Shown piece by piece: positions 1 through 64,000 of a DNA stretch of 64,000 nucleotides. A program made the position numbers and the translations under genes. Position 1 is the stretch's first letter. Each line of letters starts with the position of its first letter. Source of the stretch: a virus; the IMG/VR virus record IMGVR_UViG_3300021962_000051, positions 35,169 through 99,168 of that record. One strand, written 5' to 3'. The notes under the pieces were generated by a model. It was not told the DNA's origin. It saw only the letters and a list, made by a program, of their open reading frames with translations, and made no database searches.

Positions 1-1374
1 GTAGCAACCTATTCAAATGGTGCTGCTAGCGTCGGTGAGTTCGCAGCAAAATGGGCTGGTACTCGTGGTAATTCATTAAAAGTTTCAATGTCGGATGCTT
101 CAACGCATGCGACTTGGGTTTACAAAGATGAATTCGAACGTGCTCCTAGCACTTCTGCTTGGGCGACTCAAAATAATGCTACAAACGATGAAGTGCACGT
201 AATCGTCATTGACGAAGATGGCGCATTTACTGGCGTTGCTGGCACTATTCTAGAAAAATTCGCACACGTTTCTAAAGCATCAGGTGCAAAGAAATTTGAC
301 GGATCAAATAATTACTACAAAGACGTAATCAACAGTCAATCAAGATATGTTTGGTGGATGGATCATCCTACTGGAGCAGGTAATAGTTCTGCTTTAGCAT
401 GGGGTGCTGCTGTTTCTGCTGGAGCATACGATGATATGGCTGCTGTAGTTACTGCATCTATGACTGGTGGTGTTGATGGTTATTCAGCAATCACTGCTGG
501 TGACATCCAAGATGGCTTAGCACTATTTGCTAATGATGAGTTATATGACATCTCATTAGTAATGATGGGTAAAGCAAGTGCAGTTAACTCAACTTACGCA
601 ATTAACAATATCGCTGAAGTCCGTAAAGACTGTATGGTATTCGCTTCACCAGAAACTTCTACAGGTGATGTAATCACTACTGCTAGTTCTACTGCTGTAG
701 CTGATATAATTACTTACCGTAATGCATTACCATCTACTTCTTACGCAGTTTGTGATACTGGTTCTAAGTATCAATACGACAGATACAATGACAAATACAG
801 ATATGTTCCATTAAATGGTGACGTAGCTGGTCTATGTGCTCGTACTGATTACGCTCAAGATCCATGGTATTCACCTGCTGGTGCTTCACGTGGTCAAATC
901 AAAAATGTAGTTAAACTAGCTTTCAGTCCAAATAAAACTGAACGTGATACATTGTATCAAGCTGGTGTAAACCCTGTGGTAACATTCCCAGGACAAGGCA
1001 CTCAGTTGTTTGGTGATAAAACTCTATTGAATGCTCCTAGTGCATTTGATCGTATTAACGTTAGACGTTTATTCATCGTTCTAGAAAAAGCAATTGCTAT
1101 TGCTGCAAAAGCACAGTTGTTTGAATTCAATGATGCATTTACTCGTCAACAGTTTAAAAACGCAGTTGAACCTTTCTTAAGAGATGTTCAAGGACGTCGT
1201 GGTGTAACTGACTTCCGTGTAGTTTGTGACGAAACAAACAACACATCAGAAGTTATCGATCGCAACGAGTTTGCTGCTGATATCTTTATTAAACCAAATC
1301 GTTCAATCAACTTCATCAACCTTACATTCGTTGCTGCTCGTAGTGGTGTAAACTTCGATGAAATTGGTGGATAA
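1..1374 (+). CDS. gp18: Contractile tail sheath protein, gp18-like (5' partial)
   Basis: Forms the contractile outer sheath of the tail. The frame is already open at base 1, so the N-terminal part lies outside the window and the first ATG inside (88) is not the start. The visible 457 residues include the myovirus sheath segment FAAKWAGTRGNSLKVS near the left edge and a C-terminal domain with VVTFPGQGTQLFGDKT, IRVRRLF-like INVRRLFIVLEKAI, and FIKPNRSINFINLTF, all typical of T4-type sheath proteins. It is followed at 25 bp by the tube gene, the usual gp18-gp19 order. The stop codon lies inside a GATAAATA motif that may be the late promoter of the tube gene. Confidence 0.95.
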   Translation, partial: VATYSNGAASVGEFAAKWAGTRGNSLKVSMSDASTHATWVYKDEFERAPSTSAWATQNNATNDEVHVIVIDEDGAFTGVAGTILEKFAHVSKASGAKKFDGSNNYYKDVINSQSRYVWWMDHPTGAGNSSALAWGAAVSAGAYDDMAAVVTASMTGGVDGYSAITAGDIQDGLALFANDELYDISLVMMGKASAVNSTYAINNIAEVRKDCMVFASPETSTGDVITTASSTAVADIITYRNALPSTSYAVCDTGSKYQYDRYNDKYRYVPLNGDVAGLCARTDYAQDPWYSPAGASRGQIKNVVKLAFSPNKTERDTLYQAGVNPVVTFPGQGTQLFGDKTLLNAPSAFDRINVRRLFIVLEKAIAIAAKAQLFEFNDAFTRQQFKNAVEPFLRDVQGRRGVTDFRVVCDETNNTSEVIDRNEFAADIFIKPNRSINFINLTFVAARSGVNFDEIGG

Positions 1375-1377
1375 ATA
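1370..1377 (+). promoter_or_regulatory. Candidate late promoter GATAAATA before tail tube gene
   Basis: GATAAATA differs from the T4 late element TATAAATA at one base and lies 22 bp before the tube gene start. It overlaps the sheath stop codon, so part of the motif is constrained by coding. Late use by the gp55 sigma factor is inference. Confidence 0.4.
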
Positions 1378-1398
1378 GAAGGATAGGAGAAAAATAAA

Positions 1399-1992
1399 AT
1401 GGCAAATATTGCAGATTTTAAAGCACACTTGATTGGTGGGGGCGCAAGACCCAATCAGTTCCGTGTTGAGTTATCCTTTCCAGGTTACGTCACAGCTGGT
1501 ATCGTGGCAGCAGCACAAGGGCAATTTTTATGTAAATCAGCACAGTTACCTGCATCTACTATTGAGAACTTAGCAGTTCAATATCGTGGTCGTGCAGTAA
1601 ACTTTGCAGGTGAGCGTACTTTTGCTACTTGGACAGTTGCTATCTACAATGACACTAGCTTTAACATTCGTAACGCAATGGAAAGATGGTCAAATGGTAT
1701 TCAAAATTACACAACTACAAATGGTCGTGTAAATCCAAATGATTACCAAGTAGACATGAATGTAAGACAATTGGATCGTAATGGTGCAATTGTGAAGTCT
1801 TACAAGTTTGTTGACGCATATCCGATCTCTATTGGACCAGTCCAATTAGATTACGATACTACTAACGCACTTGAGACTTTTGACGTAGAGTTCCAGTTCA
1901 ACTACTTTGAGAGTGATACTGCTACATCTACTGGTGTTGGCGTGAACGTTTCGATCGATACTCCGATCGGATCTTTCCCAATCAACATCTAA
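1399..1992 (+). CDS. gp19: Tail tube protein, gp19-like
   Basis: Builds the inner tail tube through which DNA passes. The 197-residue length is close to T4 gp19 (163) and marine relatives. It has the family pattern of an N-terminal FRVELSFPGYV strand, a central GRAVNFAGERTFATWTVAIY segment, and a C-terminal LDYDTTNALETFDVEFQFNYFE strand. The ATG has a clear GGAGA ribosome site 11 bases upstream. Position right after the sheath and before the portal matches T4-like phages. The later gene at 7953 has a similar tube-like C-terminus. Confidence 0.93.
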   Translation: MANIADFKAHLIGGGARPNQFRVELSFPGYVTAGIVAAAQGQFLCKSAQLPASTIENLAVQYRGRAVNFAGERTFATWTVAIYNDTSFNIRNAMERWSNGIQNYTTTNGRVNPNDYQVDMNVRQLDRNGAIVKSYKFVDAYPISIGPVQLDYDTTNALETFDVEFQFNYFESDTATSTGVGVNVSIDTPIGSFPINI

Positions 1993-1995
1993 TAA

Positions 1996-2003
1996 TTAAA
2001 TAA
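1996..2003 (+). promoter_or_regulatory. Candidate late promoter TTAAATAA before portal gene
   Basis: TTAAATAA in the 27-bp gap before the portal gene resembles the T4 late element TATAAATA and the CTAAATA motif repeated elsewhere in this genome. The gap is AT-rich, so a chance match is possible. Confidence 0.3.
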
Positions 2004-2019
2004 TAATTGAGGAGTTGTA

Positions 2020-3564
2020 ATGGAGTTATTTGGTTTTGAGATCAAGAAAAAACTACAAAAGGATATTCCTTCAGTAGTTCAACCGAGTCAAGATGATGGT
2101 TCAACAGTACTTACTGATGTATCAGCTTACTACGGTGTCACACTTGATCTAGACGCTTCAATACGTGGCGAGAACGATCTTATTAAAAGATATCGTGAAG
2201 TCGCTCAATATCCAGATTGCGATAATGCAATTGAAGATATCGTAAATGAAGCTGTAGTTGCAGAAGATGATGCACCATCAGTAGACATTGTTCTAGATGA
2301 TGTTGAATTATCAGAAGGCATTAAAAACAAAATACGTGACGAATTTTATGAGGTCTACAAGTTATTAGATTTCGATGCCAGAGGGCATGACTTATTTCGT
2401 ACTTGGTATGTAGATGGTCGTTTATACTTCCATCTACTACTAGACGAGAAACGTCTGAAAGCAGGTATCGCTGAAACTCGTTACATTGATCCACGTAAGA
2501 TACGTAAGATCAAAAACGTTAAAAAAGAAAAGAATGCGCAAGGTGTTGAAGTTGTAAAAGAAGTAGAAGAATACTACATTTACAATGACAAGGGTATTAC
2601 TGATGCGACTTCACAAGGTGTGAAGTTAAGTTTAGATTCAGTAGTATTCTGCCCATCTGGGAACATTGATCAGTCGTCTAATATGACACTGTCTTATTTG
2701 CACAAAGCAATTAAGCCAGTCAATCAGTTAAAGATGATTGAAGATGCGGTAGTTATCTATCGTATTTCTCGTGCTCCAGAGCGTAGAATTTTTTACATTG
2801 ATGTAGGTAATATGCCGAAGATTAAGGCTGAACAATACGTCAATGATATTATGAATAAGTTTCGTAATAAAGTAGTTTACGACGCAACGACTGGTGAAGT
2901 CCGAGATGATCGTAAACATCTTTCAATGATGGAAGATTTTTGGATGCCTCGTAGAGAGGGTGGTAAGGGTACAGAGATTACTACTTTACAAGGTGGACAG
3001 AACTTAGGTGAGATTGCTGATATTCAGTATTTCCAACGTAAGTTATATCAATCATTGAATGTTCCTATGACTAGACTTGTTTCTGAAACAGGTTTTACTT
3101 TAGGAAGAGCAAGCGAAATTACGAGAGACGAAGTTAAGTTTTCTAAGTTTATTGATCGTTTAAGACGTAAATTTAGTCAGTTGTTTTTAGATATCCTTAG
3201 AGTGCAATGTATTGTTAAGGGTGTTATGTCAGCTGAAGACTGGGATGAATATTCTAGTGATATTCGATTCGACTTCTTGAAAGATAATTTTTATGCTGAG
3301 ATCAAAGATAATGAGATTTTGCAACAACGTATTAATATGCTACAACAGATGGAACAGTATATTGGTAAGTATTACTCTATTGACTGGGCTCGTAAAAATA
3401 TCTTAAGACAATCTGAGGACGATATTAAAGAAATCGATAAACAGATTGTGGATGAAAAAGATGAGATCGAAGATATGCAGGGTGCACAAACTGCTGAGAC
3501 TGATGAAAACAAACAAGATGAACAAGAAGTTGAAGATAAAATGAAGGAGAATACTGATGAGTAG
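2020..3564 (+). CDS. gp20: Portal vertex protein, gp20-like
   Basis: Forms the dodecameric portal through which DNA enters and leaves the capsid and on which the prohead starts to assemble. The 514 residues match T4 gp20 (524). Diagnostic stretches are YREVAQYPDCDNAIEDIVNEA near residues 60-80, APERRIFYIDVGNMPKIKAE, EITTLQGGQNLGEI and LNVPMTRL, all well conserved in T4-like portals. The C-terminal 40 residues are acidic and low in complexity. A GAGG ribosome site precedes the ATG. The end overlaps the next small gene by 8 bases, suggesting translational coupling with the prohead core gene. Confidence 0.96.
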   Translation: MELFGFEIKKKLQKDIPSVVQPSQDDGSTVLTDVSAYYGVTLDLDASIRGENDLIKRYREVAQYPDCDNAIEDIVNEAVVAEDDAPSVDIVLDDVELSEGIKNKIRDEFYEVYKLLDFDARGHDLFRTWYVDGRLYFHLLLDEKRLKAGIAETRYIDPRKIRKIKNVKKEKNAQGVEVVKEVEEYYIYNDKGITDATSQGVKLSLDSVVFCPSGNIDQSSNMTLSYLHKAIKPVNQLKMIEDAVVIYRISRAPERRIFYIDVGNMPKIKAEQYVNDIMNKFRNKVVYDATTGEVRDDRKHLSMMEDFWMPRREGGKGTEITTLQGGQNLGEIADIQYFQRKLYQSLNVPMTRLVSETGFTLGRASEITRDEVKFSKFIDRLRRKFSQLFLDILRVQCIVKGVMSAEDWDEYSSDIRFDFLKDNFYAEIKDNEILQQRINMLQQMEQYIGKYYSIDWARKNILRQSEDDIKEIDKQIVDEKDEIEDMQGAQTAETDENKQDEQEVEDKMKENTDE

Positions 3565-3778
3565 TATTAGATCACTCATTGACGCAATTGATTCTGGTAA
3601 CAGTATTGAAATTGAAAACAGTTTTAATGCTGGTATGGCTGCAAAAGTTAGCGATAAACTAGATTCTATTCGTAAAGACGTTGCGCAAATGATGTTTAAG
3701 AACAAAGATGTGGTTGCTGAACCAGAAGTTACTGCTTCACAAGCACAGGTAGAGACTCAAACAGATGAGAAGGCATAA
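3557..3778 (+). CDS. gp67: Prohead core protein, gp67-like
   Basis: A 73-residue acidic protein beginning with SIRSLIDAIDSGNSIEIENSFNAGMAAK, the pattern of T4 gp67 (short helix, then an ExxFxxxMAAK-like segment and an acidic tail). In T4 this is an internal prohead core component removed by the gp21 protease during maturation. Its place between portal and protease genes, overlapping the portal stop, supports the call. Sequence similarity is short, so position carries much of the weight. Confidence 0.75.
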   Translation: MSSIRSLIDAIDSGNSIEIENSFNAGMAAKVSDKLDSIRKDVAQMMFKNKDVVAEPEVTASQAQVETQTDEKA

Positions 3779-3783
3779 CAACT

Positions 3784-4326
3784 ATGTCAAAAGGGTTTTG
3801 TCAATTTACGCAGACAATACGAGAGCAATCTAATATTGCTGATCGTTTCATTTGCTATGGCAAAACTGTTTGTGTCTTTAAAGATTTTTCCGTTGCGATC
3901 GACGGAGTAAAGTTAGAAGAAGAGTTTAGATCGCTAGAAGAAGCACGAAAGTTTATACGAAAATACGTTTATAACAATAAAATTATAGAAAGTATTGATA
4001 CGGATATACCTAGTACAAAAGTAGCAAACTACATTAAGCAATACCATAATGTGGATAAGGTTAAAGATACTTTAATAGAATCATACCTCGAACTTGCTTC
4101 TTCTGGCACTTTTTCTGTAGATCCAGTGATTACCGAGATTAAGAAATCACAGTTATCTACATTTGCAAATAAAATAGAGTATGTTCTTGAAGACAACACT
4201 AAGATAGCAATTGATGTTGGGACACAGGAACTACTAAATAATTATTTGAAGAATAAAAATGAAGTTGTTACTTACATGCGTGAGAATAAAACAAACTTCA
4301 TGGCTGTATTAAGAGGAGTAATTTAA
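3784..4326 (+). CDS. Possible prohead core protein at the gp68 position
   Basis: A 180-residue protein with no motif I can name. It lies between the gp67-like gene and the gp21 protease, where T4 encodes prohead core protein gp68 (141 residues). It starts five bases after the gp67-like stop. The C-terminus, MRENKTNFMAVLRGVI, runs directly into the next gene with no gap. The gp68 role is inferred from gene order only. Confidence 0.45.
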   Translation: MSKGFCQFTQTIREQSNIADRFICYGKTVCVFKDFSVAIDGVKLEEEFRSLEEARKFIRKYVYNNKIIESIDTDIPSTKVANYIKQYHNVDKVKDTLIESYLELASSGTFSVDPVITEIKKSQLSTFANKIEYVLEDNTKIAIDVGTQELLNNYLKNKNEVVTYMRENKTNFMAVLRGVI

Positions 4327-4734
4327 ATGGCTGCAACGACAACAATATTGTCAAAATCACATAATAAAGCAATGGTTAGAGTTGTTGCCACTGCTGCTGC
4401 AGATAACGACACTGTCGATATTTCGGCAGACTTACTTGCTACTAACGAGACTCAAACTGGCACTGCTAAAGTGCACATCGGTAGAGTACTATACTCGACT
4501 GGTTCGGATGTTAAGATTACACGTAATAGTGTAACAGTTGCACATTTATATGGCAACGGATGGGTTGAAGAAACTTGGTGGAATATTAACGATCAAGAAG
4601 ATCAAGATATTACAGTAACATTCGGTGGCGCAGGTATGGTAGTTTTAGAACTTAAAAAAGTATCTGGATATAACAGTCCAGTAGAAACTGAGATTTACGG
4701 TTCCTACGACGATACTACAACTGTCGGAGCGTAA
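4327..4734 (+). CDS. Uncharacterised virion-type protein, paralogue of the gene at 45161
   Basis: A 135-residue, probably all-beta protein of unknown function. It starts on the base after the previous stop, with AGAGGAG as ribosome site. It shares a layout with the protein at 45161-45649: both begin with an ILxxSHxxAxVxV segment, continue with a TxDIS segment, have a central WW (ETWWN here, GIWWG there), and end with an xTFGGxGxxxLELKKVSGYN-type motif (SFVGGEGHCILRLSKMGWN there). The location inside the head operon suggests a capsid-associated or decoration protein, which is inference. Confidence 0.6.
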   Translation: MAATTTILSKSHNKAMVRVVATAAADNDTVDISADLLATNETQTGTAKVHIGRVLYSTGSDVKITRNSVTVAHLYGNGWVEETWWNINDQEDQDITVTFGGAGMVVLELKKVSGYNSPVETEIYGSYDDTTTVGA

Positions 4735-4740
4735 ACAATT

Positions 4741-5394
4741 ATGAAACTGATTAGAGAACATACCGAAGAAGTTAAATACTTGGTCGAAGCACCAGTCGGT
4801 AAAGAAAAGAATTATTTCATTGAAGGTGTATTCCTTCAAGCAGAAATGAAAAACAGAAATGGACGTAGCTATCCTTTGGAAGTTATGCAAAAAGAGGTAG
4901 GACGTTACACTTCTGAGTATATTAATAAAAATCGTGCATACGGAGAATTAGGACATCCTGATACTCCATCGATTAATCTAGATCGTGTTTCGCACATGAT
5001 CAAAGAGTTGAGACTTGAAGGCAGTAACTTTGTCGGCAAGGCAAAAATTATGGATACACCATATGGTAAGATTGTAAAAAGTCTTATTGACGAGGGTGCG
5101 AATCTCGGTGTGTCTTCTAGAGGGATGGGTTCTTTGAAAACAACGTCAGACGGAACACAAGTTGTTCAAGATGACTTCATGCTAGCAACTGCTGCAGATA
5201 TTGTAGCAGATCCAAGTGCACCAGATGCATTTGTTCGTGGAGTTATGGAGGGCAAGGAGTGGGTATTCGTTGACGGAAAATTTATTGATGCAGATATTGC
5301 TGCTATCAAACGTAATATACAGAAAGCAACCTCTAAACAATTGGAGGAGGCAAAAGCATATGCGTTTGCACAATTCCTGCGTAAAATTCAATAA
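4741..5394 (+). CDS. gp21: Prohead core scaffold protease, gp21-like
   Basis: Serine protease of the herpes-assemblin type that digests the inner core and trims the major capsid protein after (I/L)xE motifs. The 217 residues match T4 gp21 (212). Expected motifs are visible: AYGELGHPDTPSINLDRVSH with the catalytic His region, and GANLGVSSRGMGSL with the catalytic Ser region. It sits in the usual place just before the scaffold and capsid genes. Confidence 0.93.
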   Translation: MKLIREHTEEVKYLVEAPVGKEKNYFIEGVFLQAEMKNRNGRSYPLEVMQKEVGRYTSEYINKNRAYGELGHPDTPSINLDRVSHMIKELRLEGSNFVGKAKIMDTPYGKIVKSLIDEGANLGVSSRGMGSLKTTSDGTQVVQDDFMLATAADIVADPSAPDAFVRGVMEGKEWVFVDGKFIDADIAAIKRNIQKATSKQLEEAKAYAFAQFLRKIQ

Positions 5395-5397
5395 TTA

Positions 5398-5404
5398 CTA
5401 AATA
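5398..5404 (+). promoter_or_regulatory. Candidate late promoter CTAAATA before scaffold gene
   Basis: CTAAATA, one base from the core of T4 late TATAAATA, lies 33 bp upstream of the gp22 start in a non-coding gap. The same heptamer recurs before other structural genes here. Confidence 0.5.
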
Positions 5405-5420
5405 TAATGAGAACTCATTA
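5405..5420 (+). repeat. Perfect inverted repeat TAATGAG-AA-CTCATTA upstream of gp22
   Basis: Seven-base arms around a two-base centre, placed between the late promoter candidate and the gp22 ribosome site AAGGAG. As RNA it could fold in the gp22 leader (with a loop wider than two bases); as DNA it could bind a dimeric protein. No function is established. Confidence 0.4.
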
Positions 5421-5436
5421 GTTAAGGAGAAACAAA

Positions 5437-6540
5437 ATGTCAATCGAGCAAAAAATTGCTGAACTTCTAGAAGAGTCTAAAAAAGCACAAGAAGTTGCTG
5501 CTACTCTAGAAGAGGCTGTAGGTGAAGACGAAAAGCAAGAAGAAGTTGCTGAAGTTGTAGAACCTGCTAAAGAAGAAGAAATTTCCATTTCTGAAGAAGA
5601 AGTGATCGACGAGTCTAAGAAGAAACCTATGAAAGAAGAGGATGACGAGGACGAAGAAGATGACGACAAAGAAGAAATGAAAAAAGACGACGAAGACGAA
5701 GATGAAGATGACGATAAGGAAGATAAGAAAAAATCTCCTATCGAATTTAAAAAAGGCGAAAAAGAGAAAATGAAAGAAGAAACAGAAACTGCTGAAGACG
5801 AATTCACAGTAGACGTATCTGATGACGTTAAGGCTCTTTTAAATGGCGAAGAACTTTCAGAAGAGTTCCAAGCTAAAGCTAAAACCATTTTCGAAACTGT
5901 TGTTGTATCTCGTGTAAAACAAGAAGTTGCACGAGTAACCGAAGAATTGAAAGCAGAAAATGAGAAATCATTGGAAGCGATTAAAGAGGGACTTGTTGAA
6001 AAAGTTGATGGATACCTCAACTACGTAGTTGAGCAGTGGATTGAACAAAATGAAATTGCCCTTGAATCTGGTATGAAAAATGAAATCCTAGAGAACTTTG
6101 TTTCTGGTCTTAAGAATCTATTTGAAGAGCATTATATCGATATTCCTGAAGAGAAATTCGATGTACTTGGCGATTTACAAGAACAAGTAAATACTCTTAC
6201 AAATAAACTTAACGAACAGACAGAAGTAAATGTTAAAATGTCAGGCACTATCAATGATATGAAACGTGCTGAGATTGTTTCTAACGAAGCAAAGGAAATG
6301 ACTGAAACAGATGCTGAAAAGTTTAAAGGGTTAGTCGAAGACTTATCTTACGAAGATGTTGATTCATTTACGAAGAAAGTCAAAACTATACGTGAAAACT
6401 ACTTTGCTAAAAAGGCAACTAGTGTTAATGTTAAGTCTGTAGTTTCAGATGAGCCAGTAACAAATCTTCAAGAGGAAAAATATGTTGATCCTACTATGAA
6501 GAAATATACTGAAATGCTTAATCTGTCACGTAAGTCTTAA
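5437..6540 (+). CDS. gp22: Prohead core scaffold protein, gp22-like
   Basis: Internal scaffold around which the capsid shell assembles, later degraded by gp21. The 367 residues (T4 gp22: 269) begin with a helical EQKIAELLEESKKAQ segment, have an extremely acidic low-complexity stretch at about residues 60-105, and a long helical coiled-coil C-terminal half ending in MKKYTEMLNLSRKS. A C-terminal xxMxxYxxxLxR pattern is typical of T4-like scaffolds. AAGGAG precedes the ATG. The acidic region produces long antisense open frames rich in Ser that are not genes. Confidence 0.9.
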   Translation: MSIEQKIAELLEESKKAQEVAATLEEAVGEDEKQEEVAEVVEPAKEEEISISEEEVIDESKKKPMKEEDDEDEEDDDKEEMKKDDEDEDEDDDKEDKKKSPIEFKKGEKEKMKEETETAEDEFTVDVSDDVKALLNGEELSEEFQAKAKTIFETVVVSRVKQEVARVTEELKAENEKSLEAIKEGLVEKVDGYLNYVVEQWIEQNEIALESGMKNEILENFVSGLKNLFEEHYIDIPEEKFDVLGDLQEQVNTLTNKLNEQTEVNVKMSGTINDMKRAEIVSNEAKEMTETDAEKFKGLVEDLSYEDVDSFTKKVKTIRENYFAKKATSVNVKSVVSDEPVTNLQEEKYVDPTMKKYTEMLNLSRKS

Positions 6541-6571
6541 TTTAACTTTTTCAACTTAAGGAGAAACTATC

Positions 6572-7840
6572 ATGGATCGTAAAGATCTTCTAAAAAAATG
6601 GGCTCCCATCCTTGAACACGATGGCGTTGCTCCAATTAAAGATAGCTATAGAAAAGAAGTAACTGCTGTTCTTCTAGAGAACCAAGAAAAATCTCTACGT
6701 GAAGAAAAGCAAGCACTTTTCGAAGCTACTCACAGTAACGCTGCAGGTGCATTACCTGATGCTGGTGGTGTTGCTAAATTCGACCCAGTACTAATTTCAT
6801 TAGTACGTCGTGCTGCTCCTCAAATGATCGCTTATGACGTTTGTGGTGTACAACCAATGACTCAGCCAACTGGTTTGATTTTTGCTATGAAAGCAAAATA
6901 CTCATCTCAAGGTGGTACTGAAGCATTATTCAATGAAGCTGACACAGACTTCTCTGGTACAGGTACTCACGCTGGTGCAAACCCAGTTGATGGTACTTAC
7001 ACTACTGGTGAAGGTATGACAACTTCTGCTGCTGAAGGTTTAGGTGATGGAAGCACTTTCAATGAAATGGCTTTCTCAATCGAGAAAACTTCAGTAACTG
7101 CTAAGTCACGTGCTCTTAAAGCAGAGTACACTGTTGAATTAGCGCAAGATCTTAAGTCAGTACATGGCTTAGATGCTGAAGGAGAATTATCAAATATTCT
7201 TTCTACAGAAATTCTTGCTGAGATCAACAGAGAAGTAATCAGAACTATCTACACATCTGCTAAAACAGGTGCTGCTGTAGGAACTGCTGCTTCTGGTACT
7301 TTTGACTTAGACGTAGACGCTAATGGACGTTGGTCTGTTGAGAAATTCAAAGGACTATTGTTCCAAATCGAACGTGAAGCAAATGCTATCGCTCAAGCTA
7401 CTCGTCGTGGTAAAGGTAACTTCATCATCTGTTCATCAGATGTTGCAAGTGCTTTAGCTATGGCTGGTGTACTTGACTACGCTCCAGCTTTAAATACTAG
7501 CTTAAATGTTGATGAAGCATCAACTACTTTCGCTGGTGTTCTAAATGGACGTTACAAAGTATATGTTGATCCATATGCTGCGAACCAAGCATCTTCACAG
7601 TACTTCTTAGTAGGTTACAAAGGCTCTTCAGCATTCGATGCTGGTATGTTCTACTGCCCATATGTACCTCTACAATTAGTACGTGCAGTTGATCCTGCTA
7701 CTTTCCAGCCCAAAATTGGCTTTAAGACCAGATACGGCATGGTTGCGAATCCTTTCACATCTCTTGATGGGTCTGGTAATGGTTTGGCTGCAGGTCAAAA
7801 CTACTACTACAGAAAAGTTAAAGTTGCAAACTTAATGTAA
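6572..7840 (+). CDS. gp23: Major capsid protein, gp23-like
   Basis: Main hexamer protein of the head. The 422 residues are shorter than T4 gp23 (521) but usual for marine T4-like phages. Recognisable segments are LVRRAAPQMIAYDVCGVQPM, PTGLIFAMKAKY, SRALKAEYTVELAQDLKSVHG and the C-terminal LVRAVDPATFQPKIGFKTRYG. A likely gp21 cleavage site is L49-F50-E51, giving a mature protein that begins ATHSNAAG. AAGGAG lies upstream of the ATG. A strong terminator follows, as expected for a highly expressed gene. Confidence 0.97.
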   Translation: MDRKDLLKKWAPILEHDGVAPIKDSYRKEVTAVLLENQEKSLREEKQALFEATHSNAAGALPDAGGVAKFDPVLISLVRRAAPQMIAYDVCGVQPMTQPTGLIFAMKAKYSSQGGTEALFNEADTDFSGTGTHAGANPVDGTYTTGEGMTTSAAEGLGDGSTFNEMAFSIEKTSVTAKSRALKAEYTVELAQDLKSVHGLDAEGELSNILSTEILAEINREVIRTIYTSAKTGAAVGTAASGTFDLDVDANGRWSVEKFKGLLFQIEREANAIAQATRRGKGNFIICSSDVASALAMAGVLDYAPALNTSLNVDEASTTFAGVLNGRYKVYVDPYAANQASSQYFLVGYKGSSAFDAGMFYCPYVPLQLVRAVDPATFQPKIGFKTRYGMVANPFTSLDGSGNGLAAGQNYYYRKVKVANLM

Positions 7841-7867
7841 TTTTAACCTCGTAGTAATACGAAGTCT

Positions 7868-7901
7868 AAGAGGGGGGATGAAAATCTCCCCTCTTTTTTT
7901 T
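7868..7901 (+). terminator. Intrinsic terminator after major capsid gene
   Basis: AAGAGGGG and CCCCTCTT pair around a loop and are followed by a run of T. It ends the head operon. Confidence 0.9.
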
Positions 7902-7904
7902 GCC

Positions 7905-7928
7905 CTAAATAATAAGATACCTAAATAA
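7905..7928 (+). promoter_or_regulatory. Tandem candidate late promoters CTAAATAA
   Basis: Two copies of CTAAATAA, at 7905-7912 and 7921-7928, lie just after the capsid terminator and before the tail gene at 7953. Two copies spaced 16 bp apart outside coding sequence make this the best example of the late-type motif in the window. Confidence 0.6.
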
Positions 7929-7952
7929 TAATACATCTACGGAGAAACACAA

Positions 7953-8501
7953 ATGACTGCTACAGCTGGTAACTTTCCCTCGAATATAAATCCATTAAAT
8001 CCTAATGGGTTTAGGTTTGATGTTGCCAAATTGAAAGACATCTCTTTCTACGTTCAAAGTGTTAATCTTCCAGGAATTACTCTGGGAGAACCTATCTTTG
8101 GAAACCCATTCGCACAAACTCCAGTTCCTGGAGATATGTTAACGTATGGTGAGTTGTCATTTGATTTTATTGTAGATGAAGACATGAAAAATTATGAAAC
8201 AGTATATAAGTGGATCGTTGCTCTAGGATTCCCAACTGGACACGATCAATATCTTAACTTCATTAATTCTGACGAGAGCGCATTGATCGGAGAACTAGCA
8301 AAGAACTATTCAGATGCTACTTTGACAGTTCTCAATAATAACAATCAACCGAGCAAATATGTTAGATTTATTGACTGTTTCCCAACTTCTCTCGATGCTC
8401 TACAGTTCGATAGCAAAGTACAAGACGTTCAATATCTCGTAGCTAGAACTAGCTTTAGATTTACCTACTACAAATTTGTCTCTAATAGAATAGAGTACTA
8501 A
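7953..8501 (+). CDS. Tail tube-like structural protein
   Basis: A 182-residue protein with the fold pattern of the gp19/tube family: an N-terminal NGFRFDVAKLKDISFYVQSVNLPG segment, a middle YGELSFDFIVDEDMKNYETVYKWI segment and a C-terminal VARTSFRFTYYKF strand. Many marine T4-like phages have such a protein beside the capsid gene. It may be a tube initiator or completion protein (gp3- or gp54-type role) instead of the main tube, which is gp19 at 1399. It has its own terminator and late promoters upstream and a GGAG site. Confidence 0.6.
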   Translation: MTATAGNFPSNINPLNPNGFRFDVAKLKDISFYVQSVNLPGITLGEPIFGNPFAQTPVPGDMLTYGELSFDFIVDEDMKNYETVYKWIVALGFPTGHDQYLNFINSDESALIGELAKNYSDATLTVLNNNNQPSKYVRFIDCFPTSLDALQFDSKVQDVQYLVARTSFRFTYYKFVSNRIEY

Positions 8502-8750
8502 ATGAAATGGATACTAATATGTATCGCATTGGCTGGTAATCCAGTCGATGGATCACGAGAACTGTATATTTTCAACGTGAAGTTTCAAGATGTAGACCAA
8601 TGCAAGACTTACTCAATGGTTCACTCTGATAAAATAACAGAAACTGTTGTTCCAGAGATTGGTCCATTTGCAGCGTTTTGCGTGACTGAGGAAGTATTTG
8701 AAGAACAAATTGCACCCACTTTAGAAAAAGAGAAAAAAGAGTGGATTTAA
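8502..8750 (+). CDS. Small possibly exported protein, unknown function
   Basis: An 82-residue protein whose first 11 residues, MKWILICIALA, look like a short signal or membrane segment. Two Cys residues (QCKTY and FCVTE) could form a disulfide. It starts on the base after the previous stop. The small protein at 56769 has a similar size, hydrophobic start and two spaced Cys residues and may be related, but the match is weak. Confidence 0.55.
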   Translation: MKWILICIALAGNPVDGSRELYIFNVKFQDVDQCKTYSMVHSDKITETVVPEIGPFAAFCVTEEVFEEQIAPTLEKEKKEWI

Positions 8751-8760
8751 TTGCAAGTGA

Positions 8761-8789
8761 TTTACTTGCAAAGTATATTGTAGTATAAT
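8761..8789 (+). promoter_or_regulatory. Sigma70-like promoter for uvsY-uvsW
   Basis: TTTACT at 8761-8766 and TATAAT at 8784-8789 are separated by 17 bp, with the shared TTGCAA and TGTAGTATAAT surroundings of the promoter family in this genome. The -35 deviates from the family's TTGACT at one base, so it may be weaker. Confidence 0.7.
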
Positions 8790-8814
8790 ATGACTAAACT
8801 ATGGAGTTATTGTT

Positions 8815-9252
8815 ATGAATATAGAACAGTTACAGGAAGAATGGGCTAAGGACTGCTCGATCGACGACGACCATCTCGATCGTGAATCAGTAAGAACACC
8901 CAATCTACACGCCAAATACCTCAATCATCTTATTTCCTTTAAGATGAAACATGCTGCACACACAACCGAGTATAATTCTTTACGTGTTAAAAAGTTTCGT
9001 TACTATCGTGGCGAACTGAGTAAAGCAGAATTAGACATGAATGGTTGGGAACAGTGGCAAGGTATCAAACCACTACGCAACGAGATGGACGAATTCCTTA
9101 ATGGAGATAGTGATCTCATTAAAGCTAAATTAAAAGTTGACTATCTAAAAACGTGCATTGAATGTTGCGAAAGTATTATGCTTTCAATCAAGGGACGTGA
9201 TTGGACGATTCGTTCAGCGATTGATTGGAAGAAATTTATCAGTGGCGCATAA
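8815..9252 (+). CDS. uvsY: UvsY recombination mediator
   Basis: Loads UvsX recombinase onto gp32-coated single-stranded DNA. The 145 residues match T4 UvsY (137) in layout: N-terminal IEQLQEEWAKDCSIDDDHLD, then LHAKYLNHLISFKMK, a YYRGELSKAELDMNGWEQW segment and the C-terminal DYLKTCIECCESIMLSIKGRDWTIRSAIDW. The next gene, uvsW, starts inside its end, as expected for coupled recombination genes. A GGAG site precedes the ATG. Confidence 0.93.
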   Translation: MNIEQLQEEWAKDCSIDDDHLDRESVRTPNLHAKYLNHLISFKMKHAAHTTEYNSLRVKKFRYYRGELSKAELDMNGWEQWQGIKPLRNEMDEFLNGDSDLIKAKLKVDYLKTCIECCESIMLSIKGRDWTIRSAIDWKKFISGA

Positions 9253-10738
9253 AATCTACATTGAAAAGATAAACGAAGTACATCTACGTTTATTCTCTGA
9301 AGATAGTGTTGAGCAAGAACTATCAGACTTCTTTACGTTTGAAGTTCCAGGAGCAAGGTTTACACCTCAGTTCCGTCAACGACTATGGGATGGGAAGATT
9401 CGTATGTACGATCGTCTACGTAAAACACTTTACGTAGGACTCTACGACTATGTCGAAAAATTCTGTTTTGACAGAGAATATGAATTAGTATATACTACTC
9501 CGAAAGAACAATTCGAAACTGATAATGGAATTAGCTTTGACGAAGTAGAAGAGTTTGCTAATTGGCTCGAGCCTAGTACTCGTGGCGTACCTATACAAAT
9601 TAGAGATTATCAAATCCAAGCAGTACACACTGCATTAAATAAAGAACGATGCTTGTTATTATCGCCTACAGCATCAGGTAAAAGTTTCATCATCTATACT
9701 GCTCTACGTTATCATCTCTTGCAAGATCGTAAGGTTATGATTGTAGTACCTACGACATCATTAGTAGAGCAATTCTATAAAGACATTGTAGATTATAGTT
9801 CCAAAAACAATTGGGATGCACATAATCATTGTCAAAAACTATACAGTGGCTTTCCTAAAGAATTCGAAAAAGACGTATTAATTACTACGTGGCAATCAAT
9901 CTATAAACAACCTCGTGCATGGTTTAGTCAATTCGATGTTATATTCGGAGACGAGGCACATCAATTTAAAGCTAGAAGTCTAACCTCTATTATGGAGAAA
10001 CTTCCTCACATTCGTTATCGTATCGGTACGACAGGAACGTTAGACAATAAAAAGGTTCATAAGTTAGTTCTTGAGGGTATCTTTGGTAAGATCCATAAGG
10101 TTACTACAACCAAGCAACTAATGGAAACTGACAGATTGGCGAAACTAAATATTACTTGTCTACTCTTAGAGTACGATGAGATTACAAGACAGGGAAGAAA
10201 GAACAATCAATATCAAGATGAGATGGACTTCCTTTGTACTAATGATAAGAGAAATAGTTTTATAACTAACCTTGCTTGTAAACTCCAAGGCAATACTCTC
10301 GTATTATTCCAGTATGTTATGAAACATGGCATACCTTTGTATGAGGCAATAGAGAAAAAAGCTGGTGATGAGAAACAGGTATTTTTTGTATCGGGAGAAA
10401 CTATTGTCGCTCACAGGGAACAAATCCGTGAGATTGCGACCGATACTAATAACAATATTATTGTGGCTAGCTTTGGAACTTTTTCTACTGGTATTAATAT
10501 TCCCAGCATAGAAAACATTATTTTTGCTAGTCCATCAAAGAGTAAAATAAGAAACCTCCAATCCATCGGTCGAGGATTGAGATTAAAAGAGGGCAAGACC
10601 GAATGTAGTTTGTATGATCTCGCTGATGATCTTCACTGGAAGTCTTGGAAGAATCATACACTCAATCACTTTAGCGAACGTATTCGCCAATACAGTGAAG
10701 AGAATTTTAACTACAAAATTATAAAGGTAAAACTATGA
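9242..10738 (+). CDS. uvsW: UvsW-like SF2 DNA helicase, GTG start
   Basis: RNA-DNA and branched-DNA helicase that in T4 shuts off origin initiation and drives recombination-dependent replication. The 498-residue product (T4: 503) has the N-terminal region followed by helicase motifs SPTASGKS (Walker A), GDEAH (Walker B), TGTLDNKK, FVSGET and QSIGRGLR (motif VI). I chose GTG 9242 because GGAAG lies just upstream and the protein then begins MAHKIYIEKINEVHLRLF, matching the family start; longer in-frame starts lie deep inside uvsY. Confidence 0.94.
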   Translation: MAHKIYIEKINEVHLRLFSEDSVEQELSDFFTFEVPGARFTPQFRQRLWDGKIRMYDRLRKTLYVGLYDYVEKFCFDREYELVYTTPKEQFETDNGISFDEVEEFANWLEPSTRGVPIQIRDYQIQAVHTALNKERCLLLSPTASGKSFIIYTALRYHLLQDRKVMIVVPTTSLVEQFYKDIVDYSSKNNWDAHNHCQKLYSGFPKEFEKDVLITTWQSIYKQPRAWFSQFDVIFGDEAHQFKARSLTSIMEKLPHIRYRIGTTGTLDNKKVHKLVLEGIFGKIHKVTTTKQLMETDRLAKLNITCLLLEYDEITRQGRKNNQYQDEMDFLCTNDKRNSFITNLACKLQGNTLVLFQYVMKHGIPLYEAIEKKAGDEKQVFFVSGETIVAHREQIREIATDTNNNIIVASFGTFSTGINIPSIENIIFASPSKSKIRNLQSIGRGLRLKEGKTECSLYDLADDLHWKSWKNHTLNHFSERIRQYSEENFNYKIIKVKL

Positions 10739-11253
10739 CAGCACCTACTAAAGACGATAATTTTGTTACCATAAAAATGTCTACTGGTGAAGTACTTGTT
10801 GGTATTAAAAGGAATGAAACTCCTTCAACAGTTACAGTCGAGTATCCTTTTCACGTAAAGAATTATCCAAGATTTGTAGAGGGTGGAGTAATTGAAACGA
10901 TAACTGCTGGTCCATATTGCAGTTTTACTCAAGATCGATTATTCGAATTACCTAAAAAAGATATCGTATTCGTTAAACCAATGCATGCATTTGCAGTTCC
11001 ATTCTATCTTAATTTATGGCAACAACACGAAACACCAATGAGAGTTGGTAAAGATGGTAAGCCATTAAATGAAAGTGTACACGACTCTGAAGCGATTACT
11101 GCTGAAGAGTTAAAAGATCGTATCGAGAGATTAATTGGGAAAATGACTAAGTTAGACGATGTTAATCGTGATACACAGTCAGAGGAGTTTTTCGAAGACG
11201 AGTATGAGGAAGAAGAATACTTAGAACGTAAAGAGAAGAATACTCTACACTAA
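10735..11253 (+). CDS. Conserved phage protein, possible Sm-like fold
   Basis: A 172-residue protein overlapping the uvsW stop by 4 bases. The N-terminal half, FVTIKMSTGEVLVGIKR, followed by VTVEYPFHV and DIVFVKPMHAF, looks like a small beta-barrel of the Sm/LSm type; the C-terminal third is helical and very acidic. The protein at 25667 has the same strand pattern and may be a paralogue. Function unknown; the operon suggests a link to replication or late transcription. Confidence 0.6.
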   Translation: MTAPTKDDNFVTIKMSTGEVLVGIKRNETPSTVTVEYPFHVKNYPRFVEGGVIETITAGPYCSFTQDRLFELPKKDIVFVKPMHAFAVPFYLNLWQQHETPMRVGKDGKPLNESVHDSEAITAEELKDRIERLIGKMTKLDDVNRDTQSEEFFEDEYEEEEYLERKEKNTLH

Positions 11254-11263
11254 CTCTAATTCA

Positions 11264-11307
11264 CTTCAACCCTAACACCGACAAGTATACCCCAGTCAAG
11301 TTTGCAG
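11264..11307 (-). repeat. Copy A of a 44-bp intergenic element (minus orientation)
   Basis: Read on the minus strand, 37 of 44 bases match the + strand element at 51368-51411, including an identical 19-base block GTCGGTGTTAGGGTTGAAG and a shared CTGCAA..TTGACTG start. Both copies lie in the only two intergenic gaps just upstream of gp55 and gp61. A role as a protein-binding site, promoter or replication site is possible; none is shown. Confidence 0.6.
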
Positions 11308-11398
11308 AGCAATTTATTTTCAAAGATTTCTTGAGGTTGTTATGCAATAAAAAACAAAGTAAACTTATGTTATATTAAACGAATTGGAGAAACCATTT

Positions 11399-11986
11399 GT
11401 GAGTGAAAAAAAGAAAAAACGTGCCCATTACGTAAACAACGAAGAATTTTTACAGGCACTGATACAATATAAAAAAGATTGTTATGATGCGGAGAACTCT
11501 GGTGAAGATAAACCACAGATCCCTAACTTCATTGGCGAATGCCTTTTGAAGATCGCTACTCATCTTTCCTATAAACCAAATTTCATTAACTACAGCTATC
11601 GAGATGATATGATTCTTGATGGTGTAGAAAATTGCATTTTATACCTTTCAAACTTTAATCCTGAAAAAAGTAAGAACCCTTTCTCTTATTTTACACAGAT
11701 TATTTACTACGCTTTCTTACGAAGAATTATGAAAGAACGTAAACAGTCTTATGTTAAGAATAAGATTATTCAAGAACTTCCAATGGAAGTCTTTGATCAA
11801 CTTGAGGGTGATGAGGCATTTTACACTAATCAATATATCGATTTCCGTAGAAGCACTCAAAACTTTGATGATTATATTGAAAGACGTAAAGCAAAGAAAA
11901 CGGAAGATCGTCTTAAACGTAGTATGGGTTTAGACGAACTGGCGTTAGATAATGGAGAAGATGATGAAAGTAGCGATAATAACTGA
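11399..11986 (+). CDS. gp55: Late-transcription sigma factor, gp55-like, GTG start
   Basis: Directs host RNA polymerase to late promoters, activated by the gp45 clamp. The 195 residues match T4 gp55 (185): KKKRAHYVNNEEFLQALIQYK, then the sigma region-2-like stretch YSYRDDMILDGVENCILYLSNFNPEKSKNPFSYFTQIIYYAFLRRI (read as separate blocks), and an acidic C-terminus. GTG 11399 follows GGAGA at a good distance; a TTG at 11384 lies before the ribosome site and is unlikely. The candidate -10 TATATT at 11371 has no convincing -35. Confidence 0.9.
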   Translation: MSEKKKKRAHYVNNEEFLQALIQYKKDCYDAENSGEDKPQIPNFIGECLLKIATHLSYKPNFINYSYRDDMILDGVENCILYLSNFNPEKSKNPFSYFTQIIYYAFLRRIMKERKQSYVKNKIIQELPMEVFDQLEGDEAFYTNQYIDFRRSTQNFDDYIERRKAKKTEDRLKRSMGLDELALDNGEDDESSDNN

Positions 11987-13019
11987 TTTACATTTCGGTG
12001 CACGAAACGATAACCAAGCATTCCTAGACTACCAAGAAAAGTTTTATACGAATGTATTCTTTCCAGCACTCAAAGAAAAGGGTATTACAACAATCCTTAA
12101 CTTAGGCGATACATGGGATCGTCGTAAGTATATCAATTTCAATACACTAAAACAAGTTAAGAAGTTTTTCTTTGACGAGATCGCAAAGAACGACATGCAA
12201 ATGTATATGTTGGCAGGTAATCACGATACCTATTATAAGAACACCAACGACATTAACTCTCCTGATCTTCTTCTAAACGAATACAAGAACGTAACTATCA
12301 TTGATAGTCCACGACTTATTACAATCGATAAAACAGATATCGCTATGATGCCATGGATTTGTGCAGAGAATTATGCTGAGTCAATGGATCTAATTAATAC
12401 TACTGCAGCACCTCTATGTATGGGGCACTTTGAGATTGCTGGTTTCACAATGCATCGTGGTATGACAAGTCATGGTGGTTTAGATCCTGCAGTGTTTAAG
12501 CGATTTGATATGGTTTTCACTGGACACTATCACCATCGTAATAACAATGGACATATTTACTATTTGGGTAATCCTTACGAACTTACTTGGAATGATTATA
12601 ACGATCCTCGTGGTTTCCACTTCTTTGATACTACGACAAGAGAACTACAGTTTGTAATGAATCCTTATACGATGTTCTATCGTTTGGAATACAATGATCA
12701 AGAAAATGATTATGAGAACTTTGATTTCCAGTCTTGCAAAGAAAAATACGTTAAAATAGTCGTAAGTAAAAAATCAGACTTTTACAAGTTTGACACTTTT
12801 ATGAATAAGGTGTATAATAACGATCCTTATGATGTAAAAATCATAGAGGACTTTAGTGAGTTTAAAGATGGAGAACTTGATGAGTCGATCAATTTAGAAG
12901 ATACAATGGATGTATTAAGTAACTACATTGACAGTGTCGAAACGACAAGTGTTGATAAAGAGAAACTGAAAGTCTTTATGAAGACTCTCTATACAGAGGC
13001 GATTAATATTACAGTATGA
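11964..13019 (+). CDS. gp47: Recombination endonuclease subunit gp47 (Mre11/SbcD-like)
   Basis: Nuclease subunit of the gp46-gp47 complex that resects DNA ends for recombination. The 351 residues (T4: 339) carry the calcineurin-like metallophosphatase motifs DLHFG, LGDTWDRR, AGNHD and GHYHHRN in order. ATG 11964 is chosen because GGAGAAG lies six bases upstream; ATG 11952 overlaps that site. The start lies within the end of gp55. Confidence 0.93.
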   Translation: MKVAIITDLHFGARNDNQAFLDYQEKFYTNVFFPALKEKGITTILNLGDTWDRRKYINFNTLKQVKKFFFDEIAKNDMQMYMLAGNHDTYYKNTNDINSPDLLLNEYKNVTIIDSPRLITIDKTDIAMMPWICAENYAESMDLINTTAAPLCMGHFEIAGFTMHRGMTSHGGLDPAVFKRFDMVFTGHYHHRNNNGHIYYLGNPYELTWNDYNDPRGFHFFDTTTRELQFVMNPYTMFYRLEYNDQENDYENFDFQSCKEKYVKIVVSKKSDFYKFDTFMNKVYNNDPYDVKIIEDFSEFKDGELDESINLEDTMDVLSNYIDSVETTSVDKEKLKVFMKTLYTEAINITV

Positions 13020-14737
13020 TAGTATTCAACAAACTTAAATGGAGAAACTTTCTCTCCACAGGTAACGTTTGGAATGAAGTACAATTAGATAGAAGTAGAA
13101 CTACACTGGTCGTTGGTAAAAATGGCGAGGGTAAGTCTACTATTCTTGACGCATTGTGCTTTGGTCTATTCGGTAAACCTTTCCGTAAAATCAAAATCCC
13201 ACAGCTTGTCAATAGTATTAATGCCAAGCAAGCAGAAGTCGAAATCGAATTCACAGTCGGTACGCAACACTATCGTATTTACCGAATGATTAAGCCACAT
13301 CGATTTGAATTCTGGCAAAACGGAATTATGATCAATCAGTCTGCTGCAATTTCAGACTATCAAAAGATCATTGAACAACAAATTCTAAAAATTAACTACA
13401 AAACATTCTGTCAGGTATGTATACTAGGAAGTGCATCTTATGTTCCTTTTATGCAGTTACCTCAGTATGCTCGTCGTGCAGTTGTTGAGGATATTCTGGA
13501 TATCAGTATCTTCTCTACAATGAATGATATGCTACGTGTAAGAATGATTGATACAAAAGAATCACTGAAGGATGCTGAGCGAGCAATCGATGTAGCGAAG
13601 AATGCAGTTGAGTCTCAAACTAAAATTATTAAAACTCTTTCAGAATCTAAGAAAGAACAGGTAACTCGTATTCAAGATCAAATCAAAGAACACGATGCTG
13701 AGATCGACGAACTGAATGGAGTTATTGAAGGACTACAAAACTCAATCAAAGAATCGACTTCATCTATTAATGATTCTGATGTAGTTCACGAAGAACTAGA
13801 CAATCTTAAAAAGAATATCTCTGTTCAAAGTCATACTCTAGAACGAGTAGAAAAACAACTTACTTTCTTTGAACAAAACGATAGTTGTCCTTCTTGCCTA
13901 CAGGGTATTGAACATACTCACAAAGACAAATTAGTTTCTGAATTGCAAGATGAAAAGAGTACTAAGGTAAGTCAAAGCAAACAGCTAAAAGAAGCATTCG
14001 AAAAACTATCAAATCGAATGAAACAAATTTCAGAAACCAGTCAAGAGATTATTCGTTTGAATAATGAATTGGTTTCTAACAATCAAGCAATGACGATGTT
14101 ATTTAAACAAAACGTTAAGTTGCGTAAAGATATCGAAACTCTGAATACGAACACAGAGGATGTCGATAAAGAAAAAGAAAGACTTAAACAATTAGCAAAA
14201 GATGCTCTTACGACTGTTAATCTAAGAACACAACTACAAGAACAAACTAACGTAGAGTCAATCGCACAACAACTCTTGAGAGACTCTGGTATTAAGACTG
14301 CAATTATTCGTGAGTATTTACCTGTGATGAATAAACTCATTAACAAGTATTTACAGGCAATGGATTTCTATGTTCACTTCGAACTAGATGAAAACTTCAA
14401 TGAGACAATACGTTCACGTTATCGTGATGAGTTTACTTACGACTCTTTTAGTGAGGGTGAGAAAATGCGTATTGACTTAGCAGTCTTGTTTACATGGCGA
14501 CAAATTGCTAAGATGAAGAACAGCATTAATACTTCTCTTCTAATTCTAGATGAGATCTTTGATTCTTCATTGGACTCTACTGGTACTGATTACTTTATGT
14601 CACTTGTAGACCATTTGGATCAACACGTTAATGTTTTCGTAATCAGCCACAAAGGTGACCAACTATTCGATAAGTTTAGATCGGTACTTAAATTCGAGAA
14701 GAAGAATGACTTCTCGGTAATTGCAAAAGGAGCGTAA
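13016..14737 (+). CDS. gp46: Recombination endonuclease subunit gp46 (Rad50/SbcC-like)
   Basis: SMC-like ATPase partner of gp47. The 573 residues (T4: 560) have Walker A GKNGEGKST near residue 35, two coiled-coil arms around a zinc-hook CPSC at about residue 290, the signature SEGEKMRIDLA and Walker B LLILDEIFDSSLD. The ATG overlaps the gp47 stop in an ATGA junction, so the two subunits are translationally coupled. Confidence 0.95.
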   Translation: MIVFNKLKWRNFLSTGNVWNEVQLDRSRTTLVVGKNGEGKSTILDALCFGLFGKPFRKIKIPQLVNSINAKQAEVEIEFTVGTQHYRIYRMIKPHRFEFWQNGIMINQSAAISDYQKIIEQQILKINYKTFCQVCILGSASYVPFMQLPQYARRAVVEDILDISIFSTMNDMLRVRMIDTKESLKDAERAIDVAKNAVESQTKIIKTLSESKKEQVTRIQDQIKEHDAEIDELNGVIEGLQNSIKESTSSINDSDVVHEELDNLKKNISVQSHTLERVEKQLTFFEQNDSCPSCLQGIEHTHKDKLVSELQDEKSTKVSQSKQLKEAFEKLSNRMKQISETSQEIIRLNNELVSNNQAMTMLFKQNVKLRKDIETLNTNTEDVDKEKERLKQLAKDALTTVNLRTQLQEQTNVESIAQQLLRDSGIKTAIIREYLPVMNKLINKYLQAMDFYVHFELDENFNETIRSRYRDEFTYDSFSEGEKMRIDLAVLFTWRQIAKMKNSINTSLLILDEIFDSSLDSTGTDYFMSLVDHLDQHVNVFVISHKGDQLFDKFRSVLKFEKKNDFSVIAKGA

Positions 14738-14952
14738 TGAAAAAAAGATGGGTAAAGAAAATGACAGAACGTGATTATAAATTAGACAAACTCGAGCATC
14801 TTAAGTTCAAGCATCGTTTGTTAGATACGTGGATTAGTGAAGACAGTCAGACTAAATTTGAAACACCTGACATGAAAGCACGTAAGGTTCAAAAATTAAA
14901 AATGAAAGAGGAGATGTTTGCTCTTGCTAAAGAATTAGGAGTTAGAATATGA
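14737..14952 (+). CDS. Small charged helical protein, unknown function
   Basis: A 71-residue, very basic and acidic helical protein (KLDKLEHLKFKHRLLDTWI, then LKMKEEMFALAKEL). The pattern of a short helical hairpin with HRLLD recalls YdcH-type proteins, but this is a weak resemblance. It overlaps the gp46 stop by one base and has AAAGGAG upstream. A second ATG at 14761 is possible. Confidence 0.6.
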   Translation: MKKRWVKKMTERDYKLDKLEHLKFKHRLLDTWISEDSQTKFETPDMKARKVQKLKMKEEMFALAKELGVRI

Positions 14953-15539
14953 CAACAGAAGTTATAGCTAATCCTGGAAAATCAGGATTGCTAGCATTTG
15001 ACGATCCACATCTACGTAAACCTTGCGTAGCTTGGGACTTTGAAAAGAACACTACAGAAGATGCTGCAAAAATAGGAACACTTCTTATTGAAACATCTAA
15101 TAAGTTAGGTGGTGCTGGTCTATCAGCAAATCAAATCGGATTACCTCATAAGGTATTTGCGATGACTGTAGTTGACACAGAACAATATGCTGTGTTCAAT
15201 CCTGAAATCCTAGAAGTAAGCAGTCAAACAATTCTTGCTGAAGAGGGATGTCTATCTGTTCCAGGACTATGGATTAAAGTTACACGTCCAGAGATCGTTA
15301 AGGTAAGATACTTCACATTCAAAGGTGAAGAAGTAAAAGCTACACTATCAGGAATCACTAGTCGTGTGTTCCAACACGAATACGACCATATGCTCGGTAT
15401 TCAGTTTACACAAAGAGTGTCTAAAATGAAGTTCGAGATGGCTATCAAGAAGTATAAGAAACAGATGATTAAGAAAGCGAAGATGACTAGGTTCGTAACG
15501 ATGAATTCCGATGGTGAAATGAAGTTAGAAAATAGTTAA
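14949..15539 (+). CDS. def: Peptide deformylase
   Basis: Metal-dependent enzyme that removes the formyl group from N-terminal Met of new proteins. The three family motifs are present in order: GAGLSANQIG (consensus GxGLAAxQIG), EGCLSVPG with the metal-binding Cys, and HEYDH with the two metal-binding His and the catalytic Glu. The 196 residues are slightly longer than typical phage forms. It overlaps the previous gene by 4 bases. Phage deformylases are known in marine T4-like phages; here it probably helps process phage proteins quickly during infection. Confidence 0.95.
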   Translation: MTTEVIANPGKSGLLAFDDPHLRKPCVAWDFEKNTTEDAAKIGTLLIETSNKLGGAGLSANQIGLPHKVFAMTVVDTEQYAVFNPEILEVSSQTILAEEGCLSVPGLWIKVTRPEIVKVRYFTFKGEEVKATLSGITSRVFQHEYDHMLGIQFTQRVSKMKFEMAIKKYKKQMIKKAKMTRFVTMNSDGEMKLENS

Positions 15540-15547
15540 AATAAGTG

Positions 15548-15576
15548 TTGACTTTTTAAAACCTTTGCAGTATAAT
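15548..15576 (+). promoter_or_regulatory. Sigma70-like promoter for tRNA-Cys
   Basis: TTGACT at 15548-15553, exactly 17 bp, TATAAT at 15571-15576. The predicted start site falls at or next to the first base of the tRNA. The upstream AATAAGTG flank is shared with the promoters at 15970 and 18680. Confidence 0.85.
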
Positions 15577-15583
15577 ATACTGT

Positions 15584-15657
15584 AATGGTGTGGCGGAATG
15601 GTTACGCAGAGGATTGCAAATCCTCCTATCCGAGTTCGATTCTCGGCACCATTTCCA
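15584..15657 (+). tRNA. tRNA-Cys (anticodon GCA)
   Basis: Acceptor AATGGTG (15584-15590) pairs with CACCATT (15647-15653). The D stem is GCG/CGC, the anticodon stem GAGGA/TCCTC encloses loop TTGCAAA with anticodon GCA, and the T stem CCGAG/CTCGG encloses TTCGATT. The discriminator is U and CCA is encoded at 15655-15657. U73 with GCA fits cysteine tRNA identity. It lies right after a strong promoter and 20 bp before a small gene. Confidence 0.95.
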
Positions 15658-15677
15658 AATCCAAAAGGAGATATATT

Positions 15678-15902
15678 ATGGCTAAATTTGCAAACCACTC
15701 GGAAATCGACTCTAGTACCTATAGCTATATGCAAACAGTTACTGGAGAGAGCGATCTATCGTTAGTTCCTATAGATGATATAAACAGCTTTTTAGAGGGG
15801 CTAGAGAGCGTTCTAGCAAACGAGAGCAAGGGGTTTCCCACTGAGGAGGACTTTACCTCAATGGAGATGTATTATGGCTCTCTATCTGCATTGCAATCTT
15901 AA
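15678..15902 (+). CDS. Small acidic protein, unknown function
   Basis: A 74-residue acidic protein (SEIDSSTYSYMQT, LVPIDDINSFLEGLESV) that I do not recognise. ATG 15678 has AAAGGAG 8 bases upstream; an in-frame ATG at 15585 would place the start inside the tRNA and is rejected. It is probably cotranscribed with the tRNA and ends at a terminator whose stem overlaps the stop codon. Confidence 0.65.
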   Translation: MAKFANHSEIDSSTYSYMQTVTGESDLSLVPIDDINSFLEGLESVLANESKGFPTEEDFTSMEMYYGSLSALQS

Positions 15903-15928
15903 AAAACCCTTGATTTTACAGGGTTTTT
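15902..15928 (+). terminator. Intrinsic terminator AAAAACCCT/AGGGTTTTT
   Basis: Perfect nine-base arms around a loop, ending in a T run, directly after the stop of the small gene at 15678. Confidence 0.85.
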
Positions 15929-15969
15929 CAAAAAAACACAAAAAAAGTGCTTTTTTTCACAAATAAGTG

Positions 15970-15998
15970 TTGACTTTCTGCAAACTCTGTAGTATAAT
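15970..15998 (+). promoter_or_regulatory. Sigma70-like promoter for the CobT-like gene
   Basis: TTGACT at 15970-15975, 17 bp containing TTTCTGCAA, and TATAAT at 15993-15998. It has the full shared family context, AATAAGTG upstream and TGTAG before the -10. Confidence 0.88.
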
Positions 15999-16028
15999 TA
16001 CCCTATGAAAATTGAGAAAGATTATATT

Positions 16029-18275
16029 ATGAATGAACAAAAAGACCTACTAGCTAAACTACTTGCTACTGAGAACATCACTGTCGTTCGAGGTAACGCA
16101 AGCACTGCATCCTTTAATACTGAAACACGTGTACTTACTCTTCCACTTTGGAAGGACATGACTCTTGAGCAAGAAGAAATGCTTATTGGTCACGAAGTAG
16201 GGCATGCTCTTTACACTACCAACGATCACATGGAAGATCTTAAAACTTCTCGTGCGTTGATGTCTTATATGAACGTTATTGAAGATGTTCGTATCGAAAA
16301 ATTAATCAAGAAAAAATATCCTGGATTGAAAAAGTCTTTCAGCGTAGCTTACAAACAGTTACAAGAAAAAGACTTTTTTGGTATTGCTGATAAAAATCTT
16401 AACGATCTTCTGTTCATTGATCGTGCTAATCTTTACTTCAAAGCTGGATTTAACTGTGGTGTTAAATTTAATGTTGAAGAAACACTTTGGTTGAAAAGAA
16501 TTGATTCTTGTGATACTATTCACGATGTATATAACCTAGCTGTTGAGTTGTTGGGTTGGACTCGTGAAGAGAGACAAAAACAAAAAGATTTGTTGGCTCA
16601 AAAACTTGCTTCAATGCCACAAATTGATACTGAAGAAGATGATTTTAACGATGATTCATCTAATAATATGTTTGATGATCTTGATGAAGATGAAGATTTC
16701 GAAGAAGAAGATTCAGATGCTGATGGAGATAGCGATGAGCAAGGTGACGAAGATGGTTCAACAGAGAACGATAGCAATGACCAATCGGAGGAGGACACAA
16801 AATCTTCTGACGACGCAGAATACAAACCAGCAGATGGAAAAGAATCAACTTCTTATCACTCTGAAAAAAACCAAGCAACCCCAGTCGAAGAATTAGATGA
16901 GTGTGAGTCTATCACTGATAAAAACCTAAGTGAAAATCTTGCTGAGAAAGCAGACACTTCAGTTGTTTACGCTAACATTAAATATGACTCTTCAAACGTT
17001 GTATACAATCCAGTTGTTGATTACAAGACTGTTCTTAAAGAATTGCATCAGGCATACAATGGTGGATGGAGAGTAAGAGACTATAAAGAATTCTTTTCTT
17101 CAAGAGAAAAAGATGCTGATAAGTTTTTGAACGACTGTAAAAAAGATGTTGCTTATCTTGTAAAAGAATTTGAAATGAAAAAGCAAGCATCTCGTTTTGC
17201 TCGTGCTCAAACTGCTAAGTCAGGTGAGATCGATGTTAGAAAACTTTATGCTTACAAGCTGAAAGAAGATCTATTCAAAAGAGTTACTACTTTACCTGAT
17301 GGCAAAAACCATGGTATGGTAATGTTAGTTGATTGGTCTGGTTCTATGAACCCAACGATGTATGATACTCTTAAACAAACAGTCGTTCTTGCGATGTTCT
17401 GTGCTAAGATTCAAATCCCTTACAAAGTATTTGCTTTTACCAATGGTAGAAACTTTGGTGAAGACATGTACAAAAAAGTAAGTGATGCAAAACACCCATT
17501 GTGGATTAAAGCAAAAACTGAACACACTTTAATTCCTGATGGATTCCACTTGATTGAATTCTTTACTAATGGTATGAGATCAAATGAGTTTAATCAAATG
17601 GCTAAGTTTATGATTATTGGACCATTTAATTTCTCTGACGACTATGGTTTGCACTCTACTCCATTGAATGAATCACTATGGTATATGCAAGACTATATGG
17701 GTAAGTTTATCACAGAGAACAATGTTCAAATCCCAACTTTCATTACTTTGACTGATGGTGAAGGACACTCTCTTCAGATCGAAGGACCAGTTGAAAGAAC
17801 TAAAGAGGGAGATCGTAAGAATGTGAAATATACTTTGATCGATCCTGTGACTAAAAGAGAATACAGAAACTTTAAATACGGATCTGATCAAACTAAATCA
17901 TTATTGAGAATGTTGAAAGATCGATACAACTGTAACATTGTTGGTTTCCATATCTTGAAAAACAACAGACGAGAAATCTACTCTTTCATTAATCACAATA
18001 TGAATGCTAAAAATTCAGATGGATTCTATGTTACTGAAAAGATCATTGCTGACTTTAGATCTGGTTTCAGAACAGAGGGTTTTATGAATGTTGAAACAAA
18101 CTACAGAGATGCGATGTTTGTAATTGCATCTAACAAACTTAAAATGGTTGAAGACGATCTTAAGGTTACTGGCAAAATGACTGTCCACCAGATCGCTCGA
18201 CAATTCACTAAGCATCTTGATACTAGAAAAACAAGCAAGGTGTTATTGAACCAATTTGTGGGGATGGTAGCATGA
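16029..18275 (+). CDS. cobT-like: CobT-like protein: HExxH metallopeptidase-like region plus VWA domain
   Basis: A 748-residue protein with, in order, an N-terminal HEVGHAL zinc-binding-like motif near residue 55, a very acidic low-complexity linker at about residues 215-290, and a C-terminal von Willebrand A domain with MIDAS motif DWSGSM and a later TLTDGEG. This is the architecture of CobT-like partners of MoxR/CobS AAA+ ATPases, and a CobS-like ATPase follows at 19220. True cobaltochelatase activity is doubtful because no CobN or corrin genes are seen. ATG 16029 has a GAGAAAG site; ATG 16005 sits at the expected transcription start and matches a leader ATG seen at other promoters, so it is less likely. 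Confidence 0.8.
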   Translation: MNEQKDLLAKLLATENITVVRGNASTASFNTETRVLTLPLWKDMTLEQEEMLIGHEVGHALYTTNDHMEDLKTSRALMSYMNVIEDVRIEKLIKKKYPGLKKSFSVAYKQLQEKDFFGIADKNLNDLLFIDRANLYFKAGFNCGVKFNVEETLWLKRIDSCDTIHDVYNLAVELLGWTREERQKQKDLLAQKLASMPQIDTEEDDFNDDSSNNMFDDLDEDEDFEEEDSDADGDSDEQGDEDGSTENDSNDQSEEDTKSSDDAEYKPADGKESTSYHSEKNQATPVEELDECESITDKNLSENLAEKADTSVVYANIKYDSSNVVYNPVVDYKTVLKELHQAYNGGWRVRDYKEFFSSREKDADKFLNDCKKDVAYLVKEFEMKKQASRFARAQTAKSGEIDVRKLYAYKLKEDLFKRVTTLPDGKNHGMVMLVDWSGSMNPTMYDTLKQTVVLAMFCAKIQIPYKVFAFTNGRNFGEDMYKKVSDAKHPLWIKAKTEHTLIPDGFHLIEFFTNGMRSNEFNQMAKFMIIGPFNFSDDYGLHSTPLNESLWYMQDYMGKFITENNVQIPTFITLTDGEGHSLQIEGPVERTKEGDRKNVKYTLIDPVTKREYRNFKYGSDQTKSLLRMLKDRYNCNIVGFHILKNNRREIYSFINHNMNAKNSDGFYVTEKIIADFRSGFRTEGFMNVETNYRDAMFVIASNKLKMVEDDLKVTGKMTVHQIARQFTKHLDTRKTSKVLLNQFVGMVA

Positions 18276-18610
18276 CAACAAATCTAGAAGAACTAACAAG
18301 AACTCCAGAAGAACAAAAGATCTTCGAACGTATCAAACAACGAAGATCTCAGATGCTGGTGCACTCTTGTTTATATTATCAATTAGATACATCTATCGTT
18401 ACGGATGGACAATGGCAAGAATGGGCAGACGAACTTACTCAATTACAAAAAGATCATCCTAGACTCTGTGAGGGTATGGGATGGTATGATGAATACTTTA
18501 GGGATTGGAGTGGTGCAACAGGTATGCATCTACCTCATAGGGATCCTTGGGTGCTTAAAACAGCTACTTATTTGAAAGAAAACCAAGAAAAGACGACTAA
18601 TACCCTTTAA
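18272..18610 (+). CDS. Small protein resembling an NAD-ligase N-terminal subdomain
   Basis: A 112-residue protein overlapping the CobT-like stop by 4 bases. Its core SCLYYQLDTSIVTDGQWQEW, then ELTQLQKDHP, resembles the Ia subdomain of bacterial NAD-dependent DNA ligases (YYxLDxPxIxDAxYDxLxxEL..LExxHP). The catalytic nucleotidyltransferase domain is absent, so it cannot be a ligase by itself. It could bind NAD or a nucleotide. Function unknown. Confidence 0.6.
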   Translation: MTTNLEELTRTPEEQKIFERIKQRRSQMLVHSCLYYQLDTSIVTDGQWQEWADELTQLQKDHPRLCEGMGWYDEYFRDWSGATGMHLPHRDPWVLKTATYLKENQEKTTNTL

Positions 18611-18620
18611 ATTAGTAGGG
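18596..18620 (+). terminator. Possible weak terminator hairpin
   Basis: ACTAAT at 18596-18601 pairs with ATTAGT at 18611-18616, or CCCT with AGGG in an alternative fold. There is no T run, so termination is uncertain. Confidence 0.3.
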
Positions 18621-18679
18621 TTATTGCCTAAAATGTTGATTTTACAAGCAAAAAAAGATGAAAAAAACCTCAAATAAGT

Positions 18680-18708
18680 GTTGACTTTCTGCAAGATTTA
18701 TGCTATAA
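18680..18708 (+). promoter_or_regulatory. Sigma70-like promoter upstream of gene 18744
   Basis: TTGACT at 18680-18685, 17 bp with TTTCTGCAA, TATAAT at 18703-18708. The transcript would begin near a CGTATAAATTATGAA leader that also follows the promoter at 19157. Confidence 0.87.
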
Positions 18709-18743
18709 TAGTCGTATAAATTATGAAGAAAGGTGAAAACATT

Positions 18744-19130
18744 ATGACAATCGAACCAAAAATGCTTGAACAAATTGAGAAAACTTTTGATAAAATGAGA
18801 CACTCTTACAGAACTTGGGGTAAGAGAACTGGCGATCCAGTAAGAGATCAAATTAGAGATGAGATGGCTGAACAGTACTGTAACAATCTCTCGTTCGAAG
18901 ATGGTCGTGCTTATATTAGATTGGTTTCTTTCAATGGTACACAAAGAACTGTGCAAGGATTTATTCTTAAGAAAATGACTCCAGCGATTGAAAGACTTAA
19001 CAAAGGTTTTAAAGTTGGCGATCTTTTAAAAGCAGCAGGATGGAATTCCCCTGCAATGAATTTCCCAAGAGGTAACGTTTTCGATGAGTCGTTCGAGACT
19101 CAAGAAATCAGATGGACAGGGATCCAATAA
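18744..19130 (+). CDS. Uncharacterised 128-residue protein
   Basis: I do not recognise this protein. It begins MTIEPKMLEQIEKTFDKM, has a basic middle (TWGKRTGDPVRDQIRDEMAE) and ends KVGDLLKAAGWNSPAMNFPRGNV. ATG 18744 is preferred because AAAGGTGAAA lies upstream; ATG 18723 lies before that site in the leader. It sits between the CobT-like and CobS-like genes with its own promoter, so it may serve the same module. Confidence 0.65.
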   Translation: MTIEPKMLEQIEKTFDKMRHSYRTWGKRTGDPVRDQIRDEMAEQYCNNLSFEDGRAYIRLVSFNGTQRTVQGFILKKMTPAIERLNKGFKVGDLLKAAGWNSPAMNFPRGNVFDESFETQEIRWTGIQ

Positions 19131-19156
19131 AAATGAAATTTTCTTGCAGAAAAGTG

Positions 19157-19185
19157 TTGACTTTCTGCAAGAACTGTAGTATAAT
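19157..19185 (+). promoter_or_regulatory. Sigma70-like promoter for the CobS-like gene
   Basis: TTGACT at 19157-19162, 17 bp with TTTCTGCAAGAACTGTAG, TATAAT at 19180-19185. The following leader CGTATAAATTATGAA is identical to that at 18712. Confidence 0.88.
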
Positions 19186-19219
19186 ATACGTATAAATTAT
19201 GAAACAAAAGGTGAAAAAT

Positions 19220-20374
19220 ATGATGGCAAAAAAAGATGAAATGTTCTTGAACTCATTGTTTGAGATCTTCCCTGATGTAAAAACTTCAGGTACTGTTACA
19301 AGAAATCAAATTCTTGAAACTATGAAAAAAACTAAGACAACTGGATCTATGAATTGGTTGATGACTAACAAAGTTTCTCGAGGATTGTACGCAATTCCTG
19401 GTGGTAACTTTAACACTGCTCCTGCGATTGAAGCAGATGTAGTTAAGCCAACCATCGTTGATTCGTTGGACTCTTCTTCTCTTGTTCCAAAGAGAGACAC
19501 TAACTACGTACCATTTGGTAACTACAAAGATCTTGAGACAATCATTACCTCAAAGATGTTTTACCCAGTCTATGTTTCTGGACCAACTGGTAATGGTAAA
19601 TCTACAACTGTAGAACAAATTTGCGCTAAGCACAAGACTCCATTGATTAGGGTGAACTTGAATACAATGACTGACGAAGATCAGTTGATTGGTTCAAAAA
19701 CTCTTGTTGATGGTAACGTTCAAATCGTTGAAGGACCAGTCGTCCTTGCGATGAGATTGGGTATTCCTCTATTGCTCGATGAGATCGATGCAGGTGGTGC
19801 GAATACACTTCTTTGCTTACAACCAATTCTTGAGGGTAAACCATTCTACTTCAAATTGAAGAATGAAATGATTATCCCTGCAACTGGATTTAATATTTTC
19901 GCTACTGCCAACACAAAGGGTAAAGGTAGCGACGATGGAAGATACATTGGTACGAACGTACTCAATGAAGCATTCCTGGAAAGATTCGCAGTGACTTTCA
20001 ATCAAGACTATCCTTCTGCTAATATTGAGAAGAAGATCGTCGTGAATTTGATGAATCACTACGGATGTGTGAATCTTGAATACGCTGATACACTTGTTAA
20101 GTGGGCAGATGTTATTCGTAAGACTTTCGATGCTGGTGGTGTTGATGAAACAATTACCACTCGTCGATTGGTACATATCGTGAGAGCATTCTCGATCTTC
20201 AAGAATGAGAAGAAAGCGATCGAGTTATGTACGAATAGGTTTGACGATGCTACTCGTCTTGCCTTTATCGACCTGTTCGACAAAGTTTCTAGTGGTGAGG
20301 AAGGAACTGAGGTATCTACGGATACTTCAGCACCGACTGCAGAAACCCAAGAACAAGAATCAGTAGCAATCTAA
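19220..20374 (+). CDS. cobS: CobS/MoxR-like AAA+ ATPase
   Basis: A 384-residue AAA+ ATPase of the MoxR/CobS branch. After an N-terminal domain of about 75 residues (LFEIFPDVKTSGTVTRNQIL, NWLMTNKVSRGLYAIPGG) come Walker A GPTGNGKSTT, Walker B PLLLDEIDAGG, sensor 1 FATANT and the arginine-finger region NEAFLERFAVTF. CobS-like genes are common in T4-like marine phages; here the VWA partner at 16029 makes a full pair. Chaperone-like remodelling is the general role of such pairs; the target is unknown. ATG 19220 follows AAAGGTGAAA. Confidence 0.88.
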   Translation: MMAKKDEMFLNSLFEIFPDVKTSGTVTRNQILETMKKTKTTGSMNWLMTNKVSRGLYAIPGGNFNTAPAIEADVVKPTIVDSLDSSSLVPKRDTNYVPFGNYKDLETIITSKMFYPVYVSGPTGNGKSTTVEQICAKHKTPLIRVNLNTMTDEDQLIGSKTLVDGNVQIVEGPVVLAMRLGIPLLLDEIDAGGANTLLCLQPILEGKPFYFKLKNEMIIPATGFNIFATANTKGKGSDDGRYIGTNVLNEAFLERFAVTFNQDYPSANIEKKIVVNLMNHYGCVNLEYADTLVKWADVIRKTFDAGGVDETITTRRLVHIVRAFSIFKNEKKAIELCTNRFDDATRLAFIDLFDKVSSGEEGTEVSTDTSAPTAETQEQESVAI

Positions 20375-20391
20375 ACTTAGGAGAATATAAA

Positions 20392-20787
20392 ATGTTGACT
20401 TATGATAAATTGACCAAGACTCAAAAGAAGTGGGTTGATACTATTGCTACAGTATATCCAAAACTAGCTAATGGTGGAACTATTTCTTTAAAAGAATGCT
20501 GGTCTGCTGCAATGAAGTTGAAAGCTGAGAGATCAAATGGTGGAGTGAAAGTGGGTTATCCTAACTGGCTCTTCAAGACTAATAAGATTTCGTCTGGTGT
20601 ATACTTCTTTCCTGCTAATGGAGCAAATCCTGAGCAGTACGTGAAGCAAGCACAGGCTACAAAATTGCAATCGAGTTTGGCTTCAAAACCAACTCAAGCA
20701 ATCAACTCTAAAGAGGATGAAGAATTCTTTGCAGAGTTGGCAGAAAATGGTATCGATGTTAAAACATCTGCTACTGTTGCTGCATAA
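20392..20787 (+). CDS. Stand-alone copy of the CobS N-terminal domain
   Basis: A 131-residue protein starting 17 bp after the CobS-like gene. Residues 15-85 repeat the N-terminal domain of the ATPase: VYPKLANGGTISLKECWSAA and NWLFKTNKISSGVYFFPANG align with FPDVKTSGTVTRNQILETM and NWLMTNKVSRGLYAIPGGNF. It has no ATPase motifs. It may be an adaptor that competes with or joins the ATPase, which is inference. A TAGGAG site precedes the ATG. Confidence 0.75.
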   Translation: MLTYDKLTKTQKKWVDTIATVYPKLANGGTISLKECWSAAMKLKAERSNGGVKVGYPNWLFKTNKISSGVYFFPANGANPEQYVKQAQATKLQSSLASKPTQAINSKEDEEFFAELAENGIDVKTSATVAA

Positions 20788-20822
20788 TTCATTTCTGATT
20801 CTGACCCAGAGATGAATCCTTT

Positions 20823-20860
20823 CCAGTGGCGAACGCCATCTCGCCACTGGATCTTTTTTA
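20823..20860 (+). terminator. Strong intrinsic terminator
   Basis: CCAGTGGCGA (20823-20832) pairs perfectly with TCGCCACTGG (20841-20850), followed by ATCTTTTTT. It ends the CobS-like transcript. Confidence 0.93.
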
Positions 20861-20876
20861 TTGGCAAAACTAAATT

Positions 20877-21014
20877 ATGAAAACTATGAAATATACTAGA
20901 AACAAATTAGAACGAAAACTGGATGAGTACAATCATACAATGGAATTGATTAGAACGATCGTTCCTATTGCAGTACTTGTAATACAAATCTTTATCTTGG
21001 TGAAATTAATATGA
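20877..21014 (+). CDS. Tiny single-pass membrane protein
   Basis: A 45-residue protein with a basic, charged N-terminus (RNKLERKLDEYNH) and a C-terminal membrane segment TIVPIAVLVIQIFILVKL. It ends in an ATGA overlap with the next gene. There is no strong ribosome site for ATG 20877, and ATG 20886 is an alternative start. Function unknown. Confidence 0.55.
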   Translation: MKTMKYTRNKLERKLDEYNHTMELIRTIVPIAVLVIQIFILVKLI

Positions 21015-21391
21015 GCGAACCTATCTTCCAAAAAGATTTATTCTTTGATGACTCATTTGCTTTGCAAGAAGAATCAAAGTATACTATAGGTATGAGTGAT
21101 AAAATAACTTATAAATTTGACGAGAAAAATCTAATCAACGAACTACAGAAGTATGTTGATAAAACTTATTCTGGTCACTATAGTAAAAACAAGTTTCAAT
21201 CGACTGAGTTTATCATCGATTGTGGTCATGGCATGGGATTTGCGTTAGGCAATGTGTTGAAATATACTCAGAGGTATGGCAAGAAAGATGGATTTAATCG
21301 AGCCGATCTTATGAAGATTCTACATTATGCATTAATTGCTCTACACGTACATGACACTACTAACAACAGCGAAAACAAGGAGAACTTATAA
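21011..21391 (+). CDS. DUF3310-like protein (nucleotide kinase-like family)
   Basis: A 126-residue protein whose C-terminal half, GMGFALGNVLKYTQRYGKKD followed by RADLMKILHYALIAL, matches the DUF3310/SaV-like pattern (F..GNxxKYxxRxGKK..xxDLxKAxxY). Members are common in phages and are linked to nucleotide metabolism, but no activity is certain. It overlaps the following clamp gene by one base. Confidence 0.72.
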   Translation: MSEPIFQKDLFFDDSFALQEESKYTIGMSDKITYKFDEKNLINELQKYVDKTYSGHYSKNKFQSTEFIIDCGHGMGFALGNVLKYTQRYGKKDGFNRADLMKILHYALIALHVHDTTNNSENKENL

Positions 21392-22053
21392 TGAAGTTTA
21401 GTAAAGAAACCCAAGCCATTCTAAAGAACTTTGCTGGTATCAACAGCAATCTTCTTTTGAAAGAAGGCAATAAACTGAGCACAATCAGTGCACAGAAAAA
21501 CGTAATGGCGACTACGACCATTGCAGAAACATTCAATAAAGATTTTGGTATCTATGACTTGAATGAATTTCTAGGAGCGATGTCTCTATTTGAAGATCCA
21601 GATTTGGAATTTTCAGATAAATATGTAGCAATTAAAAATGGTAAATCATCCATTAAATACTTTGCTGCAGATCCATCAGTATTGGTTGCACCAACTAAGG
21701 ATAGTCTTCCAGTAGATGCTGAAGTAGAATTCGATTTGTCTGGCGAACAGCTAGGTATGATTCTTAAAACTGCATCTGTATTGCGTGCGAATGACGTAGC
21801 GATTGTTGCTGAAGATGGTAAACAAAAAGTTATCGTAGGCGATAAGAAAAATGCTACTGCGAACTCTTATGAGTTTGACATTGGTGAAGACGATCGTAAC
21901 TACCGAATCAACATTCGTGTTGAGAATCTAAAAATGGTAATTACAGATTACACAGTAAGTGTTTCAAGCAAGAGGATCTCTAAATTCTCAGCGAAGAAAT
22001 CTGATCTTACATATTACGTGGCGATTGAAGCAGACACAAAGTTTAGCAGTTAA
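21391..22053 (+). CDS. gp45: Sliding clamp, gp45-like
   Basis: Trimeric processivity clamp for the polymerase and co-activator of gp55 late transcription. The 220 residues (T4: 228) start MKFSKETQAILKNFAGINSN, close to the T4 start, and continue with DFGIYDLNEFLGAMSLFEDPDLEF split over residues 50-75. AAGGAG precedes the ATG. Followed by gp44, gp62 and regA in the T4 order. Confidence 0.94.
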   Translation: MKFSKETQAILKNFAGINSNLLLKEGNKLSTISAQKNVMATTTIAETFNKDFGIYDLNEFLGAMSLFEDPDLEFSDKYVAIKNGKSSIKYFAADPSVLVAPTKDSLPVDAEVEFDLSGEQLGMILKTASVLRANDVAIVAEDGKQKVIVGDKKNATANSYEFDIGEDDRNYRINIRVENLKMVITDYTVSVSSKRISKFSAKKSDLTYYVAIEADTKFSS

Positions 22054-22084
22054 TCCCACTCAACATACATTATGAGGTAAGCGA

Positions 22085-23023
22085 ATGAGTGATCAATATC
22101 TATGGGTTGAGAAGTATCGTCCATCTAAAATAGATGAATGTATACTTCCTCAATCTCTCAAAAATACTTTCCACGAGTTTATTCAAACTGGACAACTACC
22201 GAACTTCTTGTTCTGTGGTGGTGCTGGTGTGGGTAAAACTACTGTGGCAAAGGCATTGTGTAACGAAATCGGTGCGGAATATCTTTTTATTAATGGCTCG
22301 GAAGAATCAGGTATTGATGTTCTTCGAACTAAGATTAAAAGTTTTGCGTCATCTGTTTCACTAACTGATGCACGAAAGGTAGTTATTCTCGATGAGGCTG
22401 ATTACCTAAATGCAAATTCAACCCAACCTGCGTTGCGAGGGTTCATTGAAGAATTCTCTGCGAACTGTCGTTTCATCTTCACCTGTAACTTTAAAAATCG
22501 TATTATTGAACCACTACACAGTCGTTGTTCGGTAGTAGAGTTTAAGATTCCAGGACAAGAGAAACCTGCAGTTGCCACTGCTTTCTTTAAACGTGTTGTT
22601 GAAATCCTTAAAACTGAGGGTATCGAGCATGATCAAAAAGCAGTAGCGAGTCTTGTGGAGCGATATTTCCCTGACTTCCGTAGAGTGTTGAATGAACTTC
22701 AGCGATATTCGGTAAGTGGTACAATCGACAGTGGCGTCCTAGTAAATACCTCTGACGAATCGTATACTAATCTCTTTAAACTTCTGAAGGAAAAGAACTT
22801 CACAGAAGTCCGTAAATGGATTGCTAAAAATTCAGATCTAGATACAACAGCTTTGTTTAGCGAGTTGTTCAATAAAAGTAATGATTATCTTGTACCAGAA
22901 TCGATTCCTCAATTGGTTTTGATTCTTGCAGACTATCAATACAAAGCAGCATTTGTTGCAGACCACGATCTGAATAAGACTGCAGCATTTACAGAGATTA
23001 TGGCTAACTGTAAGTTTAAGTAG
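22085..23023 (+). CDS. gp44: Clamp loader large subunit, gp44-like
   Basis: AAA+ ATPase that opens and loads the gp45 clamp. The 312 residues (T4: 319) have LWVEKYRPSKIDECILP at the start, Walker A GGAGVGKTTVAK, Walker B VVILDEADYL, sensor FTCNFKNRI and the arginine finger LHSRCSVVEF. Order and spacing to gp62 match T4. Confidence 0.96.
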   Translation: MSDQYLWVEKYRPSKIDECILPQSLKNTFHEFIQTGQLPNFLFCGGAGVGKTTVAKALCNEIGAEYLFINGSEESGIDVLRTKIKSFASSVSLTDARKVVILDEADYLNANSTQPALRGFIEEFSANCRFIFTCNFKNRIIEPLHSRCSVVEFKIPGQEKPAVATAFFKRVVEILKTEGIEHDQKAVASLVERYFPDFRRVLNELQRYSVSGTIDSGVLVNTSDESYTNLFKLLKEKNFTEVRKWIAKNSDLDTTALFSELFNKSNDYLVPESIPQLVLILADYQYKAAFVADHDLNKTAAFTEIMANCKFK

Positions 23024-23033
23024 GGGAGTTAAT

Positions 23034-23420
23034 ATGGCTAGTCCCTTTGACTTCCTTAATAGTATAAACTCTACCAAGAAAAACCTATTAGAAGAGGATC
23101 CACTTGCAATAAAAAACTATACACCATTTATGGTGAATAGAGGATTATCTTATTTCCCAGATACAGTATTATATGCGAACGAAATGAATCGCTTTATCGA
23201 GATTCCTCGTGAATGGCAATTTTCATTTTTACTAAATACTATTACCAGAAGAAAACGATATTCGAAATGGTTCAAAGCTGATGCCAAAACGAAAGAAATT
23301 GAACTGGTGATGGAATACTATGGGTATTCCACCGAGAAAGCAAGGAATGTTGTTGATTTGTTAACTGAAGATCAATTGCTTGCTATTGAAGAAAAACTTA
23401 ATAAAGGTGGAAAGAAATAA
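23034..23420 (+). CDS. gp62: Clamp loader small subunit, gp62-like
   Basis: Small subunit of the gp44/62 clamp loader. The 128 residues (T4 gp62: 187) are short but carry FDFLNSINSTKKNLL, PFMVNRGLSYFPDTVLYANEM and the REWQFSFLLNTI region typical of marine T4-like gp62. GGGGAG precedes the ATG; the position directly after gp44 fits. Confidence 0.88.
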   Translation: MASPFDFLNSINSTKKNLLEEDPLAIKNYTPFMVNRGLSYFPDTVLYANEMNRFIEIPREWQFSFLLNTITRRKRYSKWFKADAKTKEIELVMEYYGYSTEKARNVVDLLTEDQLLAIEEKLNKGGKK

Positions 23421-23421
23421 A

Positions 23422-23838
23422 ATGTCTAATGAGATGATCTATTACGATTGGACTCCTGAGTCCATGCTTGAAGTGAGTCTACCTGAACCAGATAATTTTC
23501 TAAAGGTCAGAGAAACACTAACAAGAATTGGCATTGCGTCAAGAACCGATAAGAAACTTTATCAATCTTGTCACATTTTGCATAAACAAGGACGATACTT
23601 CATCGTTCATTTTAAAGAACTATTTGCTCTTGATGGTAAAGAGTCAAATATTACTATAAATGATGTTGAACGTCGTAACACTATTGCTAATCTTCTGTCA
23701 GATTGGAATCTATTAAAAGTTATGGATTCTACTAAGGCAGAACCTAAAGCATCCCTATCACAAATCAAAGTGTTAACGCACAAAGAAAAAGGTGAGTGGG
23801 AACTTGTACCGAAATATAATATCGGTAAAAAGAAGTAA
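23422..23838 (+). CDS. regA: RegA translational repressor
   Basis: Binds ribosome sites of early mRNAs and represses their translation. The 138 residues (T4: 122) contain PDNFLKVRETLTRIGIASRT, LYQSCHILHKQGRYFIVHFK and the C-terminal WELVPKYNIG, almost the T4 signature. ATG 23422 is chosen because it directly follows AAGGTGGAAAG; the longer frame starts inside gp62. Confidence 0.95.
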   Translation: MSNEMIYYDWTPESMLEVSLPEPDNFLKVRETLTRIGIASRTDKKLYQSCHILHKQGRYFIVHFKELFALDGKESNITINDVERRNTIANLLSDWNLLKVMDSTKAEPKASLSQIKVLTHKEKGEWELVPKYNIGKKK

Positions 23839-23841
23839 AAC

Positions 23842-23953
23842 CATTAGGTGAAACTAATGAATTCCCTTAGTTGTTTTTGAGGGTTGTTGTACTAAGTATT
23901 AATGTACTCATTTTGAGTGCGCTCCTCAATCGAGATCTGCTTCGGCTCTCTCG
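23842..23953 (+). promoter_or_regulatory. Structured leader of the pqqA-like gene
   Basis: Three hairpins are visible upstream of the small gene: CATTAG/CTAATG (23842-23859), ACTCA/TGAGT (23906-23918), and CGAGA/TCTCG with an inner GC-TTCG-GC tetraloop (23931-23953). I found no convincing sigma70 promoter or known riboswitch core. The structures may act in RNA processing or control of the peptide gene. Confidence 0.5.
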
Positions 23954-23987
23954 AGATATGTGAGAAACATTTTTAGGAGATAATACC

Positions 23988-24059
23988 ATGTGGACAAAAC
24001 CAACAGCAACTGAAATGCGTTTCGGATTTGAAATTACTATGTACGTATGTAACAAGTAA
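23988..24059 (+). CDS. pqqA: PqqA-like peptide, precursor of pyrroloquinoline quinone
   Basis: A 23-residue peptide gene with AGGAG eight bases before the ATG. It begins MWTKP and ends in RFGFEITMYVCNK. This matches bacterial PqqA (MxWxKPxxxxxRxGxExTxY), including Glu15 and Tyr19 in the E-x3-Y spacing. In known PqqA these two residues are cross-linked by PqqE and become the carbon skeleton of the cofactor PQQ. No pqqB-E genes are seen here, so the host would have to process it. It is flanked on both sides by RNA hairpins. Identity is strong for so short a peptide; expression and use are not shown. Confidence 0.82.
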   Translation: MWTKPTATEMRFGFEITMYVCNK

Positions 24060-24065
24060 TTACAA

Positions 24066-24086
24066 GGTATTCCAAAAACGAATACC
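24066..24086 (+). repeat. Hairpin GGTATTC/GAATACC after pqqA-like gene
   Basis: Perfect seven-base arms with a seven-base loop six bases after the stop codon, without a T run. It could stabilise the 3' end of a small mRNA. Confidence 0.55.
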
Positions 24087-24109
24087 AACCGAGCGAAAAA
24101 AGAATACTT

Positions 24110-24140
24110 TAGGGACTTGACATTTTATGAAGAGTCCCTA
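24110..24140 (+). repeat. Hairpin TAGGGACT/AGTCCCTA
   Basis: Perfect eight-base arms around a 15-base loop. The 3' arm overlaps a CTAAATA late-type motif (24138-24144). A TTGACA inside the loop side has no -10 at 17 bp. Confidence 0.5.
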
Positions 24141-24151
24141 AATATACCTGT

Positions 24152-24173
24152 ATAGAATATGATTGTATTCTAT
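24152..24173 (+). repeat. Hairpin ATAGAATA/TATTCTAT
   Basis: Perfect eight-base arms and a six-base loop, the fourth of the tandem hairpins between the pqqA-like gene and the next gene. Confidence 0.45.
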
Positions 24174-24180
24174 GCAAACC

Positions 24181-24207
24181 CCAGATGCCCTTGTGGATCT
24201 GGTTTTT
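24181..24207 (+). terminator. Intrinsic terminator or attenuator CCAGAT/ATCTGG-T5
   Basis: CCAGAT and ATCTGG pair and are followed directly by TTTTT. It lies 35 bp before the gene at 24242, so it may separate it from the pqqA-like unit or act as an attenuator. Confidence 0.7.
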
Positions 24208-24241
24208 ATAAACAAACCTTGCTTAATAAGGAGGCAATACT

Positions 24242-24433
24242 ATGTTGAACTATATCAACAACACTCTGGACAGCATTTCAACTGCTGCCAAAAAATTTGT
24301 CGAAACATTTACTTTCGACAGCAAACTAAAATCAATCGCCCACGATCAGATCGATGCTAATACTGCATATGCGAAAGCTACTGCACGTGTTACCGATACA
24401 GTTGTATCTGAATTTGCGAAAGGAGTAAAATAA
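24242..24433 (+). CDS. Small helical protein, unknown function
   Basis: A 63-residue helical protein (YINNTLDSISTAAKKFVETF, then ANTAYAKATARVTDTVVSEF) with AAGGAGG upstream. The composition recalls short phasin-like helices but I cannot assign a family. It ends one base before the Hsp20 gene's ATG, so the two are probably translated together. Confidence 0.6.
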   Translation: MLNYINNTLDSISTAAKKFVETFTFDSKLKSIAHDQIDANTAYAKATARVTDTVVSEFAKGVK

Positions 24434-24434
24434 T

Positions 24435-24878
24435 ATGACACTCCCTAGCATTTTTGGAAACTTCAAAGACTTTGATCGAGTATGGGTTGGATTTGATGAG
24501 CAATTAGAAAGAATGCACGAGATGCATGATATGATTGCTAAAAACATTCCCAACTATCCACCTTATAATCTTAAGAAAGTGGATGAAAACAAATACGTCA
24601 TCGAGATGGCAGTAGCTGGCTTTGCAAAAAGCGACATCGAAGTAACAATCGATGATGGCAAACTGGTCATCGAAGGTAAAGTAAAAGAAGACACTGAGGA
24701 CAAAAAAGATGAACTATTCCTATTTCAAGGTCTAGCAAATCGTGCGTTCAAACGTGCCTTTACATTATCTGATCACATCGAGATCAATAATGCAGAATAT
24801 CTAAATGGTATTCTAAAAGTAGTCTTGGAAAAAGTAATTCCAGAACACAAAAAACCTAAGAAGATCGACGTTAAGTAA
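24435..24878 (+). CDS. hsp20: Small heat shock protein Hsp20 (IbpA-like)
   Basis: ATP-independent holdase chaperone. The 147 residues hold an alpha-crystallin domain: YPPYNLKKVDENKYVIEMAVAGF, then the SDIEVTIDDGKLVIEGK strand pair, the GLANRAFKRAFTLSDHIEI segment with the conserved AxRxFxRxFxL type motif, and AEYLNGILKVVLEKVIPE. Hsp20 is a frequent core gene of marine T4-like phages. A terminator follows. Confidence 0.95.
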   Translation: MTLPSIFGNFKDFDRVWVGFDEQLERMHEMHDMIAKNIPNYPPYNLKKVDENKYVIEMAVAGFAKSDIEVTIDDGKLVIEGKVKEDTEDKKDELFLFQGLANRAFKRAFTLSDHIEINNAEYLNGILKVVLEKVIPEHKKPKKIDVK

Positions 24879-24893
24879 ATCTTAATTTGGAGG

Positions 24894-24920
24894 TGGGGAG
24901 TTCGCTCCCCATCTCTTTTT
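24894..24920 (+). terminator. Intrinsic terminator with TTCG tetraloop
   Basis: TGGGGAG-TTCG-CTCCCCA is a perfect stem with a UUCG loop followed by TCTCTTTTT, 16 bp after the Hsp20 stop. Confidence 0.95.
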
Positions 24921-24935
24921 ACATTTAGATTTAGA

Positions 24936-24964
24936 TTTACCTGCAAGAAAAAATAAAGTATAAT
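24936..24964 (+). promoter_or_regulatory. Sigma70-like promoter upstream of gene 25042
   Basis: TTTACC at 24936-24941, 17 bp containing TGCAAG, TATAAT at 24959-24964. The -35 is weaker than in the main set. Confidence 0.65.
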
Positions 24965-25041
24965 GTATATTGTGGATGAATAGTAGCGAGAGTGAAGTCC
25001 ATCCACATTTTATTAACACACAAACACACAGGAGAAAAATC

Positions 25042-25284
25042 ATGGCTAAACCTATGACACCTTTTGAAATACGTCTCGACCTATTAAAAATGGCTAAAGA
25101 GATGTTGGAATCAGATTGTTACGCAAAGCGACAAGCAGCAGATAACAAATGGTTTCAAGATGTTGAAATTGCTCGTACTAAAGGCGAAGCAATTCCAGCA
25201 ACACCAGAACTAGTACCATTCCCTACTGAAGAAAAAATAATCGCTAAGGCACAAGCACTTAACGACTTCATCAGTAATGGGTAA
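25042..25284 (+). CDS. Conserved small phage protein, unknown function
   Basis: An 80-residue protein starting MAKPMTPFEIRLDLLKMAKE, a sequence pattern I associate with small conserved proteins of marine T4-like phages; the C-terminal half has PFPTEEKIIAKAQALNDFI. ATG 25042 is chosen because GGAGAAA lies upstream; earlier in-frame starts have none. No function is known. Confidence 0.75.
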   Translation: MAKPMTPFEIRLDLLKMAKEMLESDCYAKRQAADNKWFQDVEIARTKGEAIPATPELVPFPTEEKIIAKAQALNDFISNG

Positions 25285-25293
25285 TTAATAGGA

Positions 25294-25315
25294 GAGAGGG
25301 GAGCAATCCCCTCTC
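25294..25315 (+). terminator. Hairpin GAGAGGGG/CCCCTCTC, possible terminator
   Basis: Perfect eight-base arms with a short loop, but followed by ATTGACTT and not by a T run, so it is a weak terminator or an mRNA-end stabiliser. Confidence 0.5.
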
Positions 25316-25323
25316 ATTGACTT

Positions 25324-25581
25324 ATGGACATAAACTTAATATACGTTATTTTACTGGCAGTAATCTTTCTTGGACTATTTGCTGCTCCCTACTATACAAT
25401 CAAAACAATTTTTCTAATTTGTATGATTGGATTTCTTATTGGATTCCTTACAGGGTGCCAATCAGAGAATTGGAGTTTCACACCAAACGCAAAGATAAAA
25501 ACAGATGAAATATCAAGAGACAAACCAACCAAAGGAATTGAAATCGAAGAAGTCCAAGGACAAATCGAATACAAATTCTAA
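25324..25581 (+). CDS. Small membrane protein with lipobox-like motif
   Basis: An 85-residue protein with two hydrophobic segments (LIYVILLAVIFLGLFAAPYY and FLICMIGFLIGFLTG) and a C-terminal soluble tail after LTGCQS. The LTGC could be a lipobox, but it comes unusually late (after two membrane segments). A two-TM protein with a periplasmic tail is equally possible. It may concern lysis or the envelope; no firm assignment. Confidence 0.5.
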   Translation: MDINLIYVILLAVIFLGLFAAPYYTIKTIFLICMIGFLIGFLTGCQSENWSFTPNAKIKTDEISRDKPTKGIEIEEVQGQIEYKF

Positions 25582-25584
25582 ATA

Positions 25585-25601
25585 CTGTATTTACGATACA
25601 G
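25585..25601 (+). repeat. Hairpin CTGTAT/ATACAG
   Basis: Perfect six-base arms and a five-base loop right after the stop of the gene at 25324. There is no T run. Confidence 0.35.
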
Positions 25602-25666
25602 CAATGAGATTTTGCTTATTGTTAAAAGATTGTAAATGCAAAAAATATTAATGAATGGAGAAACAC

Positions 25667-25960
25667 GTGATCAAGATTCTACAACTAGCTAACGCAATGG
25701 AAATTATCTCAGAGATTGATGAACCAATCGCTGGAGAAATTCATGCTTCAAATCCTGCAATCATTATGCGTCAAATGCAGGGAGAAAAAATGGGATTAGG
25801 ACTTGCTCCTTTTTGTCCATACTCTGACGATAAGAAACCAGTAGTATTTAATCGTGCACAAGTAATTGCAGAGATTACACCAAGCACTGGACTTGTAAAT
25901 GAATACAATCGTATGTTCGGTTCAGGACTGGTAGTTCCAGAGAAAAAACTTATTATTTAA
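25667..25960 (+). CDS. Conserved phage protein, possible Sm-like fold, GTG start
   Basis: A 97-residue protein: IKILQLANAMEIISEIDEP, IIMRQMQGEKMGLGLAPF, VIAEITPSTGLVNEYNRMFG. The strand pattern and the closing ExTPxxxLxxxYNxxF resemble the first half of the protein at 10735 and Sm-like phage proteins. GTG 25667 has GGAG six bases upstream; ATG 25655 overlaps that ribosome site and is less likely. Directly upstream of the polymerase promoter. Confidence 0.6.
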   Translation: MIKILQLANAMEIISEIDEPIAGEIHASNPAIIMRQMQGEKMGLGLAPFCPYSDDKKPVVFNRAQVIAEITPSTGLVNEYNRMFGSGLVVPEKKLII

Positions 25961-25962
25961 AC

Positions 25963-25991
25963 TTGACTTTTTCAAATTTTTGTAGTATAAT
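25963..25991 (+). promoter_or_regulatory. Sigma70-like promoter for DNA polymerase
   Basis: TTGACT at 25963-25968, 17 bp, TATAAT at 25986-25991 with TGTAG before the -10. It gives a leader of about 25 bases to the polymerase start. Confidence 0.88.
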
Positions 25992-26022
25992 ATATTATTA
26001 ATTTATGGTTGGAGGAAGTTCT

Positions 26023-28509
26023 TTGTCGTTTTATACTAATGTTCACCAGTGGGGTAACACTTTGCTGGTTCGATCGATCGTCAATGGTCGTCACAAACTT
26101 GATAAGATTAACTTCAAACCATCTGTTTGGACTACACAAGGCAAAGGTGATACCGAATACAAAACACTTGATGGTCGTCCTTGTTATGAGATTGAAATAG
26201 ACTCTATCAAAGAGGCACGTGACTTTGTTGAACGTTACAAAGACGTAGCTGGATTCGAAATCCATGGTCAATTAAACTGGATGTATCAGTGGCTGTGGAA
26301 ACAGTATCCATCTGACATTCAATGGGATATGGATCAGATCCGTATCTATTCTCTCGATATCGAGACTTCTTCAGAAAATGGCTTTCCGTCTGTCGAGTTA
26401 GCAAATGAAGAAGTCCTTCTTATTTCCATTCAAAACTATAACACCAAAGAAATCCTAACTTGGGGTACTCGTCCATACACTGGCGATGCCACCAACTTCA
26501 CATTTAAAGAATTCAAAAAAGAATCAGATATGCTAATCGACTTTGTTGATTGGTGGAAGAAGAACACACCTGACGTTGTTACAGGTTGGAATATTAACTT
26601 CTTCGATATCCCATTCTTGTATCGTCGTATCGCTAGAGTGATTGGCGAAGATTACGCTAAACAATTAAGTCCTTGGAAGATTACCAAAGAACGTGAGATC
26701 TTTGTTCGTGGTAACAAAGAGTTTGCTTATGATATCGCTGGAGTAAGTCAGCTTGACTTCCTAGATCTTTATAAGAAATATACTTATACAATGCAAGAGT
26801 CTTATCGTCTTGACAATATCGCTAAGGTTGAGTTGGGCGAAGAGAAATTAGATCATACTGAATACGCAACGTTCCAGGAATTCTATCAAAACAATTGGAA
26901 TAAGTTTGTTGAGTATAACGTTCACGACGTTGTGTTGGTTGACAAACTCGAAGATAAAATGCGATTGATTGAACTTCAATTGACTATGGCGTATGGTGGT
27001 AAGATTAATTATGAAGATGTATTCTCACAAGTTAGAATGTGGGATATGCTTGTTCATAATCACTTACGTGAAGACAATATCATTATCCCTCCGAAAAAAT
27101 CTAATAGCAAATCCTCTCAATATGAGGGTGCTTATGTAAAAGATCCATTGGTTGGTATGCATAAGTGGATTGCTTCATTTGACTTGAACTCTCTATATCC
27201 ACATTTGATTATGCAATATAATATCTCACCTGAAACTCTTTTGCCTTATGGTGAAAAGTCTGGTGTTGAACATTACCTACGTAACAAAGCAGAACCACAA
27301 ACTGATGTAGCTGTTGCTGCAAATGGTAGTTGTTATCGAAAAGATAAGATTGGTGTATTCCCTAAGATTATGGAAGATCTTTATCGTGAGCGAACAGTAG
27401 CGAAAAAAGAAATGCTTGCTGCTGAACAACAGTATCAGAATACAAAAGATCCTGCGTATAAAAAGATTATCTCTCGAAAGAACAATCTACAAATGGCGAT
27501 GAAGATCGCATTGAACTCTGCTTATGGTGCAATGGGTAATGAATGGTTCCGATACTTTGATATTCGTATGGCTGAAGCAATTACAGTTTCTGGTCAGTTA
27601 TCCATTCGTTGGATTCACGATAAGATGAATGAGTATCTTAATAAGATTATCGGAACGACTGGCGTAGATTATATTATTGCTGTTGATACCGATTCAATTT
27701 ATGTAACGTTTGAAAAACTAATTGATAAAGTATTTACGGAAGAACAACAAAAAGATACAGCAAAGGTTATTCGTTTTATGGATAAGATTTGCGAAGAGAA
27801 GTTTCAACCATTCATTGATGATTGTTATGTTGATCTCGCAAAACGTATGAATGCGTTTGATCAAAAGATGAATATGAAACGAGAAGTATTGGCTGACAAA
27901 GGTATCTGGACTGCCAAGAAACGATATGTTCTTTCAGTGCATAACTCTGAGGGTGTTCAATACGCTGAACCAAAATTAAAAGTAATGGGATTGGAGATGA
28001 TTAAATCTTCAACTCCTCAAGCAATTCGTGAAGCATTGCGACATGCTTTACCAGTTATTCTCCATAAAACTCAATCAGATCTTTACTCCTTTATTAATGA
28101 GTTTCGTGAGAAGTATGATACCTTATCGGTCGAGGACATTGCGTTTCCTAGATCGGTAAATGGTATCAAGACGTATGGTGATCCTTCACACATTTATACT
28201 AAAGGAACACCATTCCATTGTCGTGGTGCATTAGTTTATAATTATCATCTTAAAGATAAAAAATTAACTAATCGTTATCCATTGATTAAAGAGGGCGAAA
28301 AGATTAAGTATGTATTCTTGAAAGTCCCTAACACTGTGCAAGAAAACGTCATTTCTTTCATATCTGAATTACCGAAAGAACTGGATCTTCACAAATACAT
28401 AGACTATGATATGCAATTCGAGAAGTCTTTTCTAGATGCTTTACAAATCGTTGTCCATCCATTAGGTTGGAAGGTAAGGGAAACAGCTAGTCTTGAAGAC
28501 TTCTTCTAA
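26023..28509 (+). CDS. gp43: Family B DNA polymerase, gp43-like, probable TTG start
   Basis: Replicative polymerase with proofreading. The 828 residues (T4: 898) show Exo I SLDIETS, Exo II GWNINFFDIPF, motif A FDLNSLYPHLI, motif B KIALNSAYGAMGN and motif C AVDTDSIYV with the catalytic Asp pair, and a C-terminal clamp-binding-like SLEDFF. TTG 26023 is preferred because a perfect GGAGG lies 7 bases upstream and the protein then begins MSFYTNV, like its relatives; ATG 26005 has no ribosome site. A weak start plus RegA fits the autogenous control of T4 gp43. Confidence 0.95.
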   Translation: MSFYTNVHQWGNTLLVRSIVNGRHKLDKINFKPSVWTTQGKGDTEYKTLDGRPCYEIEIDSIKEARDFVERYKDVAGFEIHGQLNWMYQWLWKQYPSDIQWDMDQIRIYSLDIETSSENGFPSVELANEEVLLISIQNYNTKEILTWGTRPYTGDATNFTFKEFKKESDMLIDFVDWWKKNTPDVVTGWNINFFDIPFLYRRIARVIGEDYAKQLSPWKITKEREIFVRGNKEFAYDIAGVSQLDFLDLYKKYTYTMQESYRLDNIAKVELGEEKLDHTEYATFQEFYQNNWNKFVEYNVHDVVLVDKLEDKMRLIELQLTMAYGGKINYEDVFSQVRMWDMLVHNHLREDNIIIPPKKSNSKSSQYEGAYVKDPLVGMHKWIASFDLNSLYPHLIMQYNISPETLLPYGEKSGVEHYLRNKAEPQTDVAVAANGSCYRKDKIGVFPKIMEDLYRERTVAKKEMLAAEQQYQNTKDPAYKKIISRKNNLQMAMKIALNSAYGAMGNEWFRYFDIRMAEAITVSGQLSIRWIHDKMNEYLNKIIGTTGVDYIIAVDTDSIYVTFEKLIDKVFTEEQQKDTAKVIRFMDKICEEKFQPFIDDCYVDLAKRMNAFDQKMNMKREVLADKGIWTAKKRYVLSVHNSEGVQYAEPKLKVMGLEMIKSSTPQAIREALRHALPVILHKTQSDLYSFINEFREKYDTLSVEDIAFPRSVNGIKTYGDPSHIYTKGTPFHCRGALVYNYHLKDKKLTNRYPLIKEGEKIKYVFLKVPNTVQENVISFISELPKELDLHKYIDYDMQFEKSFLDALQIVVHPLGWKVRETASLEDFF

Positions 28510-28538
28510 AATCCTTGTAAAACCTTGTGAAATAGGTG

Positions 28539-28567
28539 TTGACTTTTTACAAGAAATGTAGTATAAT
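28539..28567 (+). promoter_or_regulatory. Sigma70-like promoter for secreted glycine-zipper gene
   Basis: TTGACT at 28539-28544, 17 bp, TATAAT at 28562-28567 with GTGTTGACTTTTTACAAG, one of the best matches to the family. Confidence 0.88.
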
Positions 28568-28597
28568 AGTCGTTGAAAATAAATGAAAGGAACAAAT

Positions 28598-29098
28598 ATG
28601 TTTAAAAAACTAATCCCTGCTGTAGCACTTATTGCTATGGTGGCAAATCCAGCACTTGCAAATGCAAATAATGGATATTACGCAGTTGTTGAAAACGTTA
28701 TCAATAACACAAAAACTATTTCAACTCCACAACAAGTATGTACACAACAGCTTGTAACTGAGAGAGTCGATAATCAAGACTTGATTGGTGGTGTTGAGGG
28801 TGTTATCGGTGGTATTGCTGGTGGTGTAATCGGTAATCAAATCGGTAAAGGTAATGGTAATCAAATTGCAACTGTACTAGGTGCAATCATTGGTAACAGA
28901 GCAATGGCTAAACCTGGAAAACCAGAATACAAACAAGTTGAGAGAATGGTATGTAATACTGTTTACGAAAGTAAAACTCAAACTGTTGACTACACTGTTA
29001 CTTTAAGGTATAATGGTGTTGTTTGGAATACGACTATGCTTTCTGCTCCACCAATTGGATCGAAAGTAAGAGTAAATGGTATTTCTGTTGGCGAATAA
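28598..29098 (+). CDS. Secreted glycine-zipper protein (17 kDa antigen/SlyB-like)
   Basis: A 166-residue protein with a clear signal peptide (basic KK, hydrophobic LIPAVALIAMVANPALA, cleavage near ANA) and a central glycine-zipper IGGVEGVIGGIAGGVIGNQIG plus VLGAIIGNR, the pattern of Rick_17kDa/SlyB-type outer membrane proteins. Four Cys may form disulfides. ATG 28598 follows AAAGGAAC; ATG 28583 is in the leader. As a promoter-linked early-type gene it might alter the host envelope, for example against superinfection, which is inference. Confidence 0.8.
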   Translation: MFKKLIPAVALIAMVANPALANANNGYYAVVENVINNTKTISTPQQVCTQQLVTERVDNQDLIGGVEGVIGGIAGGVIGNQIGKGNGNQIATVLGAIIGNRAMAKPGKPEYKQVERMVCNTVYESKTQTVDYTVTLRYNGVVWNTTMLSAPPIGSKVRVNGISVGE

Positions 29099-29125
29099 TT
29101 ATATTAATCTAAACTAGGAGTCGTG

Positions 29126-30181
29126 ATGAACTATTTAAAAGACATGGTAAAAAGTCTTGACAATGAGTATGCTGGACTTGCCGATTCAGGCATTGTTGGT
29201 GATACTACACAGTTTATCGATACAGGTTCTTATTCTTTCAATGCATTGTTGAGTGGATCAATTTATGGTGGTCTACCTAACAACAAGGTAACTGCATTGG
29301 CAGGTGAGTCCAGTACTGGTAAAACTTTCTTTGCTCTAGGAGTTTGTAAAAACTTTCTAGACTCGCATCCAGAGGCAGGTATTTTATACTTCGAATCTGA
29401 GGGTGCATTGACTAAAGATATTTTAGTCGAACGTGGAATCGATCCAAAGCGATTTGTATTAATTCCAGTTACAACTATTCAAGAATTTAGAACTTCAGCA
29501 ATGAAGATTCTTGACAATCATCAAAATGTTCCAAAAGATGCTCGTAAACCTATTATGTTCGTTCTTGACTCATTGGGTATGCTTTCAACTGAGAAAGAAG
29601 TCCAAGACGTTTCAGATGGAAAAGATGTTCGTGATATGACTCGTGCACAACTTGTGCGTGGTGCATTCCGAGTGTTGTCATTGAAACTTTCTAAACTTGA
29701 CGTACCTATGATTGTAACAAATCATACATATGATGTAATTGGTTCTTATGTTCCAACTAAAGATATGGGTGGTGGTGGAGGATTGAAATATGCTGCATCA
29801 ACTATCGTGTTCTTAAGTAAGTCTAAAGACAAAGACGGAACAGAAGTAATTGGTAATATCATTAAATGTAATCTACAAAAATCTCGTTTCACTAAAGAGA
29901 ACTCAAGATGTGAATCTAAACTTAACTTCAAAACAGGTTTAGATCGTTATCACGGATTGACTGATCTTGCAGTTGAAGCAGGTATTTGGGAGTCGTCTGG
30001 TGGACGTATTACTGTTGATGGTAAAAAAGTTTTTGGTAAAAACATTGCACAAAATCCAGAACAATTCTTTACTGATGAAGTAATGAAGAAATTGGATGTT
30101 TATGTTGGCACCAAATACAAATATGGTACAGGTGATGTTGTCGAAACAGAAGTGGAAGAGACTCTTGAAACTGAAGAATAA
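29126..30181 (+). CDS. uvsX: UvsX recombinase (RecA-like)
   Basis: Strand-exchange protein for recombination-dependent replication and repair. The 351 residues (T4: 391) contain Walker A GESSTGKT, Walker B-like PIMFVLDSLGML, the L2-like DMGGGGGLKYAASTIVFLSK and the C-terminal acidic tail. AGGAG lies upstream of the ATG 29126 (a GTG three bases earlier is possible). Works with UvsY at 8815. Confidence 0.95.
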   Translation: MNYLKDMVKSLDNEYAGLADSGIVGDTTQFIDTGSYSFNALLSGSIYGGLPNNKVTALAGESSTGKTFFALGVCKNFLDSHPEAGILYFESEGALTKDILVERGIDPKRFVLIPVTTIQEFRTSAMKILDNHQNVPKDARKPIMFVLDSLGMLSTEKEVQDVSDGKDVRDMTRAQLVRGAFRVLSLKLSKLDVPMIVTNHTYDVIGSYVPTKDMGGGGGLKYAASTIVFLSKSKDKDGTEVIGNIIKCNLQKSRFTKENSRCESKLNFKTGLDRYHGLTDLAVEAGIWESSGGRITVDGKKVFGKNIAQNPEQFFTDEVMKKLDVYVGTKYKYGTGDVVETEVEETLETEE

Positions 30182-30704
30182 TACACCTATCAATGCCGAG
30201 TTTATCGAGCAGGTTGAGGAAACTCAGCCTGTTCTTCAAACTAATAAAGGGGAGATGCCAGCATTCCCTTTACTTTCTAAAGATTCGTTTGAATCCGAAG
30301 AGGCATATTTAAAAGCAAAAGATGATTATGAAAAGGGACTCACTCATTTTCCTGGAGTCCCACATGAAGTATTAAAAGAATATGGCAATACAGGTTTTAA
30401 TAAAATACGCTTTACTGCAGGATTATTAGAGGGTATAATAGTCTCTTTTGGTAGAGTTAATTTTAACACAGAAGACAATGGTGAAATTAAGTTATCATTC
30501 GACTATGAAACGGATGGTAAGCCAAAGTATCGAATGGTTCACAAGGAAGAAATGGAAAAGCTACTTGGGGACTTTTTAATGTCACTGATCGAAGAAGAGA
30601 TGCGTACTAAAAAAGCAATCTTCCAAGGTGGCAAAGATGAAATGGAGAAATATATTAATGACGAGAATAGAAACAACAATCCTGAAGAATCTGATTCACG
30701 ATGA
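30165..30704 (+). CDS. Conserved protein between uvsX and gp41, TTG start
   Basis: A 179-residue protein at the place where T4 has gp40, but I see no clear similarity to gp40. It has EMPAFPLLSKDSFESEEAYLKAK, GNTGFNKIRFTAGLLEGIIV and helical acidic ends. TTG 30165 is selected since GGAAGAG lies just upstream and it overlaps uvsX by 17 bases; no ATG fits better. Overlap with gp41 downstream implies coupled translation. Function unknown. Confidence 0.65.
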   Translation: MKLKNNTPINAEFIEQVEETQPVLQTNKGEMPAFPLLSKDSFESEEAYLKAKDDYEKGLTHFPGVPHEVLKEYGNTGFNKIRFTAGLLEGIIVSFGRVNFNTEDNGEIKLSFDYETDGKPKYRMVHKEEMEKLLGDFLMSLIEEEMRTKKAIFQGGKDEMEKYINDENRNNNPEESDSR

Positions 30705-32052
30705 GGAATATCTACGTAAGGTAGTACCACATTTATCAGACAAATACTTCGGTGATCAAATTGAAAAAGCAATCGCTGAGAACATCATCGAATTCTTTGG
30801 TAAGTATAACAAAGCACCAACACAAGAAATCCTAGCAATCGAACTAGGTAATCGTAAGGATCTATTCCAAGACGATTTCAAAAAAGCAACTTCTTATATT
30901 GATAAACTTACACCTGAAACAACTAACAAAGATTGGTTGATTGATGAAACTGAAAAGTGGTGTAAGAATCGAGCAGTCTATAATTCTATTATGGATTCAA
31001 TTAAGATTATTGATGGTCGTGATAAGCAACACAATCAAGATGCCATTCCTCATCTATTACAAACAGCACTTGGTGTATCCTTTGACAAATCTGTAGGGCA
31101 TGATTATATTGACGACTATGAAGCACGATACGAATTCTATCATCGTGTTGAAGAAAAGATTCCATTTGATCTAGACATGTTAAACACCATTACACGTGGT
31201 GGATTATCTAAGAAAACTCTAAACATTATCCTTGCAGGTACTGGCGTTGGTAAGTCACTCTTTATGTGTCACCATGCAGCATCAGTTCTAATGCAAGGTA
31301 AAAACGTATTATACATATCTCTAGAGATGGCTGAAGAACGTATTGCTGAACGTATCGATGCAAATCTATTGAATCTTGGTATGGATGAATTGAAAGTAGT
31401 TGATAAAACTATCTTCGGTAATCGTGTTAAAAAGATTTCTGATAAAACACAAGGTAAGTTGATCGTTAAAGAATATCCAACTGCGAGTGCACATTCTGGT
31501 CACTTCCGTGCATTACTTGAAGAATTGAAAATGAAAAGAGACTTTACGCCAGATATCGTCTTTATTGATTATTTGAATATTTGTTCTTCACAAAGATTGC
31601 GTGCAGGGGGAAATATTAATTCTTATACATATGTAAAGGCAATTGCTGAAGAATTGCGTGGTTTGGGAGTAGAGTATAACGTACCTATCGTTTCTGCAAC
31701 TCAAACGACAAGATCTGGTTATACCAATACTGATTTGGGATTAGAAGATACTTCTGAATCGTTTGGTTTACCTGCAACTGCTGACTTGATGATTGCTCTT
31801 ATTTCTACTGAAGAACTAGAGGAACTTGGTCAGTTAATGGTTAAACAATTGAAGAATCGATATAACGATCCATCTTATTATAAGAGATTTGTAATTGGCG
31901 TTGATCGTTCGAAGATGAAATTGTTTAATGTAGAATTATCGGCTCAACAGAATATTGCAGATAGTGGGCAAGGTAAACAAAAAGAAGAGAAGTCTTTATT
32001 TGATCAATCCCCAATCGGTAAGAGATTGGCTACTGAAGGATTCAAATTTTGA
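30658..32052 (+). CDS. gp41: Replicative DNA helicase, gp41-like (DnaB family)
   Basis: Hexameric 5'-3' helicase of the primosome. The 464 residues (T4: 475) show the N-terminal helical domain, then LNIILAGTGVGKSLF (Walker A), VLYISLEMAEERIAERIDAN, VFIDYLNICSS (Walker B) and SATQTTRSGYT. ATG 30658 follows GGAGAAA and gives the start MTRIETTILKNLI, aligned with T4. The partner primase gp61 is far away at 51499. Confidence 0.95.
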   Translation: MTRIETTILKNLIHDEEYLRKVVPHLSDKYFGDQIEKAIAENIIEFFGKYNKAPTQEILAIELGNRKDLFQDDFKKATSYIDKLTPETTNKDWLIDETEKWCKNRAVYNSIMDSIKIIDGRDKQHNQDAIPHLLQTALGVSFDKSVGHDYIDDYEARYEFYHRVEEKIPFDLDMLNTITRGGLSKKTLNIILAGTGVGKSLFMCHHAASVLMQGKNVLYISLEMAEERIAERIDANLLNLGMDELKVVDKTIFGNRVKKISDKTQGKLIVKEYPTASAHSGHFRALLEELKMKRDFTPDIVFIDYLNICSSQRLRAGGNINSYTYVKAIAEELRGLGVEYNVPIVSATQTTRSGYTNTDLGLEDTSESFGLPATADLMIALISTEELEELGQLMVKQLKNRYNDPSYYKRFVIGVDRSKMKLFNVELSAQQNIADSGQGKQKEEKSLFDQSPIGKRLATEGFKF

Positions 32053-32076
32053 TTGCAACAAATAATAGTGTATAAT
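32049..32076 (+). promoter_or_regulatory. Candidate promoter for the oxygenase-led operon
   Basis: TTGATT at 32049-32054 with TTGCAA nearby, 16 bp, TATAAT at 32071-32076. The spacer is one base shorter than in the main promoter set. Confidence 0.6.
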
Positions 32077-32108
32077 ACTAATAAACAAAGAACGAAAGAG
32101 AAAAAACA

Positions 32109-33404
32109 ATGGTAAAAACTATCACAGCACCTATCAAATATGATGCTGAACATCTAGTTGGACAGTTTGTTGACGAGTCCCACTATGATACTCTGATTGA
32201 AGAGGATTGTGATTTTTATGCGCCAACTCCAGTTGGTGAAGAAAATAGCGAAGAAAATATTATTTTCAAGTTTCGTAAAAATTACTTCACGAAAGAAGAA
32301 CAAGATACTGCTTACGCTGGTTTGCGTGAAGCAGCAGTAGAAACTCAAAATCGTGGTATGGCAGCAGGACCAAAAGCTGGTTCTCTTGGCAATCGTGAAT
32401 GGGTTACTGAATACCAAATGGAAATTATGGATGCGTTTTGCAAACCTACAGAAAATCTATTTGGTGTAGATCGTATCGACGAGATTAAGAATAAGTATGG
32501 TGACAATCGTGCATCTGCTCCATCTTCTCGTGGAGTTGTTTGGTCAATTAACCGAACTAAAGATGAAGGATTCGAATTTGATGCATGGGTTGAAGACACT
32601 CGTAAGATGTCTCAAGATGATGCAAAGACAGAATCTGAGCGAGTATTGAAGCAGTTGGTATGTGCCACTACTTATGCTAACTCAGTATTCTCAGGTATCG
32701 CTGGATTCTTTGATCGTTATCCTCGTATTCCATGGGGACGTCCAACAGCATTTACTGAAAAGAATCAAGCCAAGTATGAAATGGCATTCCCATTCCTACA
32801 ACATTTGAGTAAGGGATTCAAAGATCTATTACCTATTCGTTATGGTAAGCAAATTGCTGCATGCGAAAAACTAGATTCAAAATTTGTTATTCCTGGAACA
32901 CCATTCACTACTGTCACAGTAAATAAAACTTTTAGAACTGCTGCACACCGAGATGCTGGAGATTTGAACGATGGATTCTCGAACCTTACTGTTGTCTCTA
33001 ATAATGGTAAGTATGTGGGTGGTTATCTCGTCTTTCCTGAGTTTCGTGTTGCAGTAAACATTCGTCCTGGAGATCTACTTCTTGTGAACAATCACGAGGG
33101 TATCCATGGCAATACTGAAATGACAGCTGAAGAGGGAGCAGAGCGTATATCATTCGTTTGTTACTTCCGTGAGAAAATGCTAGAACTTGGTTCTTGGGAT
33201 TACGAAATGACTCGTAAACAGTTTGTTGAAGATCGTAAGAATAACAAAGAGCATCCTCAACAAAAGCATTTGTGGAATGGCGTAAGCGAAGGTATGTGGG
33301 AAAGTCAAGAGTGGTATGATTATCTAACAGAACGATTGGGTGAGAATACTGTAATGACTTATCATCCTAATGCTGTTAAGTCTTCACTTGAGGCATTCTT
33401 TTAA
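32109..33404 (+). CDS. 2OG-Fe(II) oxygenase of TET/JBP type, candidate thymine or base hydroxylase
   Basis: A 431-residue protein. At about residues 275-345 it has a double-stranded beta-helix oxygenase core: TAAHRDAGDLNDGFSNLTVV gives the H-x-D iron ligands, followed by GGYLVFPEFRVAVNIRPGDL and NNHEGIHGN with the distal His, and then a 2OG-binding Arg region (ERISFVCYF). The HxDxGD, GGxLxFPE and HG(N) pattern is that of TET/JBP oxygenases, which oxidise 5-methyl groups of bases in DNA. It heads an operon of possible base-modification enzymes. The substrate (thymine versus 5-methylcytosine) is inference. Confidence 0.72.
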   Translation: MVKTITAPIKYDAEHLVGQFVDESHYDTLIEEDCDFYAPTPVGEENSEENIIFKFRKNYFTKEEQDTAYAGLREAAVETQNRGMAAGPKAGSLGNREWVTEYQMEIMDAFCKPTENLFGVDRIDEIKNKYGDNRASAPSSRGVVWSINRTKDEGFEFDAWVEDTRKMSQDDAKTESERVLKQLVCATTYANSVFSGIAGFFDRYPRIPWGRPTAFTEKNQAKYEMAFPFLQHLSKGFKDLLPIRYGKQIAACEKLDSKFVIPGTPFTTVTVNKTFRTAAHRDAGDLNDGFSNLTVVSNNGKYVGGYLVFPEFRVAVNIRPGDLLLVNNHEGIHGNTEMTAEEGAERISFVCYFREKMLELGSWDYEMTRKQFVEDRKNNKEHPQQKHLWNGVSEGMWESQEWYDYLTERLGENTVMTYHPNAVKSSLEAFF

Positions 33405-34099
33405 TGTGCGCAATCGTTGGTATCTCAATCAAAGGTATAACACCTCAACAAGAATTACGTGTAGAACGATTAATTCGTGAAGCAATGATTCGTGGTAAAC
33501 ATGCCACTGGAGTTAGTTATATCCAAAAAGGTAAACTACAATCTATAAAAGAACCTATCCCTGCAGATGAATTTATGCAGAAGTATCCAATCGACAACTT
33601 TGTTGATTTAGATGGATGGAAACGTGATCTCTTTATGATTGTTCATTGCAGATATTCAACGTCAGATATTAAATACAACCAACCCTTTTTCAATAAGAGT
33701 TTTTCACTAGCACACAATGGTGTGATTAGTCAAGAACTACCAGAGAATTGGGAAAAACTGTATGGCTTTAAATGTGAGACCAAGAACGACAGTGAACTAC
33801 TCTTTCACACTGTCGTTGCTGGTCAATCACCACTTAAAGTTTGGCAGGAATCCTCAATTGCAGCAGTAGAATTATATGATAATTACAATCTTCGTTTTTA
33901 TCGTAATGGTCGAAGACCACTGCACTTGACTGATATTGGTACTGGGTATATAATTACTTCTACGAAAGATATTGTTAAACGATCAGGATTTGATATTATA
34001 GATGAACAGGAAGTTGTTCCTGGAACTTATTTTAATCTTGAGAAAGACCATACTATGTCGTTTGAAGATTCAGGAGTGAAAATAGATGACTTACAATAA
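33404..34099 (+). CDS. Class II glutamine amidotransferase (Ntn hydrolase)
   Basis: A 231-residue protein starting MCAIVGI, so that Cys2 becomes the N-terminal nucleophile. It also has a RGKHATGVSYI segment (cf. RGxDxxG), a HCRYST (cf. HxRxAT), and AHNGVI (cf. HNGxI) with KNDSELLF. These are the motifs of the GATase-II domain of PurF, GlmS and AsnB. No synthase domain is attached, so it must feed ammonia or a glutamine-derived group to another enzyme, perhaps the amidoligase next door. ATG overlaps the previous stop by one base. Confidence 0.85.
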   Translation: MCAIVGISIKGITPQQELRVERLIREAMIRGKHATGVSYIQKGKLQSIKEPIPADEFMQKYPIDNFVDLDGWKRDLFMIVHCRYSTSDIKYNQPFFNKSFSLAHNGVISQELPENWEKLYGFKCETKNDSELLFHTVVAGQSPLKVWQESSIAAVELYDNYNLRFYRNGRRPLHLTDIGTGYIITSTKDIVKRSGFDIIDEQEVVPGTYFNLEKDHTMSFEDSGVKIDDLQ

Positions 34100-34967
34100 A
34101 GAAAATTTTACATGGGGTTATGAAGTAGAATGGGGCGATATCGATCGTCGTCTAACTATCCCTGCAGATCTCGGTAAGTGGGAATATGCAGAAACTGATA
34201 TTGTTAATCTACACGAACCTTTCCAATATATTGCTTGCGATCCACTAGGTGAAGAACCATATATGGGTGGCGAAGTAAATATGATGCCGACTAAAACTTG
34301 GCAAGAACAAGTAGATCGTATTATCGACCTACGAGAGTTTTTCAAATACCACGGAAACCAACCTACTGCGTCTTGTGTTAATCACGGACATCTACACGTT
34401 TATGTTCCTGGATTGAAAGATGACATCGGTGCTCTTAAGAAACTGATTGCTTATATCAAAGCAAATCAAAATGCAGTAATTGAACATTGTTATGGGTTTT
34501 ACGATCATCCAGAAATGAAGAACAGTAAAGGTGCAAAGATGTATCTTAAGTTTGATGGTGGTCGTCCAATGCCAGATTATATGTGTGACAATATTATTAA
34601 TCTTGCTACCGACTTTGATCATTTTATTAAACTCCATGCTGCAGGTAAAGATGGTGTGTCAATGGGTAGACCATTTAGATTCGCTATTAATACCTATTGT
34701 ATGAAACATACTGGAACAATTGAGTTTCGTTGTTTCCGATCTACAACTGATACACAACAGATTAAAGATCAGTTTAAATTTGCTGAGAAGTTTGTTGATG
34801 CAGCATTGAACGATGGACCAAGTGTAGAAAACATTTTATTCGAACAAGGTTATAATTATAACTTTCCTCCATTTGTATGGGACTGGAAAGAATATAATGG
34901 TTGGGTAAATACCAAATACGAAAAAGAGCGTGGTAATAAAGTAAGAGAATACCATGAAGTTGCATAA
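34086..34967 (+). CDS. Putative amidoligase (glutamine synthetase/GCS-like COOH-NH2 ligase)
   Basis: A 293-residue protein with the amidoligase-type pattern: N-terminal WGYEVEWGDID (GxExE-like metal/ATP region), CVNHGHLHVYVPG (HxHxH-like), and FRFAINTYCMKHTGTIEFRCF with the conserved TxExR end. Such enzymes join a carboxyl to an amine with ATP. It overlaps the amidotransferase by 14 bases. Pairing with GATase-II and GNAT genes is known for amidoligases in phages and is proposed to modify peptides, metabolites or bases. Confidence 0.75.
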   Translation: MTYNKENFTWGYEVEWGDIDRRLTIPADLGKWEYAETDIVNLHEPFQYIACDPLGEEPYMGGEVNMMPTKTWQEQVDRIIDLREFFKYHGNQPTASCVNHGHLHVYVPGLKDDIGALKKLIAYIKANQNAVIEHCYGFYDHPEMKNSKGAKMYLKFDGGRPMPDYMCDNIINLATDFDHFIKLHAAGKDGVSMGRPFRFAINTYCMKHTGTIEFRCFRSTTDTQQIKDQFKFAEKFVDAALNDGPSVENILFEQGYNYNFPPFVWDWKEYNGWVNTKYEKERGNKVREYHEVA

Positions 34968-35505
34968 AGTAACAAGAGAGCAATTCGTTTCAGCAATCAC
35001 TGATGATCCTGCTGATAAGTTTGCGAAAACTTTTGTTGCGAAAGCCAATATGCAAGAGCAGTGGGAGTGTGGCTCTCATCATCTTTGTATGGGTTTATGG
35101 GATGAAGATAAACTAATGGGTGCTATTATTACTTCTATCTCTAAACGAGATCCAAAGGTAGCCAATCTACAATTACTACATACATTTGCTGCATATCGTG
35201 GTAAAGGTGTAGGTAAAACTCTTTCATTAGACAGTTTACGTTATGCGATACACGAGAAAGCACAATACTTCCGTGTCAGTGCAGAGATACCAGCAATAGA
35301 ATTTTATAAGAAAATTGGCTTTGAAATGCTAGGAGAACAGAAGTCTGGATGTCAACTAAGTATGTTCAAAGTTAATCCAGAAATGAAATCCTTTGAAGAG
35401 GGTGATTACGATATTAATGATGCAACAATCTTCAACGCAGTATATAAAAAAGGTAAAGGTGGTTGTGTTAAAGTTTTCAAAGAAACAGAATCACTTTTTG
35501 GGTAG
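34954..35505 (+). CDS. GNAT-family N-acetyltransferase
   Basis: A 183-residue protein with the GNAT fold: LMGAIITSISKRD (strands 2-3), NLQLLHTFAAYRGKGVGKTL containing the acetyl-CoA pyrophosphate loop R/QxxGxG/A (YRGKGVGKT), and AIEFYKKIGFEML (motif B). It overlaps the amidoligase by 14 bases. In this operon it may acylate an amine put on a base or metabolite; that is inference. Confidence 0.85.
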   Translation: MKLHKVTREQFVSAITDDPADKFAKTFVAKANMQEQWECGSHHLCMGLWDEDKLMGAIITSISKRDPKVANLQLLHTFAAYRGKGVGKTLSLDSLRYAIHEKAQYFRVSAEIPAIEFYKKIGFEMLGEQKSGCQLSMFKVNPEMKSFEEGDYDINDATIFNAVYKKGKGGCVKVFKETESLFG

Positions 35506-35508
35506 GCA

Positions 35509-36099
35509 ATGAACCAGTATTACTTTCATCTTTCAATACCAGAAATAAAACATCCTTTAAATGAAGTAGGACAGAAATGGTTTGATGCTCTTAAAGGTGG
35601 GCATTGGAACATTCCTCGTGAATATATCTCTAACGATTTAATTAAATTTGCACCAAAGGTTGGATTGCAATTCTTTGATGCAGAAGTCTTCAGTCTTCCT
35701 GCAAACTATCAATTACAAATTCACGTAGATGCTACGAATATGTCACGTAAGTGTAAACTTAATTGGGCATATAGCGAGGGTGAGCATTACAATGTTTGGT
35801 ATACTCCCAAGAAAACTTGGAGTAGAATAGCTACTGCAGAAGAACAGAGTGATGGTGCATTAGACGATTACTCTTTTGTATTTGAATTAGATGAAGTGGA
35901 TGAAGTAGCAAGGACTGTACTAAAGAATCCTACTGCTGTAGTAAGTGGTCAACCACATAGTGTGATTACTACGACACATCCAAGAAAGTCTATCTCTGTT
36001 ACTCTTATGCCAAAGGGAACAATTCCATTCGAAAAAGATTGGGGTATTCCTATTGACGAAATGAGAAACTATTTGAAAGACTACATTATTAATGACTGA
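35509..36099 (+). CDS. Second 2OG-Fe(II) oxygenase-like protein
   Basis: A 196-residue protein with QLQIHVDATNMSRKCKLNWA (H-x-D iron ligands and following strands) and VSGQPHSVITTTHPRKSISV (distal His and the Arg that binds 2OG). The fold is that of small aspartyl/prolyl-hydroxylase-type oxygenases. It sits in the same operon as the TET/JBP-like gene, so it might act on a later intermediate. Substrate unknown. Confidence 0.65.
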   Translation: MNQYYFHLSIPEIKHPLNEVGQKWFDALKGGHWNIPREYISNDLIKFAPKVGLQFFDAEVFSLPANYQLQIHVDATNMSRKCKLNWAYSEGEHYNVWYTPKKTWSRIATAEEQSDGALDDYSFVFELDEVDEVARTVLKNPTAVVSGQPHSVITTTHPRKSISVTLMPKGTIPFEKDWGIPIDEMRNYLKDYIIND

Positions 36100-37123
36100 T
36101 TTCCGTGAACAAAAAAATCGACGTGAAGCATTTATCAGATGGTATGCTTGGTCGATAAAATATAAAGATTGTGATCCATCAGTTTGGATGACAAACTATC
36201 TAAACGATAGATACGAACATAATACTGAAGAAAGGTTTTGGTTGTGTTGGCTATACGGAAATACATATTATCTGCCAACCTCATGGGTACTAAAAAATGA
36301 ATTTCCTGACTACGAACTTGCAACAATTGACAGACTCAATTGGTGGAATAGTGAAAACTATAAACGACTACGTTATCAAACAGATACAAAATATAACAAA
36401 GGACATCTCCCACAGATGTTCGAATCTTACCAAAGAGAAATTGGTAAATCTCTTCAATCCAAGTACTTTGAAAACTTATTGGGAGACAATGAAACAGATT
36501 CCTTCCACAGAGTATGGGAAACTGTCAAAAAGAACTTTCATAAATTTGGTAGATACACTACTTGGTTTTACATGCAACATTTGTATTCTACTTGTAATCT
36601 CCCTGTGGTTCCTAACACTCTTTGGTTTTCTGATCATTCTGGGAGTAGGAGTCATCGTAATGGTTTTCTTTTTGCACTTGGAAGAGAAGATCTTATCGAC
36701 GAGAAACTGGATACAAAACAAACAGAGTGGCTCGAATCTGAAGGGAAGTCTTTCCTCGAAGAAATGAACAGACGTTATCCAGAGTATAAAAAAGATATTA
36801 ACTTTTATACAATGGAAACTTGTCTATGTTCGTTTAAGAAAATCTTCCGTGAACACCATGGACGTTATCTTGGTTATTACCTAGATCGTCAAGCAGAAGA
36901 AATCTCTCAAGTCCAAAGTGATGGATGGTATGGTATTGAGTGGGACGTATTATGGCAAGCACGAAGTGAAATGCTAGATCCTCGTCTTATCGATAAACGA
37001 GGTATCAATAAAGAAAAGTTTGCAAATTTTATTAATACTGGATCAATGGATCGTTTGGAATGGATGTATGATGATGTATCCTCAAATCAATTCTTTTCTC
37101 TAGAAAATGCCTTGCAATATTAA
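36092..37123 (+). CDS. Helical protein resembling DNA-base hypermodification enzymes (aGPT-Pase/HMUDK-helical type)
   Basis: A 343-residue helical protein with many conserved aromatic residues: FIRWYAWSIKYKDCDPSVWM, WLCWLYGNTYYLPTSWVLKN, LRYQTDTKYNKGHLPQMFES and FGRYTTWFYMQHLY. I associate this pattern with the helical families found with 5-hydroxymethyl-uracil DNA kinase and alpha-glutamyl/putrescinyl-thymine enzymes in phages. In such systems it would replace a pyrophosphate on the base with an amino acid or amine. The assignment is from memory of the families, without alignment. It overlaps the oxygenase by 8 bases. Confidence 0.55.
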   Translation: MTDFREQKNRREAFIRWYAWSIKYKDCDPSVWMTNYLNDRYEHNTEERFWLCWLYGNTYYLPTSWVLKNEFPDYELATIDRLNWWNSENYKRLRYQTDTKYNKGHLPQMFESYQREIGKSLQSKYFENLLGDNETDSFHRVWETVKKNFHKFGRYTTWFYMQHLYSTCNLPVVPNTLWFSDHSGSRSHRNGFLFALGREDLIDEKLDTKQTEWLESEGKSFLEEMNRRYPEYKKDINFYTMETCLCSFKKIFREHHGRYLGYYLDRQAEEISQVQSDGWYGIEWDVLWQARSEMLDPRLIDKRGINKEKFANFINTGSMDRLEWMYDDVSSNQFFSLENALQY

Positions 37124-37138
37124 TTGTAGTATAATTAT

Positions 37139-37375
37139 ATGAAGAAAACGAAAACTTACATACATGTCAACCAACACGTTATACGAGCAAATAAAAAGAA
37201 TGGGACGTCAGATCCTGTTATTACTGTCAAGCAAGGACGAAAGAACACTTATTGTTCAGAGGTTAAAGTCCTTGGTCCATGCACCATTGTTTATGGGGGT
37301 AATGATAAACCTATTCTTTCTTGTGGTGCTAGGGTTGTTATATTAACTGAATCGGAAGTGGAGATAATTAAATGA
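37139..37375 (+). CDS. Small conserved phage protein, unknown function
   Basis: A 78-residue basic beta-rich protein, KTYIHVNQHVIRANKKNG then PVITVKQGRKNTYC and ILSCGARVVI. Very similar small proteins occur next to hypermodification-type genes in marine phages by my recollection, without a known role. A TATAAT at 37130 lies immediately before the ATG, so either the mRNA is leaderless or the motif is not used. It overlaps the kinase start by 4 bases. Confidence 0.65.
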   Translation: MKKTKTYIHVNQHVIRANKKNGTSDPVITVKQGRKNTYCSEVKVLGPCTIVYGGNDKPILSCGARVVILTESEVEIIK

Positions 37376-37923
37376 GTTTAAAACTAATTGGAATAGTCGG
37401 CATGCCAGGAACTGGTAAAACTACGTTGATGAAAGAGTGGATGGCAAAACGAGAGTGGACAAAAGACACTCCAGTTAAATTGCTTGATAGTCTAATTAGT
37501 GGCGACATTCGCTTATTTGGTAAGTATGAAGAGGGTGATACCTTTGCTGGTACAGATAAACTCTCTATGGCTGTCCAACCTGCAGCACTAGAATACATAC
37601 GTATGCCTACTCACGATGTTAATATATTCGAGGGAGATCGTCTAACTTCCTTTGCTTTCTTTAATGAAGCAGTTAAAGAGGGTTATGATGTTTCTATTAT
37701 CGTTCTAAAAGTATCTGATGCAATTCGAGAGCAACGTTATAAAGAGCGTGGATCCGACCAATCAGAAACCTTTATTCAAGGACGTAGAACTAAGATCGAG
37801 AATATCATTAATAGGTTTAGTGGCTCTCCATTGACTGGAGATCCCTCTCTTGTCACAGAGTTCGAACACTCTACACCTGAAGACACACAAAAAATCATTG
37901 CCCATATTGAATCTTTGCTCTAG
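37372..37923 (+). CDS. P-loop kinase, candidate DNA-base kinase
   Basis: A 183-residue P-loop NTPase with Walker A GMPGTGKTT, a Walker B-like DVNIFEGDRL, and a lid-type RYKERGSDQ. It resembles small nucleoside/nucleotide kinases. Standing next to the helical hypermodification-type protein it may supply the kinase half of a 5-hydroxymethyl-uracil DNA kinase, which is fused in some phages. An ordinary nucleotide kinase role is the alternative. Confidence 0.65.
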   Translation: MSLKLIGIVGMPGTGKTTLMKEWMAKREWTKDTPVKLLDSLISGDIRLFGKYEEGDTFAGTDKLSMAVQPAALEYIRMPTHDVNIFEGDRLTSFAFFNEAVKEGYDVSIIVLKVSDAIREQRYKERGSDQSETFIQGRRTKIENIINRFSGSPLTGDPSLVTEFEHSTPEDTQKIIAHIESLL

Positions 37924-37943
37924 TTTGCAAGGATTGCCTTTTC

Positions 37944-37950
37944 CTAAATA
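37944..37950 (+). promoter_or_regulatory. Candidate late promoter CTAAATA before gene 37995
   Basis: CTAAATA in the 71-bp gap after the kinase gene, 45 bp before the metallopeptidase start. Confidence 0.5.
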
Positions 37951-37994
37951 ACTTTGGGACGTCTAATTCTAGTTTCTATTAAAAGGAGTCGACG

Positions 37995-38483
37995 ATGGCA
38001 AAGGTTTATACCAGAGGTGGAAGTACCTCTCAGAAAAAATACTTGCAATCTTTAACAGAGTACGCATTACCACTACTGATGTCGAAAAGACTAGCAAACA
38101 CGCTAGAGATTACCTACAGAATAGTTCCAAATCTATACACTAAATATGATATAATGGGTGACGCATGGTCGCAAGACGATGGACGTTATCCAAAAGAATT
38201 TATAGTTCGACTAGACGCATCACTACCTTTACGTGATTTTCTAGAGACTGCATCTCATGAGTTAGTCCACGTTAAACAATGGGCAACTAATCAAATGAGA
38301 GATTACGAAAAGAGTGAAGAGATCACTCGTTATAATAGCAAAAAGATTAACACTAACAAAGTAGACTACTGGGATCTTCCATGGGAAATTGAGGCACATG
38401 GTCGTGAAGTGGGCATTTTTATTAGATGGGTTCAGCATGCTAAATTAGAAAACCGACAATGGGCTAAATGGAAGAGTAAATGA
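37995..38483 (+). CDS. Zinc metallopeptidase-like protein (HExxH)
   Basis: A 162-residue protein with HELVHVKQW (zinc-binding HExxH) and PWEIEAHG, whose Glu is a plausible third ligand, the layout of SprT/gluzincin-type small proteases. The N-terminus is basic. It has a late-type promoter and AAGGAG upstream, and overlaps the next gene. A role in virion maturation or host protein cleavage is possible. Confidence 0.75.
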   Translation: MAKVYTRGGSTSQKKYLQSLTEYALPLLMSKRLANTLEITYRIVPNLYTKYDIMGDAWSQDDGRYPKEFIVRLDASLPLRDFLETASHELVHVKQWATNQMRDYEKSEEITRYNSKKINTNKVDYWDLPWEIEAHGREVGIFIRWVQHAKLENRQWAKWKSK

Positions 38484-39757
38484 TAAAATCCTCGCCGACT
38501 GCACAACGTGCGATTATTAACTATTTTAAAACAAAATTAAAAACTGAAGCTGGAGTCAAGTTAGTTGAATCTAGTAGAGGTGGTGCTCATTTACGATTTA
38601 ATTATGCAGGCGACGTTTCTAAACTACTTAAAAAACATCACAATGTAGAGATTCGTAATAGTGATCAATCGATTTCTGGAACATTTACTACACAAGAAAT
38701 TATTCTTAAAGAAAAGATCGGTGGTGCTGCAGTAAACGATGGTGCTTATCTTGTTGTTACTACGTCAAGCAAGGGTGTTCTCTCTACTAAAAATTTAACT
38801 CCAGACGAATTAAAACTTCCTGGAGTCCATAAGAAAAATACATTTAAGAAAGATGTTATTGCTGGACTTAAAGCAAGTGGTTCTCCAGTTAACATTAGAG
38901 AATTTTGTAAAGATCTACTCGATGCCTCAGAAAGATCTGATGGTAAAATCGAAAGTGAGTTTATGGATAGTATTAGCAACAGTGATATTACTACTATTGC
39001 TAAAAACTTTGGTGAGATCTCTGGTGCATTATGGTATATGACTCACTATAATAAAAAAGCCACTGCTGTAGAATATCCAAACGAAAGTAACTTTCCTCTT
39101 GTAGATTATTTTATTCACGAAGACAAAAAGAAAATCGCAGTATCAGCAAAAGCCAATGATGGTGCTCCACCAAGTATTAATGCAATTGCTGATGTATTAA
39201 GAAAAAAGAAATATACTGATAGTAAAAAGGAAGACGCAAGGAAAGCAATTATTGCTATTAGCGATTCTTCTACTGTAGATGGTATTATTAATGCCTCTAA
39301 AGAATTGAGTACTGATGGGTATAAATGGGTAAGTAAAGAATTTAAAAAGGGACAAGTGTTTACTGCTGCAGATTGCGAAACGTTTCTGTCCTCGTATAAG
39401 TCTGGTAAATCAGTATTTGCAGAATTAGAACCATTGTATAAATTAATTGGTCGTGCTGCATCATTAGACATTATTGAACGAACAATGAAAGCCAATGGTA
39501 AGCGATGGGGATTTATCATCTCTCCAATGGGCTATGCTTTGGTCGATCAGCTAAATAAGACAGAGAAGTATATAGAAGTCTTAAACGATGCTGCAAAAGA
39601 GATCCAACTAGAACAGCTATACATTAAGATCAAGTTAAGTCAGAAAGCAGTGTCTTACGAAGTCAAGTTATTTGGTACTTCGAAGTTCAAATTCGAGTAC
39701 AATGCGAACGCTGGGCAACCCTCTTTGAAGAAAATTTCCTTCAAAATGGAGAAATAA
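38480..39757 (+). CDS. Conserved phage protein, possible PD-(D/E)xK-like nuclease region
   Basis: A 425-residue protein without a clear family. The middle part has FPLVDYFIHEDKKKIAVSAK, where VDY...VSAK could be a D-x(n)-(S/E)xK nuclease-like core, followed by NDGAPPSINAIADVL. The N-terminus RAIINYFKTKLKTEAGVKLV could bind DNA. The nuclease idea is weak inference. It overlaps the metallopeptidase stop by 4 bases and ends at a terminator. Confidence 0.5.
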   Translation: MIKSSPTAQRAIINYFKTKLKTEAGVKLVESSRGGAHLRFNYAGDVSKLLKKHHNVEIRNSDQSISGTFTTQEIILKEKIGGAAVNDGAYLVVTTSSKGVLSTKNLTPDELKLPGVHKKNTFKKDVIAGLKASGSPVNIREFCKDLLDASERSDGKIESEFMDSISNSDITTIAKNFGEISGALWYMTHYNKKATAVEYPNESNFPLVDYFIHEDKKKIAVSAKANDGAPPSINAIADVLRKKKYTDSKKEDARKAIIAISDSSTVDGIINASKELSTDGYKWVSKEFKKGQVFTAADCETFLSSYKSGKSVFAELEPLYKLIGRAASLDIIERTMKANGKRWGFIISPMGYALVDQLNKTEKYIEVLNDAAKEIQLEQLYIKIKLSQKAVSYEVKLFGTSKFKFEYNANAGQPSLKKISFKMEK

Positions 39758-39780
39758 CCCTACTTTTTTGAGGGTTTTTT
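39756..39780 (+). terminator. Intrinsic terminator AACCCT/AGGGTT-T4
   Basis: AACCCT (39756-39761) pairs with AGGGTT (39771-39776) and is followed by T residues, overlapping the stop codon of the gene at 38480. Confidence 0.85.
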
Positions 39781-39844
39781 CATAAGTTGTTGTATTTGCA
39801 ACAAAAAAAGATTGAAAAAAAGAGCAAAAAAAGCAAAATAGTTG

Positions 39845-39873
39845 TTGACTTTCTTGCAACTTTATGGTATAAT
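39845..39873 (+). promoter_or_regulatory. Sigma70-like promoter upstream of gene 39907
   Basis: TTGACT at 39845-39850, 17 bp with TTTCTTGCAAC, TATAAT at 39868-39873. A leader ATG (39880) and AAGGAAA follow before the chosen start at 39907. Confidence 0.87.
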
Positions 39874-39906
39874 AGCAGTATGAAAATTGAAAAGGAAACT
39901 GAAATT

Positions 39907-40245
39907 ATGACTACTGCGACTCTTATCCATGCTGCTTTTTCTGATTTACCTACTGTTGTTGCTGAGATCTACGTTGGCGACTGGACTGGTGAAAAAGCAT
40001 TGAACTACGTTTATCGTGCGACTCAAAATATCGAAGGATCTTGGTCGAAAGGTAAAAGTTTTGAATTCAATGGTCAGACTTATGAGAATGAGGACTACGA
40101 TGACAACATCACTGTTCTTGTTCCTCTGAAAACTGGCAAAGATGGTAACGTTTATGGTTTGCGTTCTACTTCGATGGGTGATCGAATCATCCTTGGTGGT
40201 AAGATTTATGAAGTTGCTGCTGTTGGATTTAAGGAGGTGGCATAA
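39907..40245 (+). CDS. Uncharacterised 112-residue protein
   Basis: Begins MTTATLIHAAFSDLPTVVAE and has a beta-rich body, YVGDWTGEKALNYVYRATQN, then NITVLVPLKTGKDGNVYGL and GDRIILGGKIYEV. I do not recognise the family. ATG 39907 is preferred over ATG 39880 because AAAGGAAAC lies between them, as in the other promoter leaders. It overlaps the next ATG by one base. Confidence 0.65.
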   Translation: MTTATLIHAAFSDLPTVVAEIYVGDWTGEKALNYVYRATQNIEGSWSKGKSFEFNGQTYENEDYDDNITVLVPLKTGKDGNVYGLRSTSMGDRIILGGKIYEVAAVGFKEVA

Positions 40246-40466
40246 TGGTTGACACTACCTTTGACAATAGGCACGGAGGTGCTTTTGATCGTGGGTGTGC
40301 TGACAGTTATTACAGACGTCCTCGAAACCCTCATTACTTTGAAGGTAAATCTTTTCAAAGTAATATCGTTTGGAAAGATAAACTGACTGATGAAGAGATT
40401 CAGGCATACCATGCAGGTTATGATTATAATGATGAAATGAACAATCACAAAGACTGGGGAATTTAA
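40245..40466 (+). CDS. Small conserved protein, unknown function
   Basis: A 73-residue protein with FDRGCADSYYRRPRNPHYFEG and LTDEEIQAYHAGYDYN, a pattern seen in small phage and proteobacterial proteins (FDRGxADxYYxRxxxPH). AAGGAGGT precedes the ATG. No function is known. Confidence 0.7.
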   Translation: MVDTTFDNRHGGAFDRGCADSYYRRPRNPHYFEGKSFQSNIVWKDKLTDEEIQAYHAGYDYNDEMNNHKDWGI

Positions 40467-40469
40467 TAA

Positions 40470-41708
40470 GTGGCATTCGGATTTAAAGATTATTTAAAAG
40501 AACAGAAAAATACTCACATGGAGCATCTAGAGGATCTAGTGTTCAATGAGGGTATGGTTGGTACAAACAAAGCCATTAAATTCCTAGAGGATCTCTTGGG
40601 AATGCTTTCTGGTAATGCGACGACTAAAGTATCTGCCACTGTAAAGTGGGATGGTGCTCCTGCTATCTTTGCTGGTATTGATCCACGAGATGGCAAATTC
40701 TTCGTAGCGAAGAAAGGTGTCTTCAATAAAGATCCTAAAGTTTACAAGACTGCTGCAGATATTAATGCTGACGTCTCTGGCGATCTTGCTGCAAAATTAA
40801 AAGTAGCATTAGTTGAATTAAAGAAACTTGGTATTACCAAAGGTGTATTCCAAGGCGATCTAATGTTTACAAAATCAGATTTAAAAACAGAAAAAATTAA
40901 TGGTGAGTCTTATTTGACTTTCCACCCTAACACTATTGTATACGCTGTTCCTCTTAAGAGTAATCTAGCGACACAAATTAAAAAAGCAAATATGGGTATC
41001 GTTTGGCATACCTCCTACGAAGGATCTTCATTTGAAACAATGAAAGCATCTTTCGGTAAAACTATTATGAATAAGTTAAAATCGTCTCCAAGTGTTTGGA
41101 TGGACGATGCTAACTATAAAGATTATAGTGGTACAGCTACCTTTACCAAAGCTGAAACCACAGCAGTAACAAACGAAATTAAGAAAGCAAAGGCTCTTTC
41201 TTCTAGTTTGAATACTAAAATGGTAGATGACATTCATAAAGATGAAGCACTACTGACACATATTAAGACTTATAATAATACCAAAGTAAGAGAGGGTGAA
41301 GAAATTACAAACATTGCAGCACACGTTGCTGGGTTGTTTCATTATATTCACGATAAATATCAAAAAGAAATTGACTCCAAAAAGACTGACAAATCGAAGT
41401 CTTCTTGGGAAGAAAAACGTAAGAATGTATTAAAGTATTTCTCGGCACACGATCAAAATGAGATCGTTAAAATCTTCGAACTAACTAATCTTTTGACTTC
41501 CATCAAAAGTGCAGTTATTACCAAGATGAATCAAGCTGGTCATATCAATACATTCTTGAAAACTACAGACGGATTTAAGGTTACTGGAGTTGAGGGATTT
41601 GTAGCTATTGACCACCTCTCTGGTAATGCTGTAAAGATTGTAGATAGGCTCGAATTTAGCAAATCTAACTTCTCTCCTGACATAATTAAAGGGTGGCAGA
41701 AGAATTAA
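40470..41708 (+). CDS. Ligase-like nucleotidyltransferase protein, GTG start
   Basis: A 412-residue protein with VKWDGAPAIFAGI, matching the K-x-D-G motif I of DNA/RNA ligases and capping enzymes (the Lys takes AMP). FVAKKGVF and VFQGDLMFT resemble motifs IIIa/III. Motif V is not obvious, so activity is unsure. It may be the phage DUF family with the KWDGAP motif known from marine phages. GTG 40470 has GGGGA upstream and begins MAFGFKDYLKEQ; ATG-starting alternatives lie inside the conserved part. Confidence 0.6.
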   Translation: MAFGFKDYLKEQKNTHMEHLEDLVFNEGMVGTNKAIKFLEDLLGMLSGNATTKVSATVKWDGAPAIFAGIDPRDGKFFVAKKGVFNKDPKVYKTAADINADVSGDLAAKLKVALVELKKLGITKGVFQGDLMFTKSDLKTEKINGESYLTFHPNTIVYAVPLKSNLATQIKKANMGIVWHTSYEGSSFETMKASFGKTIMNKLKSSPSVWMDDANYKDYSGTATFTKAETTAVTNEIKKAKALSSSLNTKMVDDIHKDEALLTHIKTYNNTKVREGEEITNIAAHVAGLFHYIHDKYQKEIDSKKTDKSKSSWEEKRKNVLKYFSAHDQNEIVKIFELTNLLTSIKSAVITKMNQAGHINTFLKTTDGFKVTGVEGFVAIDHLSGNAVKIVDRLEFSKSNFSPDIIKGWQKN

Positions 41709-41713
41709 GATTA

Positions 41714-41720
41714 CTAAATA
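41714..41720 (+). promoter_or_regulatory. Candidate late promoter CTAAATA before gene 41755
   Basis: CTAAATA lies in the 46-bp gap, 35 bp before the large nucleotidyltransferase-like gene. Confidence 0.5.
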
Positions 41721-41754
41721 AGAGTGTATTAAACTAAATCGATGGACAAAAGAA

Positions 41755-44445
41755 ATGAAGAACTTTAAAAACTTATTACAAGAACTACCTGCAAAAAAGA
41801 TAGTTATCGCCTTTGGACGATTTAATCCTCCAACTACAGGGCATGAACTACTCGTCAACAAGACGACTCAATTTGCATCACGCAACAACATCCCCCATCG
41901 TATCTACGTTACGCACACTGAGGACAAGAAGAAAAACCCTCTTCCTCAAAAGCGTAAGATATACTTCATGCAACGAATGTTCGGTAAAGGTGCTAATCTA
42001 GTTGGCACTGGAAACGATGTTCGTACTATCATCGAAGTTGCAAAACATTTAGAAAAAGAAAAATTCACAGATTTAGTCCTCGTCGCTGGTAGCGATCGAG
42101 TCCCTCAGTATCGTAAACTACTTGAACAATACAATGGTAAAGAATACAAATTTAACTCAATCGAAGTTGTGTCTTCTGGTAAAAGGGATCCAGACTCGGA
42201 ACAAGCAGACGGAATGTCAGCAACAAAAATGCGTGAAGCAGCAAAAGCTGGCAAGTTTGTTGATTTCAAGAGAGGCATCCCAGCGAAAATGACAGTCGCT
42301 GATGCTAAGCGTATGTTCAATGAAGTAAGATTGGGTATGGGTTTAGATCCTATCAAAGAAGAAATTAATTTCGAAACTTCAGATATTAGAGAGAAATACA
42401 TCAACGAAGAAATCTTCGCTATTGGTTCTGTTGTAGAAGACAGCAATGGCGTATATGAAGTAGTTGATCGTGGTGCTAATTATGTCACTGTCGTTAATGA
42501 GAGTGGTGCAATGAGTAAGAAATGGTTACACCAAGTTGTAGAAGTTGCTACTGCAAAAGAAGCACAACCTATTCTACAAGAAGACTCTACTGAAGTTGAG
42601 TATAAAGGATACAAAACGAATAACTTCCATATGTGTCCTATTGCGAAAACCGAATTTTTAAATCTTTTTAAAAAAGAAAAAGATCCTGTTGCAGTACTGA
42701 ATGCTCTTAAACTAACTGAAGAGTATTTAAGTATAGAGTCTGCAGCAGAAGAACGTGGGTATGCTACACAATCTGATATCGACAGATTCCAAGTGATTCA
42801 ATTAAAAGCATCAGAATCTCTTAAGAAAATCGATGAGTTAGACAATCACGATTACATGAAGATCCATAGCGATGCTATGTCGAATCTTCTAGAACAAAAT
42901 AAAGGCAAGGACGAAATGATAGAAGAACAAATGAAATTTAGTTCGGCTGATCGGATCAAGGTTGCACGAATCATCGGTGGTGCTCTTGGTGTCAGCGAAC
43001 CAGAAAAACAGGGTAATCCTACACAGCTAGTTAATATGGGATTACGTAAAATTAGAACAAAAAGAATTACTCCAGAATTTGCTGCGATTGTAGACAAGAT
43101 GTTAAACACTGCACGTATTGCTGGAATCGATTATGACGACAGTTTAATGCCAGCTACAATGAAACAAATGAAAGCACGACAAGATAAAGATATGAAAGAG
43201 GGAGTAGTTTCTGATCGTACTAAAGATCAAATTGCTCGAGAAAAAGAACAAGACAAATTGAAGCATAAAAATATGATGGATCGTGCTAAGGAGCAAGATA
43301 AGAAAATGAAAAAAGAAGAAAAACGATACACAGTTATCGCAATGACTGAAGACAAACAACGAGTGGTGAAAAATATCCTTGCCTCATCACAAGAAGAAGC
43401 TAAGTCTATTGTTGAAGCTGAAGGTATCTACAAATCAGTTATCGTAAGTCAACAAGGTAAGATTGAAGAAGTTAAGAAACCATCTGTTGAGAAAACAGAC
43501 ACTTCATCTACCTTTAACATTGCTAAGTCTATTATGTCTTATGATGACTTTAAGAAAATGTTAAAGATCCAAGGTGGAATTAAAAAAGACGAATCAACTT
43601 TTGAAGGTAAAAATGAGTTTGGTGTAATCGTTAAGAAACGAGGACATCATCCTGACGGAACAGAGATCGAAGACGATCCACATCCAGATCATAACCCTGC
43701 AAATATTCACGAGCCAAACCCACGTAAACGTCGTGCTGATCAGTACGATATGATGGACTCAGTAGAGTTAGATGGTGAAGTGCTTGAAGAAGGACGTATG
43801 AAAGAAATTTCAATAGATATGAAAGATCTATCTGCTGCAGAGTTCTTACAAAAGTATAAAAAAACAAAAGCTGAACTGCAAAAAGCATTAAGTGGTGGAA
43901 TTAAACAAGAGGCACGTCCAACTGATGGAGATCCAGAAAAGGATTACCTATCAGATAGAGAAATGGAAGATATCATTTCTAGATACGACGATGATCTTGA
44001 TCCACTAGATGACGAAGATTTACTTGATCTTTACGATGACGATGAATTAGAAATCGTTGACGAAGAAGATGAAGTAGTATCAGAGTCAGTATTGTTTGAG
44101 GGCGAAGAAGTACAAATGAATGAAGTGCTTTCTCGTACTGAACGTATTAAGGCACGTGTTCGTTTAATGAAGACTCGTGCAAAACGTCAACGTAATTTAA
44201 AGATTGCTCTTAAGAAACACTCTTCAACTCAAGTTATTAACAGACGTGCAAGACGACTAGCAATCAAAGCTATCAAACAACGTCTATTCAAGAAACCTGC
44301 TAATAAAATGTCAGTGGGTGAAAAAGAAAGAGCAGAAGCAAGAATTAAAAAATTGTCACACATTGTTAATCGTGTTGCAATGAAACTTGCTCCTAAAGTT
44401 AGAAGGATGGAAAAGAAACGTCTTTCAAGCCGAAGGACTAAATAA
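41755..44445 (+). CDS. Large protein with HxGH nucleotidyltransferase domain, likely virion-associated
   Basis: An 896-residue protein. Residues 1-190 form a cytidylyltransferase/NadM-like domain with FGRFNPPTTGHELLV (the TxGH form of HxGH) and DGMSATKMREA (ISxTxxR-like). Long charged helical and acidic regions follow, with a short domain KRYTVIAMTEDKQRVV repeated-like in phage proteins, and a very basic C-terminus rich in Arg and Lys. Several MNE/LxE-like sites could be cut by gp21, suggesting it is packaged. An NAD-related or structural role is inference. Confidence 0.65.
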   Translation: MKNFKNLLQELPAKKIVIAFGRFNPPTTGHELLVNKTTQFASRNNIPHRIYVTHTEDKKKNPLPQKRKIYFMQRMFGKGANLVGTGNDVRTIIEVAKHLEKEKFTDLVLVAGSDRVPQYRKLLEQYNGKEYKFNSIEVVSSGKRDPDSEQADGMSATKMREAAKAGKFVDFKRGIPAKMTVADAKRMFNEVRLGMGLDPIKEEINFETSDIREKYINEEIFAIGSVVEDSNGVYEVVDRGANYVTVVNESGAMSKKWLHQVVEVATAKEAQPILQEDSTEVEYKGYKTNNFHMCPIAKTEFLNLFKKEKDPVAVLNALKLTEEYLSIESAAEERGYATQSDIDRFQVIQLKASESLKKIDELDNHDYMKIHSDAMSNLLEQNKGKDEMIEEQMKFSSADRIKVARIIGGALGVSEPEKQGNPTQLVNMGLRKIRTKRITPEFAAIVDKMLNTARIAGIDYDDSLMPATMKQMKARQDKDMKEGVVSDRTKDQIAREKEQDKLKHKNMMDRAKEQDKKMKKEEKRYTVIAMTEDKQRVVKNILASSQEEAKSIVEAEGIYKSVIVSQQGKIEEVKKPSVEKTDTSSTFNIAKSIMSYDDFKKMLKIQGGIKKDESTFEGKNEFGVIVKKRGHHPDGTEIEDDPHPDHNPANIHEPNPRKRRADQYDMMDSVELDGEVLEEGRMKEISIDMKDLSAAEFLQKYKKTKAELQKALSGGIKQEARPTDGDPEKDYLSDREMEDIISRYDDDLDPLDDEDLLDLYDDDELEIVDEEDEVVSESVLFEGEEVQMNEVLSRTERIKARVRLMKTRAKRQRNLKIALKKHSSTQVINRRARRLAIKAIKQRLFKKPANKMSVGEKERAEARIKKLSHIVNRVAMKLAPKVRRMEKKRLSSRRTK
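44438..44445 (+). promoter_or_regulatory. Candidate late promoter CTAAATAA before gene 44450
   Basis: CTAAATAA overlaps the stop codon of the large gene and lies 4 bp before the next ATG; if used, the start site would be too close, so it may serve a more distal gene or be a stop-codon artefact. Confidence 0.3.
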
Positions 44446-44449
44446 TAAC

Positions 44450-44875
44450 ATGGCTGTTAAATCGTTTAAAGACTTTTTAGATGAAGTTGCTAATCAATTT
44501 CCGCACTCACAGCAGTTCGAACATTTAGATTGTGGAACTGGTAAGTGTTGTGGGGATTGCCAAGAAGAGACAGATTCTATTCTCTGGGAAGAAGTCCTAG
44601 AAGAATCTGAGTATCAAGGTAAGAAAGTAACTTTAAATAAACCATTTCGTGCTAGTGGTGGCAAGAAGAAATTCTATGTCTACGTTAGAAACGATAAAGG
44701 GAATATTATTAAGTTAGGGTTTGGTGATCCAAATATGGAAATCAAACGAGACGATCCAGCAAGACGTAAAGCATATCGATCAAGACATGGTTGTGATAAT
44801 CCTGGACCAAAATGGAAAGCCAACTATTGGTCTTGTAAGATGTGGAGCGCAAAACCAGTAAGTAAAATAACCTAA
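44450..44875 (+). CDS. Conserved phage protein with Cys-rich N-terminus
   Basis: A 141-residue protein: FDxL-like VKSFKDFLDEVANQF, a Cys cluster CGTGKCCGDCQ, and a C-terminal domain KLGFGDPNMEIKRDDPARRK, YRSRHGCDNPGPKWKANYW, SCKMW. This C-terminal domain is frequent in T4-like phages (DUF5872-like by recollection), probably in virion or head proteins. ATG 44450 is chosen; the longer frame lies inside the previous gene. Confidence 0.7.
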   Translation: MAVKSFKDFLDEVANQFPHSQQFEHLDCGTGKCCGDCQEETDSILWEEVLEESEYQGKKVTLNKPFRASGGKKKFYVYVRNDKGNIIKLGFGDPNMEIKRDDPARRKAYRSRHGCDNPGPKWKANYWSCKMWSAKPVSKIT

Positions 44876-44889
44876 GGAGTGATTATAAA

Positions 44890-45153
44890 ATGACACGTGA
44901 AGAAATATCTTTAGCAATTGTGGAAGCAATTAAGAAGATTACTATGAAAAGCGATATCGAGATTCATGGTGATACGGATCTAAGGAATGATGTTGGTATT
45001 GACAGTTTAGATACTGTTGAGTTGCTAATGGACTTAGAAGATAATTACGGAGTGATTATTTCTAATGAAGAGGCAGAAACATTTAAAACTTTAGATGATG
45101 TGGTTACAATGGTTGAAGAAAAGTTAAACGACCCAAGTAAGAACAAGGAATAA
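44890..45153 (+). CDS. acpP: Acyl carrier protein-like
   Basis: An 87-residue acidic protein with the ACP pattern: a first helix EEISLAIVEAIKKI, then DTDLRNDVGIDSLDTVELLM, with the DSLD serine that would carry phosphopantetheine, and a DDVVTMVEEKL end. ACPs carry acyl chains for fatty acid or other syntheses. Together with the hotdog protein at 52515 it suggests an acyl-related function, but no synthase is seen. Ribosome site AAGGAG is present. Confidence 0.88.
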   Translation: MTREEISLAIVEAIKKITMKSDIEIHGDTDLRNDVGIDSLDTVELLMDLEDNYGVIISNEEAETFKTLDDVVTMVEEKLNDPSKNKE

Positions 45154-45160
45154 AAATTAA

Positions 45161-45649
45161 ATGGCTGGATTACATATACTTAAAAACTCGCATCAAGAGG
45201 CAATAGTCAAAGTTTATACGACGAGTCCTTCAGGAGAAACTATTGATATTTCTCTACAGAACACTCTAACTTTGCCTACTGAAGTATATGTTACAGGAAC
45301 AGCACTCACTGATGAAAGTGTAGATGGTGGTTATTCTACCTATACTGGTTCACATGTTATTATAACTGGTATTTGGTGGGGTGCTAAGGATGGTAAACAA
45401 GTAGACATTCTGCGTAAGATTGATGCTGTACCTACTTATCACAATCACTATTATCTAATTGGTGCGAACTTTTACGACTTTAAAGCATCAGGATTTGCTG
45501 ATCGTGTTTACGCAAATAAAGATATTACAGTTAGTTTTGTTGGTGGAGAAGGACATTGTATTCTTCGCCTAAGTAAAATGGGTTGGAATCAAAAGATAGA
45601 ATTACCACAATTTTCGGTTTATGATAATCCGAACGTTGTTGGTTCATAA
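45161..45649 (+). CDS. Uncharacterised virion-type protein, paralogue of the gene at 4327
   Basis: A 162-residue beta-rich protein. It shares ILKNSHQEAIVKVYT, an ETIDIS segment, a central GIWWG and SFVGGEGHCILRLSKMGWN with the protein at 4327. Unknown function; both may be head or tail surface proteins. Confidence 0.62.
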   Translation: MAGLHILKNSHQEAIVKVYTTSPSGETIDISLQNTLTLPTEVYVTGTALTDESVDGGYSTYTGSHVIITGIWWGAKDGKQVDILRKIDAVPTYHNHYYLIGANFYDFKASGFADRVYANKDITVSFVGGEGHCILRLSKMGWNQKIELPQFSVYDNPNVVGS

Positions 45650-45661
45650 TAGAGGTTACGA

Positions 45662-46099
45662 ATGGATGAATTGAAAACAGCTTTAAAGATTGCAATCGCA
45701 AATAGTTTTGCAATGTATTATAAAGCACAGGCTATGCATTGGAATGTTGAGGGAATGTTCTTTGGACAGTTCCACGAATTCTTTGGTAATGTATACGAAG
45801 ATATTTACGAGTCTATCGATAAGTCGGCAGAACAATTACGTGCACTAGGAGAGTATGCTCCTGCAAGTATTGACGATCTATATCGATATAAAACAGTAAA
45901 TGAAAGTCAGCTAAATAGAGATGTAACGTCACAGTTAGAAGATCTATTAGTGACTAACACGATGCTTTTGGAGTCTTGGATGAAAGTACTTCATGAAGCA
46001 GAAAGCGAAATGCAACATGGTTTAGAAAACTATGCTGCTGAACGAATCGATGCTCATAAAAAACATGAGTGGATGATCAAATCATATTTAAGGAAATAA
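45662..46099 (+). CDS. dps: Dps-like ferritin family protein
   Basis: A 145-residue four-helix protein. It has QAMHWNVEGMFFGQFHEFF, then VYEDIYESIDKSAEQLRALG. His26, His38, Asp53 and Glu57 keep the exact spacing (12, 15, 4) of the Dps inter-subunit ferroxidase site His31, His43, Asp58, Glu62. Dps stores iron and protects DNA from peroxide. In a phage it may guard the genome or sequester iron; being in the virion-gene region it might be packaged. AGAGGTTACGA lies upstream of the ATG. Confidence 0.88.
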   Translation: MDELKTALKIAIANSFAMYYKAQAMHWNVEGMFFGQFHEFFGNVYEDIYESIDKSAEQLRALGEYAPASIDDLYRYKTVNESQLNRDVTSQLEDLLVTNTMLLESWMKVLHEAESEMQHGLENYAAERIDAHKKHEWMIKSYLRK

Positions 46100-46100
46100 A

Positions 46101-46295
46101 ATGGAAAATAATGAAGTAAAAAATACAGAAGTAAAAGTAGAGGAAACTCCTGCTACTGCTCCTGCTGAACAAGTTGCTAGTGAAACTAAAGTAGAAACAC
46201 CTGCTGCTGCACCTGCAGTAGAAGCACCTAAGAACCCACTAATTGATGCAACAGTAAAAGAACTAAGTGACAAAATGGGATTCCGAGGTAATTAA
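46101..46295 (+). CDS. Small Ala/Pro/Glu-rich protein
   Basis: A 64-residue low-complexity protein (EETPATAPAEQVASETKVET) with a helical end LIDATVKELSDKMGF. Unknown function. It directly follows the Dps-like gene and has AAGGAAATAAA upstream. Confidence 0.55.
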   Translation: MENNEVKNTEVKVEETPATAPAEQVASETKVETPAAAPAVEAPKNPLIDATVKELSDKMGFRGN

Positions 46296-46311
46296 TTAAA
46301 TCGAGGAAGAA

Positions 46312-47319
46312 ATGAAAAGTTACGGACAATTTATAGATGGACTATCTGAAGGAAAACTTACCGAGTTATCCAGATCCACTCTATCATCATACTCGTCAAA
46401 GGCATCTGATGCATCAAAGCACAAAGGATTACCTACTAAAAAAGTAGATAATCGTTATGCTGGTGTAAAGAAAGCCAGTGACCAATTAGCAAAGAAAAAA
46501 TTAGGTGAAGAACAATGCACCTGCGATTGTGGTAAAAATCCATGCATTGAATGTGGCAAATCTCATCATAAAATGAACGAAGCAAAAGATCCTAACGAAT
46601 ACGATCGTGAAGGAGATATGGCTAAAACTCAATTAATGACTATCTGTCGTAATGCAGAAGATTTAATTGAAATGATGGATGACGATGCTAACCTACCAGA
46701 ATGGGTACAGGCTAAGATCGTTAAAGCAGAAGATTACATCACTACTGTTCGTGACTATTTGCAATCAGAAAAAGAACGTATGAATGAGGCTGTAAAAGTA
46801 CCATCTAAGTTCTCTGATATGCAGATTAAACAAGCATATGGTATTCTAAATGACAAACGATGGAAAGGTGGCAATATGACATCTATCGTTAGTCGTATTG
46901 AAGCTATCGCTAAAGGTTTATCTAAACATCCTAACGTTTATCAAGCAATTAAACGTACCAACGAAGAATTATCACCAAAGCAAAAGAAAATCGATAAGAA
47001 CAAAAATGGTAAAATCGATGGTTCTGATCTACAAGCAATACGTAAAGAGGCAGTTGAAAAAGCGACTGGCGATTTAAAAGATGCTTGCTGGAAAGGTTTC
47101 ACTGCTGTAGGAACTAAAATGAAAAATGGTAAAAAAGTACCTAATTGTGTCCCTGTAAAAGAAGAAGAACTATCTGATGCTGAGGCAAAGAAAAAAGAAG
47201 AAATTGTGAAAGGCATGAAGAAGTCTTTCAAAGATTTTGTGAAGAAATACGGTAGCGAGAAAAAGGCAAAAGAAGTTATGTATGCCACTGCTGCGAAATT
47301 GGCACAAAAAAAGAAATAA
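46312..47319 (+). CDS. Uncharacterised virion-type protein with EF-hand-like loop
   Basis: A 335-residue protein with YGQFIDGLSEGKLTELSRST at the start, a Cys-rich segment CTCDCGKNPCIECGK, a helical block with AEDYITTVRDYLQSEK, an EF-hand-like loop DKNKNGKIDGSD, and a basic C-terminus. It has several LSE, LTE and MNE sites like those cut by the gp21 prohead protease. Domains of this kind are common in marine phage structural genes. I cannot name a function. Confidence 0.6.
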   Translation: MKSYGQFIDGLSEGKLTELSRSTLSSYSSKASDASKHKGLPTKKVDNRYAGVKKASDQLAKKKLGEEQCTCDCGKNPCIECGKSHHKMNEAKDPNEYDREGDMAKTQLMTICRNAEDLIEMMDDDANLPEWVQAKIVKAEDYITTVRDYLQSEKERMNEAVKVPSKFSDMQIKQAYGILNDKRWKGGNMTSIVSRIEAIAKGLSKHPNVYQAIKRTNEELSPKQKKIDKNKNGKIDGSDLQAIRKEAVEKATGDLKDACWKGFTAVGTKMKNGKKVPNCVPVKEEELSDAEAKKKEEIVKGMKKSFKDFVKKYGSEKKAKEVMYATAAKLAQKKK

Positions 47320-47446
47320 GTTTGAATTCTATATCGAGTCATTCGACTCGCCCATAGCTAAATTAAATTGGTGGAATCGAAAGAAAGTAGCCAAACGTGA
47401 TATAACTAGCCATAGGGATGATCTTTATAATCAAAGAGTAATTTAA
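47282..47446 (+). CDS. Possible small protein overlapping the previous gene's end
   Basis: A 54-residue open frame in another frame, starting inside the previous gene. It has YIESFDSPIAKLNWWNRKKV then ITSHRDDLYNQRVI and stops 15 bp before the next start. The downstream 125 bp would otherwise be non-coding. There is no strong ribosome site, so this is only a candidate. Confidence 0.35.
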   Translation: MPLLRNWHKKRNKFEFYIESFDSPIAKLNWWNRKKVAKRDITSHRDDLYNQRVI

Positions 47447-47461
47447 TAAGGAGAAATCAAA

Positions 47462-48271
47462 ATGGCTCTATGGGGTAAAACAGACGCACCAGTATCTCGT
47501 CCTAATTGGATCGATGTTGGTCAAATCAAAAAAATCGTAGTCACCGATGGTGGCTCAGGATATACATCTGCAACTGTAGCAATTACTGCTCCTGCATCAG
47601 GAACACAAGCTACTGCAACTGCAGTAATTTCCAATGGAGCAATTGCTTCAATCACTATTACAAATCCAGGAGATGGATACGTAGCTGGTGATGCAGCAAC
47701 TGTTACTATTTCTGGTGACGGAGCAGACGCTACTGCTGAAGCACGTAAAGCACCTAACACTTACGCTGCAACAGACTTAGTATTTGTTGACGAAACTGAA
47801 GCAGGAATCGCATCAAACAAAGCACGTGGTATCACTGGTGCTGGTTGGTGGTTAGTAAAAACTTATACAGACTCAGACGGAAACACTCGTCATAAAAATG
47901 AATGCATCGTAACAATGGCTGTAACTGCTGTTGCTGCTGGTGATCAAGCTGACGATACTGTTGCTGCTGATGTATTAGAAACTATCACTATCACTGCACA
48001 ACCTACTGATGAAACAACTGTCGCAGGTGAAGCAACATTCACTGTTACAGCTACAGTCGATCAAAGTGGTACAATCGCTTACCAATGGCAACGTAAACTT
48101 GCTGCTGCAGGTTCTCGTTGGGCTAACGTTGCTGGCGAAACAGCAAACTCAATCGATCTTACTGGACAGACTGCTGCCAATGAGGGCGATGAGTATCGTG
48201 TAAAAATTACTACAAGCAAGGGTGCTAAAGAAGTTACTTCTGACGCAGCATCTGTTGTTTGGGGTGACTAA
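47462..48271 (+). CDS. Capsid decoration-like protein with Ig-like domain
   Basis: A 269-residue protein beginning MALWGKTDAPVSRPNWIDVG, a start typical of marine T4-like structural proteins. A repeat-like beta region with VVTDGGSGYTSATVAITAPA and ITNPGDGYVAGDAATVTISG follows, and then a C-terminal Ig-like domain (TITAQPTDETTVAGEATFTV, then YQWQRK). Ig-like domains decorate heads or tails and may stick to cell surfaces. The role is similar to T4 Hoc by analogy. AAGGAG precedes the ATG. Confidence 0.75.
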   Translation: MALWGKTDAPVSRPNWIDVGQIKKIVVTDGGSGYTSATVAITAPASGTQATATAVISNGAIASITITNPGDGYVAGDAATVTISGDGADATAEARKAPNTYAATDLVFVDETEAGIASNKARGITGAGWWLVKTYTDSDGNTRHKNECIVTMAVTAVAAGDQADDTVAADVLETITITAQPTDETTVAGEATFTVTATVDQSGTIAYQWQRKLAAAGSRWANVAGETANSIDLTGQTAANEGDEYRVKITTSKGAKEVTSDAASVVWGD

Positions 48272-48275
48272 ATAA
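48268..48275 (+). promoter_or_regulatory. Candidate late promoter CTAAATAA before gene 48351
   Basis: CTAAATAA overlaps the stop codon of the Ig-like gene and lies before the terminator-like hairpin and the fibre-like gene; usefulness is reduced by the hairpin in between. Confidence 0.4.
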
Positions 48276-48288
48276 TAGTATAAACCTA

Positions 48289-48327
48289 GAGTTGGGGTAG
48301 GGTTGTAACAAACCCTACCTACTCTTT
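48289..48327 (+). terminator. Hairpin GGTAGGGTT/AACCCTACC, possible terminator
   Basis: GGTAGGGTT (48296-48304) pairs with AACCCTACC (48311-48319) perfectly; outer GAGT/ACTC may extend the stem. Only a short T tract follows. Confidence 0.65.
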
Positions 48328-48350
48328 ATTATCGAATAGGAGATATAAAA

Positions 48351-48953
48351 ATGGCTGATCAAAAGATCTCGGAACTAAATGCTGCAACGTCTGCTGCTGG
48401 TGCCGATTTATTTACCATCGTACAGGGTGGTTCTAACAAGAAATTAACTGTACAAAATTTTTTGGCGAATCTAAACTCGCCTGTTATTATTAACGAAAAT
48501 GGTGCTGACCAAGACACTCGTGTTGAAGGATCTTCAGACGACAATCTATTGTTTGCTGATGCTTCAGCTGACAAAGTAGGTGTTGGTACTAATGCACCAC
48601 AAGAAAAATTAGACGTAGACGGAAATCTTGCAATTTCTGGTGGGTTCTTACGTTTAAGTCAAACTCCACAATCTGCTAGTGGTACTGCTACTGGCTCCCT
48701 TACAACTGCAATCACTTCGTTCACTCTTACGACAGGTGCTGACACTTTATCGTTAGCAAATGGCGTAGCTGGACAAATGAAGCATGTCGTTGTTATCGGT
48801 GGTACTGGCTCATGCACAGTTACACCTGCAACTCGTTTGGGCTATTCATCTGTAACGATGAATGGTGCTGGAGACACTTTAACGCTAATGTATATTGATG
48901 ATACATCTGGTTGGGCAATTTGCGCACAACACGGATGCACAGTTAACATCTAA
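48351..48953 (+). CDS. Tail-fibre-like structural protein
   Basis: A 200-residue protein with MADQKISELNAATSAAGADL and VQGGSNKKLTVQNFLANL, a common N-terminus of phage tail-fibre and adsorption proteins, and VGVGTNAPQEKLDVDGNL, typical of fibre beta-repeats. The C-terminal half is beta-rich. It may be a short fibre or head fibre. GGAGA lies upstream. Confidence 0.72.
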   Translation: MADQKISELNAATSAAGADLFTIVQGGSNKKLTVQNFLANLNSPVIINENGADQDTRVEGSSDDNLLFADASADKVGVGTNAPQEKLDVDGNLAISGGFLRLSQTPQSASGTATGSLTTAITSFTLTTGADTLSLANGVAGQMKHVVVIGGTGSCTVTPATRLGYSSVTMNGAGDTLTLMYIDDTSGWAICAQHGCTVNI

Positions 48954-48957
48954 ATAT
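48950..48957 (+). promoter_or_regulatory. Candidate late promoter CTAAATAT before gene 48978
   Basis: CTAAATAT overlaps the stop codon of the fibre-like gene, 20 bp before the next ATG. Confidence 0.4.
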
Positions 48958-48977
48958 AATTAACACTTGAGGATATT

Positions 48978-49175
48978 ATGGCTGATAAAATCAAAGCTAA
49001 AGTTGATGAGTATCGTGGTTTGTTAAATCAGAAGAATAGTTATATGATTACTCTTCGTAACACCATTGCTCAAACACAAAAAGAAATTGACATGTTAACT
49101 GGTGCTGTACAAGCACTCGAACAAGTTATGGAACCTACAGAAGAAAAAGATGAGTCTAAAGCTGGACGAAAATAA
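48978..49175 (+). CDS. Small coiled-coil protein
   Basis: A 65-residue helical protein with heptad-like LLNQKNSYMITLRNTIAQTQ and IDMLTGAVQALEQVM. GAGGA precedes the ATG. It overlaps the next gene by 26 bases. Unknown function. Confidence 0.65.
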   Translation: MADKIKAKVDEYRGLLNQKNSYMITLRNTIAQTQKEIDMLTGAVQALEQVMEPTEEKDESKAGRK

Positions 49176-49527
49176 CTTTTTAAAGGTTGCTACATCTCAC
49201 TATGACAACCCTGCTTGTGTAAGCACGGAAGAAATTGAAGATGATTTAAAGCGATTTTTATATGTACGTAAACTGATTAATCGTTATAAAAAAGATAACG
49301 CACTCAGAGAACGACTCATATTAAATCACGTTATTATTATCTACAATTTATGGGAGAAGTTAGCAACTGATATGTTGTTCTTCAAGATTGATGAACAGGA
49401 CTGGGACGTACTCGCTTCAGTCCTGATTTATCTTGGTAGATTACCTGATTTTATTCCAGGAACTACTACAAGAGCAACAGAACTAAAATACGATGAATAC
49501 GTATTAAGAACGCTAAGGGAAATCTAA
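49150..49527 (+). CDS. Conserved phage protein (DUF7207-like), unknown function
   Basis: A 125-residue protein with FLKVATSHYDNPACVSTEEI, EDDLKRFLYVRKLINRYKKD and LRERLILNHVIIIYNLW, a well conserved set in T4-like marine phages. ATG 49150 lies within the previous gene; an upstream in-frame start is deep inside it and rejected. Overlaps the next start by one base. Confidence 0.78.
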   Translation: MSLKLDENNFLKVATSHYDNPACVSTEEIEDDLKRFLYVRKLINRYKKDNALRERLILNHVIIIYNLWEKLATDMLFFKIDEQDWDVLASVLIYLGRLPDFIPGTTTRATELKYDEYVLRTLREI

Positions 49528-50267
49528 TGTCGAGAACAGTAGACAATTTAATATCATACCGAATACTTTATATGCTAGTCACACCCTTTAATAAGACTAA
49601 GGCATATGAGTTGGGTATTATTGACGAGAAAGGTAAGATCTTACGTAAGGTATCAGAGTTAACAACTGGTGCTGAGAAAGATGCTTATTCCTATCTCCAT
49701 CGTCTAGTGTTTTCATTAAAAAGATTATTGGGCAAACTTCCTGGAGGAAACTCTAGGATTGCCTCTCTTGCAGCAGCATATTACTTAATTAAAGAATACT
49801 ACGAAACTAACAAATCTCTAGTTGATCTTGAAGAAAGATTTGAATCTTTATCAGAACAACAAGTAACTTTAGTCGAAGAAGAATTATTAATCAACGACTT
49901 TCTTATACACGAGTTTATTCAAGAGGATGCACCTGCTAATGTAACAGGTGCTGGGGTATCTACTGACCAACCTGTCATCCATGTTAAAAAGGGACGCAAA
50001 TATGCAACCTTTAAAGTAAGTGATGATATCTTCCGAAGATTTACTCAAGGAAAGAAAAAGTTTAAGCGTTGGTCGGAGTACCTCAATATTGAGGATGAAT
50101 ACGAGTCTCAAATCTATAACTATGCGAAACGTAATCCAAAAGGTGTTTTAATTTTAAAAACCGATGAGGATAAAATTAAAGCCATTCGTTTCAATCGTAA
50201 TGGAGGTGGTGCTTGGAGCAAGATTCAAAGAAAGAGTAATATAGTTTCTACTGAAGTAGTGAGGTAG
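49527..50267 (+). CDS. Conserved phage protein, unknown function
   Basis: A 246-residue protein with NLISYRILYMLVTPFNKTKA at the start and YATFKVSDDIFRRFTQGKKK in the C-terminal half. The first motif is common in marine T4-like phages near lysis or structural genes. I cannot assign a function. Confidence 0.75.
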   Translation: MSRTVDNLISYRILYMLVTPFNKTKAYELGIIDEKGKILRKVSELTTGAEKDAYSYLHRLVFSLKRLLGKLPGGNSRIASLAAAYYLIKEYYETNKSLVDLEERFESLSEQQVTLVEEELLINDFLIHEFIQEDAPANVTGAGVSTDQPVIHVKKGRKYATFKVSDDIFRRFTQGKKKFKRWSEYLNIEDEYESQIYNYAKRNPKGVLILKTDEDKIKAIRFNRNGGGAWSKIQRKSNIVSTEVVR

Positions 50268-50269
50268 AA

Positions 50270-50896
50270 ATGTTCGAATTCGTTTTTAGTTGGTTTAGCA
50301 TAACAACATTATTGAGTCTGATTCCTGCGTTTTTAATTCAGGGATTAGTCATCGGTGGGCTGATTGCCTATTTTGTTTTAGGCATTCCGTTTCCACTACC
50401 TTACAAATCATTATATCGTTTTGTTGCAGTCGTATCTATGTTGGTCGGTATTTGGCTAATGGGTGCAACTTGGAGCAATCGTGAAATGGTTGTTGAGATA
50501 AATAAACTGAAAGCAGAAATTGAGATGCTTGAAAAAGAAGCATCGATGGTAACTTCTGAAGTGAGAAAAGACTATGAACAAAACAGAAAACAAATCGAAG
50601 ACAATGGTAATGAAATCGCCAAACAAGTACCTAAGCTACTTAATGACGATGGTGTTGTTCAGTGCGATCTTGATCCTAACGTCAGGTTGCTCCACGACAG
50701 TGCCATTAAAAATGCGGTTCCCAACACCACCAGACGTGCTGATGGAGACACCGAAAAAACTGGAACAGTTACCCAACAAGAGTTAATGGGTACTGTTGTT
50801 AATAACTATACATCTTGTAATGAAGTGCGTGCTCAATTAGAAGCACTGCAAAAGTGGGTAAAAGAGATGGAGAGGATTTACACAGATGGCAAATGA
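50270..50896 (+). CDS. Inner-membrane spanin-like protein (Rz-like)
   Basis: A 208-residue protein with two or three N-terminal hydrophobic segments (LIPAFLIQGLVIGGLIAYFV, FVAVVSMLVGIWLMGATW) and a long helical periplasmic region KLKAEIEMLEKEASMVTSEV. A lipoprotein gene is nested inside its frame at 50574, the arrangement of embedded Rz/Rz1 spanins that fuse the two host membranes at lysis. The multi-pass N-terminus is larger than in lambda Rz. Confidence 0.68.
   Translation: MFEFVFSWFSITTLLSLIPAFLIQGLVIGGLIAYFVLGIPFPLPYKSLYRFVAVVSMLVGIWLMGATWSNREMVVEINKLKAEIEMLEKEASMVTSEVRKDYEQNRKQIEDNGNEIAKQVPKLLNDDGVVQCDLDPNVRLLHDSAIKNAVPNTTRRADGDTEKTGTVTQQELMGTVVNNYTSCNEVRAQLEALQKWVKEMERIYTDGK
50574..50786 (+). 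CDS. Nested outer-membrane spanin lipoprotein (Rz1-like)
   Basis: A 70-residue protein in an alternative frame wholly within the Rz-like gene. It has a basic start, a hydrophobic segment YLMTMVLFSAILI, a lipobox LTSGC, and a short Pro-rich tail (MRFPTPPDVLMETPKKLEQLP). That is the plan of Rz1 o-spanins. The precise start is uncertain (50574 or in-frame ATGs at 50604-50610). Together with the enclosing gene it would span the periplasm. Confidence 0.75.
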   Translation: MNKTENKSKTMVMKSPNKYLSYLMTMVLFSAILILTSGCSTTVPLKMRFPTPPDVLMETPKKLEQLPNKS

Positions 50897-51311
50897 GAAA
50901 GTAGAAGCAGAAGTAACTTTTCTGAAGAAGGTAGTCGATAAACTTGACACTTCTATAGAAAAGATTACTGATACGTCTGCGCAAATTTCTAAATTACTTG
51001 CTGTTCACGATACAAGATTAGATAGTCAAGATAAACGTGACGAACGCATTGAAGACGAAATTAAAATTTTGCATGGTCGTATCACAGAAAATAGTAAAGA
51101 AGTTATTAGTGCATTGCACGAAGTAGAACATCGTTTAGCAGATGCTGCACTAGATCAGCATCAAGATCTACATAAAGATATACATATGGTCGGAGATCGT
51201 GTAAACGATTTAGAAAAATGGAAGTGGTATATTATGGGTGGTATTGCAGTATTCATCGCATTCATTTCTTCCACTGACATTGCAAGTTTTATCGCAAATT
51301 TATTCAAATAA
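50886..51311 (+). CDS. Coiled-coil protein with C-terminal membrane anchor (XhlA/holin-accessory-like)
   Basis: A 141-residue protein with a long coiled coil (VTFLKKVVDKLDTSIEKITD, later DQHQDLHKDIHMVGDRVNDL) and a single C-terminal membrane segment WYIMGGIAVFIAFISS. Similar proteins occur in phage lysis cassettes. It follows the spanin genes and ends before a terminator. A holin role is possible but unproven. Confidence 0.6.
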   Translation: MANEKVEAEVTFLKKVVDKLDTSIEKITDTSAQISKLLAVHDTRLDSQDKRDERIEDEIKILHGRITENSKEVISALHEVEHRLADAALDQHQDLHKDIHMVGDRVNDLEKWKWYIMGGIAVFIAFISSTDIASFIANLFK

Positions 51312-51333
51312 CATAACCTACAATATTCTAAAG

Positions 51334-51360
51334 AAGGGATCTTTAACGGATCCCTTTTTT
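51334..51360 (+). terminator. Intrinsic terminator AAGGGATC/GATCCCTT-T run
   Basis: AAGGGATC (51334-51341) and GATCCCTT (51349-51356) pair, followed by T residues. It ends the lysis cassette. Confidence 0.93.
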
Positions 51361-51367
51361 ATTTGTC

Positions 51368-51411
51368 CTGCAAGTTTGACTGCAGTAGAATAGTCGGTGT
51401 TAGGGTTGAAG
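51368..51411 (+). repeat. Copy B of a 44-bp intergenic element (plus orientation)
   Basis: Matches the minus strand of 11264-11307 at 37 of 44 positions, with identical GTCGGTGTTAGGGTTGAAG. It lies between the lysis terminator and the gp61 promoter. TTTGACTGCAGTAGAAT could be read as a degenerate promoter, but the spacing is wrong for sigma70. Confidence 0.6.
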
Positions 51412-51441
51412 CTGATATTAATACTATGTTACAGATTTATG

Positions 51442-51470
51442 TTGACTTTTGTTGAAAGATGTAGTATAAT
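51442..51470 (+). promoter_or_regulatory. Sigma70-like promoter for primase
   Basis: TTGACT at 51442-51447, 17 bp, TATAAT at 51465-51470 with GTAGTATAAT. The start of gp61 is 28 bases downstream of the -10. Confidence 0.87.
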
Positions 51471-51498
51471 AATCGTAAATTATTGAGAGATCTATTGA

Positions 51499-52530
51499 AT
51501 GCTTTATATTGATGCGAAATACGCTAGTATGTTACAACCTCGTGTTCGTAACTTCAAACAGCTAAAAGATTACCTATGGAACTTCTCTTGTCCAGTTTGT
51601 GGTGATAGTAAAAAGAACAAACTAAAAGCAAGAGCATACATCTATCGTAAGAAGAACGATCTATTTGTTAAATGCCATAACTGTGCTTATGGTTCGAACA
51701 TTGGTAACTTTATTAAGTTTATTGATGTATCGTTATATGATGCCTATGCACTAGAGCGATTTTCACAAGGCACACATCGTTCGAACGATCATAAGGTTCC
51801 AGACTTCTTTGAACAATTTAAAGAGGAGCCTATGTTAGAAGAAAAGATTGAGGACGAGTTACTCTCTACTCTACGTTGTATTGACGATCTAAAAGAAGAT
51901 CATCCTATACGTCAATACTGTATTAATCGTAAGATACCTCTTGCGAGTTTAAAAAATTTATACTACACATCAAAGTTTTTTGATTGGGTAAACAATAACA
52001 TCGTCTGGAAGTTTCCAGAAATCGGTGGCGACCATCCACGTCTTGTCATACCTTTTATTGATGAGCATGGTCGAGTTATTGCAATTACTGGTAGAGCATT
52101 CGGTGAAGAGAAACCTAAGTATTATACCATTAAGGTAAAAGAAAACGCACCAAAAATTTTTGGGCTAGAACGTATTAATTATGCAAAGACTGTGCATGTG
52201 GTTGAAGGACCAATCGATAGTTTGTTCTTGCCTAATTGTATTGCTGTTGCTGGTAGTGACTTTGATACTATAGAAGTCCAAGCCATTAAGAGCAATGTAA
52301 TATTGATACCTGATAACGAGCCACGAAATAAAGAGATCGTTAAGATGGTAAACAAATATATAGAAAACGACTATCGTGTTGTGATGTTTCCTGACACAGT
52401 CGTTGAAAAAGATATTAATGAGATGATACTTGCAGGAAAGACTTCCGAAGATATTATGTCACTAATTAACACTAACGTGTATTCTGGTATGGAAGCACAA
52501 ATGAGGTTTAGTCAATGGAAGAAATGTTAA
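51499..52530 (+). CDS. gp61: DNA primase, gp61-like
   Basis: Makes RNA primers for lagging-strand synthesis with gp41. The 343 residues (T4: 342) have the zinc-binding CPVCGDSKKNKLKARAYIYR and KCHNCAYGSNIGNFI, then TOPRIM motifs VVEGPIDSLF and PDNEPRN. It follows its own sigma70-like promoter and overlaps the hotdog gene by 16 bases. Confidence 0.93.
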   Translation: MLYIDAKYASMLQPRVRNFKQLKDYLWNFSCPVCGDSKKNKLKARAYIYRKKNDLFVKCHNCAYGSNIGNFIKFIDVSLYDAYALERFSQGTHRSNDHKVPDFFEQFKEEPMLEEKIEDELLSTLRCIDDLKEDHPIRQYCINRKIPLASLKNLYYTSKFFDWVNNNIVWKFPEIGGDHPRLVIPFIDEHGRVIAITGRAFGEEKPKYYTIKVKENAPKIFGLERINYAKTVHVVEGPIDSLFLPNCIAVAGSDFDTIEVQAIKSNVILIPDNEPRNKEIVKMVNKYIENDYRVVMFPDTVVEKDINEMILAGKTSEDIMSLINTNVYSGMEAQMRFSQWKKC

Positions 52531-52898
52531 ATTACGACTTTGATTTTAAAGTCGATGGGTCGATGGTAAGAAATTATAGTGTTGCGTGTAGCGACAAAAA
52601 CCCAATACATTTTTCTCCACACAATGTAGTTCCTGGAGGATTGATTACTGGACTACTACTAAGTAATCCTGTGGACAATTATTACATTCGTAAAATAGAA
52701 ATTAAGTTTTTGAATGTAACATACTATCCTGCTACAATAAACGTTAAACGAAAAGTAACTTCCTACAAGATAGGAAAATCTGGAATACGTGCACAGATGG
52801 TAATGAGTGCATTCGTTAATGGCGAATGTGTTTGTGAAGCATCTGGTGAAGTATTCAAACCCAACGAGGAGTTCTATGACAGAATCAAAGGTAATTGA
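52515..52898 (+). CDS. MaoC-like hotdog-fold protein (hydratase/dehydratase-like)
   Basis: A 127-residue protein with YSVACSDKNPIHFSPHNVVPGGLITGLLL, which corresponds to the D-x-N-P-I-H catalytic segment of MaoC/R-hydratases (here split into ACSDKNPIH and VPGGLITGLL), followed by the strands of a hotdog fold IEIKFLNVTYYPATINVK and GECVCEASGEVF. Typical substrates are acyl-CoA or acyl-ACP thioesters. An ACP-like gene is present at 44890. The phage role is unknown. Confidence 0.75.
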   Translation: MEEMLNYDFDFKVDGSMVRNYSVACSDKNPIHFSPHNVVPGGLITGLLLSNPVDNYYIRKIEIKFLNVTYYPATINVKRKVTSYKIGKSGIRAQMVMSAFVNGECVCEASGEVFKPNEEFYDRIKGN

Positions 52899-53235
52899 TA
52901 TGACAAAAATACGTGAACAAAAAGATTTCGAAGCAAAACAAAAAGAAGCGATTGAAGAACAAAATACAATTATGCAACCAATCTATCAATCGTTAATGAG
53001 AATTAAGAATCCTAAAATGGCAATCAATGCTGCACAAGCATTAATTACTGTAGGTAAGGATTTACTTTTACTTGAAACTGGAGAAGCAAACACAAGAGCA
53101 TTTATTTCAAATATGAAAATGGATACTCCAGAGATGGTAAAGGCACAAAGACAAGCTGAAGCAAAACAGGCTGTCGAGGATCTAAAAGAAAAAGTATCCA
53201 AGTTAGAAGTCGAAGACCCACAAAACCTACATTAA
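52876..53235 (+). CDS. Small helical protein, unknown function
   Basis: A 119-residue mainly helical, charged protein, KIREQKDFEAKQKEAIEEQN, MAINAAQALITVGKDLLLLE and EAKQAVEDLKEKVSKLEVED. ATG 52876 has GAGGAG upstream. It overlaps the hotdog gene by 23 bases. No family recognised. Confidence 0.68.
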   Translation: MTESKVIDMTKIREQKDFEAKQKEAIEEQNTIMQPIYQSLMRIKNPKMAINAAQALITVGKDLLLLETGEANTRAFISNMKMDTPEMVKAQRQAEAKQAVEDLKEKVSKLEVEDPQNLH

Positions 53236-53254
53236 TTTAAGAAGGAATTTTATA

Positions 53255-53938
53255 ATGAACGTGAGATTGATCTCTTATTCTATGCCACCTAAAGATGCAT
53301 TTATTGGCTTAGATAATCTTATGGATATTATTGCCTATTGTGCACGAGTATCTAATCCCAGCAATCAAATGAATAATGAAACTGCTGAGAAGTTAATTAA
53401 ATACTTGATTAAGCATCAGCATTGGTCTCCTCTTGAGATGGTCAGTGCTTGTTTAGAGATTAATACGACTAGAGATATCGCACATCAGATTGTGCGTCAT
53501 CGTTCGTTTAGTTTCCAAGAGTTTTCACAGCGTTATGCTGATCCTGCAGACATGGGTAATCAATTTGTTATTCGTGATGCACGACTACAAGATTTAAAGA
53601 ATCGTCAAAACAGCATTGAAACAGAAAATGTTGAACTTCACCATCAATGGATTGAACGTCAACAAGCTGTTATTGAATTGGCTAAAGCCACATACGAATG
53701 GGCAATCTCTGAAGGGATTGCGAAAGAACAGGCTCGAGTAATTTTACCTGAGGGTAATACCAAATCTCGACTGTATATGAACGGAACTTTGCGTTCTTGG
53801 ATTCACTACATTCAGTTACGTAGTGCACACGGAACACAAAAGGAACATATGGAAATTGCGAAGGAATGTGCGTGTGTTATTGCCAGCATATTTCCTCTTA
53901 TTAAGGACTTGTTAAATGACGAAACACAAAGTAGTTGA
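53255..53938 (+). CDS. thyX: Flavin-dependent thymidylate synthase ThyX
   Basis: Makes dTMP from dUMP with FAD and methylene-tetrahydrofolate. The 227 residues show the ThyX signature RHRSFSFQEFSQRY (RHRxxSxxxxSxRY type), LEINTTRDIAHQIV and the substrate-binding EGNTKSRLYMNGTLRSWIHY. It supplies thymine, so a modified thymine in this phage would come from later steps. AAGGAATT precedes the ATG. Confidence 0.95.
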   Translation: MNVRLISYSMPPKDAFIGLDNLMDIIAYCARVSNPSNQMNNETAEKLIKYLIKHQHWSPLEMVSACLEINTTRDIAHQIVRHRSFSFQEFSQRYADPADMGNQFVIRDARLQDLKNRQNSIETENVELHHQWIERQQAVIELAKATYEWAISEGIAKEQARVILPEGNTKSRLYMNGTLRSWIHYIQLRSAHGTQKEHMEIAKECACVIASIFPLIKDLLNDETQSS

Positions 53939-54146
53939 AGCAGGAAGTTTAGCTAGATATTTTGCAACCATGCTATTAACATTCGTAGCTGGTGTAATTT
54001 GTGGTGGGTTATTGTTAGTAGATGATCATCCGTACGATCGTTGTATGCTAACTTATACTGTACCAGAAGATATTATTGAATGTGTATGGCTTTTACAAAG
54101 TAACACTACTCCAGAAGTTACTGTTGGAAATGCACACAGATGGTAA
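53916..54146 (+). CDS. Small single-pass membrane protein
   Basis: A 76-residue protein with one membrane segment YFATMLLTFVAGVICGGLLL and a short periplasmic tail with Cys (DRCML, IIECVW). It overlaps the ThyX end by 23 bases. Unknown function. Confidence 0.62.
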   Translation: MTKHKVVEAGSLARYFATMLLTFVAGVICGGLLLVDDHPYDRCMLTYTVPEDIIECVWLLQSNTTPEVTVGNAHRW

Positions 54147-54148
54147 TG

Positions 54149-54177
54149 TATACTTGCATCAATTTGTAGAGTATACT
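54149..54177 (+). promoter_or_regulatory. Weak sigma70-like promoter before gene 54199
   Basis: TATACT at 54149-54154, 17 bp with TTGCATCAATTTGTAGAG, and TATACT at 54172-54177. The layout is that of the promoter family, with a poor -35. Confidence 0.45.
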
Positions 54178-54198
54178 AACAGAAATAAATGAGGAAAC

Positions 54199-54399
54199 AT
54201 GCTTAAAAAATTTAGAGATGGCTTAGTCAAATTTTCGGCGAAGATTGCTAGCTATCACGAAAGGTTTTTTACTTACCTTGCTAAAAGAAGCAAAACAAGT
54301 ATATGGTTTACATTTTTATTAGTGTTCATGGCATTCTATGAACTTGTAGAGCATTTTATTATACCACTAGCACTATTATGGTTTGGATTAACTAGATGA
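54199..54399 (+). CDS. Small membrane protein
   Basis: A 66-residue protein with a basic N-terminus KKFRDGLVKFSAKIASYHER and one or two membrane segments IWFTFLLVFMAFYELVEHFI and PLALLWFGL. A holin-like or envelope role is possible. GAGGAA precedes the ATG; it overlaps the next gene by 4 bases. Confidence 0.62.
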   Translation: MLKKFRDGLVKFSAKIASYHERFFTYLAKRSKTSIWFTFLLVFMAFYELVEHFIIPLALLWFGLTR

Positions 54400-54959
54400 A
54401 CGAATGGAAAGATTATACGTATAAAGAGGTTGACGGAAAACCTATTCACATTTTCGACAATCTTTTTACAATGGTTGAGAGAGAAAAACTATATCAGTTT
54501 TGTAAATCTCAATACTTCACTACTCTAGGTAGTGACACAGATCGTCTAGAGTACAAAGGCGATTATAATCTTTACTCAGATATCTTAACAAATTTAGAAA
54601 ATAGTGGCTTTCTTTCACTAGAAAATGCTAAATACTTTTTACCACTCTTAAAGGACTATTCAATTATTCAGGCTCGTGTCAATCTATCAACGATGCACGA
54701 TAGAAACAGATTTCATTGTGATGCTGCTGGGAGCAATGATGTAAGGACGATATTATATTATCCCAATATGGAATGGAATAAAGATTGGGGTGGTTATACT
54801 CTTTTTACAAATCAACAGAGTAATGCTTTAGAGTATTGCTCATTTTATATTCCTGGAAGGACGATTATATTCGATGGAACAATCCCACACTGCATTAGCG
54901 CACCAAGTATCACAGCCCCAACGTACAGATTCAGTTTCGTTGTACAATATTACAGATAG
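54396..54959 (+). CDS. 2OG-Fe(II) oxygenase (prolyl 4-hydroxylase-like)
   Basis: A 187-residue protein with RFHCDAAGSNDVRTILYYPN (H-x-D iron ligands), NKDWGGYTLFTN, IPGRTIIFDGTIPHCIS (distal His) and APTYRFSFVVQYY (2OG-binding Arg). This is the P4H-type hydroxylase layout frequent in marine phages; the substrate is unknown. It lies just before nrdA. Confidence 0.82.
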   Translation: MNEWKDYTYKEVDGKPIHIFDNLFTMVEREKLYQFCKSQYFTTLGSDTDRLEYKGDYNLYSDILTNLENSGFLSLENAKYFLPLLKDYSIIQARVNLSTMHDRNRFHCDAAGSNDVRTILYYPNMEWNKDWGGYTLFTNQQSNALEYCSFYIPGRTIIFDGTIPHCISAPSITAPTYRFSFVVQYYR

Positions 54960-54963
54960 CAAT

Positions 54964-56766
54964 ATGACACAATTAAATTCAATTCATGGTATTACCATAA
55001 ACTACAATCGTGATCAGCTTTTTGACCAAGCTGGTTTAACACGTATGAAAGAGTCATATATGCGAGAAGATGAGCAATCTCCGCAACAACGATTCGCATT
55101 CGTTTCTAAAACGTTTTCATCAAATCAAGAACATGCTCAACGTCTTTATGACTACAGTTCTAAACACTGGTTGTCTTACGCAACACCGATCCTATCTTAC
55201 GGTAGATCTAAACGTGGACTACCTATTTCTTGTTTCCTTAATTACATTGAGGATACTGCTGAGGGATTAGTTGAGAATCTATCAGAAACTAACTGGTTAT
55301 CAATGATGGGAGGTGGAGTTGGAATTGGCTTTGGTATTCGTTCTGCCGATGATAAATCTACTGGTGTTATGCCTCATCTTAAAATTTACGACGCATCATC
55401 ACTGGCTTATCGTCAGGGTAGGACTCGTCGTGGTAGTTATGCTGCATATCTTAACATTAGCCATCCTGATATTGTTCCATTCTTAGAAATGCGTAAACCA
55501 ACTGGAGATCAAAATCTTCGTTGTTTGAATATGCATCACGGAATTAATATCACGAATGACTTTATGGAAATCATCGAAGAATGTATGATTGATCCAACAG
55601 CTGATGATAAGTGGGCACTTAAAGATCCACATAGTGGCGTAATTAGAGATTACGTTTCTGCAAAAGAACTATGGCAAAAGATTATTGAATTGCGTATGCA
55701 AACTGGCGAGCCATATATTCATTACATCGATCATTCAAACGATGCAATGCCAGAACATCTTAAAAAATTAGGATTAAAAGTACATCAATCAAATTTATGT
55801 TCAGAAATTATTTTACCGACTAACGAAAAGAGAACAGCAGTTTGTTGTTTATCTTCTCTTAATCTAGAATACTTTGACGAATGGTCACAAGATCCTCAGT
55901 TCCTACAAGACGTAGCTGAGATGTTAGATAACGTTCTTCAGTTCTTTATTGACAATGCACCTGATGCTATTTCTCGTGCACGTTATTCTGCTGAACGTGA
56001 AAGATCTATTGGTATTGGTGCTTTAGGTTTCCATGCTTATTTACAAAAGAATAATGTTCCATGGGAGTCTGCTCCAGCTACTGGTATTAATCATAAAGTA
56101 TTTGGACATATTAAAACAGGATTAGATGCAGCAAACTTTGCACTAGGTAAAGCAAGAGGTGAGGCTCCAGATGCAGTAGGCACTGGTCGTCGTTTTAGTC
56201 ATATGATGGCTATTGCTCCGAACGCATCCTCTTCTATTCTAATGGGTAATACTTCACCAAGTATTGAGCCATTCCGTGCAAACGCATATCGTCAAGATAC
56301 GTTAAGTGGCGCATCAACAAATAAAAACAAATACCTTTCTGAGATTATCAGACAGGAATGTGCAAAGAATCCAAAACTAGACGAACAAGAAATCTGGTCT
56401 AGCATTATTGCTAACGATGGAAGTGTTCAACATCTAGAATGGATGGATGAGTGGAATAAAGAAGTATTTAAAACAGCGATGGAAATCGATCAACGTTGGG
56501 TTATTCAACACGCATCAGATCGTCAGAAGTATGTTGACCAAGCACAATCGGTTAATCTATTCTTCCGTCCAGATGCTCATCTTACTTATCTTCATGCTTG
56601 TCATTTCCAAGCATGGAAACAAAAACTTAAAACTCTTTACTACTGTCGTAGTGAAAAAATTGGTAGAGCCGATCGAGTTAGTAAACGTATTGAAAGAGAA
56701 ATTATCGAAGAGATTGATTTACGTGCACTAGCAGAGGGTGAAGCCTGTATTGCTTGCGAAGGATAA
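54964..56766 (+). CDS. nrdA: Class I ribonucleotide reductase large subunit NrdA (short form)
   Basis: Reduces ribonucleotides to deoxyribonucleotides with NrdB. The 600 residues hold the catalytic parts: LPISCFLNY (redox Cys), NLCSEIILPT (radical Cys, Asn and Glu), AVCCLSSLNL (second redox Cys), TLYYCRSEK (Tyr-Tyr radical path) and the C-terminal CIAC. It lacks the N-terminal ATP-cone of E. coli and T4 NrdA (about 750 residues), so the allosteric overall-activity switch seems missing. ATG 54964 gives the family-like start; there is no strong ribosome site. Confidence 0.93.
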   Translation: MTQLNSIHGITINYNRDQLFDQAGLTRMKESYMREDEQSPQQRFAFVSKTFSSNQEHAQRLYDYSSKHWLSYATPILSYGRSKRGLPISCFLNYIEDTAEGLVENLSETNWLSMMGGGVGIGFGIRSADDKSTGVMPHLKIYDASSLAYRQGRTRRGSYAAYLNISHPDIVPFLEMRKPTGDQNLRCLNMHHGINITNDFMEIIEECMIDPTADDKWALKDPHSGVIRDYVSAKELWQKIIELRMQTGEPYIHYIDHSNDAMPEHLKKLGLKVHQSNLCSEIILPTNEKRTAVCCLSSLNLEYFDEWSQDPQFLQDVAEMLDNVLQFFIDNAPDAISRARYSAERERSIGIGALGFHAYLQKNNVPWESAPATGINHKVFGHIKTGLDAANFALGKARGEAPDAVGTGRRFSHMMAIAPNASSSILMGNTSPSIEPFRANAYRQDTLSGASTNKNKYLSEIIRQECAKNPKLDEQEIWSSIIANDGSVQHLEWMDEWNKEVFKTAMEIDQRWVIQHASDRQKYVDQAQSVNLFFRPDAHLTYLHACHFQAWKQKLKTLYYCRSEKIGRADRVSKRIEREIIEEIDLRALAEGEACIACEG

Positions 56767-56768
56767 TT

Positions 56769-56972
56769 ATGATTGAATTTATAGTATGGGTGTGGCTAGG
56801 TACTGCGTATGATACACCTCCAGTTAAGGTAGGAATATTTGATAATTGCAAAGAAGGATCAAGAGTAGCACGAGAAATGTATCCTAATCACGTAGCAATG
56901 CATTGTATTCTACCGATATATAATCCTCCAGGAGTGTCTAATCCTCAGGGAGTTGTAGGAGTTAGTCTATGA
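56769..56972 (+). CDS. Small exported or membrane protein, unknown function
   Basis: A 67-residue protein with a hydrophobic start MIEFIVWVWLGTAY and two Cys (DNCKEGS, MHCILP). The spacing of hydrophobic start and two Cys recalls the protein at 8502. ATG 56769 has AAGGATAATT upstream. It overlaps the next gene by 4 bases. Confidence 0.58.
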   Translation: MIEFIVWVWLGTAYDTPPVKVGIFDNCKEGSRVAREMYPNHVAMHCILPIYNPPGVSNPQGVVGVSL

Positions 56973-57361
56973 TTAAAAAAATAGTATTGCTATGTAGTAT
57001 TGTATTAATTACAGGGTGTAGCACTCTGAATAGTCTTTTGCCATCTCCATGGGATGACAATGAGATGATGTATATTGCTACGTTACAATATGAAGTTCGA
57101 AAGATTCAATGTGAGGGTGATAAATCTCACGAGACTATCGAACAAGTATGGGCAACCAAAGAAAAGTTATGGTGGTACGCACAAGCAGCAAGACATGCTG
57201 ATGTTGTGAACTTAATTGAGCCATATCACCAATCAATGGTAGGACTTTATGAACAGTCAAAAGCAGGGAAACTTCGTAAACCTTATTGTGTGAATAAAGT
57301 TACTATATTAACAACACAAACTGATATGATCGCTGAGGCTCTTGCGTCAAGAAATAGATAA
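56969..57361 (+). CDS. Small lipoprotein, unknown function
   Basis: A 130-residue protein with a lipoprotein signal KKIVLLCSIVLITGCST (lipobox LITGC) and a helical mature part with WATKEKLWWYAQAARHADVV and two further Cys. Probably anchored in the host membrane. No family recognised. Confidence 0.7.
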   Translation: MIKKIVLLCSIVLITGCSTLNSLLPSPWDDNEMMYIATLQYEVRKIQCEGDKSHETIEQVWATKEKLWWYAQAARHADVVNLIEPYHQSMVGLYEQSKAGKLRKPYCVNKVTILTTQTDMIAEALASRNR

Positions 57362-57404
57362 TATGTTAGACGGAGAATATGGAAGTTATTATGGAGAAAA
57401 GAAA

Positions 57405-57653
57405 ATGAACAAAGTAAAAGTATACAGTACACAACATTGCAGTTATTGCGTACAAGCAAAGAACTACTTGCAATCTAATGGCATTGACTATGAATCAGTA
57501 ATGATTGATGAGAATATTGATGCTGCAAAATTAATGATGTCTAAAGGACTACGTACTGTTCCACAAATCTTTATTGGAGAGGAACATATCGGTGGTTATG
57601 ATAAACTAAGACTCCTAAGTAAAGATGACTTACAAGCTAAAATAGGAGTATAA
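57405..57653 (+). CDS. grx: Glutaredoxin
   Basis: An 82-residue glutaredoxin with the active-site CSYC (KVYSTQHCSYCVQAKNYL), the cis-Pro segment RTVPQIFI and GGYDKLRLL. It probably reduces the NrdA disulfide with glutathione, and lies between nrdA and nrdB. ATG 57405 follows GGAGAAAAG; an in-frame ATG at 57363 would add 14 residues. Confidence 0.93.
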   Translation: MNKVKVYSTQHCSYCVQAKNYLQSNGIDYESVMIDENIDAAKLMMSKGLRTVPQIFIGEEHIGGYDKLRLLSKDDLQAKIGV

Positions 57654-57654
57654 T

Positions 57655-57903
57655 ATGTCCATGTTTATAACAAAAGAACTTGGTAAAATGGCAGATACGT
57701 CTGAAGATGCTTGGATTGCAGAACGAGCAAAACTGGCATTAAAGTTTAAAGAAGAACTTGATAATGGTATTTTAAACGAGTGGGAATTTAAAGACTTAAT
57801 GGAAGATCTTATTCGTACCGACCAAATCAAAGACTCTGCTGATAAAATGAAGTTAAAAGCAAATATAGAAAAATTAATTACGTTGGCGATGAATGCTATT
57901 TAA
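57655..57903 (+). CDS. Small acidic helical protein, unknown function
   Basis: An 82-residue helical protein, EDAWIAERAKLALKFKEELD, EWEFKDLMEDLIRTDQIKDS. It has GGAG before the ATG and overlaps the oxygenase start by 11 bases. No family recognised. Confidence 0.65.
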   Translation: MSMFITKELGKMADTSEDAWIAERAKLALKFKEELDNGILNEWEFKDLMEDLIRTDQIKDSADKMKLKANIEKLITLAMNAI

Positions 57904-58591
57904 TGTTAGATCAGTACCATCATTTTTAAGTGATGAAGAAGTTATAGAAGTTAGAAAAAAGGTTCATTACTTAAAACCTTTTTGGCGACACATTAAAGAT
58001 TTTCCTATTGCGAAGTCTGCGATGTTATTAGCCAAACAAGATCCGAATTTATATAAGAGTGCAGAGAATCAACACTTTCTTGGTGATTCTTTGTATGTGA
58101 TTGAGAAACTCGAAGAAATCAACTGGGAGATACAACAGAGTATCAACTACCATTTCTCGCCATTGTATGATAAACTACAAACTACTATCGGCGAGATTAC
58201 AGGTATACCAGCTGAATATATTCCGAGTATGGCTGTTCCAGGATTCCATGTGTTTCATGGACAGCAAAGACCACATCCTTTTGAATGGCATATTGATACA
58301 ACGATATGCAGATTTGATAGGAAGTATAAACCAGAAAATGTCTACTCGTTTTTGTGTTTGATTGAATCCCCAGAAGATCCAGCTGGACTTGAGTACAAGG
58401 ACACTACGGATTGGGACAGTCATGAAGATCTAGAAACGAAGATATTTACCTATGACTTAGGAACACTCTTTATGTGGAAAGGAGATCGTATTCATCGTAT
58501 GAAACGATTTGCCATGAAAGAGGGCGAAAGCAGAATAACACTACAAGGACATTTTGTAGTGCACGATGGGAAGGCATTGATACACTGGTAG
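57893..58591 (+). CDS. 2OG-Fe(II) oxygenase-like protein A of a pair
   Basis: A 232-residue protein. It has VPGFHVFHGQQRPHPFEWHI then DTT (H-x-D), FLCLIESPEDPAGLEYKDTT, LGTLFMWKGDRIHRM (distal His) and SRITLQGHFV (Arg). The protein at 58957 repeats this plan (PIPGFHIFSG, FPYHTDVSLA, RIGSH, MRITLQGHLY), so they are paralogues. Substrate unknown. Confidence 0.75.
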   Translation: MLFNVRSVPSFLSDEEVIEVRKKVHYLKPFWRHIKDFPIAKSAMLLAKQDPNLYKSAENQHFLGDSLYVIEKLEEINWEIQQSINYHFSPLYDKLQTTIGEITGIPAEYIPSMAVPGFHVFHGQQRPHPFEWHIDTTICRFDRKYKPENVYSFLCLIESPEDPAGLEYKDTTDWDSHEDLETKIFTYDLGTLFMWKGDRIHRMKRFAMKEGESRITLQGHFVVHDGKALIHW

Positions 58592-58601
58592 AAAGGAACG
58601 C

Positions 58602-58763
58602 ATGTCTGCGCAAGCAGGATGGGGACTATTCTTTTTAGGTATTATGTTATATCCTTTAATAATGTATGGGATATTTGTTTTTGAACGACATGTTGAAGAA
58701 GATAAAAAAAGAAAAGAAGAATGGAAGAAAAACCCACTCTACGACTTTTATAATCGAGATTAA
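58602..58763 (+). CDS. Tiny membrane protein
   Basis: A 53-residue protein between the two oxygenase genes. It has a membrane segment LFFLGIMLYPLIMYGIFVF and a charged C-terminal tail HVEEDKKRKEEWKKNP. AAAGGAACGC precedes the ATG. Unknown function. Confidence 0.65.
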   Translation: MSAQAGWGLFFLGIMLYPLIMYGIFVFERHVEEDKKRKEEWKKNPLYDFYNRD

Positions 58764-58766
58764 ATT

Positions 58767-58955
58767 ATGGTAAGATGGTTGTTATGGCAAATACCAAGAT
58801 ACAGAGGTTTACATTACGTAATCTATTTGTATCTTGGTATAATTGTTATCCCTGCAGTTTTTGGTGTACAATATACACCAGCTAGTTTATTAACACAGTT
58901 TTTAATGTTAGATTTTTTCTACTATATAATGGCAAGAAAACAGATCGGTAAATAG
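58767..58955 (+). CDS. Small membrane protein
   Basis: A 62-residue protein with one or two membrane segments YVIYLYLGIIVIPAVFGV and LLTQFLMLDFFYYIM. It starts 3 bases after the preceding tiny gene. Unknown function. Confidence 0.62.
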   Translation: MVRWLLWQIPRYRGLHYVIYLYLGIIVIPAVFGVQYTPASLLTQFLMLDFFYYIMARKQIGK

Positions 58956-58956
58956 A

Positions 58957-59637
58957 ATGAAGAAGTTTGCTTTTGACGAAATATATAATTTCTTTACTAA
59001 AGAACAAAGACAAGAAATTTTAAGTAAAGTAATTGGTCTTAATCAACATTGGAGAAAGTTGCACGATTATCCAGTGTATAATGATCCAAGTGAAGATCCA
59101 GATCCATGTTCTAAGAATCAGTATTTATTGGGTGATAGTATTTACCCTATTAAAAGTGTTGAAGAAATCAATCAAGACACTCAAAGAATTTTAAAATCAG
59201 AGTTTGGTGATTTAATATATAATCGCTTACTCAACGAAATACCGAAGCACTTTGGTTTAGATATCAAAGGTGCTTCATTTTATGATGACTTGCCAATTCC
59301 TGGATTCCATATATTTTCTGGAGTTCAAGATGAAAGCGATCCATTTCCATATCATACAGATGTAAGTCTTGCGTTATGGAAAAAGGATATCTACCAAAAT
59401 AGAATCTACTCATTTTTAAGTCCAATCATTTTGCCACCACAAGGTGGTCATTTAGAATGGAAACAACCCTCTGGTAAAGAGAGTAAGATAATCTATCATT
59501 ATGGTTCTCTGCACTTTTGGGCAGGATTGGTGCCACATAGAATAGGTAGTCACGCATTGAAACAGGGAGAGATGCGTATCACACTACAAGGACATTTGTA
59601 TATCGACCCTGATAAAAACATAAAAATTTATTTTTAA
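58957..59637 (+). CDS. 2OG-Fe(II) oxygenase-like protein B of a pair
   Basis: A 226-residue protein with PIPGFHIFSGVQDESDPFPY then HTDVSL (H-x-D), SPIILPPQGGHLEWK, LHFWAGLVPHRIGSH (distal His) and MRITLQGHLY (Arg). A paralogue of the gene at 57893 with the same QYLLGDSIYPI/QHFLGDSLYVI segment in the N-terminal half. Substrate unknown. Confidence 0.75.
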   Translation: MKKFAFDEIYNFFTKEQRQEILSKVIGLNQHWRKLHDYPVYNDPSEDPDPCSKNQYLLGDSIYPIKSVEEINQDTQRILKSEFGDLIYNRLLNEIPKHFGLDIKGASFYDDLPIPGFHIFSGVQDESDPFPYHTDVSLALWKKDIYQNRIYSFLSPIILPPQGGHLEWKQPSGKESKIIYHYGSLHFWAGLVPHRIGSHALKQGEMRITLQGHLYIDPDKNIKIYF

Positions 59638-59650
59638 CGAAGGAAAAAAG

Positions 59651-60676
59651 ATGGTAAAGGGCAAGCAACACTTAAATTTACAAGAAGAACGTAGTTATTT
59701 TAAACCATTTAACTACCCATGGGCATATGAAGCATGGTTAAAGCATGAACAAAGTCATTGGTTACACACTGAAGTGCCTATGCTTGAAGATGTAAAAGAT
59801 TGGAAGACTAAACTAAATCCATCTCAAAAACATTTTTTAACAAACATCTTTCGTTTCTTTACACAAGGCGACATTGATGTCGCTGGTGGTTATGTAATGA
59901 ATTATCTTCCTTACTTTCCACAACCAGAAATTCGTATGATGCTTTGTGGTTTTGCTGCACGTGAAGCATTACACATTGCTGCATATTCACATCTAATTGA
60001 AACACTAGGTATGCCAGAGTCAACTTACTCTGAGTTCCTAGAATACAAAGAGATGGCAGACAAGCATAGTTATTTTATGGACTTGTCTATGAAGAATGGA
60101 ACAAAGCAATCTATTGCTACTAACATTGCTGCATTCTCTGCATTTACAGAGGGTATGCAATTGTTTAGTTCGTTCATTATGCTATTAAATTTCCCACGCC
60201 ATGGACTTATGAAAGGTATGGGACAAATCGTCACTTGGTCTATTGTTGATGAAACTCAACATGCTGAGAATATGATTAAACTATTCAGAACTTATGTTGA
60301 AGAAAACAAAGAGATCTGGAATGACGAGACTAAAGAAAAAATCTATTCTATCGCTGAAAAGATGGTAGAACTAGAAGATAAGTTTATCGACTTATCATTC
60401 TCAATGGGTGAGATGGTTAATCTTACCTCAGAAGACGTTAAGAAATATATTCGTTATATTGCTGATCGTCGTCTAATCTCTCTTGGACTAAAAGGTATCT
60501 TTAAAGTTAAGAAGAATCCACTTCCATGGGTAGAAGAAATGATCAATGCTCCAACGCATGGTAACTTCTTTGAGAACCGAGTAACTGATTATGCCAAAGG
60601 TGCATTAAAAGGATCTTGGGGTGACATTTGGGCAGTGGATCTTTCTGAGAAAGAACCAGCTGTCGTAAATGGCTGA
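59651..60676 (+). CDS. nrdB: Class I ribonucleotide reductase small subunit NrdB
   Basis: Carries the diiron centre and tyrosyl radical. The 341 residues keep the iron-ligand plan of E. coli NrdB: GDIDVAGG (Asp), REALHIAAYSHLIE with Glu, His and the radical Tyr at the right spacing, FTEGMQLF (Glu) and VDETQHAEN (Glu, His). AGGAAAAAAG precedes the ATG. Partner NrdA is at 54964. Confidence 0.95.
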   Translation: MVKGKQHLNLQEERSYFKPFNYPWAYEAWLKHEQSHWLHTEVPMLEDVKDWKTKLNPSQKHFLTNIFRFFTQGDIDVAGGYVMNYLPYFPQPEIRMMLCGFAAREALHIAAYSHLIETLGMPESTYSEFLEYKEMADKHSYFMDLSMKNGTKQSIATNIAAFSAFTEGMQLFSSFIMLLNFPRHGLMKGMGQIVTWSIVDETQHAENMIKLFRTYVEENKEIWNDETKEKIYSIAEKMVELEDKFIDLSFSMGEMVNLTSEDVKKYIRYIADRRLISLGLKGIFKVKKNPLPWVEEMINAPTHGNFFENRVTDYAKGALKGSWGDIWAVDLSEKEPAVVNG

Positions 60677-60962
60677 GTATAGAGAAGTAAAGGCAGTTAG
60701 TGATTTTGCCGAGTTGATTGAGGAGAAAAACCCAATCGACTTCGGTATGTTACGAATACCTGAAAAAGATGTATTCGACTTTTGTGCTAACTGCGTTATC
60801 GATCACTTTGTGAATGTTCATCAACGATATATACACGAGCACGAGATGCAAATGCTTGCACAAGTAACTTATAATATGGTAGAGGCATTTGTGTTAAACT
60901 TACAGCAAAATGCTAAAATTATTGCTGTTATAAAAGGAAAGAATAAAGGGAATGAAGAGTAA
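60669..60962 (+). CDS. Conserved phage protein, unknown function
   Basis: A 97-residue mostly helical protein with NPIDFGMLRIPEKDVFDFCA and HQRYIHEHEMQMLAQVTYNM. It overlaps nrdB by 8 bases and the tiny zinc protein by 11 bases. Similar small proteins follow nrdB in marine phages by recollection. Function unknown. Confidence 0.68.
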   Translation: MAEYREVKAVSDFAELIEEKNPIDFGMLRIPEKDVFDFCANCVIDHFVNVHQRYIHEHEMQMLAQVTYNMVEAFVLNLQQNAKIIAVIKGKNKGNEE

Positions 60963-61116
60963 AGACTTCGAATGTAATAACTGTGGGGCAGAAGGATTAA
61001 TTAAGTTCGTAGATGATGGTGAGCACTTAGCATCGGATATAGCTTATTGTCCATTCTGCGGACACGACATTCATAAATCTGACGACGACGATCTCGACTG
61101 GTCAAAAGAGGACTAA
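60952..61116 (+). CDS. Small zinc-ribbon protein
   Basis: A 54-residue protein with two CxxC pairs, ECNNCGAEG and YCPFCGHD, 22 residues apart, and an acidic tail. This is a zinc-ribbon pattern. AAAGGGA precedes the ATG, which lies in the end of the preceding gene. It may bind DNA or a protein partner. Confidence 0.7.
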   Translation: MKSKDFECNNCGAEGLIKFVDDGEHLASDIAYCPFCGHDIHKSDDDDLDWSKED

Positions 61117-61120
61117 ATAG
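61113..61120 (+). promoter_or_regulatory. Candidate late promoter CTAAATAG before gene 61127
   Basis: CTAAATA overlaps the stop of the zinc-ribbon gene just before the GIY-YIG-like gene; too close to the ATG for a normal leader. Confidence 0.3.
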
Positions 61121-61126
61121 TAGACT

Positions 61127-61540
61127 ATGTGGATATACGGAGACAAAGTCTTCGAGGATCCTTCTGGTTATTATGGATTTGTTTATGAGATAACGTGCAC
61201 TGAAACCAATAAAAGGTATATTGGTAGGAAATATTTCTCCAAAGCTAAAACTTTGGCTCCATTAAAAGGCAAAAAGAATAAACGTCGGAGTCGTGTTGAT
61301 AGTGACTGGATCGAATATTACGGATCATCGAAATCATTATTAGAGGATGTAGAAAAATACGGAAAAGACAAGTTCGTCCGTAGGATTCTGCGTCTTTGCA
61401 AAACACGTGGAGAAACTAATTACTGGGAAGCAAAACTCCAGTTCTACCACGATGTATTAAATGCAAAAAACGAATTAGGTGAAACTCTCTATTACAACGA
61501 GAACATAATGATGAAATTTACAAGGAAGAATATCGGATGA
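61127..61540 (+). CDS. GIY-YIG-like endonuclease-type protein
   Basis: A 137-residue protein. GFVYEITCTETNKRYIGRKY is a GIY-YIG-like core (GFVY for GIY, YIG kept, then RK), followed by WIEYYGSSKSLLEDVEKYGK, RILRLCKTRGETNYWEAKL, as in putative phage Seg/homing-type nucleases. It may cut DNA; it is not clearly a mobile intron-type gene. It overlaps the next start by 4 bases. Confidence 0.75.
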   Translation: MWIYGDKVFEDPSGYYGFVYEITCTETNKRYIGRKYFSKAKTLAPLKGKKNKRRSRVDSDWIEYYGSSKSLLEDVEKYGKDKFVRRILRLCKTRGETNYWEAKLQFYHDVLNAKNELGETLYYNENIMMKFTRKNIG

Positions 61541-62547
61541 CATTACTACTATTAACAATTGCTATATTTTTATCAGCGATTGCTGCATTTTATGCAGTGT
61601 CAGGTTTAGTTGCTATTTTTAGTGCAGCAGCAATCCCTATCGCAATTATGGGTGGTGGTCTTGAAGTCGCAAAATTGGTTGTTGCGTCTTGGCTTTATAG
61701 AAGATGGAAAGACGTTAATTTTTTAATGAAGACATACTTCGCAGTAGCACTGATTGTGCTAATGCTATTAACAAGTATGGGTATCTTTGGTTTCTTATCA
61801 AAGGCACATATCGAGCAAAGAGGTGTCAGTGGTACTACTGATTTGCAAGTTGTTCAAATTGATAATAACATTGCAAGAGAACAAAAGAAAATTAAAGATG
61901 CTGAGTTAGTTATATCTCAGTTAGACAAAACAGTACAAATTCTATTAGATAACGATCGTGTTCGTGGAAACAGTGGTGCTGTCGCTACTCGTCAGAATCA
62001 AAAAGAAGAACGTGATAGTCTACAGGCTATTATCGATTCAGCTACCAATAAGATCGTAGAATTAGAAAACACAAAGCAACCTCTATTACAATCACAATTA
62101 GCACAGGAACTAGAGATCGGTCCACTTAAATACGTGGCTGAATTAATCTATGGTGATGATGCTAAATCACACTTCGACGAGGCAGTTCGTTGGGTAATTA
62201 TTGCAATTATTTTTGTATTTGACCCACTAGCTGTTATGCTTTTAATCGCATGGAATAAGGAAATGGGAATGCGTGTAACACCTATCGCTCCAGTAACACC
62301 TACACATAATCCACCGAAAAGAAGAGAGCCAGAGGTTAAAAAACCTGAGCCCAAAAAGGAAGAAGTCCTAAATACTAGTGAACCTGTAAAGGAAACATGG
62401 GATTCGTTCTTTACTGAGTCAGTTGAAAACATGCCTTGGCATGATAAGGAATCCGAAGAAGCAAAGAAAAGACGAGAGTCGGACATCTATAATAAGATTT
62501 CAAGACCGACAGATTCTCGTCCAAATAAATTTCAAGACAGAGAGTGA
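61537..62547 (+). CDS. Multi-pass membrane protein with periplasmic or cytoplasmic coiled coil
   Basis: A 336-residue protein with membrane segments at the N-terminus (LLLLTIAIFLSAIAAFYAVS, LVAIFSAAAIPIAIMGGGLE, ALIVLMLLTSMGIFGFLS) and near residue 220 (WVIIAIIFVFDPLAVMLLIA), a coiled-coil middle (NIAREQKKIKDAELVISQLD), and a Pro/Glu/Lys-rich C-terminus. Similar proteins are conserved in marine T4-like phages. Function unknown. Confidence 0.7.
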   Translation: MTLLLLTIAIFLSAIAAFYAVSGLVAIFSAAAIPIAIMGGGLEVAKLVVASWLYRRWKDVNFLMKTYFAVALIVLMLLTSMGIFGFLSKAHIEQRGVSGTTDLQVVQIDNNIAREQKKIKDAELVISQLDKTVQILLDNDRVRGNSGAVATRQNQKEERDSLQAIIDSATNKIVELENTKQPLLQSQLAQELEIGPLKYVAELIYGDDAKSHFDEAVRWVIIAIIFVFDPLAVMLLIAWNKEMGMRVTPIAPVTPTHNPPKRREPEVKKPEPKKEEVLNTSEPVKETWDSFFTESVENMPWHDKESEEAKKRRESDIYNKISRPTDSRPNKFQDRE

Positions 62548-62570
62548 TTTGAACGTCACCCAATATAATT

Positions 62571-62608
62571 AGAACTTAGTTCTCTGCCATGGTCAGACAA
62601 GAGGCAGA
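62571..62608 (+). promoter_or_regulatory. Leader hairpins before gene 62611
   Basis: AGAAC-TTA-GTTCT (62571-62583) and TCTGCC/GGCAGA (62583-62608) lie immediately upstream of the ATG. The second stem covers the only purine-rich ribosome site, so it could limit translation. Confidence 0.4.
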
Positions 62609-62610
62609 AA

Positions 62611-62931
62611 ATGAACGCAAAAAAACTACAAATAGACTCTGAATACGCAGAGTACGACATTGATGGCGATGGGACTGTAACCGATTCCGAATTAGCACGG
62701 ATTAAGGAAATCAAGTCTCAAGAGATGGCAGAACGTAAGCAAGCATCTCAAAGAAAAATGGCATGGACTTCTTTATGGTCTATGGCAATCTTTACTGTTA
62801 TTTTATTTTCCCCTTTAGTTTCTGACACTCGAGTATCAGCACTTGCTGATTTACTCGGACTATTCTACATTGCGCAAGCAGGTGTGGTTGGTGCATATAT
62901 GGGCATGACAGCTTATATGTCAAGAAAATAA
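62611..62931 (+). CDS. EF-hand and two-TM membrane protein
   Basis: A 106-residue protein with a canonical EF-hand loop YDIDGDGTVTDSEL and two membrane segments (SMAIFTVILFSPLV and LLGLFYIAQAGVVGAYMG). EF-hand plus TM proteins occur in marine phages; calcium sensing is plausible. The leader forms a hairpin over the ribosome site. Confidence 0.75.
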   Translation: MNAKKLQIDSEYAEYDIDGDGTVTDSELARIKEIKSQEMAERKQASQRKMAWTSLWSMAIFTVILFSPLVSDTRVSALADLLGLFYIAQAGVVGAYMGMTAYMSRK

Positions 62932-62939
62932 TTAAATAA
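62932..62939 (+). promoter_or_regulatory. Candidate late promoter TTAAATAA before gene 62951
   Basis: TTAAATAA in the 19-bp gap; AT-rich context, weak evidence. Confidence 0.25.
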
Positions 62940-62950
62940 AGGGAAGTAAA

Positions 62951-63517
62951 ATGTCGTTTAAAGAATTAGTTATCGTCATGCTTGTCTGTACAGGATTAAT
63001 GTATGGAATCTCTGCAAACAAAGCACATGCAGAAACTAATACAGTTACGTCTACGGTAACAGGTACAACGACAGTAGATAAAACTCCCTCCACTGCTAAC
63101 GCTCCAAGTGTTATAATCAATAATCAAGATGTCTGCTCGACTGGTGTCGGTGCAGCAGTACAAACTCAAATCTTGGGTATTGCTGGTGGAACAACAATAA
63201 GAGATTTAAACTGCGAACGATTAAAACTATCTCGTGCTCTATACGGTATGGGAATGAAAGTCGGTGCAGTTGCTTTATTATGCCAAGACGCAAGAGTCTT
63301 CCAAGCAATGGAAATGGCTGGCACTCCTTGTCCATATATGGGTAAAATTGGTATTGAAGCAGCAAAAGCATGGGCTGAAAATCCAGAGAAACGTCCTGAC
63401 TACGATAAGTGGTTAAAGGAAAACGATTTAGTGGATAAAGAAAAGGAATTGAACAATGAGATTAAAACCATTGGTGTTGGCTTGGGTGCTCTTTCTCTCT
63501 TGCTTTTCTTACTCTAG
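62951..63517 (+). CDS. Exported protein, unknown function
   Basis: A 188-residue protein with a signal peptide (LVIVMLVCTGLMYGISA then AHA), a Thr-rich segment TNTVTSTVTGTTTVDKT, a central DVCSTGVGAAVQTQILGIAG and CQDARVFQAMEMAGTPCPYM, and a C-terminal hydrophobic helix IGVGLGALSLLLFLL. Conserved in marine T4-like phages by recollection; possibly virion or envelope. GGGAAG precedes the ATG; overlaps the next gene by 62 bases. Confidence 0.68.
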   Translation: MSFKELVIVMLVCTGLMYGISANKAHAETNTVTSTVTGTTTVDKTPSTANAPSVIINNQDVCSTGVGAAVQTQILGIAGGTTIRDLNCERLKLSRALYGMGMKVGAVALLCQDARVFQAMEMAGTPCPYMGKIGIEAAKAWAENPEKRPDYDKWLKENDLVDKEKELNNEIKTIGVGLGALSLLLFLL

Positions 63518-64000
63518 TCTAGCATTCGAAACCAAATATGTAATTGGACAGGTTGGTCCAAACGGAGGAACAATTACTTCCGTAGATATTACACAAACGT
63601 TAATCGACACACAGGTAAAGCAAGTAGGTGATTTTGAAGAAACCACTTACACCTATAAGATTATCGAAGACATTAAAGAAGATGTCATAAGCACACAGCA
63701 AATTACAACTACGACTATCGAATCCGTAGTTACCTCAAAAAACAATCTACAATTAGACTCATCAGTAAGCACTTCAGGTGGCATTACTGATTTGTCACAC
63801 TATAATACGTATAACGATTTTCATACAGATTATCAGGGTGGATCAGTTACGTTCACTAATAAACTTAATGATAATATGACACAAAGCGAGATGCGTACTG
63901 GCTTTGACGTTACTGCTGGTGCAACTGTAGGTGCTTGTGAAAATACTTATGGTGGTGGATGTAGTTCTGGTGTATTAGATACCTTTACAATTACAATAAG
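63456..64000 (+). CDS. Secreted protein, C-terminus beyond the window
   Basis: The frame stays open from ATG 63456 to the right edge (181 residues visible). It has a signal peptide LVLAWVLFLSCFSYSSLA and a Thr/Ser-rich, probably beta-structured mature part (KYVIGQVGPNGGTITSVDIT, then TQQITTTTIESVVTS). It starts inside the previous gene in another frame, with GGAATTG before the ATG. Probably paired with the upstream exported protein. Function unknown. Confidence 0.68.
   Translation, partial: MRLKPLVLAWVLFLSCFSYSSLAFETKYVIGQVGPNGGTITSVDITQTLIDTQVKQVGDFEETTYTYKIIEDIKEDVISTQQITTTTIESVVTSKNNLQLDSSVSTSGGITDLSHYNTYNDFHTDYQGGSVTFTNKLNDNMTQSEMRTGFDVTAGATVGACENTYGGGCSSGVLDTFTITI

Follow-up and report, generated by a model that had tools for sequence, protein, structure and literature searches.

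What would a phage make with an operon that sets a TET/JBP-type oxygenase beside a glutamine amidotransferase, a carboxylate-amine ligase and an amino acid:DNA transferase? The operon lies in 64,000 nucleotides of DNA (the window; positions 35,169 to 99,168 of IMG/VR record IMGVR_UViG_3300021962_000051) from an uncultured, T4-like phage, and we think that it probably directs post-replicative hypermodification of thymine along a proposed path from the TET oxygenase to a kinase, an amino acid:DNA transferase (ADDT) and a glutamine amidotransferase (GATase)/amidoligase pair. A sequence-only reading of the window had proposed base hypermodification with thymine as a likely target; this is favoured here, the ADDT family being common to three chemically characterised thymine-hypermodified phages.

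Gene content of the operon

Inspection of open reading frames and motifs gave eight translationally coupled ORFs (Table 1). Seven coupled genes had been counted earlier: the coupling stands, as the frames overlap or abut, but the count does not, because of an additional 78-aa ORF. Overlaps measure 1 nt (TET/GATase), 14 nt (GATase/amidoligase and amidoligase/GNAT), 8 nt (P5/ADDT) and 4 nt (78-aa ORF/kinase), and gaps of 3 nt and 15 nt separate GNAT from P5 and ADDT from the 78-aa ORF. No excess of sigma-70-like promoters over shuffled expectation was found across the region; terminator-like sites there numbered nine (mean expected 3.2), one of them at 37910-37935, right at the end of the kinase gene.

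Table 1. Genes of the operon (32109-37923) and the thymidylate synthase gene of the same window
Product	Position	Strand	Evidence or context
TET/JBP-type 2OG-Fe(II) oxygenase, 431 aa	32109..33404	+	Pfam Tet_JBP PF12851, 1.8e-22
Class-II glutamine amidotransferase (GATase), 231 aa, Ntn glutaminase domain only	33404..34099	+	GATase_6, 1.3e-8
Amidoligase, glutamine synthetase/GCS-type carboxylate-amine ligase, 293 aa	34086..34967	+	Amidoligase_2, 0.0012; family and predicted fold
GNAT acetyltransferase, 183 aa	34954..35505	+	Acetyltransf_10, 2.9e-14
P5, small double-stranded beta-helix 2OG/Fe(II)-type oxygenase, 196 aa	35509..36099	+	Conserved residues, AF2 fold
ADDT (amino acid:DNA transferase family PF18724), 343 aa	36092..37123	+	PF18724, 1.6e-14
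78-aa protein, phrog_8676	37139..37375	+	Between ADDT and kinase; 3' end overlaps kinase start
P-loop kinase (Ploopntkinase3 PF18751), 183 aa	37372..37923	+	PF18751, 2.9e-17
ThyX flavin-dependent thymidylate synthase	53255..53938	+	Thy1, 3.5e-43; outside operon, context

The motifs on which the earlier labels rested are present: HRDAGD, GGYLVFPE and HEGIHGN in the TET, MCAIVGI in the GATase, GYEVEW and TIEFRCF in the amidoligase, and YRGKGVGKT in the GNAT. Profile matches uphold the TET/JBP-like, GATase-II, GNAT and P-loop kinase assignments. Two labels fall: PF20515 matches the oxygenase at 32109 at an E-value of only 0.13, its family being PF12851, and the protein at 36092, likened to HMUDK-helical families, is instead placed by Pfam in the ADDT family (a PDB sequence search with it returned no match).

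Catalytic residues are kept across relatives of the cassette. The TET profile matched human TET2 in the PDB at 5e-6, with HRD aligned to HRD, and H280, D282, H333 and R346 are invariant across 30 diverse relatives. In the GATase, C2, R83, N105, G106 and D129 are each at least 97% conserved among 76 sequences, and all class-II hallmarks (N-terminal Cys nucleophile, Arg, Asn-Gly, Asp) are intact. An amidoligase-like label had also been proposed; the relatives and the fold support it, but the protein itself scores 19.2 bits, under the Pfam cut-off of 22, and its fold matches are weak. Amidoligase_2 is matched by 20 of 22 aligned relatives (best 1.4e-8), and an AF2 model (pLDDT 91.7) has as its best 50 PDB matches only GS, GCS, YbdK, glutathione synthetase and PafA structures, with a best E-value of 2.7e-3 and none below 0.001; by sequence, the PDB gave a single unrelated match (E 0.32).

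P5 had no credible Pfam match and no match in a PDB sequence search. Its H72, D74 and H150 are invariant, as in an HxD...H facial triad, R159 is at least 90% conserved, and its AF2 model (pLDDT 89.6) is a double-stranded beta-helix with weak PDB matches that include FIH, NO66, ALKBH2 and proline hydroxylase. The earlier suggestion of a second 2OG oxygenase is thus supported by residues and predicted fold, and P5 may be taken as a 2OG/Fe(II)-type enzyme. The 78-aa ORF shares 69.7% DNA identity (37157-37351) with Melnitz phages, in which the TET had no match, so it is probably a bystander gene and not one of the pathway's enzymes.

A cassette common to many aquatic phages

Among 45 dereplicated IMG/VR loci, chosen solely by their amidoligase, the neighbours stand in the same order: TET in 35 of 36, GATase and GNAT in 44 of 44 each, ADDT in 29 of 29 and kinase in 25 of 25. 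The neighbourhood search that had been proposed thus finds the order in dozens of viral contigs, beyond chance; the cassette is real and its order is common to many aquatic phages. That the cluster is decaying or accidental, with no joint function, is very hard to credit given catalytic residues that are conserved and a gene order that recurs across dozens of divergent contigs, and we found no point in its favour. Among isolated phages no complete cassette was found, and the amidoligase has a single match, 25% identical, in phage Simon. Cellular genomes yielded one amidoligase relative, in a MAG titled Actinomycetota; since the 3.6-kb contig concerned bears GATase-amidoligase-GNAT and the beginning of an ADDT, it is probably of phage origin.

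The P5 position is more changeable. Most aquatic relatives have a ParB-motif gene there, and other cassettes have other tailoring-type genes (glycosyltransferase, radical SAM, LMW phosphatase). Within the phage's own record, the only relative of the ParB-motif gene was a weak match at 40602 (E 0.006). Kinship between this slot gene and actinophage ParB is only suggested, by the motif DGNHT/AGNHT together with a weak match of profiles. P5 itself tracks the TET lineage of its own phage rather than the ADDT cassette, a TET being present in the loci of 21 of 24 P5 relatives.

Proposed pathway

We infer the substrate base, the order of reactions, all of the products and the purpose as follows. Ordinary T would go into DNA, where the TET, a predicted DNA-acting hydroxylase of the thymine 5-methyl group, would oxidise that group in the polymer to give 5-hydroxymethyl-dU. 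The P-loop kinase, predicted from its family to be a 5-hydroxymethyl-base DNA kinase, would phosphorylate the hydroxymethyl, and the ADDT, predicted to swap that phosphate for an amine or amino acid, would put an amino acid, bound through its amino group, or ammonia in its place, leaving an N-linked 5-methylene adduct. The GATase, the predicted ammonia source, would draw on glutamine, and an amide would be formed on the adduct by the GS-fold amidoligase at the expense of ATP; this amide step is the least certain of the pathway. Further acyl or hydroxyl additions could come from GNAT, a predicted acyl tailoring enzyme, and from P5. Most likely the modification serves to shield the DNA from host nucleases or bacterial defences.

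We hold only tentatively that the product is an undescribed class of base, in which a TET-made hydroxymethyl on thymine receives glutamine nitrogen in an amide side chain through a GS-fold ligase and exchangeable tailoring lets the final base vary among phages. The exchangeable set comprises GNAT, the small 2OG oxygenase, radical SAM, and glycosyltransferase with phosphatase.

Possible uses of glutamine nitrogen

The GATase ammonia might instead enter at the ADDT step or close to it, yielding 5-aminomethyl-dU that is then acylated by the amidoligase or, in cassettes lacking one, by an alternative GNAT. This variant is possible though doubtful, and its probability overlaps that of the main explanation. 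Ten records have a GATase and no detectable amidoligase, which shows that the GATase does more than partner the amidoligase; amidoligase-free cassettes with an alternative GNAT (L010, L014, L015, L026, L030 and L071) combine it with TET, ADDT and kinase. The reverse, an amidoligase lacking a GATase, never occurs (44 of 44), so the GATase is core and the amidoligase optional. Against the 5-aminomethyl variant, no GATase was detected alongside the ADDT/TET/kinase cassettes of actinophages, and ADDT needs none in general; known relatives reportedly install alkylamines (PMC6449724).

An unlikely alternative is that GATase, amidoligase and GNAT are merely co-located in the operon and act outside DNA, for example in a cell-wall or peptide modification against superinfection. 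LUZ24-like phages speak for it, in that genes for an ATP-grasp protein and another COOH-NH2 ligase lie next to their GATase and amidoligase (PMC3890496), with no TET in the stretch examined, and for phiEco32 a role at the cell wall has been cited (PMC10580990). LUZ24 and PaP3 resemble the present operon in a GATase (~25% identical) with an amidoligase beside it; however, their GATase gene encodes 517 aa as against 231 here, and TET, ADDT and kinase had no match in the region examined. In the present cassettes, by contrast, the three genes hold an invariant position between TET and ADDT-kinase, their frames overlap, and tailoring-type genes are swapped into the slot; all of this argues against a separate, non-DNA role.

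Thymine or cytosine

A TET acting on 5-methylcytosine, with a hypermodified cytosine as the operon's product, is improbable. In its favour, 5mC is the substrate of TET2-type dioxygenases, and the best PDB relatives of the profile are human TET2. However, the ADDT family goes with known thymine modification, and a C5-methyltransferase (PF00145) was found in none of 16 TET-bearing records, among them the deposited complete genomes of DLP6, Cr30 and C48C1 and a 168-kb contig, in a search that was positive in 10 of 14 control genomes. The phage's own record is 99 kb and possibly incomplete, so that absence of a methyltransferase or hydroxymethylase there is no proof, and 5mC could come from the host. 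In that record no dUMP/dCMP hydroxymethylase or other TS-family gene (PF00303) was found, in line with the earlier remark that ThyX is present and a dUMP hydroxymethylase is not seen; among the 16 TET-bearing records PF00303 occurs in Cr30 only. ThyX, the supplier of ordinary dTMP, is present in 11 of the 16 (this phage and 10 of 15 others). Because the 16 records yielded no C5-methyltransferase and ThyX is present, oxidation of thymine at the polymer level, as previously suggested, is the best reading, and the presence of a TET with no TS-family gene likewise favours it.

Comparison with known systems

Hypermodified thymines are chemically proven in M6, Vi01 and PhiW-14 (PMC6449724, PMC5977210, PMC11721090), and the M6, ViI and PhiW-14 pathways share 5-hydroxymethyl-dU as an intermediate, followed by a DNA kinase step, amine transfer and tailoring (PMC6449724). 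PF18724 occurs in M6, Vi01, PhiW-14, Bane1, Tonitrus, Cr30 and the present phage. The first three have PF00303 and lack PF12851 and PF18751, the kinase family found here, whereas the present phage, Bane1 and Tonitrus show the reverse: in the former a TS-family enzyme produces hydroxymethyl-dU at the nucleotide level, and in the latter a TET takes the place of that gene. No GATase/amidoligase branch is described for M6, ViI or PhiW-14 in the literature found.

Bane1 (Mycobacterium) and Tonitrus (Rhodococcus), whose cassette has been termed a thymidine hypermodification system in Tonitrus (PMC11955845), share with the present phage the TET (under the Pfam Tet_JBP cut-off, at 5.5e-6 and 7.7e-8, respectively), the ADDT (annotated aGPT-Pplase2), the PF18751 kinase and the lack of a TS-family gene. 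Kinase homologues adjoin aGPT-Pplase2/ADDT in Mycobacterium, Gordonia and Rhodococcus phages, and Gordonia phages with the PF18751 kinase probably have the same type of TET cassette. Unlike the present operon, the actinophage stretches had no detectable GATase, amidoligase, GNAT or second oxygenase, and their cassettes begin with a ParB-like gene that is absent here.

Phage TETs paired with a C5-methyltransferase reportedly produce hypermodified cytosine, according to Burke et al. in 2021. Those systems are alike in that a TET acts first on the DNA polymer and tailoring genes adjoin it, but they differ in the methyltransferase, which was found in none of the 16 TET-bearing records here. DLP6, one of the phages that pair a TET with a TET-associated glycosyltransferase (TAGT), has a TET of the same family (50% identical) and the glycosyltransferase PF20691 where the present operon has ADDT, and its DNA is reported to resist restriction enzymes (PMC8228603). 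Synechococcus phage S-B43 provides a proven case of an ATP-dependent ligase that forms an amide on a modified DNA base (CmoX/CmoY, making 5-carboxymethylcytosine-glycine amide; PMC12783734). The likeness extends to the ATP-dependent amide on a base, a glutamine-hydrolysing domain in some of the ligases and ParB-domain proteins nearby; S-B43, however, uses a cytosine carboxymethyltransferase handle and an asparagine-synthetase-like adenylating ligase, in contrast to the TET start and GS/GCS-fold ligase here, and PF00145 revealed no CmoX-type C5-MTase-like gene in the phage's own record or the 16 TET-bearing records.

The combination of a TET oxygenase with a glutamine-using, amide-forming pair is unlike every chemically solved case compared. 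Relative to the literature found, whose coverage is partial and which may miss an earlier description, the new elements are the glutamine-dependent amide branch and the exchangeable tailoring genes. If the pathway is correct, the same amino-acid:DNA transferase chemistry has been reached from two unrelated starts, a nucleotide-level synthase or a polymer-level TET, and the known reactions on DNA bases would come to include glutamine-driven amide synthesis through a GS-fold ligase. TETs that oxidise thymine instead of 5mC would make useful tools, and the prediction of a thymine-acting TET applies to the cultured phages Bane1, Tonitrus, Cr30 and DLP6. A large family of cassettes with exchangeable slots would amount to a library of DNA-modifying enzymes.

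Organization and conservation of the operon

The operon lies in a 99,168-bp IMG/VR virus record, of which the window is bases 35169-99168. Upstream of the operon are genes encoding a family-B DNA polymerase, a protein of the RecA type, and a helicase of the DnaB type; genes for ThyX and ribonucleotide reductase follow downstream, and these surroundings resemble those of T4-like phages. Every motif cited in the sequence-only reading is present, and Pfam and PHROGs bear out its oxygenase, GATase-II, GNAT, and P-loop kinase calls, with matches to Tet_JBP (the oxygenase TET), class-II glutamine amidotransferase (GATase), GNAT acetyltransferase, the 'amino acid:DNA transferase' family (ADDT), phrog_8676, and Ploopntkinase3 (PF18751). 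For the amidoligase-like assignment, the window protein's own Pfam match to Amidoligase_2 is weak, but 20 of 22 aligned relatives match this family, and its predicted model (pLDDT 91.7) has ligase-type fold neighbors, with glutamine synthetases, glutamate-cysteine ligases, YbdK, bifunctional glutathione synthetase, and PafA among the solved structures listed (best E-value 2.7e-3).

Features of the window and of viral loci used for comparison
Record	Position	Strand	Feature
Window	32109-37923	+	Eight head-to-tail ORFs, neighbors overlapping or separated by short gaps
Window	28583-29098		Outer-membrane-type protein with a glycine zipper (Rick_17kDa_Anti, 2.4e-8), flanked by the DNA polymerase and RecA-like genes
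Window	15584-15657		One tRNA-Cys gene only
L036	4912-7404		Glycosyltransferase-like protein, distant amidoligase (1.4e-8), and low-molecular-weight phosphatase in cassette
L015, L057	13725-15155		Radical SAM protein (Pfam, 7e-13) between ADDT and kinase
L158, L165	3257-6600		334-aa protein without Pfam match, 149-aa protein, P5 relative
L003 (phage C48C1)	13323-15355		UDP-galactopyranose mutase (5.6e-52), two genes past TET
L156, L157	about 4800-7690		Tandemly arrayed paralogs (four or five) of P5-like beta-helix oxygenases, apparently without TET in the stretch examined

P5, the gene between GNAT and ADDT, was assigned no family in Pfam or PHROGs. Its proposed identity as a second 2OG oxygenase is nonetheless supported by H72, D74, and H150, invariant across its relatives, by a near-invariant R159, and by a confident, beta-rich AlphaFold2 model (pLDDT 89.6) whose weak matches among solved structures include FIH, NO66, ALKBH2, and proline hydroxylase; viral matches include phage proteins annotated as aspartyl/asparaginyl/prolyl hydroxylases. 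Since TET is present in 21 of 24 loci holding P5 relatives, some with ADDT and others without, P5 seems linked to the window's TET lineage.

Scans of IMG/VR returned 56 loci with TET as query, 10 with ADDT, and 80 with the amidoligase (kept from 226 relatives matched). The suggested gene-neighborhood search found the same order recurring among 45 loci for which the amidoligase was the sole basis of selection, after dereplication at 95% DNA identity, each count being limited to loci with sufficient sequence on the relevant side: TET is upstream of the amidoligase in 35/36 (downstream in L088, the sole exception), and GATase (44/44), GNAT (44/44), ADDT (29/29), and kinase (25/25) are always present. 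These loci are fairly close kin and so not fully independent, with amidoligases 69-81% identical, leaving aside an identical contig, but their TETs are more divergent, with identities as low as about 42%. All cassette relatives compared maintain the catalytic residues. Judged by these comparisons, the cassette is conserved.

The probable target base

Thymine hypermodifications are chemically known in M6, Vi01, and PhiW-14 (PMC6449724, PMC5977210, PMC11721090), each of which has ADDT and a gene of the TS family (PF00303); neither TET nor PF18751 was found in them. The window's phage shares ADDT with these phages but has TET and PF18751, as do Bane1 and Tonitrus, and no TS-family gene was found in any of these last three; for the window, the earlier reading likewise saw no dUMP hydroxymethylase. 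In Cr30, ADDT and TET are accompanied by a strong TS match. A search of 16 TET-bearing records for a C5-methyltransferase found none, and 11 of these records have ThyX. Given this exchange of TS-family gene for TET, the lack of C5-methyltransferase matches, and the frequency of ThyX, the simplest reading is still the one first proposed, that TET would substitute for a nucleotide-level hydroxymethylase by oxidizing thymine in the DNA polymer. DLP6, with TET and a TET-associated glycosyltransferase and no ADDT, is listed as having restriction-enzyme-resistant DNA (PMC8228603). Several database labels at L001, L002, and L182 look like propagated misannotations: 'SNF2 DNA repair protein' for the TETs of DLP6 and Cr30, 'queuine tRNA-ribosyltransferase' for the TET Bane1 gp2, and 'terminase small subunit' or 'adenylate kinase' for PF18751 kinases.

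Possible role of the glutamine branch

The amidoligase is never seen without GATase, whereas GATase occurs without the amidoligase, which leaves two possible reaction orders. In the one we place slightly ahead, ADDT would install an amino acid that the ligase would then amidate with ammonia from GATase. This order is preferred because alkylamine transfer is the activity described for relatives (PMC6449724) and because phage S-B43 has a proven case of an amide ligase working on a DNA base, with use of ammonia from glutamine predicted for a related cluster (PMC12783734). Slightly behind it, ammonia from GATase would enter earlier, and the resulting amine would be capped by the ligase or a GNAT. 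A cell-wall role, which PMC10580990 cites as a hypothesis on GATase/amidoligase pairs of phages, is less likely here since the pair has a fixed place inside a DNA-modification cassette.

Modularity of the cassette

The Tonitrus TET-ADDT-kinase operon has already been called a thymidine hypermodification system (PMC11955845). To these genes the window adds GATase, amidoligase, GNAT, and the putative second oxygenase, a combination for which we found no description in the accessible literature, which omits key earlier analyses; the full cassette occurs in none of the isolated phages in the collection searched.

Compared across loci, the cassette is modular, with a core of TET-GATase-ADDT-kinase. 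In most relatives, the slot between GNAT and ADDT is filled by a gene of 430-500 aa that carries a ParB-like motif, DGNHT/DGNTR (62 and 5 loci; weak Pfam match to ParB_N, 0.2); in the window, P5 occupies the slot, and the ParB-motif gene was not found in the window's own record. There are also cassettes without the amidoligase, the majority with a different GNAT (a search of ten such records, one of them 126 kb, found no amidoligase); a further type combines a glycosyltransferase and a low-molecular-weight phosphatase with a distant amidoligase, and another has a radical SAM protein. The nearest relatives of the window's TET, in L158 and L165, have no ADDT cassette; the 149-aa protein there may be HAD-like, and the gene set is possibly another branch from the same oxidized base. 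In C48C1, the UDP-galactopyranose mutase two genes after TET suggests galactofuranose on the base. The TET tree requires at least five switches between lineages with and without the ADDT cassette when only better-supported labels are used (nine with all labels, some of which come from short contigs), and by this phylogeny the downstream chemistry is swapped among TET lineages.
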